Of a stretch of 64,000 bases of DNA, positions 1 through 64,000 are shown in pieces (the first letter of the stretch is position 1; each line of letters begins with the position of its first letter). Made by a program: the position numbers and the translations under genes. The DNA lies in contig JAKCFJ010000004.1 of NCBI GenBank assembly GCA_025041175.1, positions 248,001-312,000 on the forward strand, written 5' to 3'. The notes beneath the pieces were generated by a model that did not search any database, had not been told where the DNA came from, and was given only the letters and a program-made list of their open reading frames with translations. The stretch is from Halobacteriales archaeon YIM A00010. Lineage in GTDB: Archaea; Halobacteriota; Halobacteria; Halobacteriales; Haloarculaceae.

Positions 1-932
1 TCCTCGAAGCTGGTGCGGCCGTGGCGAGCATTACCGGTCTATCGGGCTGTACGGGCGCGCCCGGATCGGCGCAGTCGAACGAGTCGGTGACCATTCTCCT
101 GACACCCGACAATCCGTCGGACGTGCGAGAGACCTACATGCCGGTGCAGAACTACCTCGAAGGCGAGATAGACGGTCTCGAAGTCGAGTTCCAGGTCCCA
201 CAAGACTACTCGGCGATTCGTCCAGCACTGGAGAGTGAGCAGGCAGAGATCGGGATGGACGACATCACCCTCATCTCCAACCCGGAGCTCATGGACGTGT
301 ACGGGACGGCCGTCACGGGCGGGAGCGCGTTCTACTTCTCGATGATGCTGAGCGACGAGGGATCGGAGATCGAAAACCCACGCGACCTGCAGGGCAAGCA
401 CGTCGCTTTCGCCGACAAGCTCTCGACCAGCGGGTCCATCTTCGCGGTCTACACCCTCAAGCAGGCTGGTCTCGACGTCGGCGACGCGCCACAGGGTCAG
501 CCCAAGGACTTCGAAGGCACGTGGTCGAACCACAAACACGCCGTAGAGATGCTGGCGAACGAGGAAGCCGACGCTGCCTGTACGTGGACTGGAAACGGGA
601 TGATGCACATCGAACGAAGCACCATACCCAACAGAGTCGCAAAGAAAGACGCCTACACCAGCGATGCCGCGACCGAAAAGCCCATCTTCAAACCCTTCTG
701 GTGGTCGTTCCCTATTCCGAAACAACCCGTCTACGCTCGTAATACCTGGAAGTCCGATATGAAGGGCAAGATCGGACAAGCGCTCCTCGACGCCAGCGAA
801 GAGCAACTGAGAGAGTACCAGCCCGAAGACTACGACGGGACGATGCCGTTTACGACGCTCCGAGAGACATCCATCGAGGCCTACCAACCCGTCATCAAAC
901 GCCTCAACGACCTCGGAATCGAGCTCGGATAA
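1..932 (+). CDS. phnD: PhnD-like phosphonate/phosphate ABC transporter substrate-binding lipoprotein (5' partial)
   Basis: Extracytoplasmic binding protein of a phosphonate-type ABC importer. The reading frame is open to the window edge (Leu-Glu-Ala-Gly-Ala-Ala before the GTG at 21), so the true start lies upstream. The visible N-terminus is the end of a signal peptide running into a lipobox-like LSGC, as in haloarchaeal Tat lipoproteins. The rest fits the PhnD fold: an early TILLTPDNPSD strand, a DYSAIRPALESEQAEIGM segment and a late TTLRETSIEAYQPV helix. It is followed after 25 bp by the ATPase and then the permease, in the order D-C-E. The substrate (phosphonate, phosphite or phosphate) cannot be decided from sequence. 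Confidence 0.9.
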   Translation, partial: LEAGAAVASITGLSGCTGAPGSAQSNESVTILLTPDNPSDVRETYMPVQNYLEGEIDGLEVEFQVPQDYSAIRPALESEQAEIGMDDITLISNPELMDVYGTAVTGGSAFYFSMMLSDEGSEIENPRDLQGKHVAFADKLSTSGSIFAVYTLKQAGLDVGDAPQGQPKDFEGTWSNHKHAVEMLANEEADAACTWTGNGMMHIERSTIPNRVAKKDAYTSDAATEKPIFKPFWWSFPIPKQPVYARNTWKSDMKGKIGQALLDASEEQLREYQPEDYDGTMPFTTLRETSIEAYQPVIKRLNDLGIELG

Positions 933-957
933 CGACCGAACAACTAGTCTTATCACA

Positions 958-1743
958 ATGAGTACACTCACCATCGAGAACCTCACGAAAGAGTACGGCG
1001 ACGTGACGGCCGTCAGCGACGTCTCGTTCGAGATAGAGGATGAATTCGTTGTGCTCCTTGGAGAATCCGGAGCCGGGAAGTCGACGCTGCTTCGATGTAT
1101 CAACGGTCTCACCGACCCGACGGACGGTGACGTCTACCTCGACGGCAAACCGGTCTCGGGCTCACAGCCGTCCATCGGAATGATATTTCAACAGCATAAC
1201 CTCGTTGAAGGCGTTTCGGCGTACCTCAACTCGCTCACTGGTTCTCTCGAACGCACGTCGTTCGTGGACAGTCTCTTCCAGTGGAACGACAGAGCCGACA
1301 AACGCAAGGCCCTCGAAGCGCTCCAGACCGTTGGTCTGCTCGACGAAGCGCATCAGCGCGTCTCTCAGATGAGCGGTGGGCAACAGCAGCGCGTCGGTAT
1401 CGCTCGTGCGCTCGTTCAGGACCCGTCTCTGGTGCTCGCAGACGAACCAGTCGCCAGCCTCGATCCATCAAGCGCCGAGAGTGTTATGGGATATCTGAAG
1501 AAAGCCGCGAGGGCCCATCAGGTTACGGCGCTCGTCAGTCTGCATCAGGTCAACATCGCCGCTCACTTCGGCGAGCGATTCATTGGACTGCGCGACGGTT
1601 GGCTCCTTTTCGACGTCGAACAGGACGAGCTGACGCCCGACCTCATCGACGACCTCTACGGCGACGTCGAGACGGTCGGACTCACCGAGCAACACGCGGC
1701 CGATCCGGCGAGTGAGAGACCCGAAGCGAGGGTCGGACGGTGA
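958..1743 (+). CDS. phnC: PhnC-type phosphonate ABC transporter ATP-binding protein
   Basis: Cytoplasmic ATPase energising the PhnD/PhnE importer. It has Walker A GESGAGKS (about residues 35-42), a Q-loop in IFQQHN, the ABC signature MSGGQQQRVGIARAL, Walker B LVLADEP followed by a D-loop SLDP, and a switch histidine in SLHQVN. At 261 aa it has normal PhnC length. The ATG at 958 follows phnD by 25 bp. The 3' end overlaps the GTG start of phnE by 4 bp, which suggests translational coupling. Gene order and the LVEGVSAYLNSLTG segment are typical of the PhnC subgroup rather than PstB. Confidence 0.93.
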   Translation: MSTLTIENLTKEYGDVTAVSDVSFEIEDEFVVLLGESGAGKSTLLRCINGLTDPTDGDVYLDGKPVSGSQPSIGMIFQQHNLVEGVSAYLNSLTGSLERTSFVDSLFQWNDRADKRKALEALQTVGLLDEAHQRVSQMSGGQQQRVGIARALVQDPSLVLADEPVASLDPSSAESVMGYLKKAARAHQVTALVSLHQVNIAAHFGERFIGLRDGWLLFDVEQDELTPDLIDDLYGDVETVGLTEQHAADPASERPEARVGR

Positions 1744-2738
1744 GTTCCGAATCACCGTCGCAGATGGACCGTCTCCGGACCTACCTCGGTCTCAGTACCG
1801 TCGGAGATTCGGCCGTGGACGAGAAACTGACCGAACTCAAGCGCCGGAAGATACTCCGACGACTCTGGACAGGGCTGGTCATCGTCGTCGGTGCCGTTCT
1901 GTTCGACCAGAGTCTCCAGACTGTCGGGTTCTCATTCCGGGAACTGATAACGCAGTTCCCGTTCTTCCTCGAAGCGCTCCCTCAGTACTTCCCGCCGACG
2001 ACGTACTTCGGTCTCCCGTTCATCGACGTGATGCAGTACTGGCAGTTCATGATCGAGGCCGATCTGTTCGGTAAGTCTCAGGTGACGATGGCGATTGCGT
2101 TCGCAGGGACCGTACTCGGGCTGCCCGGCGCGCTCCTGTTCGGCATCCTGGCGAGCGAACGGGTCGTCCCGTACCCGTTCAACTTCGTCTTTCGCCTCAC
2201 GATGAGCATGATCCGTGCCATCCCCGCACTGGTCTGGGCGCTCATCTTCATCCCGCTCGGCGGCGTCTCTCCGTTCACTGGCATGCTGGCTATCATGGTC
2301 GACACGACCGGGTACCTCGGCCGCCTGTTCACCGACGAACTCGAAGAGATCGGCGACGGTCCCATCGAAGGCATCGAGAGTACGGGCGCGGCCAAGACAC
2401 AGATCATCTCCTTTGGGATGCTGAGCCAAGTGTTCCGCCAGTTCATTGCGTGGATAGCGTTCGACCTCGAACACAACGTCCGAGTCGCTATCAGCCTCGG
2501 ACTCATCGGTGCTGGTGGCCTCGGACTCGAACTCGACATTCAGCGCAAGACGTTCAACTACACCGAGATGATGGCCTGCATCATACTCATCGTCCTACTC
2601 GCCGGGTCCGTAGAACTCCTCAGCCAACGCGTTCGCTCGTACCTTCGCGACGAAGACGAAGTGGAGAAGACGGGCGTCCTCGAAGCGTTCTTGTCCGCTC
2701 CTCGAAAGATTGTTGAGTCTGCCGCCGGTCGACGATGA
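1740..2738 (+). CDS. phnE: PhnE-type phosphonate ABC transporter permease
   Basis: Integral membrane permease of the PhnCDE importer, 332 aa. An N-terminal hydrophilic segment of about 40 aa is followed by several hydrophobic helices (IVVGAVLFDQSL; MAIAFAGTVLGLPGALLF; ALVWALIFIPLGG; VAISLGLIGAGGLG). The cytoplasmic EAA-like loop is seen as EGIESTGAAKTQIISFGML, the coupling segment that contacts the ATPase. The GTG start overlaps the end of phnC. The C-terminus carries a short charged tail. It converges on the downstream PhoU-like gene, with about 100 bp between the stops. Confidence 0.9.
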   Translation: MSSESPSQMDRLRTYLGLSTVGDSAVDEKLTELKRRKILRRLWTGLVIVVGAVLFDQSLQTVGFSFRELITQFPFFLEALPQYFPPTTYFGLPFIDVMQYWQFMIEADLFGKSQVTMAIAFAGTVLGLPGALLFGILASERVVPYPFNFVFRLTMSMIRAIPALVWALIFIPLGGVSPFTGMLAIMVDTTGYLGRLFTDELEEIGDGPIEGIESTGAAKTQIISFGMLSQVFRQFIAWIAFDLEHNVRVAISLGLIGAGGLGLELDIQRKTFNYTEMMACIILIVLLAGSVELLSQRVRSYLRDEDEVEKTGVLEAFLSAPRKIVESAAGRR

Positions 2739-2841
2739 CTCTGCCGAGGATCGAACCGTCCTCACAGTCACCCCTACAGACGACGAGTGCGCAAGCGTTC
2801 GGCAGGCAACGCAGTCGACTTGCCGCTCCCTGTGGATCGAG

Positions 2842-3714
2842 TTACTCCGGGATGTGGTCCGGTTCCATACCGGTGTGGATTCTCGCTGCGAGTTCCGCCG
2901 CGTTGACCCAGTAGTAGATGCTCCGTTCGAGTGCGCGCGTCAACGTCGCGAGGTGGCCGTACATTTCGGGTTCGTACGCAGTGACAAGTTCGAATAACTC
3001 GTCGAGTTTCCTGTGGACTTCGTCCTCTTCGGCGTAGAGGTCGTCCATTCGACCGACCTCGGCGTCGAACACGATTTCGACGACGTGTTCGTTGATGGTG
3101 AGTCCCCCATCGAAGATGTCCCGGATATGGTTGTGGACGATACCGGCCGAGTCCGACTCAATCTTCGATGTGATATCAGAGATATAACATGCTCTGTCAC
3201 CGATGATCTCGAAGTTCACTGCGATCGTTCCGAGGTCGGACGCGATCCGGTTCCCTGGCCAATCGGTCGTGAGCGTCATCGACTTCAACACCTGTAGGAC
3301 GACGAGACACCGTTCGTTCGCGAGCGGTTCGAGTTTCTCCGCCGTCTGTTCGGGCGTCTCTCCGACGAAGCGCGTCTTCGCAGCTTCGTACTGGTCGGTC
3401 GTCACGGACTCTAACTCTTCGAGATGCCCGAGCAGTCGATCGAGCGTCTCTTCACTGCGGCCCTCGCATGTCAGCTCCGAGATCGCTGGCGCACGCTCGT
3501 ATACCGTGACGTCGTCGATAACGTACCCTTTATGGACAATTCCTTCGGCCTTCAATTCCTGAAGAAGTTCCGAGAGGTAGTGTTGAGAGAGACCAAGTTC
3601 CTCCGCTAGTTCGGCCTTCGTCTCGGGCGCCGTCCGGTCGATAGTTTCGATGACTCGTGCGAGCGTCACTTCTCGGCCCTGACGGGGTGTAGAACTAGGT
3701 TGACTCCATCGCAT
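2842..3714 (-). CDS. PhoU-domain phosphate regulator with N-terminal winged helix
   Basis: Predicted regulator of phosphorus transport. After about 15 residues comes a helix-turn-helix (TKAELAEELGLSQHYLSELL), followed by a PhoU-like all-helical region (repeated segments around LLGHLEELESVTTDQYEAAK, LANERCLVVLQVLKSM and FEIIGDRACYISDI). The FEIIGDRA motif is the PhoU metal-binding helix signature. I chose the ATG at 3714 over the longer frame to 3756. It places a TATA-like tcatatac about 30 bp upstream, as expected for a leaderless haloarchaeal transcript, and the extra 14 residues look unlike protein. It is divergent from the second PhoU gene and convergent with phnE, so a role in controlling phnCDE is likely by context. 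Confidence 0.85.
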   Translation of the reverse strand: MRWSQPSSTPRQGREVTLARVIETIDRTAPETKAELAEELGLSQHYLSELLQELKAEGIVHKGYVIDDVTVYERAPAISELTCEGRSEETLDRLLGHLEELESVTTDQYEAAKTRFVGETPEQTAEKLEPLANERCLVVLQVLKSMTLTTDWPGNRIASDLGTIAVNFEIIGDRACYISDITSKIESDSAGIVHNHIRDIFDGGLTINEHVVEIVFDAEVGRMDDLYAEEDEVHRKLDELFELVTAYEPEMYGHLATLTRALERSIYYWVNAAELAARIHTGMEPDHIPE

Positions 3715-3755
3715 CGGTAATCGACGCTCCAACGGGAGTAGTATATGACTTCTCA

Positions 3756-3781
3756 CCGTACAGTACGGACTAGTCTGTACG
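3756..3781. promoter_or_regulatory. Palindromic operator candidate between divergent PhoU genes
   Basis: CCGTACAGTACGG at 3756-3768 is a perfect palindrome around a central A. A wider inverted repeat, CGTACAG (3757-3763) and CTGTACG (3775-3781), has an 11 bp spacer. It lies upstream of both start codons, next to the TATA-like element of the minus-strand gene (about 3741-3747). Another TATA-like stretch, ctatatagatat (3819-3830), could serve the plus-strand gene. The site is visible directly; binding by either PhoU-type protein is inference. Confidence 0.5.
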
Positions 3782-3892
3782 CTCGTTGCTCGCCGTTTGT
3801 TCGATGCTCGGTAGCCCTCTATATAGATATGTTCGCAGATTAAGTACTCATACTAACGACTAAGCGTTCGACCCCTTATCGTTCGAGCGGGT

Positions 3893-4918
3893 ATGGAGAC
3901 ACGGAAAGTCCAGCTGTCGGGAGGCACCACATTCACGGTCTCACTTCCGAAGTCTTGGGCGACAGAGCAGAACATTTCCAGTGGGTCGGTACTGTATCTC
4001 CATCCCGAAGATGATGGGACATTGCTCGTCGAAGCGAGGACACAACAGACTGATGAGGAGTGTTGGAAACGACTCGACGTTTCAGGCTACGACACCGAGA
4101 TGTTCGTCGAGACGGTGAAGTCGATGTACCTTATCGGTGTTGACGAGCTCGTCCTCGTCGATCGGAACGGCTACACCCAAGACCGCTTCGAGACTGCGAC
4201 GAGCCTCACGTCGGGGTTGAGTGGGTTAGAGATTCTGGAGGCGTCGGACACGAAACTCGTTTTTAAGAATCTCATCGATCCGACGAGTATCTCCGTCCAC
4301 AAGAGTGTCACCCGGATGAAACTTATCGTTCTCGCGATGTATCGTGATGCAGTCCAAGCCGTCGTGGATCCCGACCGCAGTCTCGCTACACAGGTGATTC
4401 AGAGGGATTCCGAGGCAGACAAATTGTTCTATCTCGTCACCCGACAGTTCCAACGAGCGCTCGATGATCTCCAGACTGTCGAGAAACTAGAGACGAACAG
4501 ATCCGAGTTATACGAGTACTATCATACGGCGAGACAGTTCGAACGGGTTGGTGATCATGCGACGAGGATGGCACGACTCGTAGCCGAACGAGGTGACGAC
4601 TTGGAAGGAATCGATACTGAGGAGTTCGCACGGTTAGCAGATAACTCCCGTCGAATCGTTGACCGAGCGGCCGACGCCGTCCTCACCGACGTTGACCGTA
4701 CCACTGCTTTTTCGGTCCTCTCGGACGCGACGGCACTCAGTGATGCCGTTGCAGAACTGGACCGCGAACTGTACGATCGCGAGGATGCGGACGGTGCGTA
4801 CGTCGTCGGACTCCTCCTTGACAGTGTTCGTAGGACTGCAGGGTACGGCCGAAACGTCGCAGAAGTCGGCGTCCAGGGGTCCATGAGAAAGCAAGTCGAT
4901 TCGTTCGACGGTCGGTAG
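3893..4918 (+). CDS. phoU: PhoU family regulator with N-terminal AbrB/SpoVT-type domain
   Basis: Archaeal PhoU-type phosphate uptake regulator, 341 aa. Residues 1-45 form a swapped-hairpin AbrB/SpoVT-like DNA-binding domain (METRKVQLSGGTTFTVSLPK then SW). The rest is PhoU-like helical repeats including the metal-site motif FERVGDHATRMARLV around residue 215 and a second related repeat near the C-terminus. This two-domain layout is the usual haloarchaeal PhoU. It differs from the neighbouring minus-strand PhoU gene, which uses a winged helix. It is divergently transcribed from that gene and 1.2 kb from phnE, so control of phosphorus uptake is the likely job. Confidence 0.9.
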   Translation: METRKVQLSGGTTFTVSLPKSWATEQNISSGSVLYLHPEDDGTLLVEARTQQTDEECWKRLDVSGYDTEMFVETVKSMYLIGVDELVLVDRNGYTQDRFETATSLTSGLSGLEILEASDTKLVFKNLIDPTSISVHKSVTRMKLIVLAMYRDAVQAVVDPDRSLATQVIQRDSEADKLFYLVTRQFQRALDDLQTVEKLETNRSELYEYYHTARQFERVGDHATRMARLVAERGDDLEGIDTEEFARLADNSRRIVDRAADAVLTDVDRTTAFSVLSDATALSDAVAELDRELYDREDADGAYVVGLLLDSVRRTAGYGRNVAEVGVQGSMRKQVDSFDGR

Positions 4919-5094
4919 ACTGATTGTACTGAGCGAGATGCCGTTGCTCAAATGACACCCCCACTACCGTAAATGACATAATACTTCCATTGAAGGGAGA
5001 TAGCCACCCATGAAATGTAGGCTGGCACGCTAGATTTCGAATTTGATCGTGAATGAGGGATTCACCTGTCTGACTTCAGTGGTAGGGACTAGGG

Positions 5095-5376
5095 CTACGA
5101 CTCAGGTTCGAACAATACGCCAGGGTTCATGATTCCGTCCGGGTCGTAGACGCGTTTTATCTCACGCCACTGTTCGAGTTTTCGACCGGGGTCGATCGGC
5201 GCGAGCAGCGTGTAGTAAGGTGCGAGCCATCGGGATACATGTAGGTGAACCGGCAGGACACCGCAGACGCGCTGCATGGCTTTCGACACCTCTTCAATGA
5301 TAGCAGTGTGAAGCGATTCGAGCCTGTCCCACATGACAGCGGTCTCGAAGGTGTCGACCATCACGCCGATACTCAC
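5095..5376 (-). pseudogene. C-terminal fragment of an FAD-linked (GlcD/alkyl-DHAP synthase type) oxidase
   Basis: About 93 aa resembling the C-terminal part of FAD-linked oxidases: GVMVDTFETAVMWDRLESLH, then a substrate-region histidine in LPVHLHVSRW and the family ending YDPDGIMNPGVLF. The FAD-binding domain that should precede it is missing. Just upstream (about 5377-5600, minus strand) the reading frame changes to an unrelated acidic segment, so the gene was truncated by recombination. It is not expected to be functional. Confidence 0.7.
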
Positions 5377-5538
5377 AAGCGTGTTATAGCGGTAAGACGC
5401 TTCGAAGAACGACCGCCACCGACTTCCTCGCTGTCGTCTCGACTTCCGTCCTCGCTACCTCCGCCGTTCGTGTCCGTCTCACGCTCGTCATCGGGCCATC
5501 TGTGAGTTGGCTCGTCCGACAGCGTCTCGCCGTGCTCT

Positions 5539-5847
5539 GTGCAGATATCGAGCGCGCGATCTAAGTCATTCTCTGTGGGCTGGTCGAACGATTCGCAGCC
5601 AAGCAGGAGCGCCAATACCGACACCGACGACGATATGGTGTACGCCGTCGGCCTGTACGCCCTCGGAGAGATCAACGACGGCAAAGCCGCCGAGATCGCG
5701 GGGGTCTCTTGCTGGGACATGCGCAACATCCTTACCGAGGCCGACCTCGATCTCCGGCTCGGACCGCGTGACATGGACGAACTCCAGCAGGAGGTCGATG
5801 TCGCGATGGAGCTTGGCGCAGAGTCGGATGACAATGACGAGGATTAA
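5539..5847 (+). CDS. UPF0175-like antitoxin (N-terminus altered)
   Basis: Small putative antitoxin. The core ANTDTDDDMVYAVGLYALGE through GKAAEIAGVS.WDMR closely matches the intact paralogue at 46928-47161. The first 24 residues of this frame are unrelated to the paralogue and look translated by accident. The original start seems lost, and an internal ATG at 5635 or the GTG at 5539 would have to be used. It overlaps the downstream DUF3368 toxin remnant (ATG at 5834), keeping the antitoxin-toxin order seen at 46.9 kb. Its C-terminus is longer and acidic. Confidence 0.6.
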   Translation: MQISSARSKSFSVGWSNDSQPSRSANTDTDDDMVYAVGLYALGEINDGKAAEIAGVSCWDMRNILTEADLDLRLGPRDMDELQQEVDVAMELGAESDDNDED

Positions 5848-6333
5848 GGACTATCTACCACCGGTCGTCCTTGATACGACTGTCCTGCCCTGTTTTGCGA
5901 GCTCGGAGGACCTCCACCTTCTCGATGTGCTGTCCATCCGGTTTGTCACCGTCGAGGCGGTCGTCGAGGACTACGAACCGGCGTCGACCGCGGCCATGAC
6001 GTTCTCGCCCCGGCCATCGAGGCCGTCGAGGTACCCACTGTCGACGGGGCACCCGGGCCGATGCTTGAGGGGCTCGATCACGGCGAAATCCACGCTCTCT
6101 ACGTGGCGTTCCAGCGCGAGGGCACGATCGTCACTGACGATGGGCCCGCTCGCGATCGAGCCGACGACCTCGGCGTCCCGGTGACCGGCTCGATCGGCCT
6201 GCTGATCCGGCTCGTTCGCGAGGAACACATCACCGTCGACGAGGCCGATGCGATCCACCACCACTGGGTGACCGAAGAGGGCTTTCGCTTGCCCGTCAGC
6301 AGCATTGCCGACGCACTTGATCGACTCGACTAA
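5834..6333 (+). pseudogene. DUF3368 PIN-like toxin, frameshifted copy
   Basis: Reads MTRIKDYLPPVVLDTTVLPC, then LHLLDVLSIRFVTVEAVVED in one frame. It continues from about 5980 in another frame as AIEAVEVPTVDG, then LDHGEIHALYVAFQREG, TDDGPARDRADDLGVPVTGS and GLLIRLVREEHIT. Both halves align end to end with the intact protein at 47158-47643 (VVLDTTVL vs IVLDATVL; GEIHALY vs GEAYALQ; TDDGPARDRADD vs TDDRQARAHATD). A single-base indel around 5970-5985 therefore breaks the gene. The PIN acidic residues are retained in the two halves. It is either a dead toxin or an assembly error. Confidence 0.75.
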
Positions 6334-6370
6334 GTTTGACTCTTCGCCGGTAGACTCGGAATCGTCGGAG

Positions 6371-6460
6371 ATGTCCGAGGAGCCAGAACGGGACGAAGAC
6401 GCCGATCCAGACGTGGAACTGGACCAGCAGCGGACGTTGGACGAGTTCATTCGCGTGTAG
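6371..6460 (+). other. Short acidic C-terminal remnant ending in a PIP-box-like motif
   Basis: An open frame directly after the DUF3368 remnant ends in an acidic stretch followed by QRTLDEFIRV and a stop. QxxLxxF at a protein C-terminus is the pattern by which archaeal replication and repair enzymes bind PCNA. Only about 30-40 residues are open and no catalytic domain is attached. I read it as the tail of a lost gene rather than a working peptide. Identification rests on the motif alone. Confidence 0.3.
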
Positions 6461-6846
6461 TGGACCATCATCCCCGTCACCCGGTGAGCAGCTGTTCAAG
6501 CTGCTCGCGGTGAGGCCCATCGCCCTTGACAGTCTCATCGGGGTGCCCTCAGTACTCCTGATCGAGTTTGCTAACGAACGCGGCCGTCTTAGGAGATCAG
6601 ATCGATCGTGAGTGGGTCAGAACCTGAGACTGCTACTCTCAATGCATGAGTGGAGCATCCGTCGTTACACCCGTTCCCAACTCAGCTCGCATCGGCCGGC
6701 CTGCTGGACTCCGCAGTCGGTGCTTGGTTTCGGCGGGGCTGCTGCCTCGAAGGCACAGTGGACGGATTTGGGAATAGGATCAAGCAGGTGGGGGCCCGAA
6801 TCACTGCGTCGCCCTGCTGGTGATCCAGCGCAACACCGTTGCTGAG
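6461..6846. other. Gene-poor gap with one decayed minus-strand fragment
   Basis: No convincing gene. On the minus strand about 6590-6477 reads KTAAFVSKLDQEY, an in-frame TGA, then GHPDETVKGDGPHREQLEQL and a stop. This looks like the decayed tail of a coding sequence but I cannot name it. The rest carries no feature I can support. Confidence 0.35.
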
Positions 6847-7656
6847 TCAGAGATCAAGTGCGGTTTGGAGCCTGGTGAGAAGCCCGCCCTGGAGATCGAA
6901 GATCTGCGTCATCTCCTCGTCTGTGAGTTCGAAGTCGAAAACGTTGAAGTTCGCCTGGATATGTGCGGGGCTCGATGCCTTTGGGATTGCCGAGACCTGT
7001 TCTTGCTGGAGGAGCCACCGCAACGCGACCTGGGCATCAGTCTTCCCATATCGAGCGCCGATCTCCTTGAGGCGGTCGTTGCCGATGACCCGGCCTTCCG
7101 CCAGGGGACTGTAGGCGGTCAGCATAACCTCGTTTTCGATGCAAAACTCGAGCAGGTCGGCCTGCTCCTTGAACGGGTGATACTCCACCTGATTGGTGAG
7201 AATCGGGGTGTCGGAGGCCGCGATTGCGTCCTGCAGTTGGCCGACAGAAAAGTTGCTGACCCCGATGTGCCGGACTGTTCCCCGCTCCTGGAGGTCGTTC
7301 ATCGCCGCAATCGACTCCTCGATCGGGATGGTACGACTCGGGGAGTGAATCAACAGCAGATCGATGTCGGTGGCCAACCGCTCGTGGCTTTCCTCGACGG
7401 ACTCGAGGACGTCATCGTGCGCGAGGTTCTGGCGGAGGATCTTCGTCACGAGGAAGAAATCGTCGCGCGGCACGTCGGCAGCCGCGATTGCCTGGCCCAC
7501 TTCCCGCTCGTTATTGTACATCTGGGCCGTGTCGACGTGCCGGTACCCGGTTTCCAACGCCTGGTGGACTGCGGTTTGACACGTCTCGCCTCTCATCGGG
7601 TACGTCCCAAAGCCCAGTGCTGGGACGTCCACACCCTGGGTGGTTACGTATTCCAT
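6847..7656 (-). CDS. Aldo/keto reductase
   Basis: NADPH-type aldo/keto reductase, 269 aa, a TIM-barrel oxidoreductase acting on aldehydes or ketones. The catalytic tetrad is visible: Asp42 and Tyr47 in HVDTAQMYNNE, Lys72 in LVTKI and His104 in LLLIHSP. Family signatures are ALETGYRHVDTAQMY near the N-terminus and IPKASSPAHIQANFNVFDF near the cofactor-binding C-terminus. Length and start (ATG at 7656) fit the 2,5-diketo-gluconate reductase-like subgroup. It is intact, unlike most of its neighbours. No operon partner is seen, and the substrate cannot be predicted. Confidence 0.9.
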   Translation of the reverse strand: MEYVTTQGVDVPALGFGTYPMRGETCQTAVHQALETGYRHVDTAQMYNNEREVGQAIAAADVPRDDFFLVTKILRQNLAHDDVLESVEESHERLATDIDLLLIHSPSRTIPIEESIAAMNDLQERGTVRHIGVSNFSVGQLQDAIAASDTPILTNQVEYHPFKEQADLLEFCIENEVMLTAYSPLAEGRVIGNDRLKEIGARYGKTDAQVALRWLLQQEQVSAIPKASSPAHIQANFNVFDFELTDEEMTQIFDLQGGLLTRLQTALDL

Positions 7657-7857
7657 ACGCCGTTGCTTCGGCAGCCAGTTGCAAGAAGATACGCCACGGC
7701 TCGTTCAGTGCACCCGGATCTCGCGAACCAGTGCACGCCGAGAGCGACTATCGCCGATCGCAGGAGACCGCCCATGTCTGAATTTGGTACCCCGCGATCG
7801 TTGAGATGTTTCCGCGGGGCTGCTGCAGAGAGGTAGTAACCACAGCAGTACGACCGG

Positions 7858-8399
7858 TTGATCGTTCGCGCCGCGTTGGACGTCCGAGAGCAGCGTGTAC
7901 AGGTTGATCAGCTCTGCAGTTTCTAGCTGATCGAGGGCATCGGGACCGGCCCGTTCGAGGGCATCCACCAGCAACAGCAGATCGTGATAGAGGGCGAGCT
8001 CGGATTCCGAACGCTCCTTGTCACCGGGCGCTGGCTCCGGAGCGGGATCGAGCAGTGAGGGAACCGTCTCGGTCTCAGTCTGGGTGATGGTCCCTGCGTC
8101 GGCATCGATCTCGTGGCGTGGATGGACGCTCAACACGGTGGATATGGAGCGGCGTTAGGCGAGAGTCGATCGAGTTCGAACGTCCCTGGGTCGTCGTGAA
8201 TCCGGTCATAGAGCGGTGCGAACTGCTCGCGTTGGAGTGGGTGGAACCTGTCGTCGTCCTCCAAGGAGATGATGACACGCTGCTCGTGGGTATTGGCGAT
8301 CCGGAAGCGCCGCTGCGACAGCGGCGTGATCATCGTTGTCCCCTCAGATAGCTTCTCGATCTGAGTGATCAGCTCGTACCAGGTCGAGATGAACGGCAT
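7858..8399 (-). pseudogene. Haloarchaeal conserved hypothetical, split into two overlapping ORFs and truncated
   Basis: The ORF from 8399 to 8130 (STWYELITQIEKLSEGTTM, then LSQRRFRIANTHEQRVIISL) ends in a TGA overlapping the GTG at 8136 that opens the next ORF (LSVHPRHEIDADAG, then ALYHDLLLLVDALERAGPDA, ELINLYTLLSDVQRGAND). The junction reads smoothly if the frame is shifted, so one gene was probably split by an indel at about 8130. From memory this resembles a plasmid-associated haloarchaeal hypothetical family; that is not verified. After GAND the frame runs into unrelated sequence to 7705, suggesting loss of the C-terminus. Function is unknown. Confidence 0.45.
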
Positions 8400-8578
8400 T
8401 GGCTGTCTCTATCGGCTCGACCAGCAAAATCCTCCAGGTGTGGCAACAGGTCGCGTGACTGGACGGTCTTGCGGTTGTATCCCCAGGTTCGATCGTCGCT
8501 GCTCACGTCGTACTCGAGAGCCGATTCCGCGCCGGGCCCCCTCGCAGGGTCAGCTTTCTCTCCCGATTCTGTCGCCAT
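8369..8578 (-). CDS. Small hypothetical protein
   Basis: An ORF of 69 codons from the ATG at 8578 (MATESGEKADPARGPGAESA, later DRTWGYNRKTVQSRDLLPHL). The acidic, Ala/Glu-rich composition is haloarchaeal and it precedes the split hypothetical gene with a 31 bp overlap. The last dozen residues look out of frame, so a late frameshift is possible. I do not recognise it. A 14 bp perfect palindrome lies 115 bp upstream. Confidence 0.35.
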   Translation of the reverse strand: MATESGEKADPARGPGAESALEYDVSSDDRTWGYNRKTVQSRDLLPHLEDFAGRADRDSQCRSSRPGTS

Positions 8579-8692
8579 ACTACTGTAAGTGGTCGATAGG
8601 AACAAAAATCCCGTCGCTCGTCGCCCCTCGCTTCGATAGATCTCTATCTTTACCATACATTTCAGGCTAGCTGATGGAACGACGTTCATCGT

Positions 8693-8706
8693 CGATTAGC
8701 TAATCG
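8693..8706. promoter_or_regulatory. Perfect 14 bp palindrome
   Basis: CGATTAGCTAATCG is a perfect palindrome in the gap upstream of the small gene starting at 8578. Spacing and symmetry suit a dimeric repressor site, but no regulator can be linked to it. A related GCTTAGCTAAC sequence appears in the inverted repeat near 9753-9777. Confidence 0.3.
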
Positions 8707-8934
8707 CAGGCGCTAATCTCCCTTCCTCAACGAGCAGCACAGTCCGCGCAGCGGACAAGCAGCACAGTAGGGGGGGAATACAGCACCCGTCATCGTATTA
8801 CTTTCTCTCTGTACTATGTATTTACAATAGTGCCAGTCGAAGACCGGGACTGTGATGGCAGCCACTCATCGTCTCGACTTCAAATCCAACAAGAAGGGCG
8901 GTCGAGACAACTCATGTCGTCACCACCGAGTAGG

Positions 8935-9087
8935 AATGGTTCCCTCCGAATTGACGCTTGGGGAGACTGCGCTCCCTGCGCGGACTGTCAACGCAAGCCG
9001 ACTGTCCGCGAAAAAGCGCGTCGCGGAAACAGGAAGCTCCACTCTCAGCGAGCGCGTCAGCACGAGCAGGGTGGAGTAGTTCACAAT
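8935..9087 (+). mobile_element. Solo right end of an IS200/IS605-type (TnpB) element
   Basis: The sequence parallels the 3' end of the intact TnpB element at 35.2 kb in opposite orientation. Read toward higher coordinates it has GGAGACTGCGCTCCCTG, GCGCGTCGCGGAAACAGGAAGC, then a nested hairpin opening with CTCCACTCT and closing with AGGGTGGAG, ending in TAGTTCAC. The intact element has GGAGACTGCGCTCCCTACGG, AGCGCGTCGTTGAAACAGGAAGC, CCCTATCCT...AGGATAGGG and TAGTTCAC. No TnpB catalytic region survives upstream, although a DRDCDG that could be the last RuvC motif is seen near 8838. It is a decayed or internally deleted element that may keep the guide-RNA scaffold. Confidence 0.6.
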
Positions 9088-9101
9088 CAGTCGTCAGCAG
9101 T

Positions 9102-9375
9102 CTACGTGCCACTGCGTCGTCGGACTCTGACGACAAGCAGGACTGTGTCCTCGCGGTCGAAGGCAACAGAGAGTCGAAACCGCCGACTCGTACTTTCTTG
9201 TACGGGCTGTTGTGCAACGGTTCGCCGGAGTCGGATGGGGTGCGCCACGGCGAGTCACAGATGTCATCAAGCTTGTCGAGGATCTGGTCGCGATCCTCCG
9301 TTCAAGGGCATCGAGATCATCCTGTGCCGTTGGCGAGAGATGCCACGACCAGTCCTCGGTGTCGTCGTCGGTCAT
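9102..9375 (-). pseudogene. RelE/ParE-like toxin with two frameshifts
   Basis: Three successive frames assemble one RelE-type toxin: WSWHLSPTAQDDLDALER, then DRDQILDKLDDICDSPWRTP with LHNSPYKKVRVGGF, then RLSVAFDREDTVLLVVRVRR and a stop at 9102. The order (helix pair, then a beta sheet with KKVRVGGFRLSV) is that of RelE/ParE. Shifts fall near 9300 and 9175. The start overlaps the antitoxin stop (ATGA at 9372-9375). The gene is dead as read, or miscalled. Confidence 0.65.
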
Positions 9376-9660
9376 TCCTCAGCGTCGTCGTCGCGCTCCT
9401 CGAAGTGCTCCCGGGCCTCCTCGCGTGGGATGGTTTCTCCCTTGCGGTATGCACGCTCGCCGCGCGCGAGCGCAAGCAGTTTCCCGGTCGAAGGTCGGGT
9501 ACTCCGTGGCATCGTGAAGGACGTGCCGAATGTACTCCGATCGGGAGTTGAAGCCACGCCCCTGCCAGGTATCGTCGATGCGATCGAGGAACTGCTGGGT
9601 CACGCGGACGTTGATCTGCACGAGGGTGTCGTTGTCCTCGGTTGATAACGCGTCTGACAT
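9372..9660 (-). pseudogene. Ribbon-helix-helix antitoxin, frameshifted
   Basis: Begins MSDALSTEDNDTLVQINVRV with TQQFLDRIDDTWQGRGFNSR and SEYIRHVLHDATEYPTFDRE, a classic RHH/CopG DNA-binding module with its N-terminal beta strand. From about 9490 the sensible continuation is in another frame (LLALARGERAYRKGETIPRE, then EAREHFEERDDDAEE), which ends exactly at the toxin start. One indel thus separates the DNA-binding half from the toxin-binding tail. Partner: the RelE-like remnant immediately downstream. Confidence 0.65.
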
Positions 9661-10040
9661 ACATGTGGTGTACGGCAGTCATACAAGAAGATGTATCGCG
9701 GATTGCCATCGTCCCCAACTGAAGTCGTGGGGATCGAGGAGACTACGATGATACTAAGTCAGCTTAGCTAACTTAGTGCAGTTTGGGTTCGATCTCGTGG
9801 CGGAGGGCTAGGGTACTGTGACGCTGCTGCTCCAGAACGCATGATCACGTCGGAGCCTGTTTGTCATCGTTTCAGTGGAAGATGATATTGGTTGTTGGGT
9901 GAACCACACTGGGCCGTATTTTTCTGTAGAGTTGAGATGAGCTTTCGTCCTACAGCGATTATTAGAATAATTATTACAATTTGTTAATAATTCTTATCGA
10001 TATAGCGGCAGAAGGCCTCAAAGCCACTCCTCTCGGTTCA
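9661..10040. other. Intergenic region with an inverted repeat and an AT-rich stretch
   Basis: No gene seen. ACTAAGT (9753-9759) and ACTTAGT (9771-9777) form a 7 bp inverted repeat with an 11 bp spacer, lying about 90 bp upstream of the RHH antitoxin start (minus strand). It is a possible autoregulation site. From about 9955 to 10000 the sequence is strongly AT-rich (runs of attatta/aataatt). Confidence 0.4.
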
Positions 10041-10356
10041 CTAGTACGTTTCGACAGTAATCGCCTCGACCCGCTCGAACTCATCGACATTGCGGGTGAG
10101 GATCGTCTCATTCCGTTCGGCTGCAGTCCCGGCAATCATCGAATCGATATCTCCGATCCGTTGCCCCCGATCGAACAGTGTCCGCTGGATCGATAGCGCG
10201 CGACGTGTGTCGTCATCCCTCAGTGGGACGACGGTCACTTGCTCGATGATCGAATCGTTCGCGTTCGTGGTCGGCTAGCCCGATCCCGGTTTCATACACC
10301 GACAGGACCGACACAACGATCGGTGTGTTGTCTTCGATCAGATCGTCGAGTACCAT
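10041..10356 (-). pseudogene. VapC-type PIN-domain toxin, N-terminally truncated and frameshifted
   Basis: Fragments of one VapC-like protein. DNTPIVVSVLSVYETGIGLA with HERERFD lies in one frame, then (shift near 10240-10280) IIEQVTVVPLRDDDTRRALS, IQRTLFDRGQRIGDIDSMIA and GTAAERNETILTRNVDEFER in a second frame. The ..DID.MIA...  and ILTRN..EF blocks are the C-terminal acidic PIN motifs. The N-terminal strand with the first catalytic aspartate is missing. The truncation point at about 10356 coincides with the 5' end of the neighbouring FrhB-like gene, marking a recombination junction. Confidence 0.7.
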
Positions 10357-11740
10357 TGCGGACGGGGGTACGACCGCCACTCCTGGTTCCGTCGCCAACG
10401 TTGACGCGGACGGTAGTCTCGGCGAGATCGCGTTCACCGAGCCTGCGACGGGCACAAGCCAGGATGTCGACGCTCCGACCGAGTCTCCCACCGAGCGACC
10501 GAACGTCCCCGACGACGCCGACCTCGACACGCCAGGATACTCCATCCGCTCGGACATGAACGACATCGAGACGCCCGACGACAAAACCTGGTTCATGGAA
10601 CTCGACGAGGCCGTCATTGAGGAGGGGCGATGTATCCAATGTGGGACCTGCGTTGCGGCCTGTCCCTCCGACTCCATCGGCATCGGGGAGGACGGGCTGC
10701 CGAAGCTGGTGAAGATGTGTACGGGCTGCTCGCTGTGCTGGGACATGTGTCCCCGGGGCGGCCTGCGCTATGAGCGCCAATGGAAGATTACCGGTGGCGA
10801 GGACAACGTCTCCGGTGCCGGCGACCCGATTACGGAGTTCTCCGCAACGGTCGAGGAGAACTGGCGCGAGAATGCCCAGGATGGCGGGCTTGTCACGTCG
10901 ATCCTCATCCATCTACTCGAGGCAGACGAGATCGACGGCGCCCTCATTGCCACCGAGTCCGACGAGGACGCGCGGAAGGCCGAGTCGTTCCTTGCGACGA
11001 CGCCCAAGGAGTGTATCGAGAACGCGGGGAGCTTCTACAACCAGACGATGGCGCTGGGCAATATTGACCTGAAGCAGTGGGAGCACAAGCTCCCCGAGGC
11101 CAAGGGCTGGGACGAGGTCAGCCTCGCCCTCGTTGGCACCCCCTGCGAGATCGAGGGCATCCGCGCCCTCCAGGATTTCGACTGGGACTACCAGGCCCAC
11201 GAGGAAGGCGTCCGCGCGGTGGAGTACACAATTGCGCTGATGTGTACGAAGAACTTCAACTACAAGAAGCTCATGGGCGAGAAGCTCGAGGAAGAGCATG
11301 GTATCGACCGCGAGAACATCGGCAAGATGGACGTCATCGAGGGAGAGATGCGGGTCTACGATGAGAACACGGACCTCATCCTCCAAGAGGATGTCGAGAA
11401 CTTCCACGACGCCGCGCTCAAGGGCTGTGACGAATGTGCCGACTTCACCGGCTACGCAGCTGACCTCACCGTCGGCTCCGTCGGCTCCTCTGATGAGTAC
11501 TCGAGCGTCATCATCCGCACTGAACAGGGCTTGAAGGCCTGGGAGCTCACTGAGGCGGACCTCGACTACCACGACCTCGAATCGCGGAACGCCATCGGCA
11601 AGCTCCAGTCCTGGGACAAGTCGAAGGCCTTCGAGTCGCTGAACCGTCCGTTCGACCCGGACGCCCCGCGGTTCATCGAGTACGAGGACCACGCTCAGAA
11701 CTATTCCACCGAGCTCACCCCCCATGAGGCCAACCACTGA
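10325..11740 (+). CDS. FrhB/FpoF-like coenzyme F420 hydrogenase/dehydrogenase beta-subunit family protein
   Basis: Iron-sulphur flavoprotein of the F420-reducing hydrogenase beta family, likely moving electrons between F420 or another carrier and FAD. Two 4Fe-4S motifs are clear: CIQCGTCVAACP (Cys103, 106, 109, 113) and CTGCSLCWDMCP (Cys132, 135, 138, 142). Downstream are family features VGTPCEIEGIRALQ, MCTKNFNYKKL and GCDECADFTGYAADLTVGSV. Haloarchaea do not make methane, so the role is probably that of an F420-linked or ferredoxin-type oxidoreductase. The N-terminal 55 residues are low-complexity and the only upstream start (GTG 10325) sits inside a vapC remnant. The next in-frame ATG (10556) would cut conserved sequence, so the native start and promoter may have been replaced. 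Confidence 0.85.
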   Translation: MLSSIRSSSTIADGGTTATPGSVANVDADGSLGEIAFTEPATGTSQDVDAPTESPTERPNVPDDADLDTPGYSIRSDMNDIETPDDKTWFMELDEAVIEEGRCIQCGTCVAACPSDSIGIGEDGLPKLVKMCTGCSLCWDMCPRGGLRYERQWKITGGEDNVSGAGDPITEFSATVEENWRENAQDGGLVTSILIHLLEADEIDGALIATESDEDARKAESFLATTPKECIENAGSFYNQTMALGNIDLKQWEHKLPEAKGWDEVSLALVGTPCEIEGIRALQDFDWDYQAHEEGVRAVEYTIALMCTKNFNYKKLMGEKLEEEHGIDRENIGKMDVIEGEMRVYDENTDLILQEDVENFHDAALKGCDECADFTGYAADLTVGSVGSSDEYSSVIIRTEQGLKAWELTEADLDYHDLESRNAIGKLQSWDKSKAFESLNRPFDPDAPRFIEYEDHAQNYSTELTPHEANH

Positions 11741-11783
11741 TTGACCCAGCGTGTGGCAGCCAACTGCTCCAATTACGTATATA

Positions 11784-11938
11784 ATGACCAAATCGACCGA
11801 CGATGACACTGAGGAAGCGACCACAGAACTGGGGCCGACCGAGAGGAACGGACGGCCGATCACCTCGACAACCTCGAGACGGCTGGGGGCTGCGCGGAGA
11901 TCTGGGAATACCTCTCACAGCACCGCAACGACGACTGA
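11784..11938 (+). pseudogene. Small acidic haloarchaeal protein, frameshifted
   Basis: ATG at 11784 opens MTKSTDDDTEEATTELGPTE. After a shift near 11850 the second frame gives ADHLDNLETAGGCAEIWEYL then SQHRNDD and a stop. The GCAEIWEYLS ending resembles a short conserved haloarchaeal protein I have seen without a known function. A TATA-like cgtatataat directly precedes the ATG. Too short to assign. Confidence 0.4.
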
Positions 11939-12097
11939 TTCACCGTCCTATGTATCGGCGACGATCAGGGCACAACGGGTGACTCTCCTGGGTGAACGTG
12001 CCCGCCGAACGCGTCGATTGCTGGGCGGGTGATTGGTACCTCACAGAGGTTGTCCACAGCAGATAACGTACCTCAGATTCATAAACACCACAGCACA

Positions 12098-12468
12098 ATG
12101 TCAAATCTGAATACGATACCGATACCCGAGGAATTGCAAGCCCAACTAGCGAAGACGTTTGACCTCACCACTGAACCAACGACACTCGCGGAATTCACTG
12201 ACGCCGTCCCGACAGAACTTGTTGGTAGCGTCGAAGAGCTATGCGTTGCAGGATCATCCCGTCACGAAGAGCATATTGACGACGACAGCTACCATATCCA
12301 CTATGCGTTAGAGCGCTGCAGGAGCTGAAAGAGCAGCTAGCAACTAGTGAGAGCGTCAAGGCCGAGGAGCTACGAGACGCGATCGAAGTACTCGAAGCCC
12401 GGATCGAAGATCTCACTGGCTTCGATTCAGCACGGGAGTTCTATACGGATTTGCACGCCAATCCCTGA
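12098..12468 (+). pseudogene. Organomercurial lyase (MerB)-like N-terminal fragment joined to an unrelated helical tail
   Basis: MSNLNTIPIPEELQAQLAKT, then VEELCVAGSSRHEEHIDDDS and YHIHYAL resemble the N-terminal part of haloarchaeal MerB-like proteins, which continue with a catalytic cysteine domain. Here the frame stops at 12328. In a different frame the sequence continues LQELKEQLATSESVKAEELR and DAIEVLEARIEDLTGFD to a stop at 12466-12468, a charged helix belonging to another protein. The join at about 12310-12320 marks a recombination junction. No mercury-binding cysteines are present, so it is not a functional lyase. The MerB assignment is from memory of the family. Confidence 0.45.
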
Positions 12469-12497
12469 TATGTCGGGAGTCAGAGGCAGATCTGACG

Positions 12498-13193
12498 TTA
12501 TTGCTCAGTATCGAGATGACATTGCTGGTCACGAAGGAATGCGACGACGGCATCGATATCCTCCTCGGGAATCGTTTGCTGTTCGAAGACGCCTTTGAAT
12601 GCATCCTCAAAATCCGCAGCCGTGAGGCGGTCAAGAACAACCTCGATACGAGCCGCAAGCTTCTCTGGCTCCCCACGGTGGAGGTGGGTCGCGATCCGAT
12701 CGAAATCTGCCTCGGCAGCGAGCACCACGAGATCACGGGAATCGGCTTTCCGGCCGCTGTGGAGTTTCATCGCAAACAGCAGCTCCCGCTCCGGGATCCG
12801 AGCTGTGACTGGGCGGCCAGTACGTAGCTCCTCGGTGACGGAATACTGTGCCAGATAGCGATACGACCATTCAGCCTCCGTCTGGCGACAGCCCAAGGCG
12901 TCGACCATCGCGTCGAACCGAACTGGGTTACCGATGTCTTTTTCGAACCGGACGGTACGCCCCTCATAGAGTTCATTCCGCTCAACGTCGGCGGTTTTCT
13001 CGTAGCCCCGATCACTGAGATGCGCAACGTAGTCGTCGAGCGCCTGGGTCGGGATGACGACGTCGACGTCCGTCGTAAAGCGCTGGTTGAACGCCGCGAT
13101 CGCCCAGCCGCCGACGAGCACGTACGGCAGGTCGGCATCGATGACGGCCTCAAAGGTGTCCAGCAGTTCGGCTTCGCGTTCCCCGAGGCTCAT
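12498..13193 (-). CDS. Nucleotidyltransferase, AbiEii/MNT-like toxin candidate
   Basis: Minimal nucleotidyltransferase of the DNA polymerase beta fold, 231 aa. The active-site pattern is visible as LVGGWAIAAFNQRFTTDVDV (GG.W, then the D-x-D metal pair) with a third acidic residue expected near RFDAMVDAL. The later ERELLFAMKLHSGRKADSRD, with KL.. and a D after R.K..RD, is typical of AbiEii-like and haloarchaeal nucleotidyltransferases. Start ATG overlaps the stop of the HTH gene (ATGA at 13190-13193), so the two are translationally coupled. By analogy with AbiE systems it would be the toxin of a type IV-like pair or phage-abortive module; a housekeeping nucleotidyl transfer role is not excluded. 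Confidence 0.75.
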   Translation of the reverse strand: MSLGEREAELLDTFEAVIDADLPYVLVGGWAIAAFNQRFTTDVDVVIPTQALDDYVAHLSDRGYEKTADVERNELYEGRTVRFEKDIGNPVRFDAMVDALGCRQTEAEWSYRYLAQYSVTEELRTGRPVTARIPERELLFAMKLHSGRKADSRDLVVLAAEADFDRIATHLHRGEPEKLAARIEVVLDRLTAADFEDAFKGVFEQQTIPEEDIDAVVAFLRDQQCHLDTEQ

Positions 13194-13864
13194 GCGTTCA
13201 AGCGCGGGTCCTTATGGGACGCGTCGATATCTCGGTCGTACTCGTCGGCGATCATCTCCAACGCGGGCTCGTAGTTCACCCGGTATTCCATCATGTGGTC
13301 GATCGTCTCGTCCAACGGAATAACCGGAGTGCCGTCGACCCACTCGCGAGTGATGCCCTCGGTTGTCGGGAACAACACGTATGAAACCGTCGTATCGTGT
13401 TCGGCTGAATCCGGCCGCTCTTCGATCGTACTCGGAATTCCGAACTCATCGAAGAACGCCGTCCAACGTTCGATGTCCTGGTCGGCGACCTGGATGAAGA
13501 TCGGATAGTCGTCGTGTCCCCGAGCGATCTGATAGCCGCCGTGAGTCCAGACGTAGACGCTGTCGATTTTCGTGTACGCGAACGGCATCCCGGCGAAGTG
13601 AGGAATGATGTAGCCGTCCTCGATTGCCGGTGGAACCGATCGAGCGATAGCCGCGACGATATCATAGTACCGGTCTCTCACAGTGTAATCCGCCACGTAG
13701 ATGCCGTCATTGCGCTTAATGAAACCTGCATCCTCCAATCGCTCGATCCAGTCATATACCCACGAATAGGAGCCATCGATCTTCTGTGCGATCCGCCGGA
13801 TCGAATCTCCCGGCCGGATCGCTAATATGATTTTCGCGGCCGTCTCATCCACGTACTCCATCAT
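13190..13864 (-). CDS. Winged-helix regulator paired with nucleotidyltransferase (AbiEi-like antitoxin candidate)
   Basis: 224 aa. Residues 1-60 form a winged helix (ILAIRPGDSIRRIAQKIDGS, then YSWVYDWIERLEDAGFIKRN). The remaining 160 aa are a larger domain (VYVWTHGGYQIARGHDDYPI, then FIQVADQDIERWTAFFDEFG), as in AbiEi-type antitoxins that join an HTH to a sensor or toxin-binding domain. It is the first gene of the pair, 4 bp overlapping its partner. An inverted repeat sits 15 bp upstream of its start, consistent with autoregulation. Both genes are intact in a region full of broken ones. Confidence 0.75.
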   Translation of the reverse strand: MMEYVDETAAKIILAIRPGDSIRRIAQKIDGSYSWVYDWIERLEDAGFIKRNDGIYVADYTVRDRYYDIVAAIARSVPPAIEDGYIIPHFAGMPFAYTKIDSVYVWTHGGYQIARGHDDYPIFIQVADQDIERWTAFFDEFGIPSTIEERPDSAEHDTTVSYVLFPTTEGITREWVDGTPVIPLDETIDHMMEYRVNYEPALEMIADEYDRDIDASHKDPRLNA

Positions 13865-13878
13865 CGTTAGTTATCGGT

Positions 13879-13904
13879 ATAACACCGAACATTATTAGTG
13901 TTAT
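13879..13904. promoter_or_regulatory. Inverted repeat upstream of the HTH/nucleotidyltransferase pair
   Basis: ATAACAC (13879-13885) and GTGTTAT (13898-13904) flank a 12 bp spacer, with GG and CC continuing the symmetry outward. The distance to the ATG at 13864 places it over the expected core promoter of a leaderless transcript. It is a likely operator for the winged-helix protein it precedes. Confidence 0.5.
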
Positions 13905-13989
13905 CCCCGCATTTTCCTTTTAGATTATCTTTTTACCGATATCTAATTTCCTTACCAATTTGGAGTTCTCACAAAAACATTATTGAATC

Positions 13990-14455
13990 TCAAAAGCATA
14001 AAGAAACATATGGTTTCGTCGAACAGTCCACGATGACACGACCGACGGACACTAAAGACGAACTCGAACGCTCGTCGTCTGCATCTCGAAGGAATAGGTC
14101 AACGTTCACATCTCGAACGAAGTCGACGAGCGTTGGTGCTGTTTCGAGTCGGGTGCGTGTATCGTCGAGCAATCACTCGGAAGCGTCCACGGAACTCATT
14201 GCCGAACCCCGTGTGCATCTGGAACACCTGACTTCAGGGTGAATATCACAAGTGACTCGTATAGACACCGGATCCAGAGGCCGATACTCGACTGGACCAG
14301 TGATTCGGATTCATCGTCGCAATGACTGGACCGCTGGGTGTTGGTGAGACGCTGTTCAGGTGCAGGTGTTGCGTCGATCGACGTGAGATGCATGGCTACT
14401 CGGTGGTGGAATGCTCGTCGCAACGCTATCTGAAACGGACCGTTACGCTGGCATG
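13990..14455 (-). pseudogene. Transposase N-terminus remnant with conserved leader (repeat family R1, copy A)
   Basis: On the minus strand MLDDTRTRLETAPTLVDFVR then DVNVDLFLRDAD matches the start of the longer copies at 46.3 and 49.3 kb (LLDDTRVRLKTVPTLVDVVR). The upstream part, about 14190-14400, also matches the DNA before the 49.3 kb copy: both contain ATGCACCTC/ATGCATCTC, GTCGATCGACGCAACA, a CAATGAGTTCCGTGGACGC-like start region and translated SIDAT...ESLV. Everything after residue 32 is lost. I believe the parent is a haloarchaeal IS4-like DDE transposase; that is from memory. Confidence 0.5.
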
Positions 14456-14659
14456 GCTTTTGATGGAGGAGGATCAATGATGTTGTACGATTTTGCCGCC
14501 GCACTCGGCGAGTATCGAGTTCGAGACACACGCGTGTCGACTACCGTTCAGCGTAGAGCTGTTCGATCCGTTCGCTCACCCGATTGAGAATGGTAAAGAG
14601 CACGGCCGATAGTGGGGGTCCACCGACGATGGTTCTGCATCACCGGCGTCCGGTGGCGG

Positions 14660-15395
14660 ATGAATATGGGTCCGTGGGACCGTCGGTTTCGGATGGCGAT
14701 CCCATTGGCACCAGTATGGGTCGGTCTCACACTCGTGTTTTTCGAGGTAGTGGAACGAGTAATCGCTCGTGACAAACCAGCGACTATCGACACGGGCACT
14801 CGTGATGTCGCTCGGGTATGCGCTCGCGTCAAGAGAGAAGCACTCGCGGCGAGTCAGGTCGATTCTACTGTCCGTTCGACACTCGATCAGGCGGGAGCGA
14901 ACATTGAGACACTCGATAACATGTTCGTGTGTCAGCTCCAGAATCTCTATTACATCGAATCGGTCCTTACCGACCGTCCGAGGAGATGGCGATGGACACC
15001 ACTAGTAACGAACTTGGTGAGACGTTCATCGAACAGTATGTTCTCTTACAGAGCCAAATCGATCATCTTATGCAGGTGTTCGAAACGATTGATCTTCATC
15101 GGATAGATAATCAGAACTATACGCTTGACGGCATCGTCGAGTCTCAAAGGGATCGACTTGTATCGACGAACGACGGATCGAGTGATCTTTTCGATCTCGA
15201 GACCGCCCTGGCAGCGGAGCGAATAGAGAAGAGATGTACGAAGAGCTCCTCACGTTAGCAGACCGAATCGGTTATTCGGACGATGTCGTCGATCTGCTGA
15301 CGGCGAAGCTCGAAGAAGATGCGACGATACAGACCCTAGAGGAGATAGCGTTCGGGGATCTCGTCCAGGAATCACCGGGGAGTACGATCGACTAA
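14660..15395 (+). pseudogene. DUF892 (YciE-like ferritin fold) gene with two frameshifts, joined to a membrane-helix N-terminus
   Basis: The first frame from ATG 14660 has a hydrophobic helix (MAIPLAPVWVGLTLVFFEVV) and then IETLDNMFVCQLQNLYYIES. A shift near 14970 gives EEMAMDTTSNELGETFIEQY with LLQSQIDHLMQVFETIDLHR. A second shift at 15234 gives MYEELLTLADRIGYSDDVVD with LLTAKLEEDATIQTLEEIA and a stop. Together these make a complete DUF892 four-helix protein, paralogous to the intact gene at 45.3-45.8 kb. The membrane segment in the same frame upstream is unusual for DUF892 and may be a separate small gene whose stop was lost. Confidence 0.65.
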
Positions 15396-15562
15396 CGCTT
15401 TCGAAAGAATCTGAAAAGCGAAATTTCTGTGGGGCCGTCACGGCTAGTCGAGGCAATCGAGCGTCTCTGTCACGGTGATCGATCGATTTCCGTATCGTCG
15501 TGGCCGTCGTGCTGACCGTGCTGGGGATCGTTCTGTTCCGTGATTTGATCGGAGTGCGTCGC

Positions 15563-15988
15563 TCAGAGAGTGACATAGACCACCCAGACCCCGAGTACGA
15601 GCCCATACACGAGGTGGAAGACGCCAAAGCTGATCGCCATTTGCCGATCTGGGGAGATATCGAGTACCGTCATCATCCAGAACCCGGCACCGATCATGAA
15701 CAGGATGAGGCCCCAGACGATCCCCCAGAGGAGACCCCCGCCGAGCATTGCGACGCTCAGATCAAGGACGTTGACAAGCCAGGCGAATACGCCACCGCCG
15801 ATGGTGCCATACAGAAAGTGTAGGATCATCCCCTGCATCATGTATTGGTCTGGCCTCCTCTCGCCAACATATTTTGCCCACAGCAGTGCCGTCGGCGGCG
15901 GTGAATCATCACCCATTGCCATCATGAATCCGGACATGACGATTGTCGTGACGAATCCCCCGACGAGTCCATTAACGATTGCTACCAT
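15563..15988 (-). CDS. Small four-helix membrane protein
   Basis: 141 aa, almost entirely hydrophobic, with about four membrane helices: IVNGLVGGFVTTIVMSGFMM; GMILHFLYGTIGGGVFAWLV; LLWGIVWGLILFMIGAGFWM; FGVFHLVYGLVLGVWVVYV. The glycine-rich helices with histidines in HFLYG and FHLVYG recall a widespread haloarchaeal membrane family without known role. An AT-rich promoter-like stretch (16020-16080) lies upstream. I cannot assign a function. Confidence 0.7.
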   Translation of the reverse strand: MVAIVNGLVGGFVTTIVMSGFMMAMGDDSPPPTALLWAKYVGERRPDQYMMQGMILHFLYGTIGGGVFAWLVNVLDLSVAMLGGGLLWGIVWGLILFMIGAGFWMMTVLDISPDRQMAISFGVFHLVYGLVLGVWVVYVTL

Positions 15989-16239
15989 AGGTGTCTCCGT
16001 TGGAAGTGTTAGTCTCTCTCCGTATATTATTTTTAAGTATTTTTAACCATTTTTAATAATATATTAAGATATAAAAAAGATTAACACAGGGGGCTGAGAG
16101 ATGGATACGCCAAAGCATGCGCGACCGGCGCGTCAGCTGCTAAGCAGCTACCGTCAGTTGTCACAAATGCGATCAGAAATAGACGTATGTGCGCTCTGAA
16201 GCGCTATTATATTCTAGTAGTGGTTTTCTACTGTATCCG
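15989..16239. other. AT-rich intergenic region
   Basis: Runs of ttttta and aataatatatta at 16025-16080 contain several TATA-like elements for the minus-strand membrane gene. No gene is seen. Confidence 0.5.
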
Positions 16240-16887
16240 CTACTCGTTGTACTGGCCGTCGCCGTCATCGTCGTACTGCACTTCGAGGCTGAGACCGGGG
16301 AGACTGATTGAACTCGACGCGAGGTAGTGAGCTCTGATTTCGGTGTCCTCTAACGTCTGGGCGGGACCATCGCTGTTGAGATCGACGATCCGTCCGTTCT
16401 GGAGCTTGTCTTGGTTCTCGGCGGTATCACCCGTCCAGATGCCGAACGACTTGGACGGATCGTTCGCGTTGGATTCGTCAATGACCTGCTGATTGAAGGT
16501 GGCGTTCTCGGCATTGAGCTGACTGATTTTGACTATCTGTTGATCTGCTGTTACCGTATCGTTAGCAGTTATGAGGATGCGGGCATCACCGCTGAGCCCA
16601 GGGAGGCTGTCGACGTTGAGTTCCTTGATGAGTTCTAATCCCTCGATCTCGACGTTCTCCTGTTCGACGACAACCATCGGGTAGGCGTCCTGGGTACTGG
16701 TATCATCGACGCTGGAATAGATGACGGCTGATTCGGCGGTGAGCTTGTCGAATTGGAAAGTGAACCCACCGATGCCAGCGAGGGGGACAGCGTACGCGGT
16801 CCCTGTCGAGACGACGAGCAGCACGATCACTGTCAGTATTGCGAACGATACGCCCATGCCTTTTCCGAACGTGCGCTTGTCGTACAT
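16240..16887 (-). CDS. Membrane-anchored extracellular protein, DUF6230-like
   Basis: From ATG 16887 the protein starts MYDKRTFGKGMGVSFAILTV and continues IVLLVVSTGTAYAVPLAGIG, a signal peptide or signal anchor. It then has an exported, Asn/Asp/Ser-rich beta-type body (GGFTFQFDKLTAESAVIYSS and repeated VDSLPGLSGDARI / SISLPGLSLEVQY). The GF.FQ.DKL.AE..V.Y pattern resembles DUF6230 surface proteins known mainly from actinomycetes; that match is from memory. The C-terminus DDDGDGQYNE looks like a Ca-binding type acidic tail. I preferred 16887 to the longer frame (16977) because the first 30 extra residues are not signal-like. Role unknown. Confidence 0.65.
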   Translation of the reverse strand: MYDKRTFGKGMGVSFAILTVIVLLVVSTGTAYAVPLAGIGGFTFQFDKLTAESAVIYSSVDDTSTQDAYPMVVVEQENVEIEGLELIKELNVDSLPGLSGDARILITANDTVTADQQIVKISQLNAENATFNQQVIDESNANDPSKSFGIWTGDTAENQDKLQNGRIVDLNSDGPAQTLEDTEIRAHYLASSSISLPGLSLEVQYDDDGDGQYNE

Positions 16888-17251
16888 GATTTCGGTCCGT
16901 GTGGTATCTGTTGTATTCAGGTGATCTAGCGTATGCCTGCTGATCTGCACACAACTCTCCTGATATGGATGATACATGGTGGAACTGACACCTCGGGTGA
17001 ATGCCGACTGCCAGTCACACTACAACTAACTGCTTCTCATTCCATATCAGTCTATCCACTAGTCATATACTTCGTGTTTAGAACTCCAGGTTGAATATAC
17101 AGGGATTACTCACTACGGACATCTGTACGACAGATATATTTTATTTATATGAAAAGAAGATTATATAAAACACAGTGAGTCCATGAGCAAAACTTATCTT
17201 TTATTTTCTAGGAATCGACTAGTAGTACGTGATCATTTGGTTCCCATTGAT
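16888..17251. other. Intergenic, no gene seen
   Basis: AT-rich around 17135-17200 (ttttatttatatgaaaag). It contains the promoter region of the exported-protein gene on the minus strand. No supported gene. Confidence 0.4.
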
Positions 17252-17460
17252 AATCAGATTATGGACGCTCGGATGTTCTTGTGTTCGGTGAGCCGCTCTG
17301 TACCGACGTTGACGCCAATGGGATGGATGAAACGACGAGCGTTGCGAATGATTTCGGTACACTAGGGACTATCCAAACGATCGAGACTGATCTCACCGAC
17401 GAGATAGATGACACGCTTCTTGGTTCGATCCTGCCGCTGGTAGCAGCTGCCCCCGAATGA
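17252..17460 (+). other. C-terminal coding remnant of an unidentified protein
   Basis: An open plus-strand frame with haloarchaeal composition but no start: YGRSDVLVFGEPLCTDVDAN, then GTLGTIQTIETDLTDEIDDT and LLGSILPLVAAAPE before the TGA. It starts right after a TAA, so it is probably the tail of a truncated gene. Not recognised. Confidence 0.3.
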
Positions 17461-17844
17461 CTCTATTCCTGGACGGTTCGAGTCGATAGGTCGGCTTTTT
17501 TAACAAGGCTGCTATCTGTGCCGTCCATATCTGGGGTAATATTCGACCGAGTAAGGCTAGAACGGACGAATACAAGCCGGGACTCCCCGTAATATAATAC
17601 AACGCCTGCTTTTACAGGGGTACAGTTGTAACGGTAACGACCAATAGCGCAAGTGCCAGCTGAGAGCTATTTTCGTGAGTACAACCCTGGCGAAGCGCCA
17701 CCGGCACGCATGATGCCAATGATCGTTTCCGACGCCGTTTGTGCATCTGTGGAGAACGATCGTTCGCGTGAGTCGTCCATTAGTAACCGTTTCTCTGAGA
17801 GCTGTAATCGCCACTCATACCCCAGTGCAGCGCCCACATCCAGT

Positions 17845-18141
17845 ATGGCGAACGGTCAGGAACGCTCACGAGCCGGAAATGCCGACCGGATCACGGTAAC
17901 ATATCCAGCAACGGCTGGTGACCACGTCGGGTCCAACCTCCAAACCGACTCGTATCGGGGCTATCTCCGAACGACAAAGGCGGGGACAGCCGCCGTCGGC
18001 GATGAGTGGGAGGAGTTCGTTAGCGGCGGCTGTGGGAGTACGACCGACGTCGTGCTTCGGGTCGAGGCGATCGAAGGCGGTGACCGCATCGGCGAGAAAA
18101 CGGAGGTTGCGTTTGAGCCACGGTCCGAAAACGACGAGTAA
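17845..18141 (+). CDS. Small hypothetical beta-rich protein
   Basis: 98 aa from ATG 17845 (MANGQERSRAGNADRITVTY, later SYRGYLRTTKAGTAAVGDEW and VVLRVEAIEGGDRIGEKTEV). Alternating strands suggest a small beta-barrel. The longer frame from 17653 adds 64 residues of unlikely composition. Not recognised; intact as far as can be seen. Confidence 0.5.
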   Translation: MANGQERSRAGNADRITVTYPATAGDHVGSNLQTDSYRGYLRTTKAGTAAVGDEWEEFVSGGCGSTTDVVLRVEAIEGGDRIGEKTEVAFEPRSENDE

Positions 18142-18204
18142 CTCCTTGGGAAACCCTGGGTTGATCTCTCTTACATACAATCACCCGTGGGGAACGGGTT
18201 CCGG

Positions 18205-18657
18205 TTAGCTTCGTTCGACCGAGAGAGCAACACCGGTGTCGTGTTTGATGTTGTCGGAGACGGGACACCGTGCCTCGACGCGTTCACCCCACTCTTGGAG
18301 TGTCTCTTCGTCTGCGGGGGTCTCTGCCGCCAGGGTTACCTCGATGTTCTGAACGGCGGTCCGCTCGTCGGGCTGCTCGGTCTAGAACGCGGTGACGTCG
18401 AAGTCACCTTCGATTGCGATATCCAGCGCCTCAAGGGTAAGCCCCATGTCGTTGGCAACTTGCGAGGCGGTCACGTTGAGACAGCCGGCTTGGCTAGCGA
18501 GCAGATACTCGAGGGGATTGGGACCCTCGTCCGTGCCGCCCATCTCCTCGGACTCGTCGACGACCAGCTCGAACTCGCGGACATCGACAGTCGATTTGGT
18601 CGGACTCTCGCGCGCTGCTTCGATCTCGACAGGAATGATGTTCTCTGAGTCACTCAT
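18205..18657 (-). pseudogene. OsmC-like peroxiredoxin with in-frame amber stop
   Basis: From ATG 18657 the protein is OsmC-like: STVDVREFELVVDESEEMGG, PNPLEYLLASQAGCLNVTAS (with the N-terminal peroxidatic cysteine) and NDMGLTLEALDIAIEGDFDV. A TAG at 18382-18384 interrupts it, but the same frame continues TEQPDERTAVQNIEVTLAAE, then EWGERVEARCPVSDNIKHDT (the second OsmC cysteine) to a proper TAA at 18205. So a single nonsense change, not a frameshift, breaks the gene. Haloarchaea are not known to decode TAG. An intact OsmC paralogue lies at 30.4 kb. Confidence 0.8.
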
Positions 18658-19417
18658 AGCGTCTTCGGGTACGGACGCAAGTGCCTTCATATTACTGGAC
18701 GGACCTATGAGAGGCGGCAATGATCACAGTCAATGAACACGACCGCAACGTCCGTATCATATTGTCACGGCAGATGACGAGCTTACAAACGGATTGTGGC
18801 GGTCGACCTAGAATGACCACCCTAGACGCGTTGGATCGTCGGTGGGAAGGACACCACTAGTGAATTCAGCGACGGCAAGTATCGAGAGTCGATCCCGAAC
18901 GGACCAGCAATCGCTATATCCAACACGAAAATCTCGATCGAGACGAGCTGCTCATCAAATATAGCATGTTCGCGCCACACGATCATGCACACAATGCCCG
19001 CATCGAGGATGAATGCTATCACTAGTGTTCGACCTCTGAGAGCGTGAATTCCTCTATCAAGTGCTTGCACGGCTCCGCCGTCCGAGTGCGAGACTGGTAC
19101 CGCCAGTTTCGAGAGATAGCGCTCATAGCTGGTGTTCACAACATAGAACAAACGATAGATGCCTGAACACCGCAGGAATTCGCGCCTTCAATTGAGCCAT
19201 TGGGATGGTAAGACAAGATGTCGTCACATCGGCTGCTGATGGCCCGACCTGAAACGGGTTGTGACCGATTTCGAGTCGATCATGTTACCATCGGAGTAAT
19301 TATCGGACGATACGTGCAGGGCGCAGTATTATATGATTTGCTAGTGTTGTCAGAATCGTGCGGGGCAGCGTGGACCGCGATCGTCCCTCCCCCGCCTCGT
19401 TCTATGGGTACGCAACT
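18658..19417. other. Long stretch without a supported gene
   Basis: About 760 bp. A 109-codon minus-strand frame (19151-18822) has some hydrophobic segments but no recognisable family, promoter or neighbour logic. I do not call it. The last 80 bp probably hold the gnd promoter (tattatatgatttgc at about 19327). Confidence 0.35.
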
Positions 19418-20461
19418 ATGTCAGAAAAAACCGAAATCGGCATCGTTGGACTTGGACAGATGGGGAGTAACCTCGCCAAGCAGGCGCTGAAAGCGGATAT
19501 GAACGTTGTCGGCGCAGACCCAGACGACCACCCGGACCTCGCCGAGATGGACGCGACCATCCTCGATGCGGGGAAGTACGACCAGTTCGCCAAGGAACTT
19601 GATCCGCCCCGCGTGGTGTACCTGTCGCTTCCCGCCGGGGCGATAATCGATGACGAACTCGATGCTATGACTGAGGCCTTTGAGGAGGGCGACGTCATCA
19701 TGGACGGCGGTAACTCCTTTTGGCGGGACTCGATTCGCCGGGAAGAGAGCCTGTGGAACGACGGGATCTACTTCCTCGACTGTGGGTCGAGCGGTGGTCC
19801 CTTCAGAGCGAGAGAAGGAGTCTGTTTCATGGTCGGCGGCAGAGAGGAAGGTTTCGAGATCGCCGAACCCGTCCTCGACGAACTCTCCGTCGACGGTGGC
19901 CTGCTTCACGTTGGTCCACCGGGAAGTGGTCACTTCGTGAAGTTGGTTCATAACGGCGTCGAGTTTGGAATGCTCCAGTCGATTGCCGAAGGGGTCGAAC
20001 TCCTCGAAGCAGGCGAGTTTGATCTCGACTTAGGCGAGGTGTTCACCAACTGGTCGAACGGCGCGGTCGTCGAGAGCTGGCTCGTCGAACTGATAGCGAA
20101 AGGTTTTAAGAAAGAGGACCAGTTCGCTGAAACCGACACGCCGGATTTCGAGAACATCCCGAACTACGTTGAGGACACCGGCGAGGTCAACTGGCTCGTC
20201 GAGGAAGCCGTGAAAGGCGAGACGCCAGTGCCGGTCATCACCCAGTCGGTCATCGAGTTGTTCAAATCACGTGGCAATCAGCGACACGCATACCGGGCGA
20301 TTGCGCTCATGCGCCACGGCTTCGGCAATCACCCGTTCGGCGAATCGGAACATATTGAGGAAGAGCGGGTCACCGGTCGGGTCACGAACGACGCCCGCAA
20401 CGAACTCCGCGATCACGAGAGAACAGAGCCGGTCGGACCACTCGCGGACGACGATACCTAG
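19418..20461 (+). CDS. gnd: 6-phosphogluconate dehydrogenase (decarboxylating)
   Basis: Oxidises and decarboxylates 6-phosphogluconate to ribulose 5-phosphate, the second oxidative step of the pentose phosphate pathway. Start ATG 19418 gives MSEKTEIGIVGLGQMGSNLA with the Rossmann GLGQMG at residues 11-16. Substrate-site motifs are VIMDGGNSFWRDS and FVKLVHNGVEFGM (catalytic Lys and the HN pair), plus the C-terminal LMRHGFGNHPFG. At 347 aa it is longer than the roughly 300 aa short archaeal Gnd, with about 35 extra charged residues after NHPFG. It is followed after 4 bp by rpiA, so the two are co-transcribed. A fragment of a second gnd lies at 24.0-24.2 kb. Confidence 0.92.
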   Translation: MSEKTEIGIVGLGQMGSNLAKQALKADMNVVGADPDDHPDLAEMDATILDAGKYDQFAKELDPPRVVYLSLPAGAIIDDELDAMTEAFEEGDVIMDGGNSFWRDSIRREESLWNDGIYFLDCGSSGGPFRAREGVCFMVGGREEGFEIAEPVLDELSVDGGLLHVGPPGSGHFVKLVHNGVEFGMLQSIAEGVELLEAGEFDLDLGEVFTNWSNGAVVESWLVELIAKGFKKEDQFAETDTPDFENIPNYVEDTGEVNWLVEEAVKGETPVPVITQSVIELFKSRGNQRHAYRAIALMRHGFGNHPFGESEHIEEERVTGRVTNDARNELRDHERTEPVGPLADDDT

Positions 20462-20465
20462 AACC

Positions 20466-21341
20466 ATGGCAAAGGAGTTCACCTACACGGACGACAGCAC
20501 GGAGATACGCGAATGGGCCGAGAGCGAAGATGTTGTCCTCGAACGTGCGCGCGAGCGTCTCGACGAGCGCGGCGTCCCGCTCACCAACGACGAACTCCGC
20601 GAGCGAATCGAGGTAATCCCATCGCCCCGGCGAATCAAGAGCGGCGAGGAGGGGGTCTTCGACGAGCGACGGCGACGGGGCGGCAAACGTGCCGCCCAAG
20701 AGGTCATCGAGAGTGGAATGGATGTCGGACTCGGCACTGGGAGCACGACGGCGTGGGCTGTCGCCGAAATTGGTCGGCTGCTCCGCGCAGGCGAACTACA
20801 GGAGGTCCGGGGCGTGGCGACCTCGTTGCAGAGCCACGAACTCGCCAAAGAGGCAGAAATTCCGCTCGTTACTCTCGATGCGGTCACGGAACTCGATGTG
20901 ACCATCGACGGCGCGGACCAGTACTCGGAGGAAGAGCCGACAGTGATCAAGGGCGGCGGCGGGGCGCACGCCCGCGAGAAGGTGATCGATGCAATGGCCG
21001 ACGAGTTAGTGATCGCCACCGACGAAGAGAAGGCGACCGACCCGCTCGACTTTCCGGTGCCTGTGGAAGTGATGCCCGACGCCCGCGAAATCATCGCCGA
21101 GCGGGTGCGCGAAGTCGGCGGCAACCCCGAATTACGGATGGCCGAACGCAAGGATGGACCGCTGGTCACGGCAAACGGCAACCTCGTACTCGACTGTGAT
21201 TTCGGCGAGCTTGAGGATACCGCGGAGACCGCCCGCGCGCTCGCGGACATCCCTGGCATACTTGAACACGGCATCTTCCTCGATATGGTCGACGAGGTGT
21301 ATCTTGGCACCGCCGAGGGCGTCAACGTGTTGACGTTCTGA
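20466..21341 (+). CDS. rpiA: Ribose-5-phosphate isomerase A with N-terminal extension
   Basis: Interconverts ribulose 5-phosphate (the Gnd product) and ribose 5-phosphate. RpiA signatures are GLGTGSTTAWAV (residues 88-99), VTIDGADQ and VIKGGGGAHAREKV. At 291 aa it exceeds the usual 220-230 aa. The RpiA core starts only at about residue 72 (GGKRAAQEVIESGMDV). The preceding 70 residues are a charged helical segment (ARERLDERGVPLTNDELRER) of unknown role. ATG 20466 is used because it sits 4 bp after the gnd stop; no shorter start near the core is obvious. The gene pair directly supports an oxidative pentose phosphate route together with azf. Confidence 0.92.
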   Translation: MAKEFTYTDDSTEIREWAESEDVVLERARERLDERGVPLTNDELRERIEVIPSPRRIKSGEEGVFDERRRRGGKRAAQEVIESGMDVGLGTGSTTAWAVAEIGRLLRAGELQEVRGVATSLQSHELAKEAEIPLVTLDAVTELDVTIDGADQYSEEEPTVIKGGGGAHAREKVIDAMADELVIATDEEKATDPLDFPVPVEVMPDAREIIAERVREVGGNPELRMAERKDGPLVTANGNLVLDCDFGELEDTAETARALADIPGILEHGIFLDMVDEVYLGTAEGVNVLTF

Positions 21342-21360
21342 GGCCGGCTTTCGTCGCTGC

Positions 21361-22230
21361 TCAGACCGATACGACTAGATTTTCAAGCCGTCCAACGTTC
21401 TCGATGTCGATGGCGACGCGGTCGCCCTCTCGGAGCGTGAAGTCGTCCTCAGGGACGAGTGACGTCCCTGTAAGAAGTACCGTGAGTTCAGGGACCGCGT
21501 TGTGCCGCGTCAGGTACGAAACGAGGTCCTCGGGCGAGCGGACCATCTTCGCAGTCGAGGTACTCCCGTCGAATGTGACCTCGTCGCCACGCTCGATGGT
21601 CATGGAGAGTTCAAGGTTACACGGATCGCCCACCGTCTCGGGGGACGCCACGCAGGGACCGACCGCACAGCAGCGGTCATAGACTTTCGCTTGTGGGAGA
21701 TACAATGGGTTGTCGCCCTCGATATCCCGGCTCGACACGTCGTTGCCGACTGTGTAGCCGACGATAGCCCCCCGATGAACGACGACGGCGAGTTCGGGTT
21801 CCGGCACGTCCCACGTCGAATCTGCTCTGATGCCAATGTCCTTGCCGGGACCCACAGTCCGGGAGGACGTTGCCTTGAAGAATATCTCGGGTCGTTCGCC
21901 CTCGAAAACGTCCTCATAGAGTTCGTCCCGCCCGCTTTCCTCCTCGCGGGCATCGCCGCTGACCGCGTAGGTCACGCCGGCGGCCCAGACCTCGTCCGGA
22001 ACAGCGGGCATCATCGCGCGCTCGGCTATCGATTCGGCGTCGAGCAGCGGCGCATCCGCGGTCAGCATCTCCGCTACGCTGTCGATATCCGTCCCGACTA
22101 CGCCCGCGACTGCCGCCAGATCACGAAACGACCCGAGTCCCTCACGCGCCGCGGTGAGGTCGTAGGCCTTCCGGCCCTCGCGTGCGGCGAGTGTCGCCCC
22201 TGTGTCGGTTGCCACGCGATAGTAGCGCAT
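21361..22230 (-). CDS. FAH-family sugar-acid dehydratase (XacE-like 2-keto-3-deoxypentonate dehydratase candidate)
   Basis: Fumarylacetoacetate-hydrolase fold protein, 289 aa from ATG 22230. The metal-binding pattern is visible in STWDVPEPELAVVV (the two glutamates) and in NDVSSRDIEGDNPLYLPQAK. The C-terminus VPELTVLLTGTSLVPEDDFT with LREGDRVAIDIENVGRLENL is typical of archaeal 2-keto-3-deoxy-arabinonate/xylonate dehydratases. Known biology: in Haloferax the XacE dehydratase makes alpha-ketoglutarate semialdehyde, which XacF oxidises. The divergent neighbour here is an XacF-like dehydrogenase, which supports the assignment. Substrate (xylonate, arabinonate or a hexose acid) is not decided. 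Confidence 0.8.
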   Translation of the reverse strand: MRYYRVATDTGATLAAREGRKAYDLTAAREGLGSFRDLAAVAGVVGTDIDSVAEMLTADAPLLDAESIAERAMMPAVPDEVWAAGVTYAVSGDAREEESGRDELYEDVFEGERPEIFFKATSSRTVGPGKDIGIRADSTWDVPEPELAVVVHRGAIVGYTVGNDVSSRDIEGDNPLYLPQAKVYDRCCAVGPCVASPETVGDPCNLELSMTIERGDEVTFDGSTSTAKMVRSPEDLVSYLTRHNAVPELTVLLTGTSLVPEDDFTLREGDRVAIDIENVGRLENLVVSV

Positions 22231-22356
22231 ACCGGAGGTAGGCGGTCGCCGCACAAAGCCATCGGGGACGAAGACCGTATCGTATGGCCTACGGTTATCG
22301 TGCTTGTCATGGCAGGCCGAAAGGACGGTATGCGTTGCGTCCGTAGATCAGAGACG

Positions 22357-23820
22357 ATGTCACAGACCTTCGAGAACTACGTCGACGGTGAGTGGCGCGC
22401 CTCTGAAACCGGCGAAACGTTCGAAGTTCGAAACCCGGCTGACACCGACGAGGTCGTCGCTGAGTTTCAGGATTCGAGCGAAGTGGACGCGAACAGGGCT
22501 GTCGAGGCGGCCGCCGCCACACGGGATGTGTGGGCGGACACCCCCGGTCCCGCACGCGGGAAGTTCCTGCGCGAAACCGCGAAACACATGGACGAGCGAA
22601 GCGACGAGCTCGCAGAGACGATGAGCCGCGAGGAGGGCAAAACCCTCACCGAAGCCAGTGGCGAGGTCGGCCGTGCGATCAACATCTTCTATTACTACGC
22701 CGAGCGTGCGATGGATTACGACGGCGAGCGCGTCCGTCCAAGCGCCACCGACCAGAACCTCTACACTATCCGGGAACCGATGGGTGTCGCCGGCGTAATC
22801 GTCCCGTGGAACTATCCCATCGCCATTCCCTCGTGGAAGATGGCCCCGGCGCTCGCTACCGGCAACACCGTCGTCTGCAAACTCTCAGGAAACGCGCCGA
22901 CGGTATTCATGAAAGTCGTCGAGTGTCTCGACGCCGCGGCCGACGCGGTCGACGCGCCCGCCGGCGTCGTCAACGTTCTCACTGGTGGCGGCGAGGCAGT
23001 CGGTCAACCGATCATCCAACACGAGGAGGTCGACGCAGTTTCCTTCACGGGGAGCCGGTCGGTCGGTGACATGATTTACGAACAGGCCACCGACGCCCAC
23101 AAGCGCGTCCAAACCGAGCTAGGGTCAAAAAACCCGACCATCGTGACCGAAAACGCCGATATCGAGGAAGCCGCTCGGACTGTGGGTAACGGTGCTTTCA
23201 ACGTCACCGGCCAAGCGTGTACGGCGACCGAGCGCGCCGTCGTCCACGAGTCGATTTACGATGAGTTCGTTGAGGAACTCGTCGCCTATGCCGAGTCGCT
23301 CGACATCGGTCCGGGTGTCGACGACCCTGATATGGGACCGCAGATCAGCGAGAGCGAACTCGATAGCACGCTCGATTATATCGAGACCGCAAAAGACGAA
23401 GGTGCGACAATCGAATGCGGCGGCGGACGACCCGAGGGAGATGAATACAAAAGTGGCTACTTCGTCGAGCCGACGGTCGTGACGGGCGTCGAATCCGGTT
23501 CGACAGTGATGCAAGAGGAGGTGTTCGGCCCGTTCGTGGGCGTCCTCCCAGCAAGTGACATTGACGAAGCCATTTCCCTCGCCAACGACGTTGAATTTGG
23601 TCTCTCGGCAGGCATCGTCACCGACAACCACACCGAAGCCAATCGGTTCGTCGACGAAATCGACTTCGGCGTCGTGAAAGTCAACGAGACCACGACGGGT
23701 CTCGAACTCCACGCTCCCTTCGGCGGGATGAACGCCTCCTCCAGTGAGACGTACCGTGAGCAGGGCGAAGAGGGGATGGATTACTTCACCATCATCAAGA
23801 CGGTGTACGATAACTACTAA
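22357..23820 (+). CDS. Aldehyde dehydrogenase, alpha-ketoglutarate semialdehyde dehydrogenase (XacF-like)
   Basis: 487 aa NAD(P)-dependent aldehyde dehydrogenase from ATG 22357. The catalytic residues are present: Asn152 (VPWNYP), Glu254 (ELGSKNP) and Cys288 (TGQACTATER). The cofactor loop has FTGSRSVGDMIYEQ. Cys174-Lys175 in VVCKLSGNAP departs from the usual KPSE, a small oddity. The family ending DYFTIIKTVYDNY is characteristic of haloarchaeal semialdehyde dehydrogenases. Divergent from the FAH-type dehydratase across 126 bp, so they likely share regulation. Together they would convert 2-keto-3-deoxypentonate to alpha-ketoglutarate. The long frame back to 21502 is an artefact. Confidence 0.88.
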   Translation: MSQTFENYVDGEWRASETGETFEVRNPADTDEVVAEFQDSSEVDANRAVEAAAATRDVWADTPGPARGKFLRETAKHMDERSDELAETMSREEGKTLTEASGEVGRAINIFYYYAERAMDYDGERVRPSATDQNLYTIREPMGVAGVIVPWNYPIAIPSWKMAPALATGNTVVCKLSGNAPTVFMKVVECLDAAADAVDAPAGVVNVLTGGGEAVGQPIIQHEEVDAVSFTGSRSVGDMIYEQATDAHKRVQTELGSKNPTIVTENADIEEAARTVGNGAFNVTGQACTATERAVVHESIYDEFVEELVAYAESLDIGPGVDDPDMGPQISESELDSTLDYIETAKDEGATIECGGGRPEGDEYKSGYFVEPTVVTGVESGSTVMQEEVFGPFVGVLPASDIDEAISLANDVEFGLSAGIVTDNHTEANRFVDEIDFGVVKVNETTTGLELHAPFGGMNASSSETYREQGEEGMDYFTIIKTVYDNY

Positions 23821-23984
23821 ACCGTCCTACCTTTTTACTTCGTTCCTCACTTGCTCGCTTCGCTCGCTTGGGGTCCTCACAAAACCTGGACTGAAAACTC
23901 CCGCCCGTTCGTCTTCAGATCCACATTCAGTCCCCCTGCAAATAGTAAGATCGACCCCTTCCGCGTATTAATATAAATTATTTG
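23821..23984. other. Intergenic after the aldehyde dehydrogenase
   Basis: A T-run (cctttttac) just past the stop could end transcription. Further on, tatt aatataaatta is AT-rich and marks the junction with the gnd fragment. Confidence 0.4.
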
Positions 23985-24200
23985 TAATGTAGACAAGAAT
24001 CGGTTCAGCGGTCTCGAAGCCCTCGTCTCGCCCGGCCATCACGAACGCAGCGCCCTCTCTCGCACCGGGTGGGCCGCCGCTGGCTCCAGTGTCGAGAAAG
24101 TAGATTCCTTCCTCCCACAGTCGCTCCTCGCGGCGCATGGAGTCCCGCCAGAAGGAGTTGCCGCCGTCCATGATGACGTCGCCTTCGTCGAGCCAGCCCT
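23985..24200 (-). pseudogene. Internal fragment of a second gnd gene
   Basis: Minus-strand sequence reads LDEGDVIMDGGNSFWRDSMR, then REERLWEEGIYFLDTGASGG and REGAAFVMAGRDEGFETAEP. This matches the middle of Gnd (the intact copy has VIMDGGNSFWRDSIRREESL) but with canonical differences such as DTGASGG versus DCGSSGG. The Rossmann domain before it and the C-terminal half after it are absent. It is not a recent duplicate: the two copies differ at many positions. It is a relic of another gnd allele replaced or deleted. Confidence 0.85.
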
Positions 24201-24277
24201 ACCGATGCTCCGGACAGATGGCCGTCATGGGAGGATGCTGCAGGGTCACCTTGTCAGAAGGATGTATGAGATACGGA

Positions 24278-25057
24278 CTACTCTCCGAGTATCTCCGCCG
24301 CGTTGTCGCGCGGTTCGTAGCCGATCGTTCGCATCGTCTCGGTGATCGAGTAGAACCGCTCGTCGTTTCGTGAGACCGCGTTGACCGTCACTGGGGCTTC
24401 CGGCAGGTCGACCGTCGCCGCTTTCCGGTGGATATCCCGGCAGTCGCGGGGGCTCAGCCACGTCGACCGGGCGAATCTGGCCTTGCCCGGCTCGACATCC
24501 TCGCCCGTGTTGTCGCGGAGGTCGTCCTCGGTCATGTACCAGCCGATGCGGACGTTGACGACGTCGAGCCCATGGCGGTCGGCGTAGTACGACGTCAATC
24601 CCTCGCAGGCGACTTTACTGACGCCGTAGAAGGAGTCCGGTCGCGTCGGATCATCCGGATCGACTGTCCGGGCGTCACCAATGGTCATGCTCTCGGGGTC
24701 GCCCGAGGCGGCGGCGTTGTACATCCCGACAGCGTGGTTCGAACTCGCGAACACGACGCGGTCGATTCCGTTCTCGACTGCCGCGTCGAGGACGTTCTTC
24801 GTTCCGTGGACGTTGAGCTCGACGACGGTGTCCCAGTCGGCGTCCGGCGAGGTCGCGCCGGCGAGGTGAATCACGGAATCGACGTTGTCGAGTTTCTCGC
24901 ACACCTCGTCGGGGTCCGTGACGTCGAGGATCTCACTGGCCACGTCCTCGTGCTCCGAGTGGGTAAACGGAACGACGTCGTGTTCCTCCTCGTCGAACGC
25001 GTCAAGTACCTCTCGGCCGACGTTTCCCGCTGCGCCGGTCAGTCCGATTCGTGCCAT
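24278..25057 (-). CDS. azf: NAD-dependent glucose-6-phosphate dehydrogenase, archaeal zwischenferment type
   Basis: Extended SDR of 259 aa: GLTGAAGNVGREVLDAF (Rossmann glycines 8-14), IHLAGATSPDADW, ASSNHAVGMY, and the catalytic SFYGVSKVACE with Tyr144 and Lys148. This combination with late IGWYMTEDDLRDN and TWLSPRDCRDIHRKA matches Azf of Haloferax, which oxidises glucose 6-phosphate with NAD and replaces classical Zwf in haloarchaea (established for that family). It is in the same 6 kb as gnd and rpiA, giving both oxidative steps and the isomerase. Uronate or other sugar dehydrogenases share the fold and are the main alternative. Confidence 0.82.
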   Translation of the reverse strand: MARIGLTGAAGNVGREVLDAFDEEEHDVVPFTHSEHEDVASEILDVTDPDEVCEKLDNVDSVIHLAGATSPDADWDTVVELNVHGTKNVLDAAVENGIDRVVFASSNHAVGMYNAAASGDPESMTIGDARTVDPDDPTRPDSFYGVSKVACEGLTSYYADRHGLDVVNVRIGWYMTEDDLRDNTGEDVEPGKARFARSTWLSPRDCRDIHRKAATVDLPEAPVTVNAVSRNDERFYSITETMRTIGYEPRDNAAEILGE

Positions 25058-25105
25058 CGGTACTCAACAACGACTGTGAAGCGTATAATAGTACTGTACG
25101 GTAGA

Positions 25106-25279
25106 ATGAGTACAGGAGAACGCCCAGAGCCACCGTCAAGGGAGTACGAGATAGATAACTGGGACAAGACCCGACCGACGAGCAGCACCAGGCGCTCCTC
25201 GCAGCGTGCGACCAGGGATACTACCGACAGTTCTCGGGACATCACGATGGAGGAACTCGCAGATGAACTCGGCGGGTAG
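25106..25279 (+). pseudogene. Bat-type HTH fragment with frameshifts
   Basis: Starts MSTGERPEPPSREYEIDNWD. After a shift it reads LTDEQHQALLAACDQGYYRQ, then in another frame SRDITMEELADELGG and a stop. LT..Q..AL..A...GYY....R.ITMEELA.ELG is the beginning of the bacterio-opsin-activator helix-turn-helix (HTH-10). The recognition helix is missing. Broken and truncated. Confidence 0.5.
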
Positions 25280-25391
25280 ACAGTCCATTCGCATCAGTTG
25301 ATTCAGCAACCGATTTGACCCTGCTGTGTCGTTGTTTCAGTACGTTTCGTCCGCTGTTTGTTGCGAGTCGCCACGAGTTCCGTGAGTGAAA

Positions 25392-25730
25392 TCAGTCACC
25401 GATGTCTGCGTCGAACTCCTCCTGGGAGAGATCCTCTAGGAGGTTCTTCACGTCTTGTTTGGTATCGTCTTCGAGATCGTCGATAGCCTCGACGCTGTGG
25501 CCCCCGCCATGGGCAGACTGCAGGGCGTTTTCGTTAAGGGTGCCGTCCGGGGCTACGACCGGCAGTTTCAGATCGGTGAAGTTGTCTGGAGGGAATCCCG
25601 ACGATGAAAGCACGAAGTTGTCGTCGATCTCGGAGAGGTCGTCGGTATCAAAATCTTCCTCTTGCGGGGAGTCCCATGCCTCCGTCGTCGTCCCTGAATA
25701 CTCGGGTTCGTGCAGTTCGTACTCCGTCAT
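25392..25730 (-). CDS. Conserved haloarchaeal acidic protein of unknown function
   Basis: 112 aa from ATG 25730: MTEYELHEPEYSGTTTEAWD, then SEIDDNFVLSSSGFPPDNFT and DLKLPVVAPDGTLNENALQS AHGGGHSVEAI followed by an acidic helix. The LP.V.PDG.LN..AL..A.GG.H.VEAI part resembles a C-terminal segment seen in virus head-maturation or prophage proteins, but stand-alone copies occur in haloarchaeal chromosomes as I recall. Start chosen because the 13 preceding codons are hydrophobic and unconserved. Function unknown. Confidence 0.65.
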   Translation of the reverse strand: MTEYELHEPEYSGTTTEAWDSPQEEDFDTDDLSEIDDNFVLSSSGFPPDNFTDLKLPVVAPDGTLNENALQSAHGGGHSVEAIDDLEDDTKQDVKNLLEDLSQEEFDADIGD

Positions 25731-25799
25731 GACCACTTGCACTAGCGAACACCACAGTAAAAAACCCATCGTGAGAAGCCTCTGTTTGAGGAGTACTGG

Positions 25800-26035
25800 C
25801 GCTCGAAGATACGGTTTCCACCTCCTCGGTTCACACCGGACGCTTTCTCTGACACTCTCTTGGCTTTGCCAATCAGAGCCTCACGGTCGGTCTCTCGGAG
25901 TTCGGCGTCAACACATTCATCGCGGCGTCGGTCTCGTTCGTCTCCTTCGAGGGGTGGCAGTTGTACAGCCAGAGTGAGTTCGAGAACCCGAAACAGACGT
26001 TGAAAAAAGAATGTTCGTTTCAATTGCCGTCGTAA
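25800..26035 (+). pseudogene. Amino-acid permease (APC) fragment, frameshifted
   Basis: FTPDAFSDTLLA in one frame, then after a shift near 25866 NQSLTVGLSEFGVNTFIAAS and VSFVSFEGWQLYSQSEFENP. The FV.F.GWQL...S.FENP element is the typical cytoplasmic loop after a mid-protein helix in APC permeases. Neither end of the protein is present. A short further coding-like scrap (VTINGTVYVVSPDEFEDLRS) is at about 26214-26285. Confidence 0.5.
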
Positions 26036-26300
26036 CGGACTCTCTAACCGATTTTAATCGTCGTACACTTGGTGCACGCTATATTCTGTTCGATACTCGG
26101 AAGGTGGCGCTATCCACTGGCGCACGTTACGACGTAGCGAGATGAGCGACTCGTCTTTGGCCCGCTTGCACTCCCCCGGAGATTTCCCGCACAGGACGAT
26201 TTACTGCTGCCTGTGAGTCACAATCAACGGTACCGTCTACGTGGTCTCACCGGACGAATTTGAAGACCTTCGCTCGTTGCTGGACGTTAACAGGGACGGA

Positions 26301-27695
26301 TCAGATTCCGGAGGGTGCGACGTCCCGGATCTGCCGGAATGCTCCCTGGACGACCTCCGATAACGCTGGATGGACGTGAATCGTCTCGGCGATCGTTTCG
26401 GCGTCAGCACCCGCGGCGACGGCCGTACTCACCTCGTGAATGAGCATCGATGCGTGCGGGCCAATGATATGGAAACCGAGCACGTCGCCATCCCCTCCAA
26501 CGATGGCTTTGGCGAAGTCCGCATCGGCCGCAAGCGCCGTTCCCAGTGCCGTGTCGTCGTACTCGAACGTGCCGACGTCGTAGTCGCGATTCTCGTCTTC
26601 GACCTCGGACTCGGTCTTGCCGAGCCCGGCGACCTGTGGCGATCCGAAGACGGCATGAGCCATCCCGGGGTACTCGACGGCCTGTCGGTTCTCCCGGACT
26701 GCGTTCTCGACGACGTATTCGGCCTCCTTGTCACCGGAGTGCTTGAACATGTAGTTGCCCGCGATGTCGCCGACCGCCCACACACCCTTGACGGACGTTT
26801 CGAGGTACTCGTTCGTCTGGACGAACCCCTTCTCGTTCGTCTCCAGATTCGCCGCCTCGACGTTCCAGAGGTCAGTATTGGGCTTGCGTCCGGTGGCGAT
26901 CAACAGTTCGTCGCCCTCAACCTCGATCTCGTCACCGTCGTCCGACTCGGCAGTAACAATCGTCGCGTCGTCGTCGGCCGCGAGTGCGGTCGCCTCGAAG
27001 CCAAGGTGAAGTTCGTGCTTGTCGGCGTACGCGTCAGTCAGCCGCTCGGCAATATCCTGATCCTCACGGTCGACGAGCACGTCGCCATGGCCGACGATGA
27101 CGACCTCCGTCCCCATGGCGCCGAAGAAGTGGGCCATCTCGACGGCGATGTATCCGCCGCCGACGATGACGAGGTGATCAGGTTGCTCGTCGATCCGAAG
27201 CGCGTCGGTGCTGGTGAGAAAATCGATCTGGTCGGTGCCGTCGATGGCATCGGGGATCAGTGGCCGCGAGCCGCCTGCGAGGACGACATTCTCAGCAGTC
27301 AGTGCTTCACCACTGTTGCCGGTGTCTACTTCGACCGTCCGTTCGTCGATAAACCGCCCGTCCGTCTGGTAGAACGTGATATTGTCGCTCTCGCGGGCGC
27401 GCTCGGCTTTCTCCTCGGCCGCTTCGGTAATTACAGTGGTGACCTCATCGACGATTTCCCCGAACGCAACGCCGTTCACCGACGCATCAATATCGAACGA
27501 GTTCGCCTGCTGCACTGTCTCGACGACGTCTGCCCGATGAATAAGCTTCTTCGAAGGGTTACAGCCACGGTTGAGACAAGTTCCTCCGAGCCGGTCGCGC
27601 TCGACGAGCGCCACATCGAGCCCTTCGTCGGCCGCCGCTGCCGCGACGATGTTGCCTGTCCCGCCTCCAAGCACGATGAGGTCGTAGTCCCGCAT
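26301..27695 (-). CDS. Class I pyridine nucleotide-disulfide oxidoreductase (dihydrolipoyl dehydrogenase/GCR-like)
   Basis: 464 aa flavoprotein from ATG 27695. FAD site DLIVLGGGTGNIVAAAA, redox-active disulfide Cys40-Cys45 in GGTCLNRGCNPSKK, NAD site LVIVGGGYIAVEMAHFFGAM, second FAD motif GVWAVGDIAG and the C-terminal catalytic His-Glu pair in HVHPALSEVVQGAF. The CNPSKKLIHRAD sequence differs from typical Lpd (CIPSK) and is closer to thiol-disulfide reductases. In Halobacterium a related protein is the bis-gamma-glutamylcystine reductase, so a low-molecular-weight thiol reductase is a real alternative. No lipoyl-dependent dehydrogenase subunits are nearby, which favours that alternative. Intact. 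Confidence 0.85.
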   Translation of the reverse strand: MRDYDLIVLGGGTGNIVAAAAADEGLDVALVERDRLGGTCLNRGCNPSKKLIHRADVVETVQQANSFDIDASVNGVAFGEIVDEVTTVITEAAEEKAERARESDNITFYQTDGRFIDERTVEVDTGNSGEALTAENVVLAGGSRPLIPDAIDGTDQIDFLTSTDALRIDEQPDHLVIVGGGYIAVEMAHFFGAMGTEVVIVGHGDVLVDREDQDIAERLTDAYADKHELHLGFEATALAADDDATIVTAESDDGDEIEVEGDELLIATGRKPNTDLWNVEAANLETNEKGFVQTNEYLETSVKGVWAVGDIAGNYMFKHSGDKEAEYVVENAVRENRQAVEYPGMAHAVFGSPQVAGLGKTESEVEDENRDYDVGTFEYDDTALGTALAADADFAKAIVGGDGDVLGFHIIGPHASMLIHEVSTAVAAGADAETIAETIHVHPALSEVVQGAFRQIRDVAPSGI

Positions 27696-27795
27696 AGCAG
27701 CAGATACGGCGACGATCCTCAAGAAGCTCCGTGCCGCCAGGGCCGGCATGTCGTGGCTGAGGCCGCTCGTCGCGACTGTCCCACAGCATGGCCTG

Positions 27796-29658
27796 CTACT
27801 CCACGTTCACCCCATCGGGATCGCCTAGCCGAATGCCCATCGGCGGTGGGCCGGGCTGCTCGTAGCCGTCAGCGTGCCCAAGATAGAGCACGCTGTTGAT
27901 GATACCGATATGACTGAACGCCTGCGGATAGTTCCCGAGGTGCCTGCCGGTGTCGACATCGATTTCCTCGGCAACGAGGCCGAGTGGACTCACGTAATCG
28001 GTGAGCGTCTCGAACCGGTCGCGGGCCTCTTCGACGTGCCCGGAGAGCGCAAGTGCATCGACGAGCCAGCACGAGCAGAGTACGAACGCTCCTTCGTCGC
28101 CAGAGAGACCGTCGTCACTATCGTACCGTCGCACGAGCACGTCGTCTTCGAGGAGACGGTCCTTCACCGCCTTGATCGTGTTTTGCACTCGGTCGTCGTC
28201 GAACGGGAGAAAGCCCACGATGGGGAGGAGGAGCCCGGTCGCGTCGAGGCGGTCCGTATCGTACGCTTGCACGAACGCGTCTACGTCCTCGTCGTACCCG
28301 TTCTCGACCACGTCGGCTTTGATCGTCTTCCGAGTGTCACGCCACTCATCGACGGGGGCGTCGTAATCGTACCCGGTCGCGATGTCGATTCCCCGGTCGA
28401 GTGCGACCCAGCACATCACCTTCGAGTAGACGAGCTGACGGTTCTCACCACGGATCTCCCAGATTCCGGCGTCAGGTTCGTCCCAGACGTCGCAAACGTG
28501 CTCGACGATGTCGTGGATCGCCGCCCACTCCCCGTCGTCGAGGTCCCGTCCGAGTTGGAGTACCTCGTCGACTGCAAGCAGCAGTTCCCCGTAGATGTCG
28601 TGTTGTGTCTGGTCGGCAGCCCCGTTGCCGATCCGCACCGGCCGAGAGTTTCGATAGCCCGCGAGCTGGTCGAGTTCCGTCTCCTCGAGGTCCGAATCAC
28701 TGTGCAGGCCGTACACCGGCTGGATCTTCTCCGGTTCGTCCGCCTGACAGAGATCCATGAACCAGTCGAAGTAGTCGGTCGCTCCCTCCGAATTGCCGAG
28801 GTTCGACAGCGCGTTCACGGTGAATCCGGCGTCGCGGAGCCAATTGTACCGGTAGTCCCAGTTCCGGACCCCCCCGGGATCTTCTGGCAGCGATGTCGTC
28901 GGTGCAGCCGCGATCGCTCCCGTCTCCTCGTGGGTAAGGAGTTTGAGTGCGAGTCCGGACCGCATCGCGAGGTCGCGCCACGGACCGTCGTAGATGCAAC
29001 CGGCCCCCTCATTGCGACACGAGTGAACCCAGTCGTCCCAGTACTGGATGGTATCGTCGAGCGCCGCTTCGGGATCCGTATCGGCGGTCTCGGCACCGGT
29101 ACAGCGGAGCAACAGCCACTTCGTGTCCCCCTCCTTGAGCGCGAGCGTTCCAGTCACTCGGTCGTCGTCGACGTCGAGATTCGTCGGCGCCTCCAACACA
29201 GTCTGGTCGTCAGTACCCTCGGCACGGATTCCCTTCTCAGTCGAAGCGAACGTAGGATCGACGCGTCCGTAATCGAATCCGGGATCGTACTCGATTTCGA
29301 GGTCGATTTGCCCCGCTCCACAGGAGACCTTCCGGTAGAGGACCTTCTTGGGGTGATCGACCTTTCCGGCAGGAGGGAAGAAGTCAGTTACCGTCATCGT
29401 TCCGTCGGCGGTGTCGAACGACGTCTCGAGGACGTTCGTTCGGTCGACGTACTGTTGTGTTCCCTCGAATGGATCTGATGGGGAAATCCGGAACTGGCCA
29501 CCACGGTCGGGATCGAGTATCGCAGCGAGGATGCTCGCTCCCTCGACGTGGGGAAACGGAAACCAGTCGACGGAACCGTTCGGTGCGACGAGCGCACACG
29601 TCTCCAGATTCCCGATGAATCCATATTCCTCGATCGGCGTGAATTCCGTCTCGGTCAT
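27796..29658 (-). CDS. Glycoside hydrolase family 15 (glucoamylase/trehalase-like)
   Basis: 620 aa from ATG 29658 (MTETEFTPIEEYGFIGNLET). The N-terminal beta-sandwich (about 1-220) carries NGSVDWFPFPHVEGASILAA. The (alpha/alpha)6 barrel follows with GGVRNWDYRYNWLRDAGFTV, EPDAGIWEIRGENRQLVYSK (general acid region), and GDEGAFVLCSCWLVDALALS with the C-terminal LGNYPQAFSHIGIINS (base region). This is the cytoplasmic bacterial/archaeal GH15 layout without signal peptide, used for trehalose or maltodextrin hydrolysis to glucose. It would feed glucose toward Azf and Gnd. It lies 100 bp upstream of and co-directional with the disulfide reductase. Confidence 0.9.
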   Translation of the reverse strand: MTETEFTPIEEYGFIGNLETCALVAPNGSVDWFPFPHVEGASILAAILDPDRGGQFRISPSDPFEGTQQYVDRTNVLETSFDTADGTMTVTDFFPPAGKVDHPKKVLYRKVSCGAGQIDLEIEYDPGFDYGRVDPTFASTEKGIRAEGTDDQTVLEAPTNLDVDDDRVTGTLALKEGDTKWLLLRCTGAETADTDPEAALDDTIQYWDDWVHSCRNEGAGCIYDGPWRDLAMRSGLALKLLTHEETGAIAAAPTTSLPEDPGGVRNWDYRYNWLRDAGFTVNALSNLGNSEGATDYFDWFMDLCQADEPEKIQPVYGLHSDSDLEETELDQLAGYRNSRPVRIGNGAADQTQHDIYGELLLAVDEVLQLGRDLDDGEWAAIHDIVEHVCDVWDEPDAGIWEIRGENRQLVYSKVMCWVALDRGIDIATGYDYDAPVDEWRDTRKTIKADVVENGYDEDVDAFVQAYDTDRLDATGLLLPIVGFLPFDDDRVQNTIKAVKDRLLEDDVLVRRYDSDDGLSGDEGAFVLCSCWLVDALALSGHVEEARDRFETLTDYVSPLGLVAEEIDVDTGRHLGNYPQAFSHIGIINSVLYLGHADGYEQPGPPPMGIRLGDPDGVNVE

Positions 29659-29782
29659 CGGCGGCCTCCCAGCATCGTCCGTTCCATCCAGATCGGCGAG
29701 CGAAACCGAGTGCAAGGCATGAATGAAAATACGTCCGAGCATGCCCTAATTGTTTGGAGAGAAGATATAATCAAATAGATAA

Positions 29783-30257
29783 TTACGGCGTGGGGTCGAG
29801 CGCCCGAAGGGTGCGAGTAGGGCGGGGTAGTTCACTCCTCCCGCTCCGGTTCATTGACGGCCCCACTTGCTCGGGCCGAATGTGAACGATCACATGTGGG
29901 TTCGGCTCCTCGTCGAGGTGTGGATACTCCTCGGTGTCCATGAAGCGCTGGGCGATGTGGTGGACGTGCTCAACCGCTCCCTCTCAGTCACGTCGGCGAC
30001 CTTCCCGCTGATTGATGGGTAGTGAAACGGGTTGTCCTGGTCGGTGACCGAGACGCCGACGTTCGGATTGTCGCTGACGTTGCGCTCTTTCTGTCGCCCC
30101 CGCATCGTGTTGAACAGGACGTATTCACCGTCGTATTCGGCAAAGACGGGGGGGGACATGGTGACGCCCGTCCGCCGAGATGGTCGAGAGCTGTGTGGGC
30201 GTGCCGCGTTCGAACAGGTCCTGAAACTCCTCGGGGGATGGATGGCATTACCGTCAT
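29783..30257 (-). pseudogene. Pyridoxamine 5'-phosphate oxidase-like (PPOX/F420) protein with three frameshifts
   Basis: Frames assemble MTVMPSIP, EEFQDLFERGTPTQLSTISA with DGRHHV, PPVFAEYDGEYVLFNTMRGR with QKERNVSDNPNVGVSVTDQD and SISGKVADVTERE, then AVEHVHHIAQRFMDTEEYPH with NPHVIVHIRPEQV. This is a split-barrel flavin/F420 fold protein. Indels lie near 30230, in a run of eight G at about 30149-30156, and near 29963. The run-length location makes sequencing or replication slippage likely. The extreme C-terminus reads into a transposon right end. Confidence 0.7.
29785..29836 (+). mobile_element. Partial right-end hairpin of a TnpB-type element
   Basis: GCGCCCGAAGGGTGCGAGTA followed by GGGCGGGGTAGTTCAC parallels GGCGTCAGCCGTGAGCGAGTAGGATAGGGTAGTTCAC at the right end of the intact TnpB element. 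Only the 3' half of the outer stem is present; its partner arm is missing. It looks like a truncated scar at the 3' end of the PPOX remnant. Confidence 0.4.
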
Positions 30258-30415
30258 GTTGACGCTCTGGTTTCAAAAATCCGTCGTAGCAGCTCCCGCC
30301 ACGCACAGCTCATCTTGAAGTCGAACGAATTCCTGTCGCAAGATGTGGTGATCAACCGCCAACGGAAGGAACGGATAGTCACAGTCGGGGACCATTCCTA
30401 TCTGATCACGTTTCG

Positions 30416-30820
30416 TTGTCAGACACGATGCTCGAAGGTACAACAACCTCGATAGAAGGATACGAGACCGTCACCCGAATCGATGGCACCAACCTCACCA
30501 TCGATGCGGGCACTGGGACTGAGCCAAGCCCGACCGAGACACTACTCGCCAGCTACGCCTCCTGTTATACTGTGGCGCTCCGTATCGGTGCACAGCAGCA
30601 GAACGCGGACAACCTCGGCCGTATCGAGATTGAGGCCGAGGCTGATCGGGATACTGAAAACGATCTCGAAGTCATCCGCTTTGCGGTGGCCGTCGAGATC
30701 GAGATCGATGACGAGACGCTTGCGGCGATCGTAGAGCATTCGAACGCCCTCTGTCACGTGCACGATGCGCTCCGAGATGAACTCCATGCAGACGTTACCA
30801 TCCGAGGAAATGCCTTCTAG
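30416..30820 (+). CDS. OsmC family protein
   Basis: 134 aa OsmC-like thiol peroxidase, intact. GYETVTRIDGTNLTIDAGTG, then EPSPTETLLASYASCYTVAL with the peroxidatic cysteine, and IVEHSNALCHVHDALRDELH with the second cysteine. Start is TTG 30416 or ATG 30428; the latter loses only four residues. It would reduce organic hydroperoxides. The paralogue at 18.2-18.7 kb is broken by a stop, so this is the working copy. Monocistronic by context. Confidence 0.85.
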   Translation: MSDTMLEGTTTSIEGYETVTRIDGTNLTIDAGTGTEPSPTETLLASYASCYTVALRIGAQQQNADNLGRIEIEAEADRDTENDLEVIRFAVAVEIEIDDETLAAIVEHSNALCHVHDALRDELHADVTIRGNAF

Positions 30821-30929
30821 TCGCTACAGCCGCCTCTATCTGTCATGTATGTTGCCTATACGGGGAAGGTGAGCGATCAGCGTGAATAGCTGACCGTACG
30901 GAGTATCCAGACAGGGGTGTGGATGGTTA

Positions 30930-31145
30930 CGGACCGTTCTCGTAGAGCGTCGAGATACGGGCGTTTTCTTTGAGTTGGATGCTACCACCGACCGTGAACG
31001 GAACGCGGTCGAGTTCAGTCACGCGAAGCGTTGGGTGGTAGCCACGCGGACCAACACCGCTTTCCGGGTCTGGCGGAGTAACGGGTCATCGGTGTCGAGC
31101 GACTCGTTGTACGCGATCAGATAGGTTCCTGCGTCGAGGGTCAAA
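30930..31145 (-). other. Coding remnant of an unidentified enzyme, frameshifted
   Basis: Minus strand reads TLDAGTYLIAYNESLDTDDP with LLRQTRKAVLVR, then in another frame GYHPTLRVTELDRVPFTVGG with SIQLKENARISTLYENGP and a stop. Haloarchaeal composition and smooth continuation show a C-terminal fragment. The LKENARISTLY ending vaguely recalls dUTPase/dCTP deaminase-fold proteins, but I would not assign it. Confidence 0.35.
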
Positions 31146-31168
31146 GCCCCATGTAGCAGTCGTGGATC

Positions 31169-31408
31169 TTACCCTTCGATAGTGAGAATCCTGTTGTTGA
31201 CCGTGACCTCGCTCGCTTCGGCTGGCACCTCGAATTCGAGTTGTTGTCCATCCACCACGACGATGGCCGTGTCGTCGACAACATCCATCGACAACTCGCC
31301 GGAATCGTCGCCGAAGTCCACGAGGATGATGGTTTCGTCGTCGTATTCGCGTTTTCGAATGGACATCCCCGTCCAACTGACATCTCGAAGTTCTCGTGGA
31401 GTGTTCAT
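31169..31408 (-). CDS. Small Hsp20-like haloarchaeal protein (DUF7127-type)
   Basis: 79 aa from ATG 31408: MNTPRELRDVSWTGMSIRKR, then EYDDETIILVDFGDDSGELS and AEASEVTVNNRILTIEG. It is all-beta with an ending like the last strands of an alpha-crystallin/Hsp20 domain (VTVNNRILTIEG). I recall small haloarchaeal proteins of this type being conserved; the family number is from memory. A chaperone role is only suggested by fold. Intact and monocistronic. Confidence 0.6.
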   Translation of the reverse strand: MNTPRELRDVSWTGMSIRKREYDDETIILVDFGDDSGELSMDVVDDTAIVVVDGQQLEFEVPAEASEVTVNNRILTIEG

Positions 31409-31489
31409 ACGAATGTATTCGCACTCGTTCTTCGTAAGTCCTGCGTCAGCAGTATGTTCTTCATTCTGGCGATGCCGCGAATTTGGCTT

Positions 31490-31695
31490 GCTCGGACAGT
31501 GGTTATCGGTGGAACCGGTCGTCAAGTGCCCGATTTGCGGGAACGGCCCGACGCACCGCGAGGGCCGTTCCCGCTGCCCGTCGTACCATATTGATGAACT
31601 CCGTGAACGACCACTGCCAGAGGCGACGCCCCGCCGAGGCGGGCAGTTCTGACATCGAAGCAGGAAGCCCCGACCCTTGTGGTCGGGGGAGTTCG
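31490..31695 (+). mobile_element. Solo right end of a TnpB-type element (with zinc-ribbon coding scrap)
   Basis: A plus-strand scrap KCPICGNGPTHREGRSRC could be the TnpB zinc ribbon; it ends at ATPRRGGQF. Directly after is AAGCAGGAAGCCCCGACCCT TGTGGTCGGGGGAGTTC: the GGAAGC plus hairpin (CCCCGACC/GGTCGGGG) plus AGTTC arrangement seen at the other right ends here. It abuts the antiporter tail fragment, so the element or its deletion derivative truncated that gene. Confidence 0.55.
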
Positions 31696-31724
31696 CGAGT
31701 ACATGATCGAGTATCAGAGCAAGC

Positions 31725-32715
31725 CGAGTACGAACCGAGTGAGGCCCCAGAACGCATCCTCATTCCACTTACCAAGTACACGGACAACACAGACACGCTC
31801 CTCGATCTTGCGATGTTGCTGCGCGGATCGAGCTCGGACGAACCGATTCGTGCGCTGACCGTCGTCGAGCACGAAGGCCAGCAACTCGATATCGGCGAAC
31901 GATACACCAGCACAGGACAACCGGATGTAGATGGTGGTAGGACGGACGATCAGTCAGCACTAGAAAACCAGCAGCTCCCGAATGATCAACAGACAGCGGC
32001 TGACCAACAATCGGAAGAGACGGAAGCCAAGATTGCCGATGCCGAGGAGACGCTCGAAGAGACTGAAGAACAGGCGGCGAGCGCCGAAGTGCCCATCGAT
32101 ACGCAGACCCGGGTTGCGTACAGCGTTGTGACTGGCATTGTCCGAGCTATCGAGGAAAACCGAATTACATCCGTCATTATGGGATGGGATACCCAACGCC
32201 AATTCGGACAACGGCTGTTCGGCAGCACTATTGATCAGTTACTCGAACAGACGAGCGAGCTCGTGGTCGTGGCGAACCTCACGCAGCCGATCAATACGAC
32301 CGAACGGCTCGTCGTCGTTCTCCCTGGTCGTATCGCTGCTCACCCTGGCTTTTATGCTAGCGTGCACATGATGAAACAGATGGCGAAACAATTAGGAATA
32401 CCGCTGCAGTATCTGCTCATCACGGGTGATCAGGACCAATATGAGCAATTGGTGGAGTCAGTTGATCCGGAGACACCCTTTGAGATCGAATCGATAGGAG
32501 GGTGGAACCAATTCCAGTCGGACAGCGACGACCAGTTCAACGAGGGCGATCTCGTCGTTGCGCTGAGCCCGCGCGAGGGAGCGCAGGGGTGGCAATCGAG
32601 CCTTGATGATGTCCCACAACACCTGGCCCAACAGGCGCCTGCCAATGTGATGGTTATGTATCTCTCGGAGGATGCGGATGCGTCTCGAAGCAGTCACTTC
32701 GTGCGAATGGAGTGA
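31725..32715 (+). pseudogene. C-terminal cytoplasmic domains of a cation/proton antiporter
   Basis: The protein from about 31735 (APERILIPLTKYTDNTDTLL, later EENRITSVIMGWDTQRQFGQ, TSELVVVANLTQPINTTERL and VVVLPGRIAAHPGF) consists of two USP-like domains normally attached to the membrane part of haloarchaeal Na+/H+ antiporters. The LTQPINTTERLVVVLP linker is the family hallmark as I know it. The 12 membrane helices are missing and the ORF start at 31483 lies in transposon-derived sequence. A Gln/Glu-rich insertion (about 31930-32080) separates strands of the first domain. Either a remnant or a stand-alone stress protein; the former is favoured. Confidence 0.65.
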
Positions 32716-33594
32716 GCCAGCATACAGCTCCCTATGAATATCACTGATCGCCTTTCCCATCGATTCGCCGACCAAACCAGTGACCGGATACCTGTGCCAT
32801 CTGTGGAGAACCGGGACAGCCTGCTGCCGTGTACCATGTCCCACCGTGCTGTATTGACTTGATGAAGCAGAGCGCTGACTGGGAGAGTAATCCGGAGACG
32901 ATTGACGGAGATATTCATCTCTCTCTGTGTGCACACGACGCTGCCACCGTTACACAACTAGTCAATAACGGTGTTTCACCGCTTTCCAGATGTGATGTGC
33001 GATATGTTACCCATACAAGGCGGGGAACATGGAAAGCCTTCGTTGATAGCATGGTACCAGTTATAGCTCTCGCGAGACGGAAACAACGGCAGAGAGAACG
33101 TGCCCAGAAATGGACTAGAACGGTCGCCATCATTGCGGCTGTGGTAATGGGGAACTCCGACGCTCTTCAAGATGTCACTGACTCAACGGTGATCGAGGCG
33201 AAAATCATTGTCCTCTCCCTTGCTGACCTTGGGATCACGAGTGGTCCGCTTATAGATAAACTCCGAAATCAGTGATCCTTGAACGATATTATCTGTCTGT
33301 TCGCTACGTTACACCACACTCACGGAGTATCGCTGCTGTGGTCGTAATTGTCGCAGAGTGACCTACGTGACATATGTCGCTAACGGACTGATGAACGTCA
33401 CCAAAACGCGGAGCGTTTTGGCTGGCTGCCAACCAGACGCTTCACGTCTAGTGACATGAAGTCAGGAAATAATCATCAATGTGCATTAGACATATTAATA
33501 ATATTTTTAATGGTGGTACTTTATAGTGTCTTTCGGCACGGCACTGTCGCTCGTGCCGCCAGCCTGCTGGTGCATGTTTCCGGGACAGAACGGC
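32716..33594. other. Long stretch without a supported gene
   Basis: About 880 bp. A 148-codon plus-strand frame (32829-33275) has no recognised motif and a composition unlike its neighbours. AT-rich DNA at 33470-33520 is probably a terminator/promoter-type spacer. Nothing else can be supported. Confidence 0.3.
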
Positions 33595-33882
33595 TTAGAT
33601 ATCGTCGACGAGCGTCCCGATCTGATCAAGCGGGAGCGCACGCACCGTCGTCGTATCGAGTCCATGCTGTTCAATGATCTGTGTGACCTGAAACGCAGTC
33701 TCGCCATCAGGCACCTCAAAGATGATGTGGAAATCGTGGTCACCAAGGATGGCGTAGGTTGCACTGATCTCCCCGCCGAGACGCTCGATGTCGTCACAAA
33801 TAGTGCCCCAGACCGAGACCAACTCCTGAGAATTTTGGTATTCATCTTCGTTGACGTCGATCTGACTGAGATACGTTGACAT
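33595..33882 (-). CDS. GYD-domain protein
   Basis: 95 aa ferredoxin-like fold: MSTYLSQIDVNEDEYQNSQE, then LGGEISATYAILGDHDFHII and FEVPDGETAFQVTQIIEQHG. The ATYAILG.HDF..I.E.PD pattern is the GYD domain, with GDHD in place of the classic GRYD. Members are small cytoplasmic proteins of unknown function, sometimes stress related. ATG 33882 with a TATA-like element about 25 bp upstream. Intact. Confidence 0.75.
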   Translation of the reverse strand: MSTYLSQIDVNEDEYQNSQELVSVWGTICDDIERLGGEISATYAILGDHDFHIIFEVPDGETAFQVTQIIEQHGLDTTTVRALPLDQIGTLVDDI

Positions 33883-34082
33883 GGGTGATTATACGGGCCG
33901 AACTGATAAAAGAGACCATCCATAACAGCACGGACGAGGACATCGAGACCGATGCCCAGGATTCCATCGTATTTCTTGGCCGCACTTGGACAAGTAGTTT
34001 GCAATCCCCCTATCGAGTCGTCTCCGATCGTCGTAGGAGATTGATTTATGATAACGTGGCACATGCTTGCTGAAGATATTCT

Positions 34083-34274
34083 ATGCCCAAGCATCTATCA
34101 ACAGATATGGCCAGGTCCAAAGACATGATCCACCAGGCGAATGCAGACGACGTCCATCCGGAGGGATATGCTTGCTACGACTGTGGATTTCCATTTGAAT
34201 CTACCTATGATAGTTGTCCTAAGTGTGATGGAACTGATATCAGACTAATCGAAGAAGTGATGGATAAAAAATAA
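34083..34274 (+). CDS. Small zinc-ribbon protein
   Basis: 63 aa with two CxxC knuckles: GYACYDCGFPF and YDSCPKCDGTDIRLIEEV. This is the haloarchaeal micro-protein type with one structural zinc. The start could also be the internal ATG at 34107. Such proteins often bind partners or nucleic acid; no specific role can be read. Confidence 0.65.
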   Translation: MPKHLSTDMARSKDMIHQANADDVHPEGYACYDCGFPFESTYDSCPKCDGTDIRLIEEVMDKK

Positions 34275-34309
34275 ATATCGGAGCACTAACTATCGTTCTA
34301 TTCTCTCTA

Positions 34310-34669
34310 TCCTAGGAACCCAACGACGTCAACGTTCATGTGTGGAACGAAGTCGACGAGCGTTGGCTGTTTCAAGCCGGTCGTGTGCGGTGTCGAGCAC
34401 CGGCTCAAGAGGAGCTACGTCACTCATCGCAGTATCTCGCGTGCGTCTGGAACGTCCGTTTCGAGGTCGACGGGTGACCTGCATATCGAGTTCGTTGCAT
34501 GATCAGCAGTGATCCCTTGATTGGTCGGCGAACGAGTATGATGTCTGTCTCCGTTCACTGGGCGAGGGGCAACCGAATCAATCATCCCGTCACAGTCACG
34601 CGATTGAACGTCGTTACTGTACCCTTGACGAACCATCGATAGAGTGTCAGTAACCTGGTTCTGTTTCAC
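34310..34669 (-). other. Remnant of repeat family R1 leader (copy D)
   Basis: GAACGAAGTCGACGAGCGTTGG at 34340-34361 matches 14115-14136, and the minus-strand translation VDLETDVPDAREILR parallels TLKSGVPDAHGVRQ of copy A. The transposase start itself is degraded here. It is a fourth, most eroded copy. Confidence 0.35.
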
Positions 34670-35176
34670 GGCACCCGCTGTGGAGTCACGAGAGCACCTG
34701 TCTCACTCCCTCGGGCACTGCCATTGGCTGCCGTCGGGATCTCTCCACTGCCGTTCCGGAGGGACATACGTTGAACGGCGATACTGTGACCGAGAACGCT
34801 ATGGGATACTCGTATGACTGCGATGGTGTGGGTGTTGGTGGTGGAGTCGCAGGGCTTGTGGCTGCACCGACGCTTGAAGATGCCGGGGTGTCCGTCATTA
34901 TTGCGGAGGCACGCTCTCTGGTCGGCAGTCGGACACGCTCGCATCAGATGGACGGTGCTATGGCTGATCTCGGCAGTCAATTCGTCGGTTGACAGCATAC
35001 ACGGCTGCGGCAACTCATCGATGAGGTCGACCTCACCCTTGTGTCGACCGAGATGAGTAGCAGAGGGATCTTGTGGCGCATCAACGAGACCGAACAAATG
35101 CTGGGCCCCAGCCTGTCGGTGGGTGGGTTGATCGCGTTCGTGAAAGCTGAGTGGGCGCTCCTCCGGCTCGGTGAAC

Positions 35177-35310
35177 TACCCTATCCTACTCGCTCACGGC
35201 TGACGCCGTTCGCTCCTTGAGGATAGGGCTTCCTGTTTCAACGACGCGCTTTGCAGGAACCTCTGTAGTTCCCGTAGGGAGCGCAGTCTCCACAGGTCGT
35301 TCGAAAATCG
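35177..35310 (-). ncRNA. Candidate TnpB guide RNA (omega RNA/sotRNA) scaffold
   Basis: For TnpB elements it is established that an RNA covering the 3' end of tnpB and the right end guides the nuclease with flanking sequence, and haloarchaea express such sense overlapping transcripts. Here the tnpB 3' end and the right-end double hairpin occupy 35177-35300. Matching blocks (GGAGACTGCGCTCCCT, GCGCGTCGTTGAAACAGG, nested stem) recur at 8935-9087, showing conservation beyond coding need. The guide would read minus-strand bases just below 35177. Confidence 0.55.
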
Positions 35311-36489
35311 AAGATTTTCGTGATCACGAGAGACCTGCGGTCTCTCGGACGACGTTGATTCGGAGCGTTCCACTCCTACCTGCTTGATACCGCGAGAAAG
35401 AATGTTCCATGCCGCGTTCCAGTCCCTGTCAGCGGTAAACTCGCATGAGGGGCACGAGTGTTCACGGACCCACAACGGCTTGTCGGTCGAGACGCCGCAG
35501 GCTGCACACTCTTTGGACGTCCCGGCCGGATCGACGGCGACGAAGTGCGTTCCTTCGCGTTTACACTTGTACTCGAGCATTCGGAGGAACGTTCCCCACG
35601 CCGCTCCGGCACGGTTCCGAGAGTTGTCGTCGAGTTCGACCAGCCCTTTCGCGTCAAGGTCTTCGACAGCGACGAGATCGTACCCGGTAGCGTAGTACGT
35701 CGAGAGTTTGTGTAAGAAGTCACGACGTTTGCATTTGATCGTGGCGTGACACTCCGCAACGCACTGGCGTTGTTTCTCCCAGTTGTTCGATCCATGTTGC
35801 TTCCGTGAAAGCTTCCGTTGTTCACGTTCCAACCGCTCTCGTTCAGTAGCGAGCTCGAGCGATCCGACAGCAGTCCCGTCGGTATCGTGAGCGTACTTGA
35901 GAATCCCCACGTCGATCCCGACACACCGCTCGGGATTCTTCGGTTTCTTGGGCGGTTCACGGTCAAATTCGACACCAAAGGTAGCAAACCACTCGCCGGT
36001 CGGTTCTTTCTTGAGCGTGACCTCTTTGATCGTCGCCTCGTCGGGAATTTCCCGGTGCATTCGAAGTGGAATATCCGCCAGTTTCGACAACGACAACACA
36101 GGCCGACCACCCTTCTCGTCGAGTTCGAAGCCAGACTGATTGTAGGTAAAACTGCGGAACTCCCGTGGTGGTTTCCACTTGAGTTCACCGACGTTGTAGC
36201 CACGATCTTTGAGTTCGCCAAGCGCCGTGACGTTATGCTCGATCCGCATGACGGTGGGTTGGAGCACCTTCGCGTACACATCGGTCAACTCGTCCCACCA
36301 ATCTTTGAGATCGGACAGCTCGTCGCGGATCTTCCGCACGCGCTGATTGAGTGTTCCTTCGTCTTTGGGAATCTGGTTGAAACGATAGAGGGCGTGGTTG
36401 TAGAGTTGTCGACAGATATCACGGTGGGAGCCCAACGTCTCACGCTGGTCGTCAGACGGTTCCAGGCGATACCTGTAGTTGTAGTTCAT
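35194..36489 (-). CDS. tnpB: TnpB RNA-guided endonuclease-type transposon protein
   Basis: 431 aa. N-terminal recognition part MNYNYRYRLEPSDDQRETLG with RQLYNHALY. RuvC-like catalytic residues: Asp in CVGIDVGILKYA, Glu in LVAVEDLDAKGL and Asp in FTADRDWNAAWNI. Zinc ribbon CAAC...CPSC between the last two. It appears complete and full-length, so nuclease activity is possible. TnpB proteins cut DNA matching their guide next to a transposon-adjacent motif, helping the element persist. Starts 3 bp after the stop of the DUF2080 gene and ends inside the right-end hairpin region. Confidence 0.92.
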   Translation of the reverse strand: MNYNYRYRLEPSDDQRETLGSHRDICRQLYNHALYRFNQIPKDEGTLNQRVRKIRDELSDLKDWWDELTDVYAKVLQPTVMRIEHNVTALGELKDRGYNVGELKWKPPREFRSFTYNQSGFELDEKGGRPVLSLSKLADIPLRMHREIPDEATIKEVTLKKEPTGEWFATFGVEFDREPPKKPKNPERCVGIDVGILKYAHDTDGTAVGSLELATERERLEREQRKLSRKQHGSNNWEKQRQCVAECHATIKCKRRDFLHKLSTYYATGYDLVAVEDLDAKGLVELDDNSRNRAGAAWGTFLRMLEYKCKREGTHFVAVDPAGTSKECAACGVSTDKPLWVREHSCPSCEFTADRDWNAAWNILSRGIKQVGVERSESTSSERPQVSRDHENLRFSNDLWRLRSLRELQRFLQSASLKQEALSSRSERRQP

Positions 36490-36492
36490 GAA

Positions 36493-36633
36493 TTACTCGT
36501 CGGGTTCAGACGTTCGGACGACCTTCACCTCTGCACCACGCCACCGCTTTGGGACAAGAACGTGTGCCCCGTTGCCAGTTGCTTTCACATCGCCTTCGAT
36601 GACTTCGCTGCCTTCAATTTCGTGCCCACCCAT
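36493..36633 (-). CDS. DUF2080 transposase-associated small protein
   Basis: 46 aa from ATG 36633: MGGHEIEGSEVIEGDVKATG, then NGAHVLVPKRWRGAEVKVVR and TSEPDE. It has an AbrB-like swapped-hairpin look (G.GAHV.VPK.W.G..V.VV). Haloarchaeal TnpB elements often carry this gene directly before tnpB, which is the arrangement here with a 3 bp gap. Too small for the usual gene-length cut-off. It may regulate tnpB or the guide RNA; that is not established. Confidence 0.85.
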   Translation of the reverse strand: MGGHEIEGSEVIEGDVKATGNGAHVLVPKRWRGAEVKVVRTSEPDE

Positions 36634-37198
36634 TACCAATATTTATACATATTTCAACATAAGTGTGTCGATGTAGGGACCTGTGGGCCAGCAATAGAAC
36701 GTTCAAGACTAATGAAGACGGCGCTGTATCCCCTCCCTGCTCGCGCCTTCGGCGCTCGCTGAGGAAGGAGGCTTAGCGCCTCAATTCAGCTAAACGGAGT
36801 GATCTGTACGAACCCTGGCGGTCGCCCCAGGTAGCGTCGTTGGACGAACAAGCACTGGCAGTCTGGTGGATGATCAGGAACGTCACGGATCGGCGCGTGT
36901 CGCCCTCGAATCCGCTCTCTGCAGCGTTGCCACTACCCCCCACAGCAGCTCTCGTTACTACATATTCTGTGGAGAATCCGTCAAGCAGGAGGAGGGCTGG
37001 CCGCGTCGCGATCTGGCTCAGACTATCGGATCGCGGAAGGAGCGCAGGCTATCTGATCCAGGTTGGCAAAGAAGCTACGCAGTCCGATTCTTTGGGAGAC
37101 CCCTGGTCCAACCCCCTCTCCCCGCACTGAGCGCCATCGGCGCTCTGAGGACGGAACTCGCATTGCGTCGGCAGGGCGTTGTGGTTCCGGACCGACTC

Positions 37199-37820
37199 CT
37201 AGAGGGACGACGTGACTGGGAGACCAGGAGAGAGGGTGGGCTGTGTTCCGGAGAGTGTCGCATTGATGAGCGTGTCGTGCCCGCGGCGCAAGCGCTCGGA
37301 GAGCGCCTGATGGGAGATCCCGATCTGCTCTGCGAGCTCATCGAGGCAGATCTCTCAGTCTCCCCTGGCTCTGCTGGTCGGAGTCGAGCGAGCGGATGGC
37401 GTCGATCGTCAGGGACAGCCCGAACCGCTCACAGGACTCGTTGGCCTGACGCAGGACCTCGCGGTCGGGATAGAGGATATCGACGCGCCACTGCGAGCTG
37501 GTTGCCTGACTCTGGAGAAGGAGACCCTGGGACTGGAGGAGGATATTCATGCAACAGTGGACCTCGGGCGTCCACTCCATGCGGTAGAAGTACCGATTGC
37601 CGGTTCGACGGAGTTCCTCGACGGCGGTGACCGTCGGATCCTGCGCCAGCGTCGCTGTCAGGTCGTCGGCGTCAGTCTGGGCCCACAGCAACGGCATGGT
37701 AGCCCTGTTCCCGGCTGCACCGACCGGCGTGCTCTCGATCCTGAGATCCGGGATGGTGGTGAAGGTCTCGGATAGCGCGAACGCGTCCAGCGGGAAGTGG
37801 CCACTAACGATCGTTGCCAT
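37199..37820 (-). pseudogene. Bat-type (HTH-10) transcriptional regulator with internal deletion
   Basis: From ATG 37820 (MATIVSGHFPLDAFALSETF) the Bat sensor-like beta-rich part is intact (EELRRTGNRYFYRMEWTPEV, VDILYPDREVLRQANESCER). After IRSLDSDQQSQGRLRDLPR the frame ends. The recognition helix continues in another frame as LDELAEQIGISHQALSERLR with RGHDTLINATLSG to a stop at 37199. The first HTH helix and the GYY segment expected between are missing, so a short deletion plus frame change destroyed the DNA-binding domain. Confidence 0.75.
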
Positions 37821-37995
37821 TGTTGTAGTGAAAGCCGAAAACGGTCGTCTCCCCGCACTGTGGACAGGTGACCTCGACCACCCCGTCGGGCTGCTGGTCG
37901 GTGCGTGTTGCATCCGCGGGCAAGTCGACGGATCGCTGGCGACCACACTCCGCACAGGCGACAGCCACTGTCGAATCGGTGGCCGTCGACATCAT
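37804..37995 (-). CDS. Small double-CxxC zinc protein
   Basis: 63 aa (or 62 from the second Met): AVACAECGRQRSVDLPADAT, then VVEVTCPQCGETTVFGFHYN. Two CxxCG knuckles make one zinc site. Its stop overlaps the start of the Bat-type gene by 17 bp, so the two were co-transcribed. It is typical of haloarchaeal micro zinc-finger proteins found next to regulators. Intact. Confidence 0.65.
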   Translation of the reverse strand: MMSTATDSTVAVACAECGRQRSVDLPADATRTDQQPDGVVEVTCPQCGETTVFGFHYNNGNDR

Positions 37996-38293
37996 CCCCC
38001 ACCCCAGCTCCTGCGCTGTGAGACGGAGTGGCTGGATGCAGTGGGTCTCCAGGAGCGCTCCCCACGAACTGGCGTACCACTCTTCGTGACCGCCATCCAG
38101 GCGGTCACTGCTGTTGGAATCGATACGTCTGCTTCTCGCCTTTGTCTGGTGTCTGATGCGTTCGTCGGGATCAGTGGATCGTGCAACCTTGTTGTCCCTC
38201 TCGTGAGAACAGACTGTCGCTTGCGAGGAAAGGATAGTAGCTCATAATTCAAACAGCTCCCCCCTTGCCTCAATAATGAGGTATAGGCCGTCT

Positions 38294-40807
38294 TCACTCG
38301 GTTTCGCTCGCGTCGAACAGCAGTTCGAAGAGCTTGCGCTGGCCGGCTCGCAGATGCTGGGTGAACGTCGGTTGGGACACGCCAAGGATGTCGGCGCAGT
38401 CGTTGCCCGTCGTCTCGCGCGGCGATTCGAAAAAGCCACTCATGTACGCCGTGTGGAGCACCTCCCGTTGGCGATCGGTCAGTCGCTCTTCGACGGTCGT
38501 TTGCACGTCGTGCGTCGTCGTGAGCGGCCGCTCACGGGTCTGGCGGCTGACGAGCGTCATGGCAGCGTATTCAGTCTGGATGCTCTCGACGAAGTCCCGC
38601 ACATCGGCAGAGTGAGGGAGAGCAACCACGGCCGTTGCGATAGCGCCATCAGTGCCAGCAATAGAGAGTGTACGCACTTTTGCTCCCTGTTCAATGAGAT
38701 CAGTCACCAGCGTTGGGCCGGCAAGCAGCGCCTTGAACTGGGCATCCTCATCGCGCTCAGTCAAACAGTGCAGTTCCTCGATAGCGAGAGCATCCGCTGT
38801 GGCCGTGCGAATCGCGTCCGGGCGCGTAGTATGGGCAGTAAAGAACACCTGCATAGCCCCATCCGTTTGCGGAACCTGCCCCTTGACATCGATCTGGCAC
38901 TCGGCGTGCTGTGCGAGCCGACATAAGCTGGTATCCGCCTCCTCGAATCGGAGGGAGAGTTCGACGGTGCTGTTCGGTTGCAGCGTCTGTTTCGCCTCTG
39001 CACTGCTGATCGCGTTCGCGATCGTCTCTCCGAGTTCTGCCAACACGGCCTGGTCTCGCTTAGCTGACTGTGGGTCTTCGGCGTATACAGTCACGGTCCC
39101 ATACAGTGAGGCGTTGTAGACCAGTGGAATGCTGACGCAGGAGCGAACACCATGTTCGAGTGTTTGCTCTCGCCACGGAGCAAATCGTGGTTCAGTGATA
39201 ATATCCTGAATCACTTGTACCTCTCGGGTCCGCATGGCGGTGGCGACGGGCCCCTGTCCGGTCGGGGAGTCGGCGGTGGTGATCGTAAGACTGTCCAGGT
39301 AGCTGGGATCGACGCCTGCCCATTCTCGGGGGCCGATCGTGTCGGTGCTTGGGTCAGGCTCACCGATCCAGGCAAACTGGTATGGATCGGACGCCGCCAG
39401 CCGTTCACAGACGACCCGTTCGATCTCCGCGCGCGTGTCGGCCTCTACCAGCGCCATATCGATGTCCCGAATGACGCTATTGATCCGATTGAGGCGGTTT
39501 AACTCCTCGTTTTGTTGGATTAATCGCTGCTCACGCTCGGCGCGATCCAACGCCGCTTCGATGGTTGCCCCAATCGTCTCCGCAAGATCGATGGTACGGT
39601 CGTCAAGCATACCTGGGCGGGTGTAGCCAGCATAGACGATACCATGTCTGCCGAGAGGGACGATCACGCCACTTCGAATTGGGCGCTCCGACTCGGCGAT
39701 GTCGGGGTGGGGCGACAGATCGTCATCCACCTCCGTCTCCTTTGTGACGAACGCCTGCCACGAGCGCTCCTCGAATCGTTCGGAGCACCGAATTGCATTG
39801 GCGTCCGTCCGTGGGCCAGCGGTATCATTTTCTTGTTGTAACTCGCCCGTGGCTTGGTCATAGCGCCACAGCCCGGCGTACTCGACGCCCAGCACCTCCT
39901 GTGCGATGGCAGACGCACGATTGGTGATCTCCTGCTCGTCGGCTTGTAACAGGTCCTGTGTCGCACTATTGAGCGCACTCAGGCTCTGCTCGCGTTGTGC
40001 GAGTGCGTTCGTTGTGGTGGTTCGTTCGGCGAGTGTCTCTACCTTCCGATCGACCTCCAGCGATGGGCTGTCCGAGCCGAAGAACTCAGCTGGTGGGCTA
40101 TAATAGAAGTTGCGACAGACCTCGTCGTCATATACGAGCAGTGGATGCGTCTGGATGACGTTCGAGAGCACTTCAGGTGGGAAGCGCGTGCGATTGTACT
40201 GGCACAGGACGCTGTAGTCGTCCTCGGAAAAGATGGTGTTCAGCTTCGCCTCGTATTCGACCAGCCTGTCGAAACTCGTGTCACCGTCGAGCGCCCACGA
40301 CATCTCAGCGGCGGCCCTGATACCAGCGTATCCCTTCTCGCCTTGTGCCTCGGCGAGCGCTTCCTGCCAGAACTCGAGCATTGCGTCCTGCTCGAACTCT
40401 CCCGTTCGTAGATACATGTCCTCCTTCGTGTGGACCACCAGGGCTCCAGACTCGCGGGCAGTTTTGACATCGATTCCCCCGTCATCCAGCGCCTCGAGGA
40501 CCTCCTCTTTCGAGTTGTCGTCCACGGCGTACAGACACCGTTCTCCCCGCTCCAAACCCTGTCGTATGAACGGGACCACAGTAGCAAACTGCTCGTCCTG
40601 GCTCTCATAGAGTGAGGCGAGGTGGGTGTTCGATTCTCCCTCGCCATGATCATGAGCGGGACCGCTGGCCTCCCCTTGAGTGCGAACGAGGTCTCGGGTG
40701 GCGTTGCGCCCGAGCGTCTCGTCGGTCGGTTCCCCGTCACATGTGGATACCATGTTGGAGCTGTGCTCGGTCCCGGAGGAACTGCTCGAATGATGCCGAT
40801 CGCCCAT
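38294..40807 (-). CDS. Bat-like regulator with MEDS, two GAF domains and HTH-10
   Basis: 837 aa cytoplasmic sensor-regulator. Residues about 60-245 form a MEDS (DcmR-type sensory) domain (HLASLYESQDEQFATVVPFI through GIRAAAEMSWALDG). About 285-430 and 455-600 are GAF domains. About 610-760 is the Bat beta-rich linker (VELSLRFEEADTSLCRLAQH), and 775-830 is the HTH-10 DNA-binding domain (RLTDRQREVLHTAYMSGFFE, then CADILGVSQPTFTQHLRAGQ RKLF). Bat proteins respond to light or redox in known cases; the signal here is unknown. The start is uncertain: Met19 is an alternative. Intact, and a possible master regulator for the region. Confidence 0.88.
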   Translation of the reverse strand: MGDRHHSSSSSGTEHSSNMVSTCDGEPTDETLGRNATRDLVRTQGEASGPAHDHGEGESNTHLASLYESQDEQFATVVPFIRQGLERGERCLYAVDDNSKEEVLEALDDGGIDVKTARESGALVVHTKEDMYLRTGEFEQDAMLEFWQEALAEAQGEKGYAGIRAAAEMSWALDGDTSFDRLVEYEAKLNTIFSEDDYSVLCQYNRTRFPPEVLSNVIQTHPLLVYDDEVCRNFYYSPPAEFFGSDSPSLEVDRKVETLAERTTTTNALAQREQSLSALNSATQDLLQADEQEITNRASAIAQEVLGVEYAGLWRYDQATGELQQENDTAGPRTDANAIRCSERFEERSWQAFVTKETEVDDDLSPHPDIAESERPIRSGVIVPLGRHGIVYAGYTRPGMLDDRTIDLAETIGATIEAALDRAEREQRLIQQNEELNRLNRINSVIRDIDMALVEADTRAEIERVVCERLAASDPYQFAWIGEPDPSTDTIGPREWAGVDPSYLDSLTITTADSPTGQGPVATAMRTREVQVIQDIITEPRFAPWREQTLEHGVRSCVSIPLVYNASLYGTVTVYAEDPQSAKRDQAVLAELGETIANAISSAEAKQTLQPNSTVELSLRFEEADTSLCRLAQHAECQIDVKGQVPQTDGAMQVFFTAHTTRPDAIRTATADALAIEELHCLTERDEDAQFKALLAGPTLVTDLIEQGAKVRTLSIAGTDGAIATAVVALPHSADVRDFVESIQTEYAAMTLVSRQTRERPLTTTHDVQTTVEERLTDRQREVLHTAYMSGFFESPRETTGNDCADILGVSQPTFTQHLRAGQRKLFELLFDASETE

Positions 40808-40962
40808 GAGTACGCTAGTTGAGTCGACACGCTACTTAGTGTTACGGAGAGAAGATCTGTGCAGAAAGACACTCAAAGGATGAATATCATCGAGGCAGCC
40901 GTCCTGTGCTGAGCAAGCTGGAAGATAGAACAACACGACAGCTGAGGCGATCAGTGCGATCC

Positions 40963-42142
40963 TTACTCTTCATCCGTTGTTCGCAGTCCGCCGTCCGCAT
41001 CCAGCCCCGCTGCGAGGAACCGCCGGGCGAGCACCAGCAGGCCGTTGTTGACGCCGTGGCCCCAGACCGCTGTCTCGTCGGTGCCAACCTGGGGGATAAC
41101 CGAACTGACCATGAGTGTCTCTCGATCGGCCAACAGCAACCGCCCGATCCCTGATGGTCTGTGGATCGGCGTCCATCAGCTCGCGGCTCGCGGTGTTGAG
41201 CTTGGTAAGTGCCTCGTTGGCCTGTTTGCGGTCGGTAATATCTTTGAGAGTGACCACTGTCTTGGTCGGCTCGGCGGACTGATCGTCGGACAGCGGGGCG
41301 GCGTTGATCGAGAGCCAGATGTGCTGGTCGTCGGGTCGTATAACACCGATGTCGATGCCGAAGACGGCTTCGCTCGTCTGCCTGGCCTGTTTGACCGGCA
41401 GTCCCGCATCCGGTATCGGCTCTCCGTTCGGCTTGATGAAATCGAACTCCGGTGCGCTATGAACGAGCCCAGAGAGGTCCTCATCGGTCACACCGAGGAT
41501 GTCCTTCACGCGGTCGTTAGCGAGCGTGATCTCTCCCGAGTCGTTCATGAGGAAAATGCCAATCGGACTCGTGTCGAGGATCTGCTCAGTGAGGTCACGT
41601 TCCTGCCAAAGTTGTTGTTTGTACTCTCGCTGTTCGGTCATATCACGGGTTACTTTCGTGAACCCCTGGAGCATTCCGTCATCGTCCTTGATTGCTGTGA
41701 GGACGATATTCGCCCAGAACCGCGAGCCGTCCTTGCGGACCCGCCAGCCTTCATCCTCGAGATGGCCCTCAGCCGCCGCGGTTTCGAGATTTGCTTGGGG
41801 CACGCCATCATCGATATCGGTGTCTGTGTAGAAGGTGGACAAGTGTTCTTCGTGAATCTCTGGCTCGGTATATCCCTTGATCTGCTCGGCCCCGTCGTTC
41901 CAACTGACGATGGTGCCCTGGGGATCGAGCAGGAAGATGGCGTAGTCCTCAACCGCATTCACAAACCTGTTGAACCGCGGATCGCATACGGACAGCCAGC
42001 TCCACCGGGTGCAGCTATGACCATCACCGCTATGAACGGCATCACGCCACTGGCATCGCTGCTTCGTACAGATTTGTTTCCGGTACTCACACTCTGGTTC
42101 CGAGGGTTCGCAGCCACCGCAGTGTCCACCGACCAGAGTCAT
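40963..42142 (-). pseudogene. PAS-PAS sensor protein with frameshifted 3' end
   Basis: Two PAS domains: FVNAVEDYAIFLLDPQGTIV with SWNDGAEQIKGYTEPEI and a PAC motif (WRVRKDGSRFWANIVLTAIK), then ILDTSPIGIFLMNDSGEITL. The sequence continues to QANEALTKLNTASRELMDAD where a GAF-Bat region normally follows. Instead a shift near 41120 opens LLLADRETLMVSSVIPQVGT with AVWGHGVNNGLLVLARRFL, which resembles the tail of another haloarchaeal regulator family (TbsP-like, from memory). So the DNA-binding half was lost by recombination. The upstream N-terminal 50 codons of the longer frame are not convincing. Confidence 0.6.
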
Positions 42143-42495
42143 GTCATCCCTCTCTAGGGTATATCTCTGCTGCGGTATGGTGGGGCGTGCTCTCGGCTCG
42201 GAGTGCAGCACGGTGGCTTTCTCCGGTCTGTCGAGGGCCACCGGCGTGTCGAGTGAGTCGAGTGGCGCAAGTACTGCTAGTGGGTGCAACCGGAGTGACC
42301 TGGGTGGTGTGGGACTCTCCTGCTCCTGTCCCCTGTCAGTCGCTCCGCAATGGTGATTAGGGAGGCTGATATGTTCGGAAGTACTTCGCTCCTGTTGCCA
42401 ATCAGTTGCGGCTGGACAGCGACCTGGCCAGCCGCCGCTCTGCGGGTGTCAGTGTCTGACGGGCCTTTTTATAGTGATACCGAGTAGGGAATGAT

Positions 42496-42792
42496 ATGCC
42501 ATGTGCCGAGCACGCAGCCCAGCGGTGTGAACTGCGCGTGGCTGCCGATCTGCTCGCCACCCTCGACGAACGTCTGATCGAACACCTCACCGTCGACGCA
42601 TCGCGCACGTTCGTGTGCTATCGCGAGGCCGTGCTCGACCTCACGGTGCGTGACGGGGACCTCTCCGCGGCTCGGGTGTTCACCGTCGGCGTGCAGGGCT
42701 TCGCTTACCGAGCGACTGATCCGGACCCTGCCGCTGTTATCACGGCCTTTTGTCGCGATCTGGTGGCGGCGATCGAGACAGCTGCCCAGTAA
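42496..42792 (+). CDS. Small hypothetical protein
   Basis: 98 aa: MPCAEHAAQRCELRVAADLL, then LDERLIEHLTVDASRTFVCY and VFTVGVQGFAYRATDPDPAA. Alternating strands and helices with acidic composition. A TATA-like tttttata at 42469-42476 lies about 25 bp before the ATG, as for a leaderless haloarchaeal transcript, which supports a real gene. Family unknown. Confidence 0.5.
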   Translation: MPCAEHAAQRCELRVAADLLATLDERLIEHLTVDASRTFVCYREAVLDLTVRDGDLSAARVFTVGVQGFAYRATDPDPAAVITAFCRDLVAAIETAAQ

Positions 42793-43284
42793 TCCACCGG
42801 GCGAACAGTCATGACGGCCGACGAGGAGACGCTCGCGGTCCTCTCGCAAGCGAGACCACCCACTGAATCTCCATGTCGCAGCGACCGTACCAACTAGTTG
42901 CATGCGGGCTGTCGGGATGATATGGACGGTCGGGCTCGGCGTCGGACGCACTACACACCGGCGGATTGCCGATGATCGACCCTACCCCGATGGTGGCAGG
43001 GGACGCGATGTCGCCAAGGGCCCGACGGGTCCTCAGTCTCGACCCGATCGAGGGGACGATGGGATGATTGTTCTAATAACAGTCTATTGTTATTTCGCGC
43101 TAGCTGACGACCGACGCGACGTCCACACCGTCCGATGTCGATACACAGTCAACAGTGACGGGGAATACCTGCTAGAGCGGCTACGGCCCCATCGTCGCCG
43201 AGTGGATGGAAAACGGCGTCCCGCGGCTCTCGTTGGGCCCGGTCAACACCGGAACCATCCACGTGCGGGTTCGAGCCCCACGCA
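42793..43284. other. Gap without a supported gene
   Basis: About 490 bp. Frames are short and overlapping, and none shows a family motif. The last part is the degraded tail of the winged-helix remnant described next. Confidence 0.3.
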
Positions 43285-43640
43285 GACGAGCAGTTCGATG
43301 AGGCCCTGCTCGTGTAGTTCACCCAGGCCCAGGGACACATATGAGAAGGAGTAGTCGGTCTCTGTAGCAAGCTATGCTGGGGTGGACCGGTCACGAGCTG
43401 CTCAAAGAGAACGAGCCGATACGTCGTGGCACGCACGAAGCGTATGTCATCTCGAGGGTTACCATTCCATGCCGCGCCATATCGGTTGGTTGTTGCTCAC
43501 GGACAAGGCGTGATCGATACCCATTGCCACAGGCGAGTAGCTGCCTTCCCGAATAGATAGACGCAAGCCATCCAGCACTGCCGTTAGTTGCAGGCTACAC
43601 CGGTGTTAGTAGTGGTCTAATCGAAATCGATTTATTCGGT
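43285..43640 (-). pseudogene. Winged-helix regulator remnant with long conserved upstream DNA (repeat family R2, copy 1)
   Basis: Minus strand: PRDDIRFVRATTYRLVLFEQ with LVTG, then after a shift LATETDYSFSYVSLGLGELH with EQGLIELLV, where an in-frame TAG also occurs. The preceding DNA up to about 43640 (AAATCGATTTCGATT, TAGCCTGCAACTAACGGC, GGCAGCTACTCGCCTG) matches 62885-62995 before copy 3. The C-terminal wing is lost. Intact homologue: 50231-50506. Confidence 0.6.
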
Positions 43641-43665
43641 ACTGAGCATTTTCCATCTGGACGAG

Positions 43666-43935
43666 ATGTCATTCATGTCGTCCCATCATCGGGAGCCACT
43701 TCGGAGCCACGACGACCGGCTGGCATACCTGGTTCATGAGTTCCTCCTAGACGAGATAATCGCAATCGGGACCCGGACTGACGACTACCCCGATTGCGTG
43801 CTGTGGTGTAATCGATCGAGGACCTGGTCGGGGCTCCCGAGCATGCTCATTCGTTTCATGGTGCGAGGGTGCGATCCGCTCGGCCATCGAGCGGTCGTCA
43901 CCGCTCTCGCGAGTGACCTATATCGAGCCGCATAG
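43666..43935 (+). CDS. Hypothetical protein
   Basis: 89 aa: MSFMSSHHREPLRSHDDRLA, then YLVHEFLLDEIIAIGTRTDD and MVRGCDPLGHRAVVTALASD. Starts 26 bp after copy 1 of repeat R2 in the opposite direction. Composition is plausible but there is no recognisable family. Low confidence. Confidence 0.3.
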   Translation: MSFMSSHHREPLRSHDDRLAYLVHEFLLDEIIAIGTRTDDYPDCVLWCNRSRTWSGLPSMLIRFMVRGCDPLGHRAVVTALASDLYRAA

Positions 43936-44571
43936 CTCGTGGGCTGTCGCGGTTGACTGGCCGCCAATGCGAGCCGCGTGCCCCACCTCTCGTCAGCTCA
44001 CATATACTTCCGATCATTACAGAGCCGTCGCTCGCTCGTGTACTTCGCGGGGGGTCGTTCTCTGGCGTGCGAATCGCCATACGGCGTGACGATTGCTCCG
44101 GAAATCGCGGAACACGTCGCAACCACTCGCTCGCAGGTGGGTGCCCGGGTACGCTGCTGAGAGGGGTGATCTAAGGCGACGACGAGTTCGAGGTCAAGCC
44201 GGTCAAACGCGACAGAGAGGAGGGTATCGGCTCATTCACCGGCATATCCGCGCCCTCCAAAATTGTTTATCAAGGATAATACTAACGTTGACAGACCGTT
44301 TCTCCCAGTCAGGGAATGGTGGCCAATCTGCTGGCTGGAAGACAGCGAGAGGCTGTAGGCACGACTGCTCACTCTCGGAGCACTCGAACAACTGGATGAG
44401 AGCAGGTGGAACAGGCGACTCGCGGTCAGCCTAGTCTCCCGGGGGACTGTGATCATCCTGTTCCAGGGCTGCAGAGTAGCGACCAAGAGGTGCCATAGCA
44501 GGCCAGATACGATGCCAGACGTACCAAGACAGGGAGAGCTAATGCAGAGCGTATAAACTAGTCCCTTTGTA
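43936..44571. other. Gap without a supported gene
   Basis: About 636 bp. Only short frames with unlikely composition are present. No motif, repeat or remnant was recognised. Confidence 0.3.
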
Positions 44572-44949
44572 CTACCGATTCGATCGGCAGTGAGCAGCGT
44601 CCTCTATACAGTCAAATACACACATCGATCGGGCAGTGAGAGCAATCATCTCTTGATCCTCCGTGTACTCAACGAGGCTGACGGCAGCTAGCGTCGGCAG
44701 ATGGACGCCCACCAGTTCGTCGCGTATTCGTCCGTAGTCTGCAGCCGTCGGAGTGATTCCTGTGGTGTGGCTCTCCCAGTCTGTGAGTGTCCGAGCGAGT
44801 GCCTCCGGTGATTCCGCTCCGTGGTCTCGGAGATACGCAAGGAGCCACCGGCGTCGGGGGTCGGCAAGCGCTTCGAAGAGACGTGTAACGGCTCCCTGGT
44901 GCCCACTATCGGGACTACTCTCTGAAACGTGGATCGGGTTGTTTGCCAT
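44572..44949 (-). CDS. DUF7344-type winged-helix protein
   Basis: 125 aa: VTRLFEALADPRRRWLLAYL with RDHGAESPEALARTLTDWES, then IRDELVGVHLPTLAAVSLVE and YTEDQEMIALTA. The LADPRRR..L.YL..H...S...LA start, the L...HLP.LA..G/SLVEY middle and the wing are the haloarchaeal DUF7344 winged helix. It probably binds DNA as a dimer. Such genes are abundant in haloarchaeal accessory regions. ATG 44949; intact. Confidence 0.75.
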   Translation of the reverse strand: MANNPIHVSESSPDSGHQGAVTRLFEALADPRRRWLLAYLRDHGAESPEALARTLTDWESHTTGITPTAADYGRIRDELVGVHLPTLAAVSLVEYTEDQEMIALTARSMCVFDCIEDAAHCRSNR

Positions 44950-45273
44950 ATGTGTGAAACAACACAGTGTGCGCCTCTATCTGATTGGCTTGCACTCGCC
45001 TGTTCTCAGCCCTTTCAGACTGAGTGTGATCCCCTGCGCACCAGGAAGCGACACGCTGGGACCAGCCGTCGCAGCGATTCCTGGCTCACATGGACTGATC
45101 GATGGCGTATCCCGAGACGTCGGACCGCCGCGCTGCGTGGAGAACTGGTGGATCGTTGTGCAGGCTCCGAGCAGCAGCGGGAACGTTGGGAGCTCCTCTG
45201 GAGACAGTACTACTCGCTGGGTGGTCTGGCACTCGTCAGGGGAACGTGCACTACTCTCGCTCTCTCCTATAAC

Positions 45274-45768
45274 TTATTCCGACGAAAGGTCTCCGTCGTC
45301 GAATTCCTCACCTATTGTGGACAGTTCGTCGAGCGCGTCCTGTTCCTCTCTCAAGTTCTGTTCGAGGGTATCGGCGATGTCATCCATCCCGAGTTGATCG
45401 GCAATCGGAATGAGATTGCCGTACATCGCAATCTCGTAGTGTTCGGATTTCTGTCCAGCGGCGATGTTGAACCGATCGAGGACGTGCTGATCTGGGTCGT
45501 GACTAGCGAACGTGTCGTGATCGTCGATGAGTCCCTTGACCGCACTATCGGTCGTGGTTTCGGGTGATTCACCAATCGCGTCGAAGACCTCCTCAAGACG
45601 CTCGACGTGGTCTGTGGTTTCTGAGCGATGCTCGGAGAACGCCGACGCGATTTTCTCCTCGGACGTCTGATTCTCGAGCTCTTCGAGCGCGTCGACGAGG
45701 TGCTGTTCGGTGTAGTAGGCGTGTTTCAGTTCGTCTACGAACAGGTCGTTGAGGCTGTTAGCGCACAT
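45274..45768 (-). CDS. DUF892 ferritin-like protein (YciE type)
   Basis: 164 aa, four-helix bundle: SLNDLFVDELKHAYYTEQHL with VDALEELENQ, SEHRSETTDHVERLEEVFDA, KSEHYEIAMYGNLIPIADQL, and NLREEQDALDELSTIGEEF. The E..HAYYTEQ, E.R.ETTDHV.RLE, EHYEIA.YG and REE.. motifs supply the di-iron carboxylates and histidines. Stress-induced in bacteria. ATG 45768 chosen over the longer frame since MCANSLNDLF is the family start. Paralogue of the broken gene at 14.7-15.4 kb. Confidence 0.85.
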   Translation of the reverse strand: MCANSLNDLFVDELKHAYYTEQHLVDALEELENQTSEEKIASAFSEHRSETTDHVERLEEVFDAIGESPETTTDSAVKGLIDDHDTFASHDPDQHVLDRFNIAAGQKSEHYEIAMYGNLIPIADQLGMDDIADTLEQNLREEQDALDELSTIGEEFDDGDLSSE

Positions 45769-46260
45769 GGGCAATCCATCTACAACCATCGCAAGCATAG
45801 TCAATTAGTGGCGTGCCTGCAAGTGACGAGCTACTCGATCAGTACTCTGGGCCCGACGCATCTGAGTGAAGAGTGGTCTTTCTGGGGCGTTGGTCGTCGC
45901 TGTTGAACGCGTCGGATGAATCGATGGACTAGCGGGAGTGTCCGAACGACGCTTCGGAGGTCATCGAGCAGTCAGATGAACTGAAGCACTCATCAGAAGA
46001 ACGATGACAGTTGTCCAGCCGTGCTGTCCTACCTATCGACCGATATTGCTCAGTTAGATCGGTTGTGAGGGCTGGCTCGAGAGTGGCTGGATTGATGCTG
46101 CGAACACGGAGCAGCAGAGTGATGATCTTGTCCAATATAGCAATTATCGATCACTAATGAGAGAGATTAGGCACGCTACTGGAATAGCCGGGACACGGCA
46201 CCTTATCGGGCGGAAGAGTGGCACATCCGATACGTTGACAAGAGAATAGAGCATCGCCGT
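45769..46260. other. Gap without a supported gene
   Basis: About 490 bp with short unsupported frames. The promoter of the DUF892 gene must be in the first 60 bp. Confidence 0.3.
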
Positions 46261-46898
46261 GTGAGCAACTATTCTGTTCCAGCTACATACGGCATCTGGA
46301 CGAATTCCGGGGACGCTTCTTCGCGATTGCTTGACGATGCACGCGAACAGCTCGAAACAGCGCCAACACTCATCGATCTCGTGCTGGCAGATGGACGTTG
46401 CCGGGGGTCCGAAACACGGACTACGAACGCTTCAAAGCCCTCACGTACGATGGTGTTCCAACCATTCGTGCGCTGCTCTGCCGTGAATTCGCTGGGCTTT
46501 CGTGGAACGGTCTGTCTGAATACCTCTCAACCGACGCGCGAGCCAGCCGGCTTGTCTTCGACCCGACAAAGTTCGGGAAATACAACACGGCGCCGACGCG
46601 CCAAACACTGACGACTGCGTTGGATGGTAAACTCTCGGACAGTGCAAAGCGGGCCATTCTTGCGGTGAGTGAACGCCTCATTGCTGTTGTCTATGAGGAT
46701 GGAGAGACCCTCGATCTCCGCCTGCCGCGCCACGTCACGGAAAACGACTCCGATCTTCGGGAGCGACACGGTAGGGAGTTCTCGGACGATTACATCCGAC
46801 AGCCGGTTCGCCTTGTCCGTGAGACAATCTTCGGCGGATTTGACGCTGGAAGAGCAGCCCGAGACGCGACGACTACCTCTCCGGGAGCAAATACTTAG
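46261..46898 (+). pseudogene. Transposase N-terminal half, frameshifted (repeat family R1, copy B)
   Basis: First frame LLDDAREQLETAPTLIDLVL, then after a shift near 46395 NTDYERFKALTYDGVPTIRA with LLCREFAGLSWNGLSEYLST, YNTAPTRQTLTTALDGKLSD and AKRAILAVSERLIAVVYEDG, ending at IFGGFDAGRAARDA. Collinear with copy C at 49.3 kb. The catalytic DDE half expected after this is absent. A UPF0175 gene begins only 30 bp later. Confidence 0.6.
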
Positions 46899-46927
46899 CC
46901 GCTCCACCGCCTAGGGGGAATAGAATC

Positions 46928-47161
46928 ATGGCACGCACCGTCAATACCGACACCGATGATGATATGGTCTATGCCGTCGGCCTGTACGCCCTCGGGGAGA
47001 TCAGCGAGGGCAAAGCTGCCGAGATCGCCGGCGTCAACCGGTGGGACATGCGCGACATCCTCACTAACGCTGGCATCGAGTTGCGACACGGGCCCCAAGC
47101 CGTCGAGGGTGCCCGCCGGGATGCTGGCCTCACTGATACCGATATTAATTCTGATAAATGA
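46928..47161 (+). CDS. UPF0175 family antitoxin
   Basis: 77 aa: MARTVNTDTDDDMVYAVGLY with ALGEISEGKAAEIAGVNRWD and MRDILTNAGIELRHGPQAVE. UPF0175 proteins carry a small helix-turn-helix-like core (GKAAEIAGVNRWDM) and are usually paired with a DUF3368 PIN-like protein, exactly as here. It overlaps the toxin start by 4 bp (ATGA). Known as a VapB-like class of antitoxin by neighbourhood; direct function is inferred. Copy at 5.5-5.8 kb has a damaged N-terminus. Confidence 0.85.
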   Translation: MARTVNTDTDDDMVYAVGLYALGEISEGKAAEIAGVNRWDMRDILTNAGIELRHGPQAVEGARRDAGLTDTDINSDK

Positions 47162-47643
47162 AGCCGTACCGCTCGCCCATCGTCCTCGACGCCACTGTTC
47201 TCTCGAATCTCGCGTTCACCGACGATCTTCACCTCCTCGATCACCTCATCGCGTCCTGTGTCACCGTCGAGGCCGTCAACGACGAACTCCGCGCCGGAAC
47301 TAGTGCCTATGCCGAGCTTGAGCGGGCCGTCAACGCGATCGAGCTGCAAACGGGCCACGAGACGACCGATCCCATCCGCACGGCCCTCGATCGCGGCGAA
47401 GCGTATGCCCTCCAGGCCGCGCTTGATCTCGATGGGTCCCTCGCAACCGACGATCGCCAGGCACGAGCCCACGCCACCGACCGGGACGTCCCGCTGACCG
47501 GCTCAGTCGGCATCCTCCTCCGCCACGTCAAACAAAACGACCTCACCGCTGACGATGCTGACGCGATCCTTCACCGCTGGATCACCGACTTCCAGTACCA
47601 TTCACCCGTCGAGAGCATCCACGAAGTGCTTGAGACCGACTAA
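47158..47643 (+). CDS. DUF3368 PIN-like toxin
   Basis: 161 aa: SPIVLDATVLSNLAFTDDLH with the first PIN aspartate, VTVEAVNDELRAGTSAYAEL, then ALDRGEAYALQAALDLDGSL with ATDDRQARAHATDRDVPLTG. The D...L, GEA.AL and TDD..AR.. motifs supply the acidic metal site of the PIN fold, an RNase in VapC-type toxins. The C-terminus SVGILLRHVKQNDLTADDAD is typical for DUF3368. Intact and coupled to UPF0175. Confidence 0.85.
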   Translation: MKPYRSPIVLDATVLSNLAFTDDLHLLDHLIASCVTVEAVNDELRAGTSAYAELERAVNAIELQTGHETTDPIRTALDRGEAYALQAALDLDGSLATDDRQARAHATDRDVPLTGSVGILLRHVKQNDLTADDADAILHRWITDFQYHSPVESIHEVLETD

Positions 47644-48045
47644 TACTCCCGGTTCCATGTCAGTTGACACCCACTATATTGTATCTCGCTCTCTCAGTCC
47701 CGTCAAGAGCGGCGAACACAGTTTCGGAGGATGCACAAATTCCACTTCAATTCTCGTCTCGTTCCTAGTTGACCTCCCTGACTTCGGTCAATATGAGGCA
47801 TTTTCCCAGATAACACAGGTGATCCGCTGCGAACACGCTACGAAAACGCCATGCTGAAATGCAGTCCTGGGGCGCGAGTTCATAGATACTTCCCCTCCTG
47901 GAATCGCTAACGCACTCACGCAGCTCTCTCAGGACTGGGGACGGAACGGACGACTACTCCCGATCACTCATCATCAGCCACACCTGATTCGACACACTAG
48001 CGGAAGGCAACGGTTTTTCAGTGCTGTCCTCCGCGTAGCAACTAG
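47644..48045. other. Intergenic gap, no gene seen
   Basis: About 400 bp between the toxin-antitoxin pair and nucS. Frames are short and unsupported. The last 60 bp should carry the nucS promoter. Confidence 0.35.
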
Positions 48046-48825
48046 ATGCCACTCACATCGCAGACCGACCCACCAGCCCACGAAGCGTGTGCTCTCATTG
48101 AGGACGGTCTCACTGCCGACCACGTTATCTCCATCGTCGGCCACTGTACGGTCACCTACGACGGGCGGACCCAGAGTACCCTCGGACCGGGCGACCGCGT
48201 CGTCCTCTGCAAACCCGACGGCACCCTCCTCATTCACCAGCCAACCGGACGCAAACCGGTGAACTGGCAACCCCCCGGCGGAACCCACGAGACAGCTCTC
48301 GTTGACGAGGACGTCCTTGTTCGCAGTCGGCGTGAGTCACCTCCCGAAGTCGTTGAGGTGCGCTTCAGCGAGGTAGCCCAGGTATCGTCATACCCCCTTA
48401 CCGACGAGCAAGACCTTGAATTGGTTGGAAGCGAGGACGACCTCCGCCAACACATCCTCGCCGACCCCTCACTGCTCGAACCCGGCTTCGAACCGCGGGC
48501 AACCGAACGCGAGACGAGTGCCGGACCAGTCGACATCTACGGCGTCGATACTGAGAACACCCCTGTGATCGTCGAACTCAAACGACGCCGCGTCGGCCCG
48601 GACGCTGTCGGCCAGCTCGCCCGCTATGTTACAGCCGCCGAACGCGAACGCACCGACAAAATTGTGCGCGGCATCCTCGTCGCGCCGTCGGTCACCGATC
48701 GTGCCCGACGAGAGCTCGACGAACAGGACCTCGAATTCGTCTCCCTCGAGCCCGCTGACTCGTCTCCAACAACAGCGACACTCGACGACTTCGGTGAAAC
48801 CACCGGAGAGAAAGATAGTGGCTGA
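48046..48825 (+). CDS. nucS: Endonuclease NucS
   Basis: 259 aa. N-terminal beta domain (ADHVISIVGHCTVTYDGRTQ, LHQ-type HQPTGRKPVNWQPPG) binds DNA. The C-terminal RecB-like nuclease has its catalytic Asp and Glu-x-Lys in GPVDIYGVDTENTPVIVELK, followed by VGQLARYV. In archaea NucS/EndoMS cleaves mismatched or branched DNA and is coupled to PCNA; the late ATLDDFGE could be a weak PCNA-binding tail. ATG 48046; complete and near the usual length. Confidence 0.93.
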   Translation: MPLTSQTDPPAHEACALIEDGLTADHVISIVGHCTVTYDGRTQSTLGPGDRVVLCKPDGTLLIHQPTGRKPVNWQPPGGTHETALVDEDVLVRSRRESPPEVVEVRFSEVAQVSSYPLTDEQDLELVGSEDDLRQHILADPSLLEPGFEPRATERETSAGPVDIYGVDTENTPVIVELKRRRVGPDAVGQLARYVTAAERERTDKIVRGILVAPSVTDRARRELDEQDLEFVSLEPADSSPTTATLDDFGETTGEKDSG

Positions 48826-48939
48826 CTCTAGATGGAGGTAATGAAACACTGGGGTGTGAAGTGGTTGACGAGATCAGTGAGGCCGACGCTGAAGTGACCG
48901 AGCCGCCCACTCGAACCGAAATCGTCCGGTCATCGGCAT

Positions 48940-49277
48940 GGTGTGTGGTGCTCAGACTGATACGTTCGCTTTTTCTGACCATGAAGCTGTGTCTCCAAAA
49001 TGGATGTCCGATCCAACTCCGTATGCGAGAACGGATGAACAACAACTGGGAACTGAGGCGACAAGCACTCATTGCCGAGTGCCCATGCACCTCCTGTCGA
49101 TCGACGCAACAACGGACTCTGCGCAGCTTCTTCCCAATGTCCAACGGCCCAGTCGTCGCAACGAGATATCTGAATCACTGGTTCGGTCGGTTATCGATTT
49201 CTGGGTCCTGTCTCTGTACAGGTTACCCATAATAGCCATTCTGGAATCTGACACTCCAGATACACAACAAGTGGGGG
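48940..49277 (+). repeat. Conserved leader of repeat family R1 (copy C)
   Basis: CCCATGCACCTCCTGTCGAT then CGACGCAACA and a translated SIDATTDSAQ / ISESLVRSVIDFWVLSLY match the minus-strand leader of copy A at 14.2-14.4 kb (SIDATPAPEQ / ESESLVQSSIGLWIRCLY). The shared part is about 200 bp and precedes both transposase-like starts. It could itself be a decayed upstream ORF. Confidence 0.5.
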
Positions 49278-49934
49278 ATGAGTTCCGTGGACGCTTTTGA
49301 GCGGTTGCTCGACGATACACGTGTCCGGCTCAAAACAGTACCAACGCTCGTCGACGTCGTTCGAGAGATAAACGTGACATTATTCCTCCAAGACTCGGAC
49401 TACAGGGACTTTGAGACACTGAATTACGACGCTGTGCCAACCGTTCGAGTCCTGTTCTGCCGTGAACTCGCTGGGCTATCGTGGAACGGCCTCTACACGT
49501 TTCTCTCGACGGAGCACCGAGCAGTTCGGCTCGGGTTTGATCCGGCGAACTTCAGGAAGTACAATACGGCCCCAACCCGCCAAACGCTCACAAATATCTG
49601 GGATCACGACCTCTCAGATGACGCAAAGCGAGTGATCCTCTCGCTGAGCGAGCGACTCGTCGACACCGCCTACGAGAACGACGACGCACTCGATCTGCGG
49701 CCACCACGGCACGTCGACGAGACTGCGTCAGATCTCCGGGAACGACACGTCGGCAAGTTCTCAGATGAGCAGATTCGGACACACGTCCGGCACGCTCGGA
49801 ACACTATCTTCGGTGCGTTCGACTCCAGTCGCGCAGCGAACGCAACATATCCGGATAGCCGGTTCAACGAACTCCAAGCACTGATGAACTCGGGCCTGGC
49901 TATGCGGCCATTCTACCGGTCGGGAAAGCGGTAG
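49278..49934 (+). CDS. Transposase N-terminal domain protein (repeat family R1, copy C)
   Basis: 218 aa, uninterrupted: MSSVDAFERLLDDTRVRLKT, VREINVTLFLQDSDYRDFET, PTVRVLFCRELAGLSWNGLY, TAPTRQTLTNIWDHDLSDDA and IRTHVRHARNTIFGAFDSSR. It resembles the N-terminal part of a large haloarchaeal IS4-like transposase as I remember it. The DDE catalytic domain is missing and the frame ends in unrelated residues (GLAMRPFYRSGKR). It may be a relic, or an expressed DNA-binding fragment able to interfere with transposition, because it alone among the copies has kept its frame. Confidence 0.55.
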   Translation: MSSVDAFERLLDDTRVRLKTVPTLVDVVREINVTLFLQDSDYRDFETLNYDAVPTVRVLFCRELAGLSWNGLYTFLSTEHRAVRLGFDPANFRKYNTAPTRQTLTNIWDHDLSDDAKRVILSLSERLVDTAYENDDALDLRPPRHVDETASDLRERHVGKFSDEQIRTHVRHARNTIFGAFDSSRAANATYPDSRFNELQALMNSGLAMRPFYRSGKR

Positions 49935-50230
49935 ATTGAGCAACAGTTCTCTCCAACTACCCCCACTATGGACGACTGGCACCGGAGGCTGCTCGTGTAC
50001 CAATTCCATCCCTGAAGCATATACCCTGCACACATCATTTCGACCATAGGAGATAGAACAAAAGCTGCTGATGCACGAATCACGGTTACACGCCGAAGTT
50101 AGGTCTGCTGGGTGAGATGTTCAGCGCCGTCGACGGACTGGCTTCCCCGCCCGCCTATCGAGGAGCGCTGGGCCTGCCCGAGTGACTCAAGGGAGTAGCG
50201 ACCAACTAGTATGTAGAGGCATGGTAGACA
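49935..50230. other. Intergenic gap, no gene seen
   Basis: About 296 bp without a supported frame. Probable promoter of the winged-helix gene in the last 40 bp (caactagtatgtagagg). Confidence 0.3.
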
Positions 50231-50506
50231 ATGGTACCACACTGGGATGCGGTAAGCTTCGTCGTCGCCTCGAGGTATCGCACGGCAGTACTGAGTCGCC
50301 TGATAAGCAGGCCGGCGACCCCATCGATGATGGCTGATGATGCCGAGATCGCCATCGCCCACGTCTCACGAGCGTTAGGAGGGTTGCGCGAGCACGGCCT
50401 CGTCGAACTCCTCGTCTCCGAGGACCGCATGAAAGGCCGCGTCTACGGCCTTACTGAGCACGGCACAGAGGTCTGGGAAACCATCGAAACCCAACAGCTC
50501 GCCTAA
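50231..50506 (+). CDS. Small winged-helix transcriptional regulator (intact member of R2 family)
   Basis: 91 aa: SFVVASRYRTAVLSRLISRP, then AEIAIAHVSRALGGLREHGL with VELLVSEDRMKGRVYGLTEH GTEVWE. This is a minimal winged helix (HVSRALGGLREHGLVELL recognition and wing). Copies at 43.3 and 63.1 kb share RATTYR..L..RLV and LGELRE.GLIELL but are broken. Members probably bind DNA as homodimers. Target unknown. Confidence 0.7.
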   Translation: MVPHWDAVSFVVASRYRTAVLSRLISRPATPSMMADDAEIAIAHVSRALGGLREHGLVELLVSEDRMKGRVYGLTEHGTEVWETIETQQLA

Positions 50507-50833
50507 CCCACCCTGGGCAGCCGGCCCGGCTCACATCCCGCGCTATCGACCCGCTCGCCGCTTGGGATTCCCTGTCGACGGTGCAGAAGGAATTGTTTTT
50601 CACGGTGATCCAAGCCCCCATCTGGACGCAGGGCGAAGACGCTGGTACAGTAGGCAACTAGGTCAGAGATAATCGCTTGGATTCATACCAGAGAGCGGCT
50701 ATCGGGTTATTGCACGGGTCAGCATAGACCATCGCACAGCTGTCTTCCTTGAAACGTGAATAATATATTCTCCGATAATTTTGTGAGAGACTGTCTGGGA
50801 GGAGGGGGATCGGCATAGAGAGCGCCAATTTTA
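50507..50833. other. Intergenic, AT-rich toward the MarR gene
   Basis: About 330 bp without a supported gene. From about 50650 the base composition becomes visibly more AT-rich, marking the start of the MarR operon block. Confidence 0.4.
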
Positions 50834-50851
50834 TTAACCGAGAAACTGTTA
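50834..50851. promoter_or_regulatory. MarR operator candidate, site 1
   Basis: TTAACCGAGAAACTGTTA lies directly after a TATA-like ttttatta (50829-50836) and just before the probable start ATG at 50863. It contains TAAC and GTTA half-sites. It shares 15 of 18 positions with site 2 upstream of the SDR gene. Location between TATA and start fits autorepression. Confidence 0.6.
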
Positions 50852-50862
50852 TGGTCAAGTAC

Positions 50863-51312
50863 ATGGATAACTCAACGATTCAGAATACGGTCGGTTATCA
50901 GCTAGGGATTGCCTCGAAACATCAAGAGAATTATCTTATCGCGGCGCTAGATGAATTGGGCTTACAAGGAGGACAAGAGCTAGTCCTTGCGCAACTGGCA
51001 GAAACCAATGGCTGTTCCCAATCCGAGCTAGCTGAAGCCCTTTCCGTAAGACCACCTGCAATCACCAAAGTGATACGGAAACTTGAAGACAAAGACCTCG
51101 TTGAGCGTCGCCAAGATCCAGACGATGCTCGAGTTCAACAAGTATTTCTGACGCAAGCGGGAGAAGATTTGACAGACCCGATTGAAGAGTGCTGGACTCG
51201 CGCAGAGGATGTGATGCTGGACGGATTTACGACTGAAGAACGTCTGCTGTTACGACGGATGCTGATACAAATTCAAGAGAACATTGATATGCCATACCGT
51301 ACGATTCATTGA
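50863..51312 (+). CDS. MarR family transcriptional regulator
   Basis: 149 aa from ATG 50863 (an ATG at 50851 adds four residues but sits inside the operator). Helical dimerisation ends flank a winged helix: ELVLAQLAETNGCSQSELAE with ALSVRPPAITKVIRKLEDKD LVERRQDPDDARVQQVFLTQ. The wing DPDDAR.Q.V.LT is the classic MarR signature, and overall the protein looks more bacterial than its neighbours. Such proteins usually release DNA on binding phenolics, quinones or thiol oxidants. It lies upstream of and co-directional with the SDR-MFS-FMN reductase genes, and the shared operator points to control of both itself and them. Confidence 0.88.
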   Translation: MDNSTIQNTVGYQLGIASKHQENYLIAALDELGLQGGQELVLAQLAETNGCSQSELAEALSVRPPAITKVIRKLEDKDLVERRQDPDDARVQQVFLTQAGEDLTDPIEECWTRAEDVMLDGFTTEERLLLRRMLIQIQENIDMPYRTIH

Positions 51313-51567
51313 CGCGAATGTTTTCTTGGGTCATGATTTTGTATGTTGCCTTGTAATCCGATAGTAGAGTTCTTGCTCCGATAGAGAACCGTATCACTAG
51401 AATTCTTGGACGCTCAATCATCCTCTGCTTAGATGCGATGAACAGCATTTTGAAGAGTTCTATCGTGCTTTCTATACAGATGACTATTCATATCTGCTGG
51501 AGAATCGGGGGCAAGTATGGCGATCACTGCTAGAGAGGGAGGAGAGATCTCGACCATAGAAAAATAT
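51313..51567. other. Intergenic between marR and the SDR operon
   Basis: AT-rich, about 250 bp, with no gene. It ends in the TATA-like aaaatattta (51561-51570) of the downstream operon. Confidence 0.4.
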
Positions 51568-51585
51568 TTAACCGGGAAACGTTTA
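51568..51585. promoter_or_regulatory. MarR operator candidate, site 2
   Basis: TTAACCGGGAAACGTTTA overlaps the end of a TATA-like element (51561-51570). It aligns with site 1 at 15 of 18 positions. A further GTTTAACCAGTTA follows at once, which could extend the site. About 27 bp after the TATA lies the ATG of the leader ORF at 51597. Confidence 0.6.
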
Positions 51586-51596
51586 ACCAGTTATCG

Positions 51597-51659
51597 ATGA
51601 GAGACAAAACACAGAATCCGACTCCGTATCACTTGGGAAAATCAGGAGGCCGACGATGA
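51597..51659 (+). CDS. 20-residue leader ORF overlapping the SDR start
   Basis: MRDKTQNPTPYHLGKSGGRR then TGA, with the stop overlapping the SDR ATG (ATGA at 51656-51659). It starts at the position expected for a leaderless transcript from the TATA at 51561. A clear ribosome site AGGAGG lies inside it, about 6 bp before the SDR ATG. It could be a translational coupler or regulatory leader peptide, or simply the untranslated leader. Confidence 0.4.
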   Translation: MRDKTQNPTPYHLGKSGGRR

Positions 51660-52423
51660 CTCCTCGTGACGACACAGTTGTGCTCGTTGCTGGTGGCGCA
51701 GGCGAAGTTGGTGCAGGGATTGTTCAGGCGTTTCTCGACAAAGACGCGACGGTAATTGTACCATCCCGAAGTCAGGAACACCTTGATGACCTCCACGAAC
51801 ATCTTGAATCAACCAGAACCACGACTGACCAACTCAATACCCTCGTTGGAGATATCGGTCAGGTTGACGGAGCGGAGCTCCTCCGAGATGAGGTTCTTGA
51901 ACGGTTCGGTCAAGTAGACGCTGTTGTAGCCTCCCTCGGCGGCCCACAACCAGTTGAACGACTCACTGATGTTCCAATGGAGATGTGGGATCGAGTCATC
52001 GATAATTTCATGACTGCACATTTTGTCGCGGCACGCACATTTCTGCCTGTCCTTGCTGAACGCAATGGCAGCAGCTACACGGTGATCAATGGTTCGTCGG
52101 GTCCGACAGGCGAAATTGCCGCTCCCGCAGCCAGTCTGATGGCTGTCGCATCATCTGGAGAGCATATGCTCATGAAGGCACTGGCGCAAAACGCCGAGCA
52201 ACACGGTGAGTTCGTCCGAATCAACGAACTCGTACCGCTAACGCACCTCATAACCCGATCCAAGACAGACACCGATCCTGAATGGCTGCCTGCCCAAGAG
52301 TTCGGCTCAGTCGCGGTTGAACTCGCTACGAAGCACGACCATCAGGGGGAAACGATTGGCGTGTATAGCCACTCGGATATTCGCCGGTGGGACGTGAAAT
52401 CTGGTGAATGGAACGATGAGTGA
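51656..52423 (+). CDS. SDR-family protein lacking the YxxxK catalytic motif
   Basis: 255 aa Rossmann-fold protein: VVLVAGGAGEVGAGIVQAFL with the SDR glycines, LNTLVGDIGQVDGAELLRDE, DAVVASLGGPQPVERL (NNAG-like position replaced) and YTVINGSSGPTGEIAAPAAS with LMAVASSGEHMLMKALAQNA. Where classical SDRs have Tyr-x-x-x-Lys there is MAVASSGEH, so standard dehydrogenase chemistry is unlikely. It may bind NAD(P)H as a sensor (NmrA-like idea) or use another mechanism. SD AGGAGG; followed after 9 bp by the MFS gene. Confidence 0.8.
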   Translation: MTPRDDTVVLVAGGAGEVGAGIVQAFLDKDATVIVPSRSQEHLDDLHEHLESTRTTTDQLNTLVGDIGQVDGAELLRDEVLERFGQVDAVVASLGGPQPVERLTDVPMEMWDRVIDNFMTAHFVAARTFLPVLAERNGSSYTVINGSSGPTGEIAAPAASLMAVASSGEHMLMKALAQNAEQHGEFVRINELVPLTHLITRSKTDTDPEWLPAQEFGSVAVELATKHDHQGETIGVYSHSDIRRWDVKSGEWNDE

Positions 52424-52432
52424 GGTGCCACA

Positions 52433-53698
52433 GTGAATTCACCAGAGACGGATGTAACTCAGCGAACAACGAGTCCGTATCGGATTATCATCATCCTGTG
52501 GCTGCTCGCATTCGTCTCCGGGAGTCAAGTGCTCATTGTGGCCCCCCTCCTTCCACAAATCAGTGAACAACTAGCCGTTTCGGAGTCTCTCTTGGGAACG
52601 CTCATCACCGCATACGCGGTGTTCGTCGGAACCTTCGCTCTCATCGCAGGACCAATTTCCGATCAGGTGGGCCGGCGGCGGATTCTACTTATCGGAAACG
52701 CGACCATGGCTACCGCACTCACCCTTCACTGGTTCACATGGAATTTCGCCTCACTCTTCGTGGTACGAGCGCTCGCGGGCGTCGCTGGCGGGATTCTCAC
52801 CGGCGCGTCAGTTGCGTATGTGGGAGACTACTTTCCGCGTGAAAAGCGCGGATGGGCGAATGGATGGATTGGGACTGGCGTCTCAGCGGGACAGATTGCG
52901 GGAATTCCTATAGGCACGATCGTCGCCGAAGATTTCGGCTTTCGGTTGCCATTCCTTGCCTTCGGGATTCTCCTCGCTGGGACTATCGTATTTCTCTGGC
53001 GATACGTGCCGCAGCCCGACGTCCAGCGCGCGGATAGCCTGTCAATTCGCAGTGCGCTCAACGGGTACGCAACGTTACTGCGGCGACGTGAAGGTCTTGC
53101 GGCAGTCGCGATTTTCATAATAATGTTTGGTGGTAATTCGCTCTACATAACGTATCTTCCGACGTGGCTTAAGACAACACTCGGGGTAGGAGGTGGAGCC
53201 ATTGCGACGATGTTCTTCTTCGGTGGTCTCGGAACTACGCTCGTCGGCCCACCCGCTGGAACACTGTCGGATCGCCTCGGTCGGAAACGCCCCATTATTG
53301 TCGGAACGTTCGGTCTCGCTGTCCTCATGTTTGTGACAACATATTTCATCGTCAATACGTGGGTCGCCTATGGACTGTTCTTCGCTGTCATGGGGTTGTT
53401 CGCTGCACGAGGAACGCCGTTTCAGACACTGTTGACAGAACTAGTCGCCAGCGACAAGCGAGGATCGTTCATCAATCTCACCATTGGGATGGGTCAAATC
53501 GGCTCTGGACTTGGTGGTGGCCTCGCGGGTGCTGCCTATGCGAGTGTTGGCTATGAGGGAACGACGGTGATTGCAGCAGTCGCAATGGTTCTCATCGGAA
53601 TCCTGGTCTGGATATTCCTCCCAGAAACCGTTACCCAGGTAAACGACGGCTCGCCCTCAGTGGCTTCCGGGCGGCCCTCGAATACAGGAGGGGACTAA
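52433..53698 (+). CDS. Major facilitator superfamily transporter
   Basis: 421 aa, 12 predicted helices. Motif A GPISDQVGRRRILLIGNATM after helix 2 and its repeat GTLSDRLGRKRPIIVGTFGL after helix 8. LLGTLITAYAVFVGTFALIA and RALAGVAGGILTGASVAYVG lie in the first half. Typical of drug-efflux (DHA1-like) carriers. GTG start 52433 with GAGGTG ribosome site; 7 bp before the flavoprotein gene. With MarR control the likely role is export of a toxic organic compound. Confidence 0.9.
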   Translation: MNSPETDVTQRTTSPYRIIIILWLLAFVSGSQVLIVAPLLPQISEQLAVSESLLGTLITAYAVFVGTFALIAGPISDQVGRRRILLIGNATMATALTLHWFTWNFASLFVVRALAGVAGGILTGASVAYVGDYFPREKRGWANGWIGTGVSAGQIAGIPIGTIVAEDFGFRLPFLAFGILLAGTIVFLWRYVPQPDVQRADSLSIRSALNGYATLLRRREGLAAVAIFIIMFGGNSLYITYLPTWLKTTLGVGGGAIATMFFFGGLGTTLVGPPAGTLSDRLGRKRPIIVGTFGLAVLMFVTTYFIVNTWVAYGLFFAVMGLFAARGTPFQTLLTELVASDKRGSFINLTIGMGQIGSGLGGGLAGAAYASVGYEGTTVIAAVAMVLIGILVWIFLPETVTQVNDGSPSVASGRPSNTGGD

Positions 53699-53704
53699 GA
53701 GCAA

Positions 53705-54256
53705 ATGGCTGATCACGCGATTACCAGCCTCGTGGTGCAAGGAACCATCCGAGAAGAGCGGAGATCAATTCGCCCGGCTCGCTACGTCACCGACCAGTTC
53801 CAAGAGAAGGGTCATGATGCCGAACTGTTCGATATGAAGGACTACGAGATTCCATTATTCACAAATCGGCGGGACATGACTAACGACCCACATCCCGATG
53901 TTGAAACGTTCGGACAAAAGGTCGAAGCAGCGGACTCACTTGTCATCGTCACGCCGGAGTACAACCACTCGATACCTGGCCCACTAAAAAACTTGCTTGA
54001 CTATCTCTACCCAGAGTACGAGGACAAACCATTCTCCTACGTTACTGTTTCAGCGGGCGGGTTTGGCGGCGTCAGAGCCCTCAGCCATCTCCACGACATT
54101 ACGCTGGAACTCAACGCCCACCCTGGCCCCGACCTTCCGGTCTCAAGGGTGGCTGATGTCTTCGACGAGGACAGTACCCTCCTCGACGACACATACGAAG
54201 ACAAGTTCGAGGCATTCGTGAAACAGGCAGTTGAGCATACAGTGCAGTTTATATAG
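53705..54256 (+). CDS. NAD(P)H-dependent FMN reductase
   Basis: 183 aa flavodoxin-like fold: SLVVQGTIREERRSIRPARY for the phosphate loop, DAELFDMKDYEIPLF, then VIVTPEYNHSIPGPLKNLLD, the hallmark TPEYN.S.PG.LKN.LD of FMN reductases, and VTVSAGGFGGVRALSHL. Such enzymes reduce quinones, azo dyes, nitro compounds or chromate. Last gene of the MarR-controlled operon. The downstream neighbour is a transposon. Confidence 0.9.
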   Translation: MADHAITSLVVQGTIREERRSIRPARYVTDQFQEKGHDAELFDMKDYEIPLFTNRRDMTNDPHPDVETFGQKVEAADSLVIVTPEYNHSIPGPLKNLLDYLYPEYEDKPFSYVTVSAGGFGGVRALSHLHDITLELNAHPGPDLPVSRVADVFDEDSTLLDDTYEDKFEAFVKQAVEHTVQFI

Positions 54257-54319
54257 ATCATATGACTTTTCAGTTGTATTGTCGGTCGACGCAGTTACCG
54301 GGGATGAAATAGTCTAAGC

Positions 54320-56251
54320 ATGTCATTAACGAACAGCTCGGCCCCGACGTTCGATATTCAGTGGAATTCATTCTACGAGCACTCCGGTTGCTCGACTGGG
54401 ACCCACAACGAACGCTATCGGTTTTCACTTCGGTATATCGGGACAACAGCAGACGATCCGACCGTCGAAGACCTAATCGGCGATCTTTCGGTCGATCCAG
54501 ACCTTCCCGACGCACGCGCCACGTGGCACCGCAACTACACGCCGCTCGCTCCATGGATCAGAGCGCACGTCCTCAAGCAGGCGATGGACTGGAACGGCGA
54601 GAAACAGCTCGCTGACCACTTCGAGGGACACCCGACACTGGCGGTGGAATATGGGTTCGTTGGTGATGGCCCGACGGCGCAGCCGGAAACGGTTCGCTCC
54701 AATCCACCGGCACAATCTCGACTCTGGGAGATATGGCACGAGGAGTTCAGCGACGTCCTCCGGGACATCTGCCGTGACATAGCGTCCGAACTCGTCGAGC
54801 TGGCGCGCGAAAAGGGCATTCCTGTTCCAGACGACGTCTTTCAGCCCGACGACGAGCAGAACGGCTCAGAGCGATCAAAAACACGACTCATCGCGGACAC
54901 GACCAAGGAGGTCTGGCAGCACGTCAAGCCGTTTGTCACTGAGGAGTTCTTCCTGAAACGCGGCGACAATGCCCAAATTCACGAGAACGCGTTCTGGGAA
55001 CAACACGCGTTCATGGGCGTTCGGAAGAATATGTTCGCCGAGAGCGGCGCGGACAGTTTCTACGTCGACTCGACCCGTGAGAGAACGCCCTCCGGGTCGA
55101 CGCACCGCTGGCAAATCCGCAAGCTCTCCATTGAGGAAATGCGCCGACAACACCGACAGACTACGAAGCGCCTCATTGAGCGCGCACGACGTGACGGCGA
55201 ACTCGTTGGCAAGCTGTGGGCAGCGATCGACATGACGAAGGGATCGCCGTTCACCGGTGAGATGGACACCGACGAAGAGGGGAACGTCGTCGAGCCATAC
55301 ATCCTTGGTCACCGGAACGGGAATTACTACCACCAGTGGGCGAGCATCCAGATCGTCGGCCACGACATCCCGCTCGTGCTTGACGCGCTACCGAAAAAGC
55401 GCGGCATGGCGAAGGACGAAATCGTTGATGAACTGCTCGAACACGCGACCGAGATGGTTGACGACATCGATCTCGTGATGATGGACCGGGAGTTCGATAG
55501 CGATTCGGTCAAAGACACATGCGAGAAATACGGCGTGTATTCCCTCAATCCGAAGCGGAAATTCGCCGCCCAGAACGACACTATCGCGGAGATGAAACGA
55601 AACGGAGAGACGATCCGCATCGTTGAACAGTCATCCGAGGACCAATCGAACCGAACGCATCTCTTCCTGCCCTCAACAACGGAGATGCCGGACGAAGAGA
55701 TATCAGCCGGGACGGAGAGGGACCCCGATCGCATCGAGCGGCCGAACTACCGCCAGGAGATGTGCGAGGAACTGGGAATCGACGAGGCGGAGCTTGGCGA
55801 GGAGATCTCCCCGCTAGCACGCTTGCTCAGCGACCTCCGTGGCGAAGATGAGGATCTATAGACAACAGACGCCGACGGTGATGGCACGGGGTTCGTCGTA
55901 TTCCAGACCAACCATCCGTTCGTCTCGGCCCGTGACGAGGAGGGTGAGCCATACGACAAACACGAACGGATGCACATGGTCACGCGGCTGATTCGGTGGT
56001 ACCGCTATCGCTGGGGTATCGAGAACGGGTATAAGACGATCAAGACGTTCATGGTCCGAACCACCTCGACGTGTCCGCGCTACCGCTTTTTCAACTTCAT
56101 GTTCGCGTGCGTCCTGTACAACACGTGGCGGCTGGTGGACCTGCTCGTGAAGCTTTCGCTGGAGGAACATCCCGATTATTCGCCGCGGGTTGACGCCAAC
56201 CAATTCGTGACGATAGCGAAGCAATATTACGGTCTCGACCCGCCAGACTAA
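54320..56251 (+). pseudogene. DDE (IS4-like) transposase with an in-frame amber stop
   Basis: 513 codons to a TAG at 55859-55861, then the same frame continues (TTDADGDGTGFVVFQTNHPF, YRYRWGIENGYKTIKTFMVR) to 56251, giving 643 codons in all. Catalytic residues: Asp in LWAAIDMTKGSPF, Asp in IDLVMMDREFDSD and Glu in WGIENGYK, the last lying after the stop. So one nonsense change inactivates the enzyme. DDE transposases with Y-(2)-R-(3)-E-(6)-K like this belong to the IS4-type group. Terminal repeats were not resolved; TTTTCAG occurs near 54273 and, inverted, near 56379, which may mark ends. Confidence 0.8.
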
Positions 56252-56737
56252 CACTGGGCTTTCTGGGGTCGCGCCCTGTGAGCGACTGCTCTCTCTACGA
56301 TGGATCATTCCAATAGATTCATTACTGCAGTCAATATATTCGGGATGGAATTCATATAGAACCACCCTGACACCGCCCTGAAAAACTCGCAATCAGGCCG
56401 AAACCACCCAGTCCCAAGCGATGATTCGACCACCTCGTTGTCTCTTGTATTATTCGAGTGTGATCAGGTGGATTGTCTGCGTTGTAGGCGTACGCCAGGG
56501 ACGTTGTAGATGATACCGAACAGGATCCGGCTGCATCGAATACGTAGGCGGTGCCGCTTCCGGGAACAGCTCCGAGGATATACCTCCCGGAAGGCCGACC
56601 CGCGGTCGCCGTAGTCAGTTCGACCTAAGTGAGTGTACTGGAGGTAGGACATCTTTTTTCCACTCACTCTGTAGTAACCCACATGGTCGAGTTCGAGAAA
56701 CGAGTATCCGGAGGAGCGGCTAACGGGGAGAGTTAGC
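56252..56737. other. Gap, partly transposon flank
   Basis: About 486 bp. The first 140 bp probably belong to the transposon (inverted CTGAAAA at about 56379-56385 as a possible terminus). The rest has no supported gene. Confidence 0.35.
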
Positions 56738-57547
56738 TTGGGAGATTCAGAACCCGAGGAGGAAATAGTTGGAGAGCAGTCCTCACCTTCGAATATCCTC
56801 GAGTCATTGATCGAAACTGGTGAACACGAGATCGAGCGCGAAACGACGGGACTCTTACTATCGGGATTCTCCGCCGGGCTCGATATCGGATTCGGACCGC
56901 TGCTGATGGCGGTCCTGCTCACGCTCACCGAGGGTGGCTACGGCGACATCGGGACGGAGCTGTTGTTGGCGAGCGCCTACGCCGTTGGGTTCATCTTCGT
57001 CATTATTGCGCGCTCGGAATTGTTCACCGAGCACACGACCCTGGCGGTGATGCCGGTATTCGACAATCGAGCGTCACTCGGTGAGTTGGGTCGACTCTGG
57101 GGATTGGTCTGGGCGAGTAACGTCGTGGGCGGTATCGTATTCACCGCATTCATCGTCACGCTGATGCCCAATCTCGGGGTTGCTTCACCGGAGGCGTTCA
57201 GCACCATCGCTCACAAACTGGTCGATCACGACCCCAGTTGGCTGTTCGTCGCCGGCATTCTGGCAGGGTGGCTCATGGGATTACTCGCGTGGCTGATCAC
57301 TGCCGCACAGGAGACGATCAGTCGCCTGCTCATTATTTGGCTCGTCACCGGCTCGATCGGCATTTTCCACCTCCCGCACTCGATCGCGGGCAACGTCGAG
57401 GTGCTGTTCGGAGTGTTCGTCTCACCAGAAGTATCGGTCATCAACTACGTGATATTCCTCGTACTGGCGACGGTCGGTAATCTGATCGGGGGGTCCGTAT
57501 TTGTGGGTCTATTGAAATATAGCCACGTGGTTCGCGGTGGAGACTGA
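56738..57547 (+). CDS. Formate/nitrite transporter (FNT) family protein
   Basis: 269 aa with an acidic 30-residue N-terminus then six helices: TGLLLSGFSAGLDIGFGPLL, LLASAYAVGFIFVIIARSEL with FTEHTTLAVMP, WGLVWASNVVGGIVFTAF, LFVAGILAGWLMGLLAWLI, LLIIWLVTGSIGIFHLPHSI and IFLVLATVGNLIGGSVFVGL. SELFTEHTT and GNLIGGSVFV are the FNT signatures of the pore loops. Start TTG 56738 with GGGGAG upstream. Passes small monovalent anions such as formate, nitrite or hydrosulfide; substrate not decided. Confidence 0.88.
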   Translation: MGDSEPEEEIVGEQSSPSNILESLIETGEHEIERETTGLLLSGFSAGLDIGFGPLLMAVLLTLTEGGYGDIGTELLLASAYAVGFIFVIIARSELFTEHTTLAVMPVFDNRASLGELGRLWGLVWASNVVGGIVFTAFIVTLMPNLGVASPEAFSTIAHKLVDHDPSWLFVAGILAGWLMGLLAWLITAAQETISRLLIIWLVTGSIGIFHLPHSIAGNVEVLFGVFVSPEVSVINYVIFLVLATVGNLIGGSVFVGLLKYSHVVRGGD

Positions 57548-57685
57548 TGGGATTGTCGCTGCTGCATTTCGGAGGCCATTCCCGACGACGCGAGTAGCCC
57601 CTTATCATGCCACGAAGTATCTTGGAAGTCCTCCCTGCCACTGAAATATGTATTTACATCTTTCCAGCCAGTCGTCCGTTACGAA

Positions 57686-58010
57686 TTAGTTCGTCTGCTC
57701 AGTGCCTGAAGCCGCTGTATCTCCGTCTCCCGTCCCGGTTTTCCCAAGCAGCATAGCGACCACGTAGACCCCGATGGCGGCGAGGACGATAGTTTCACCA
57801 GCAGCGAGATCATACGCGTACGCAACCGTAATGCCGAGAATCACCGCGAGTTCAGCCGCGATGATGGAAACGAGGAGCGATTCCTTGAAGCTTCGGGCGA
57901 CCTGCGAGGCGGCCGCGACCGGGACGACAAGAATTGCTGCCACGAGGATGACACCCATGAGTTACATCAACGCGACGACGAGTGCAGTGAGCATCAGCCA
58001 AACAAGCATC
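57686..58010 (-). pseudogene. ZnuB-like metal ABC permease, C-terminal fragment with in-frame stop
   Basis: MGVILVAAILVVPVAAASQV with ARSFKESLLVSIIAAELAVI LGITVAYAYDLAAGETIVLA matches the last helices of zinc/manganese ABC permeases. Upstream the same frame reads WLMLTALVVALM, TAA, LMGVILVA, so an ochre codon interrupts it; earlier helices are gone. Beyond 58010 begins a palindrome and AT-rich DNA. Non-functional. Confidence 0.7.
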
Positions 58011-58012
58011 AG

Positions 58013-58030
58013 AGTTGAGTTACCTCAACT
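58013..58030. promoter_or_regulatory. 18 bp palindrome AGTTGAGTTACCTCAACT
   Basis: AGTTGAG (58013-58019), TTAC, CTCAACT (58024-58030), a perfect 7 bp inverted repeat. It lies between the permease remnant and the winged-helix gene. It could be a metal-regulator operator left from a lost zinc operon, or the regulator's own site. No T-run follows on the plus strand to suggest a terminator. Confidence 0.4.
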
Positions 58031-58069
58031 GTTTGAAATAAATATTATGTGAGGGATGTATGACACCCT

Positions 58070-58546
58070 CTATAACGCCTGTTTCAGTGACTGTATCGCG
58101 CGTTTCATCCTGCCTTCGAGGTCTGCGATATCCTCTTCGTGCTGCTCTTCCAACTCTGAGAGCCGCGTCTCCAGCTCAGTGACGCGCTCTCTCAGGTGTT
58201 TCACCTCCTGGTGAGAGGGCAACGTCCTGATCTCATCGAGGTGCTTCTCACAGAACGCCAGGCCTTGCTCTGTGAGCTGCCACATGATGGCCTTGCTCCC
58301 GCCGCCGACGTAGGCCCGCCCGGCTTCCTCGACGAGCCCCCACCGCTCCAGCTTCTTCATGTGGTGGGTCATGGACCCACTGGGCACGTCAGCTGTCCGC
58401 CGCAAATCCGACGTGTTCATGCGCGATTCATCAGCTGCATGAAGTACCGACAGGAGGTCCTGCCGCCGCCGATCCAAGCTGGTAGCCATCTCCTCAAAGG
58501 TTGGCGTTATATCCCCAGTTCTCTCAGATTGTTTAGCATCAGCCAT
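58070..58546 (-). CDS. Winged-helix protein with C-terminal coiled coil
   Basis: 158 aa. Winged helix RRRQDLLSVLHAADESRMNT with SDLRRTADVPSGSMTHHMKK LERWGLVEEAGRAYVGGGSK, then a long coiled coil (EVKHLRERVTELETRLSELE with EQHEEDIADLEGRMKRAIQS). This layout is common for haloarchaeal plasmid- or island-borne DNA-binding proteins. It lies just beside the iteron-like GC-rich region and is transcribed away from it. A role in replication or partition control of that region is a guess from position. Confidence 0.8.
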   Translation of the reverse strand: MADAKQSERTGDITPTFEEMATSLDRRRQDLLSVLHAADESRMNTSDLRRTADVPSGSMTHHMKKLERWGLVEEAGRAYVGGGSKAIMWQLTEQGLAFCEKHLDEIRTLPSHQEVKHLRERVTELETRLSELEEQHEEDIADLEGRMKRAIQSLKQAL

Positions 58547-58829
58547 AGAGGGTTATTAGGCTTACAAGGCATTAATAATATCGGCATATCAGGCCTTGTT
58601 TGCTCTCCCGATAGAAACACATGGGCACCCCCCACCCACGTAGTGATATTGAATTGGCCCCAGTGTTGCAAACCAGTCTGGAATCTGATAGCGTCGAAGA
58701 GCGGCCCCCCAGCGGAGCGAAGCAAGGACTAAAAGCCAGGCGAGTTGCAGCCGATGTGGCACCCCAAGCTATCACGATGCTGACGCACTGCTGCGAGCGA
58801 CGATACAGACCGTCCATGGTGTTGCAACT

Positions 58830-59830
58830 GATGGACAGTCCGAGAGGGCGACGACTGACCGACAGTCACCCGTGCAAGCGACGCTGTGCAGTTCCGGTAC
58901 CGACGACGTTGGACAGTCAGCCAGGCAGCGACAGTGCCGAGAGCGAGGTGGTGTTGCCAGTACCGACAGTCAGGCCAACGCGATGACAGCGCTATCCAAG
59001 GGCGTCTCCACGCGTGGGACAGCACCCGGCTGCTGTCTGCCGATGTTACCGCGTGTCCACGGTGGGACAGTCCGGCCGAGCGCCGACAGCGCTGGAACCG
59101 CACCGTAGCGGTGGGACCGCGCCAACAGGCCGTGGCAGGCCGCCCTGTGACGACCGGACAGCCGGCCAGCTGCAACTGGTGGGGTGCCCCACCGAGTGCA
59201 CCACCGCGTTTCCGGAGACCGACGACTAACCGGGTGCCGGCCACGTGCAACACACCGGAGTTCCGCTGTAAACCGCACCGCTGCGCGGGTGCCACGCGAG
59301 CGACGACTGGCCACGGGTGCCCACGGTTGTACCACACCGAATTTCATGAGAAAACCGCAACACAGCCTGGGGTGCCCAGCTGCGTCACTCCGGTGGGGTG
59401 CCGGCTGGAGCGAAAGAGACGATCTCCTCGAGGACGCTGCCGACGACCAGCCCGAACCGGCTGCGGGTGCCACTATGTGCAATAGTGGGGGGTGCTGGCC
59501 GGCAAGACCAGGTGACCGGGACCGATGTGGCGCCCGAGCAGCAGCGCGATGACCGGCCCGGCTGTCCGCCGTGGCTCCCGTGGGACTGTCTGCCGGCGTC
59601 CAATCCCGTCTCTGTCTGGTGGTTTCCACCCACGGCTGTCCACCCGCTACCGAATGCCCGACTGTCAGGCCGAGCGCAAGCCACCGGCCACACCACAACT
59701 GATGACCACTGGTGGGCACCCACACTGGCAACCGAATACCCGGAGACCGCTGTATCGACGGCACCCGGCACCCAGGCCGGCTGCAATCACCGAGTGTCAC
59801 CGGACGATGGCTGGCCGACTGTCCGCCAAT
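58830..59830. repeat. GC-rich non-coding region with clustered, polarised short motifs
   Basis: GACAG occurs ten times on the plus strand between 58834 and 59161 (58834, 58861, 58912, 58930, 58965, 58985, 59018, 59066, 59085, 59157) and not again. CTGTC occurs at 59562, 59586, 59612, 59636, 59662 and 59819, and only once (59033) in the left part. GGGTGCC occurs seven times in the centre: 59182, 59232, 59287, 59315, 59370, 59396, 59465. Spacings are not multiples of three, and the overlapping long frames (including 302 codons on the minus strand) have composition unlike haloarchaeal proteins, so it is not coding. Function unknown. Confidence 0.6.
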
Positions 59831-59946
59831 CGCCACCCCGCCGGTCGGGAGATCTCTGTTGGGAGCATGATTGATCACTTCCGTCTAAGGTCTGATCGAG
59901 TGAAGAGAAGAATCAGCGATCACGATCAGGTACTGGAACGGTGGTC

Positions 59947-61140
59947 TCATATGAACCCCCAGTTGGCGAGATACCGAACAATACCATATGTGACAATAAA
60001 CGCACTAACCAACGATAGGATCCAAGCAATGAGCGTAAGATACAGTTTCCGTGGACTCACATCGCCAACGCCCTCTTCCACCAGACCACTTCCAATGATG
60101 GCACTTATGATAATTTCATTGAACGACACGGGGATCCCATACTGAATACCGATCTGCGCTACGATGAACGCCGGAAGCAGGGCGGCAATCGATCGAGAAT
60201 GTGAAAGTGTCGCGTATTCCTTGGCGACAGCTTCGATCAGCCGTGGTGCACCGGTCCATGCGCCAACCACTACTCCCCCTGACGCAGTGACTAGCACAAG
60301 TCCCGTCGAGAGCTCCAGTGAATCCATCAGGGGGAGCAGCGGTCCGACCGCGAGTCCGATCTGATTACCAGCGCCGGAGAACGCGACGAACAATCCGAGC
60401 CAGATTAGCAACTGCTGGTTCGTACGGCGCTCGCCGTGGCGTACTACCGATCGATGACCAAGAAACCCACCGCCGACAGTGAACACGAGGGGTATCCCAA
60501 TCCAAGCAACGCTTGATAGCCAAGGAAGTCCTCCAGCGACCAGCCCCGTGAGCGACTGACTCTCTTCGGGAGGAGCGAAAAATGAGAACTCCAACAGGGT
60601 GAGTAACAGAAAGAGTATAGCGACAATGACCGCGGTGTTGTATCGTGCCGGCAAATCATCCCGAGTGAGGAGTTTAGTGATCCCATACGAAGACAGGCCA
60701 ATGAGTACTGGAGCGACCACCCACAGAGCCGCAAGCCGGCCGTACGTCTCCCATGCGGGGACACCGCCGAGAGCGAGTCCGGCACCAACCATTGCACCCG
60801 TGACGGTGAATGCCGCTGGAATCGGGTACCGGCCGAACGCACCGATCGCCATTAACATCGCCGAAAATAGAACGGCAACGCTGGCGGCCAGTGGCGCCAG
60901 CGGTTCCCCATGGACCAATCCTTGACCGACAGTTCCAGTCACGCTTGCTCCCTGTAGAACGGCACCGAAAAAACCGACAATGCCGAGTAGATAGGCGGCA
61001 CGCCGTGCTGGAATGGCTTTCGCCCCGACGGCAGGTGCGAACGCGCCGCCACCGATTGCCACGGCACCAATCGACCACGCCATAAATATCCCTGCAATGA
61101 GTGTGGTTAGGACGGTCGTGACAAACACCGGGTCAACCAT
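59947..61140 (-). CDS. PiT family inorganic phosphate transporter
   Basis: 397 aa membrane carrier with about ten helices. The internal repeat characteristic of PF01384-type transporters is visible: AVAIGGGAFAPAVGAKAIPA with RRAAYLLGIVGFFGAVLQGA in the first half and FSGAGNQIGLAVGPLLPLMD then SHSRSIAALLPAFIVAQIGI QYGIPVSFNEIIISAIIGSG in the second. Phosphate uptake by symport with H+ or Na+. ATG 61140 with an AT-rich promoter and a TACTATAGTA palindrome upstream. Functionally it fits the phosphorus genes at the window start, 56 kb away. Confidence 0.88.
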   Translation of the reverse strand: MVDPVFVTTVLTTLIAGIFMAWSIGAVAIGGGAFAPAVGAKAIPARRAAYLLGIVGFFGAVLQGASVTGTVGQGLVHGEPLAPLAASVAVLFSAMLMAIGAFGRYPIPAAFTVTGAMVGAGLALGGVPAWETYGRLAALWVVAPVLIGLSSYGITKLLTRDDLPARYNTAVIVAILFLLLTLLEFSFFAPPEESQSLTGLVAGGLPWLSSVAWIGIPLVFTVGGGFLGHRSVVRHGERRTNQQLLIWLGLFVAFSGAGNQIGLAVGPLLPLMDSLELSTGLVLVTASGGVVVGAWTGAPRLIEAVAKEYATLSHSRSIAALLPAFIVAQIGIQYGIPVSFNEIIISAIIGSGLVEEGVGDVSPRKLYLTLIAWILSLVSAFIVTYGIVRYLANWGFI

Positions 61141-61194
61141 ATTTTCCCTTCAATGGTGGAATCATATTGGCAATACGGCCGCCCTTTTCCACCA

Positions 61195-61204
61195 TACTAT
61201 AGTA
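61195..61204. promoter_or_regulatory. TACTATAGTA palindrome upstream of the PiT gene
   Basis: A 10 bp perfect palindrome about 55-65 bp before the ATG at 61140, followed by AT-rich DNA shared with the 3' side of the NRAMP-like gene. It could be an operator or part of the promoter. Confidence 0.3.
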
Positions 61205-61238
61205 TAAATATAATATTATCATAATTCTAATCAGATAT

Positions 61239-62492
61239 TTAGAACCATTGAGAAATCTGTTTAACGAGATCTTGCCCCGTCGTCAGTGCAAGAATGAACG
61301 TCACCACTACGACGATTACGAGGGTGATTCGGAGCCATTGCGGATGATCGAAATATCGCTGATTGGCGAAATAGAGCGCCACCGCCGTGATGGGCAGACC
61401 AACGACGCCGTTGACCGCTGGCATAAGAATACCCAGTTGGACCGGCCTCGCATCTGTAAACTCCAGTAGAAGGACAGCAAAAACGACCGACATACCGATG
61501 AGAATCTCAACGACGCGACGGAATACCCTATCACCGAACACCGTCTCTCGCCCCCATGACTGTGGAACCATGAAGCCCGCAGCGAACAGCGTCCCCGTCG
61601 CGGACGACAGCGACGCCAAGAAGACAGCCACGATGAAGATGGTAGACGCCCAGCCGCCGAGCCCCGAACGTAACGGCTTCGCAGGACTCACAAGAGTGGG
61701 AGTGTGGGGATCAAGTACCAGTGCGGAAACCACCAAAACGGCTGTGCTAAGCAGGATAACAACGCAGAGACCGACAAAGTGATCGACCCGGTATGGACGC
61801 ATCTCCGACCAGCCCTTTGATTGTTGTATGCTTGACTGGATGAAGAAATTCGGATAGTAAATCGTGGTTCCAAGCAATGCGATAATCATCGACAGATAGG
61901 TCACATTGGTCTCCAATGATGGAACAAATCCGGACCCTACCGGCTGCACGGGCGGCTTCAATCCGGCGGCAATCACGATGTATATCCCAAAGACTGTGAG
62001 GATGAATGCCGCGATAACTGCTTCGACGCGCGAGTATAGTCGAAGTTCAAGCAGTGCAACACCGATACCAGCGACGAGAACGATGCCGATGTACACGTTC
62101 TTCAGCGGGGTCAGCCAGACCAGCGCTGCGCCGCCTATGGCGTAATTCGAGATCGCCCAAAAGTGCATGATGAAAGCCATGAATGACGCCAACAACTTCG
62201 CCGATAATTCGCCGATGGTGTCCCGAATGTACTCCATCAGCGGCTGGTTGATGGTCGCAAGTCGACCGGACATCTCGTGCATACCGAGACCGAGCAGCAG
62301 GGTGAGCGGCATCGTCCATAACAACTCGTACCCAACTTTCGCTCCAGTATTGCCTAGAATATATATTGATCCAGCCCCGAATACGTTAGCAGTAAACAGA
62401 AGTCCAAGTCCGTATGACTTGAGTAATTGTTTGGTTTGTTGTATCAACGATGAAGATAGCGAACGCTCAACTTCATAGCTGTAGTCACCCAT
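61239..62492 (-). CDS. NRAMP-like transporter lacking canonical metal-site motifs
   Basis: 417 aa with about 11 helices in the LeuT/APC fold of NRAMP proteins. Helix 1 reads LLFTANVFGAGSIYILGNTG where NRAMPs have D-P-G-N. Helix 6 reads IIALLGTTIYYPNFFIQSSI where they have the metal-ligand methionine in MPH. The PNFF.QS element and the topology still identify the superfamily. Without the Asp and Met ligands the substrate may not be Mn/Fe; magnesium-type NRAMP relatives or another solute are possible. ATG 62492 follows an AT-rich promoter region. Co-directional with the PiT gene but 98 bp apart. Confidence 0.75.
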   Translation of the reverse strand: MGDYSYEVERSLSSSLIQQTKQLLKSYGLGLLFTANVFGAGSIYILGNTGAKVGYELLWTMPLTLLLGLGMHEMSGRLATINQPLMEYIRDTIGELSAKLLASFMAFIMHFWAISNYAIGGAALVWLTPLKNVYIGIVLVAGIGVALLELRLYSRVEAVIAAFILTVFGIYIVIAAGLKPPVQPVGSGFVPSLETNVTYLSMIIALLGTTIYYPNFFIQSSIQQSKGWSEMRPYRVDHFVGLCVVILLSTAVLVVSALVLDPHTPTLVSPAKPLRSGLGGWASTIFIVAVFLASLSSATGTLFAAGFMVPQSWGRETVFGDRVFRRVVEILIGMSVVFAVLLLEFTDARPVQLGILMPAVNGVVGLPITAVALYFANQRYFDHPQWLRITLVIVVVVTFILALTTGQDLVKQISQWF

Positions 62493-62879
62493 TGAGTCTA
62501 ATTTTCACTGCCAGTTGCAAAATATCGTTGCCTGCATACTATACCGATGTTTAGTACATACCTAGCACTACTATTTTTAGTCGAATAAATCATAATTTCT
62601 TAATGATATATTATATAATATATTCTCATATACTAAACAATCAAATAATGAGTAAAATAATAGCTCCTTGTAGCTGCTCTATAGTTTCGCTAGATAGCGA
62701 CACTCTGACTGGATTATCTCGGTAGAAAGTGAAAAAGGGAGTATTGTGACTTCGAAAATCCGTCTCTTCGCTCGTAATGCGGTCGCCAAAATAACTAGGT
62801 GGTCGTGCCGCGGGATCTCTATAAGCAGCTCGATACCGATCAGTAAGAAGTCATTCTCGTTTAGATGGTGACGCGTAGC
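62493..62879. other. AT-rich intergenic region
   Basis: 62560-62660 is very AT-rich (aatttcttaatgatatatta and similar), holding the promoter of the NRAMP-like gene. No gene is supported. Such a stretch could also serve as a DNA-unwinding element, but no origin repeats were seen next to it. Confidence 0.35.
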
Positions 62880-63371
62880 ACCAACTAAATCGATTTCGAT
62901 TGGATTACCTCTAGTATCGCCATAGCCTGCGATTAACGGCGGACTGGGAGCAGCACTCCTATGAGAGTGGACGGCAGCTGCTCGCCTGGAACAGGAGGTA
63001 TGTTAATCACACTAGTCCGTCATACTGGCTTTATTGTTTTTGAAAAATAACAAATATAGCAAATATTCAAGTGAGTACCAGCCGAACCGATAGGGCGCAG
63101 TATAGAATGACAGTCAAGCGAGATAACGTACGCTTCGTGCGTGCCACGACGTATCGGTGCGTGCTCCTCAAGCGACTCGTGGCCGGCCAGCCACCCTGAC
63201 ACAGTTTGCTACAGAGACTGATTACACCCTCTCGTATGTGTTCCTTGGCCTTGGTGAACTACGCGAGTAGGGCTTCATCGAACTGCTCATCTCTGACGAT
63301 CGGAAAAAGGCGCGGTTCTATGGCAGCACTGAACGGGGGATAGCGGTCTAGCAAGACATCGACGCCGCCCA
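62880..63371 (+). pseudogene. Winged-helix regulator remnant with conserved upstream DNA (R2, copy 3)
   Basis: Coding part from ATG 63107: MTVKRDNVRFVRATTYRCVL with LKRLVAG, a shift near 63197, then LTQFATETDYTLSYVFLGLG with an in-frame TAG after ELRE, FIELLISDDRKKARFYGSTE and a second TAG. The upstream 220 bp (AAATCGATTTCGATT, TAGCCTGCGATTAACGGC, GGCAGCTGCTCGCCTG) matches copy 1. More complete at the 3' end than copy 1 but equally dead. Confidence 0.65.
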
Positions 63372-63600
63372 GCAAACCTGAACACGTTCTGTTGGCCCGC
63401 GTCACGGGGGCGTGCTTGCGTATCTCTTGCCATCGCCGGATCAGGGGAGAGACTGACAGGAGAACAGTCGACATGGAGAGAACCAGTATGGGCTAATCTT
63501 GTGTTAATATATCGCGAGCTAGTGAAACAGTAAAGAAGATGGCTGCTGACTGCTGCATTCGCTCACATACTTTCTTATGGCTTTCTATTCATCATCCTCT

Positions 63601-63780
63601 ATGAGCACGGAGGCGTCCATCAGTCCCGATGCTCTGCGCAAATGCATGTACTGTGGCGTGCCCGCCGTCGGTCAGAGTATGCTGCAGCACGTCGCTCAAA
63701 CCGTCGATGCAGACCATGGCGCGTTTCAAACCATCCCCGACGACTTTCGCTTCGTTGACTGCCCGCGCGTCGACGACTAA
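63601..63780 (+). CDS. Small hypothetical protein
   Basis: 59 aa from ATG 63601: MSTEASISPDALRKCMYCGV with PAVGQSMLQHVAQTVDADHG and DDFRFVDCPRVDD. One CxxC pair plus a late cysteine. A TATA-like sequence (ttcttatgg, about 63571) precedes it. Not recognised; composition is haloarchaeal. Confidence 0.4.
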   Translation: MSTEASISPDALRKCMYCGVPAVGQSMLQHVAQTVDADHGAFQTIPDDFRFVDCPRVDD

Positions 63781-64000
63781 AGGCCTGCCGCGTCACCAGC
63801 AACTGGCTCGCGGGCGTCTTCCGTGGCCGGCCCCGTGGCCCGCCAGCGCTCGATGATCCGATCTGTGTTCTCGCTCTGCGAGCCCCAGCAGTATCGCTGG
63901 CCTCCGATCGATCCGAGACAGTCCCGCTGGTGTATCACCTGTCTTGCATTCGCGCCCAAATGGCTTTCATCAATCTTGCTGGAACGTCTACCGTCAGGGC
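63777..64000 (-). CDS. Unidentified open frame running off the window (partial)
   Basis: A minus-strand frame open to the window end contains NARQVIHQRDCLGSIGGQRY with CWGSQSENTDRIIERWRATG. The stop is at 63777. Another frame upstream (TVDVPARLMKAIWA) also looks coding, so a frameshift near 63950 is possible. Family unknown. Confidence 0.3.
   Translation of the reverse strand, partial: PDGRRSSKIDESHLGANARQVIHQRDCLGSIGGQRYCWGSQSENTDRIIERWRATGPATEDAREPVAGDAAGL

Follow-up and report, generated by a model that had tools for sequence, protein, structure and literature searches.

The locus and its features

The window analysed here is a stretch of 64,000 nucleotides on contig C4 (812,767 bp) of a Halocatena-like genome. 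It contains a 1.2-kb gene-free stretch in which short words follow one another in strict left-to-right order. We refer to this stretch as the array. An initial annotation placed it at 58830-59830, but the element is wider and runs from about 58600 to 59850. The features are as follows.

58070..58546, minus strand: winged-helix (wHTH) plus coiled-coil protein of 158 aa, with a MarR/PadR-like fold model (pLDDT 85)
58565..58612, plus strand: AT-rich stretch, a putative wHTH promoter (possibly divergent), and then CTCCCGAT, the left-edge signature
58624..58630, minus strand: outer B' motif GGCACCC
58758..58776, minus strand: outer B' box GGCACCCCAAGCTATCACG, a GGCACCC and then a TATCAC-like box, common to most homologous arrays
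58834..59072, plus strand: left zone, GACAGTC five times (58834, 58861, 58912, 58965, 59066)
59182..59495, plus strand: centre zone, GGGTGCC seven times (59182, 59232, 59287, 59315, 59370, 59396, 59465) and GGGTGCT at 59490
59584..59823, minus strand: right zone, GACTGTC at 59584, 59660 and 59817 together with shorter CTGTC copies
59715..59773, minus strand: right outer B' motifs, GGCACCC at 59715, 59760 and 59767

The motif counts, positions and spacings given by the initial annotation are all correct. GACAG has 10 copies at 58834-59157, the GGGTGCC copies are 50, 55, 28, 55, 26 and 69 bp apart, and CTGTC is found 6 times at 59562-59819, with a lone copy at 59033 as well. Each zone was compared with 2000 dinucleotide-preserving shuffles, and no shuffle reached the observed count for any of the three words. 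GACAG occurs 9 times in the tested zone (shuffle mean 1.3), GGGTGCC 7 times (0.08) and CTGTC 6 times (0.7). The array scores 37, while every other 1-kb stretch of the window is far below (8). The core words are longer than first reported, namely GACAGTC (5, left) and GACTGTC (3, right), and they have palindromic flanks (GGAC-N-GTCC). The centre is GC-rich (about 0.63) and holds an inverted repeat, CCACTATGTGCAATAGTGG, at about 59470-59488. This centre zone is kept in the copies of contig C7, Halocatena salina and Actinarchaeum halophilum. In Halocatena and several Haladaptatus copies the wHTH start is preceded, at a distance of about 60-75 bp, by a box of the CTCCCGA or TTCCCGA type.

Elsewhere in the window, a 90-aa piece at 57686-57958 (minus strand) matches the ABC-3 transporter family at its C-terminal end (188-257 of 258) and is probably truncated. 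On the plus strand a 513-aa ORF without a Pfam match (54320-55861) is followed by a short ORF (55970-56251). To us these two look transposase-like, and perhaps they are one interrupted gene.

The same layout on other plasmids

A search of other haloarchaeal replicons found the layout of GGCACCC, GACAGTC copies, GGGTGCC copies and GACTGTC copies at 16 loci besides the window copy, which makes 17 on plasmids of several families. When 391 genomes were searched for triplets of GACAGTC, arrays came up together with many tandem coding repeats, so a match was kept only if the other zones were present. Related arrays are on plasmids of Halocatena (including H. salina, whose copy is partly decayed), Actinarchaeum (A. 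halophilum), Haladaptatus, Natrinema, Haloterrigena and further relatives. H. salina and A. halophilum are relatives within the genus group of this genome. This genome alone has three intact arrays, on C4, C7 (65,107 bp) and C5 (63,437 bp). There is also a decayed relic of the same array on C4 (L017 ~6300-7100, or G000:C4 ~549300-550100). One more locus, L064 (G313:C5), has GACAGTC and GACTGTC zones without an exact GGGTGCC. A description of such an array was sought in the open-access literature and none was found.

The module order is fixed as B'(GGCACCC) - A(GACAGTC) - B(GGGTGCC) - A'(GACTGTC), with a pitch of about 26 bp. Across the 16 loci with a GGGTGCC zone, GACAGTC occurs 75 times to the left of that zone and GACTGTC 0 times, and to the right of it the counts are 0 and 75. 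A reduced locus set gives 43/0 on the left and 0/51 on the right. Put another way, GGAC-A-GTCC on the left and GGAC-T-GTCC on the right is a centre-base rule without exception over 16 loci. Such strict polarity is unusual in itself. We reject a simple inversion of a binding site, since the flanks of A' look like the flanks of A on the same strand. In the pooled loci, which were thinned of close relatives although some remain, adjacent words tend to lie whole multiples of about 25.7 bp apart (R 0.80, n 153). The spacing of about 27 bp first proposed was therefore close. The reduced set gives 24.9 bp with R 0.82, against a maximum of 0.41 among 2000 uniform draws.

Some pump loci have a similar layout written in different words: GGATGTCC / GGGGTCC / GGACATCC. 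This second vocabulary is present at three loci (L028, G313:C9 and part of G401:C24). Here GGATGTC is the left word, GACATCC the right word and GGACCCC the outer one, and GGGGTCC stands mainly in the centre. There are zero polarity violations where the zones are present, and the pitch is less regular. A third word set forms short arrays at two further loci. As we read these few loci, palindromic flanks with a polar centre may be the rule that the vocabularies have in common.

The array is not a gene

The window array and its homologous C7 copy are 83% identical. Of their indels, 16/19 are not multiples of 3, and the substitutions show no codon phase. This rules out a coding gene, in keeping with the initial annotation's view that the array is not protein. 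The large gaps between the two copies (78, 25 and 48 bases) resemble whole modules. Motif bases are identical at 130/133 positions versus 804/908 for the rest (Fisher P=0.0003). The array is a non-coding conserved cis element of haloarchaeal plasmids, tied to conjugation-like pump genes. The earlier label of an iteron or centromere-like locus holds in spirit, in that the element is conserved, periodic, non-coding, cis and on plasmids.

A winged-helix gene and a pump gene beside most arrays

In the majority of copies the wHTH gene, which faces a VirD4/HerA-type pump gene (T4CP), has the array immediately upstream of it. A T4CP gene or fragment adjoins the wHTH gene on the opposite strand in 28/30 of the wHTH-family loci examined. 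The arrays sit 1-1.9 kb or less upstream of the T4CP-facing wHTH gene, and VirB4-like ATPase genes lie beside the T4CP gene. The window copy is one of the two exceptions among the 30: its wHTH gene is intact and the pump gene is absent nearby. The link to T4CP was invisible to the initial annotation because the VirD4/VirB4-type transfer genes are missing at this copy. Two arrays are solo in this sense. The window copy has a wHTH gene and no pump, and G403:C4 has neither. Both genomes carry an array with a pump on other plasmids (C5 and C7 here, C5 in G403).

The T4CP protein models as HerA/TrwB-like, with profile matches to DotL, FtsK and HerA. We read the helix and strand elements of the model at about 530-606 as a putative fused winged helix. 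T4CP relatives are found in 98/391 Halobacteria genomes searched and the wHTH family in 25. A search of viral contigs for relatives of the wHTH protein found none. An array in a known vocabulary is absent at several loci with both T4CP and wHTH genes (G053, G055, G435, G000:C2 and others). Three Haladaptatus plasmids (L023, L024, L025) have an SNase (thermonuclease-family) gene on the far side of the array. The A. halophilum plasmid and C7 have SNase genes as well, the one on C7 with a lamin tail domain.

It is natural to ask which protein reads the words. The adjacent winged-helix protein had been put forward as a candidate binder, and it is indeed linked to the array in most copies. However, changes in the words are not matched by changes in its recognition helix. 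Loci with identical words carry very different wHTH recognition helices. Nor does the wHTH tree follow the word classes. C5, which has the first vocabulary, is joined there by two loci of the second (100/99 support), and the remaining second-vocabulary locus is placed elsewhere. The recognition helices agree with the tree, in that C5 (GACAGTC class) falls together with Hdom4 and G401:C24 (GGATGTCC class). Since the helix does not track the words, the candidate binder is doubtful and we do not favour it as the sequence reader. The T4CP tree does keep the second vocabulary together (100/99). Among first-vocabulary loci, though, the winged helix of the T4CP differs greatly, and similar domains occur with different words. 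The pump's winged helix shows no clear tracking of the words either, and it is at most a candidate reader.

What the array may do

A role in the initiation of transfer is the best-supported reading, and its basis is gene context. The array would act in cis as the place at which plasmid DNA is recognised or loaded for transfer, resembling clt or oriT. We regard this as a good possibility, if somewhat short of probable. In this scenario the plasmid would be recognised at the array and loaded onto the VirD4/HerA-like pump for transfer from cell to cell. The A and A' motifs, being opposite in polarity, would direct loading either toward the B zone in the centre or away from it. Pump-less copies (the window copy and G403:C4) would depend on a sister plasmid, whose pump would mobilise them in trans. 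This genome has closely similar arrays on both C4 and C7, which a transfer site would accommodate more easily than a replication or partition site. Four observations count against a transfer site. The same words occur with very different pump domains and different words with similar ones, several loci with T4CP and wHTH genes have no array in a known vocabulary, the pump gene is absent near the window copy, and a simple double-stranded binding site does not explain the strong strand asymmetry.

Archaeal conjugative plasmids have pump genes but no recognisable relaxases (PMC9905601). This raises the question how the DNA to be sent is chosen. An array tied to a VirD4-like pump is a concrete and testable candidate for how the transferred DNA is picked. 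It also offers a sequence tag with which to recognise haloarchaeal replicons that can be mobilised. If the array is a start signal for transfer, it is of a kind that has no known example in archaea. One can go further and propose a cis-acting DNA-transfer locus, the first to be described from archaea, with direction written in the central base (GGAC-A-GTCC left, GGAC-T-GTCC right) and with vocabularies that differ by plasmid lineage while the layout stays constant. We hold that fuller proposal only tentatively, and it is rather doubtful as a whole.

Behind transfer we rank partition, then a functional single strand, then replication. A centromere-like partition site would require the wHTH protein to coat the 26-bp modules, like AspA on Sulfolobus pNOB8, and to link the plasmid to ParA. 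AspA binds a palindromic site upstream of its own gene and spreads on the DNA (PMC5120986). The palindromic flanks of the core words (GGAC-N-GTCC) suit such a protein. The wHTH profile weakly matches AspA (E 0.008), and the wHTH model resembles 4rs8, the centromere-binding protein of pNOB8 (TMt 0.68), which suggests a similar fold. There is even a ParA gene about 10 kb from the array on the A. halophilum plasmid. However, ParA is not adjacent in the copies of this genome: the nearest ParA-like match lies about 100 kb from the array on C4 and 28 kb from it on C7, and there is none on C5. The recognition helix does not follow the motif words, and some arrays lack any wHTH gene. We therefore consider partition unlikely, though it is the strongest of the alternatives.

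Another scenario is that a single strand is the functional form, either as a long RNA transcribed away from the wHTH promoter or as exposed ssDNA, with GGACAGTCC on the left pairing with GGACTGTCC on the right. This would make sense of the strand asymmetry. The plus strand is T-poor and A-rich, with an AT skew of about +0.4 on the left. The flanks of A' resemble those of A in the same strand direction (64/80), GCGAC follows the motifs almost always on one strand, and the left edge with a TATA-like element and CTCCCGAT recurs. When the C7 copy is folded, four A-A' pairs come to lie nested. Set against this, the structured RNA suggested by the initial annotation is not supported. An Rfam family is rejected, as nothing matched up to E=1, and neither windowed folding nor global folding of the plus strand is better than that of shuffles. 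The mean windowed folding z is about -1 to +0.5 on both strands at 12 loci, and the global z of the plus strand is +0.4 to -1.6. The minus strand folds globally with z of -2.2 to -2.7 at four loci (16 shuffles each). Identical words across copies are also unusual for RNA helices, which normally co-vary. We consider a functional single strand unlikely, slightly more so than partition. The right zone of the C5 array (L018 ~2500-2760) has a plus strand that is extremely A-/C-rich, with an AT skew of 0.51 and a GC skew of -0.49.

Whatever the family does elsewhere, the window copy could be a functionless remnant or a decaying copy. The pump gene is absent nearby, a clearly decayed relic exists elsewhere on C4, and the H. 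salina copy is partly decayed. We think this improbable because the wHTH ORF is intact, all zones are present, and the motif bases are the better kept part of the alignment with C7. An iteron-like origin of plasmid replication is the least credible scenario: regularly spaced short repeats do lie close to a DNA-binding protein gene on plasmids, and C5 and C7 have no Orc1 gene, but about 127 kb separate the C4 array from the nearest Orc1/Cdc6 gene, the GC skew has no clear turning point at the array (C5, C7, A. halophilum plasmid), three copies with the same vocabulary coexist in one genome, and the GC-rich centre is unlike an AT-rich unwinding zone.

Comparison with known systems

The array has partial parallels elsewhere. 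Among them are the Fsx1-bearing integrated mobile elements of archaea, which are described as carrying VirB4, TraG/VirD4 and HerA genes; the portions of that account considered here do not mention an array, unlike the loci described above (PMC9259645). The AspA-ParB-ParA system of pNOB8 is also on an archaeal plasmid and has a wHTH gene beside a palindromic DNA site. It differs in that the array has no adjacent ParA/ParB, many modules, two word types, and a recognition helix that does not follow the words.

A bacterial oriT is a cis-acting site linked to a VirD4-type coupling protein, as the array may be. An oriT with its relaxase differs from the array, where no nic site is recognised and no relaxase was found near the copies examined. 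A PF03432 relaxase search of this genome gave one match (28.4 bits, on C3) and none on C4, C5 or C7.

Like the array, the clt locus has a wHTH regulator gene close by. Streptomyces TraB reads the 8-bp clt repeats through a C-terminal HTH (PMC5365140). In both cases short repeats lie in non-coding DNA close to the gene of a DNA pump of the FtsK/HerA superfamily that has a winged helix, although for the pump beside the array that helix is our reading of a model. Unlike clt, the array has a polar three-zone order, a pitch of about 26 bp, and two word types with a flipping centre. Its pump is VirD4/HerA-like with a VirB4 partner, and its role in cis is a proposed one. KOPS-type sequences are short polar words with conserved orientation that FtsK reads genome-wide. 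The words of the array are oriented too and could orient a DNA motor in the same way, but they do so locally, within about 1 kb.
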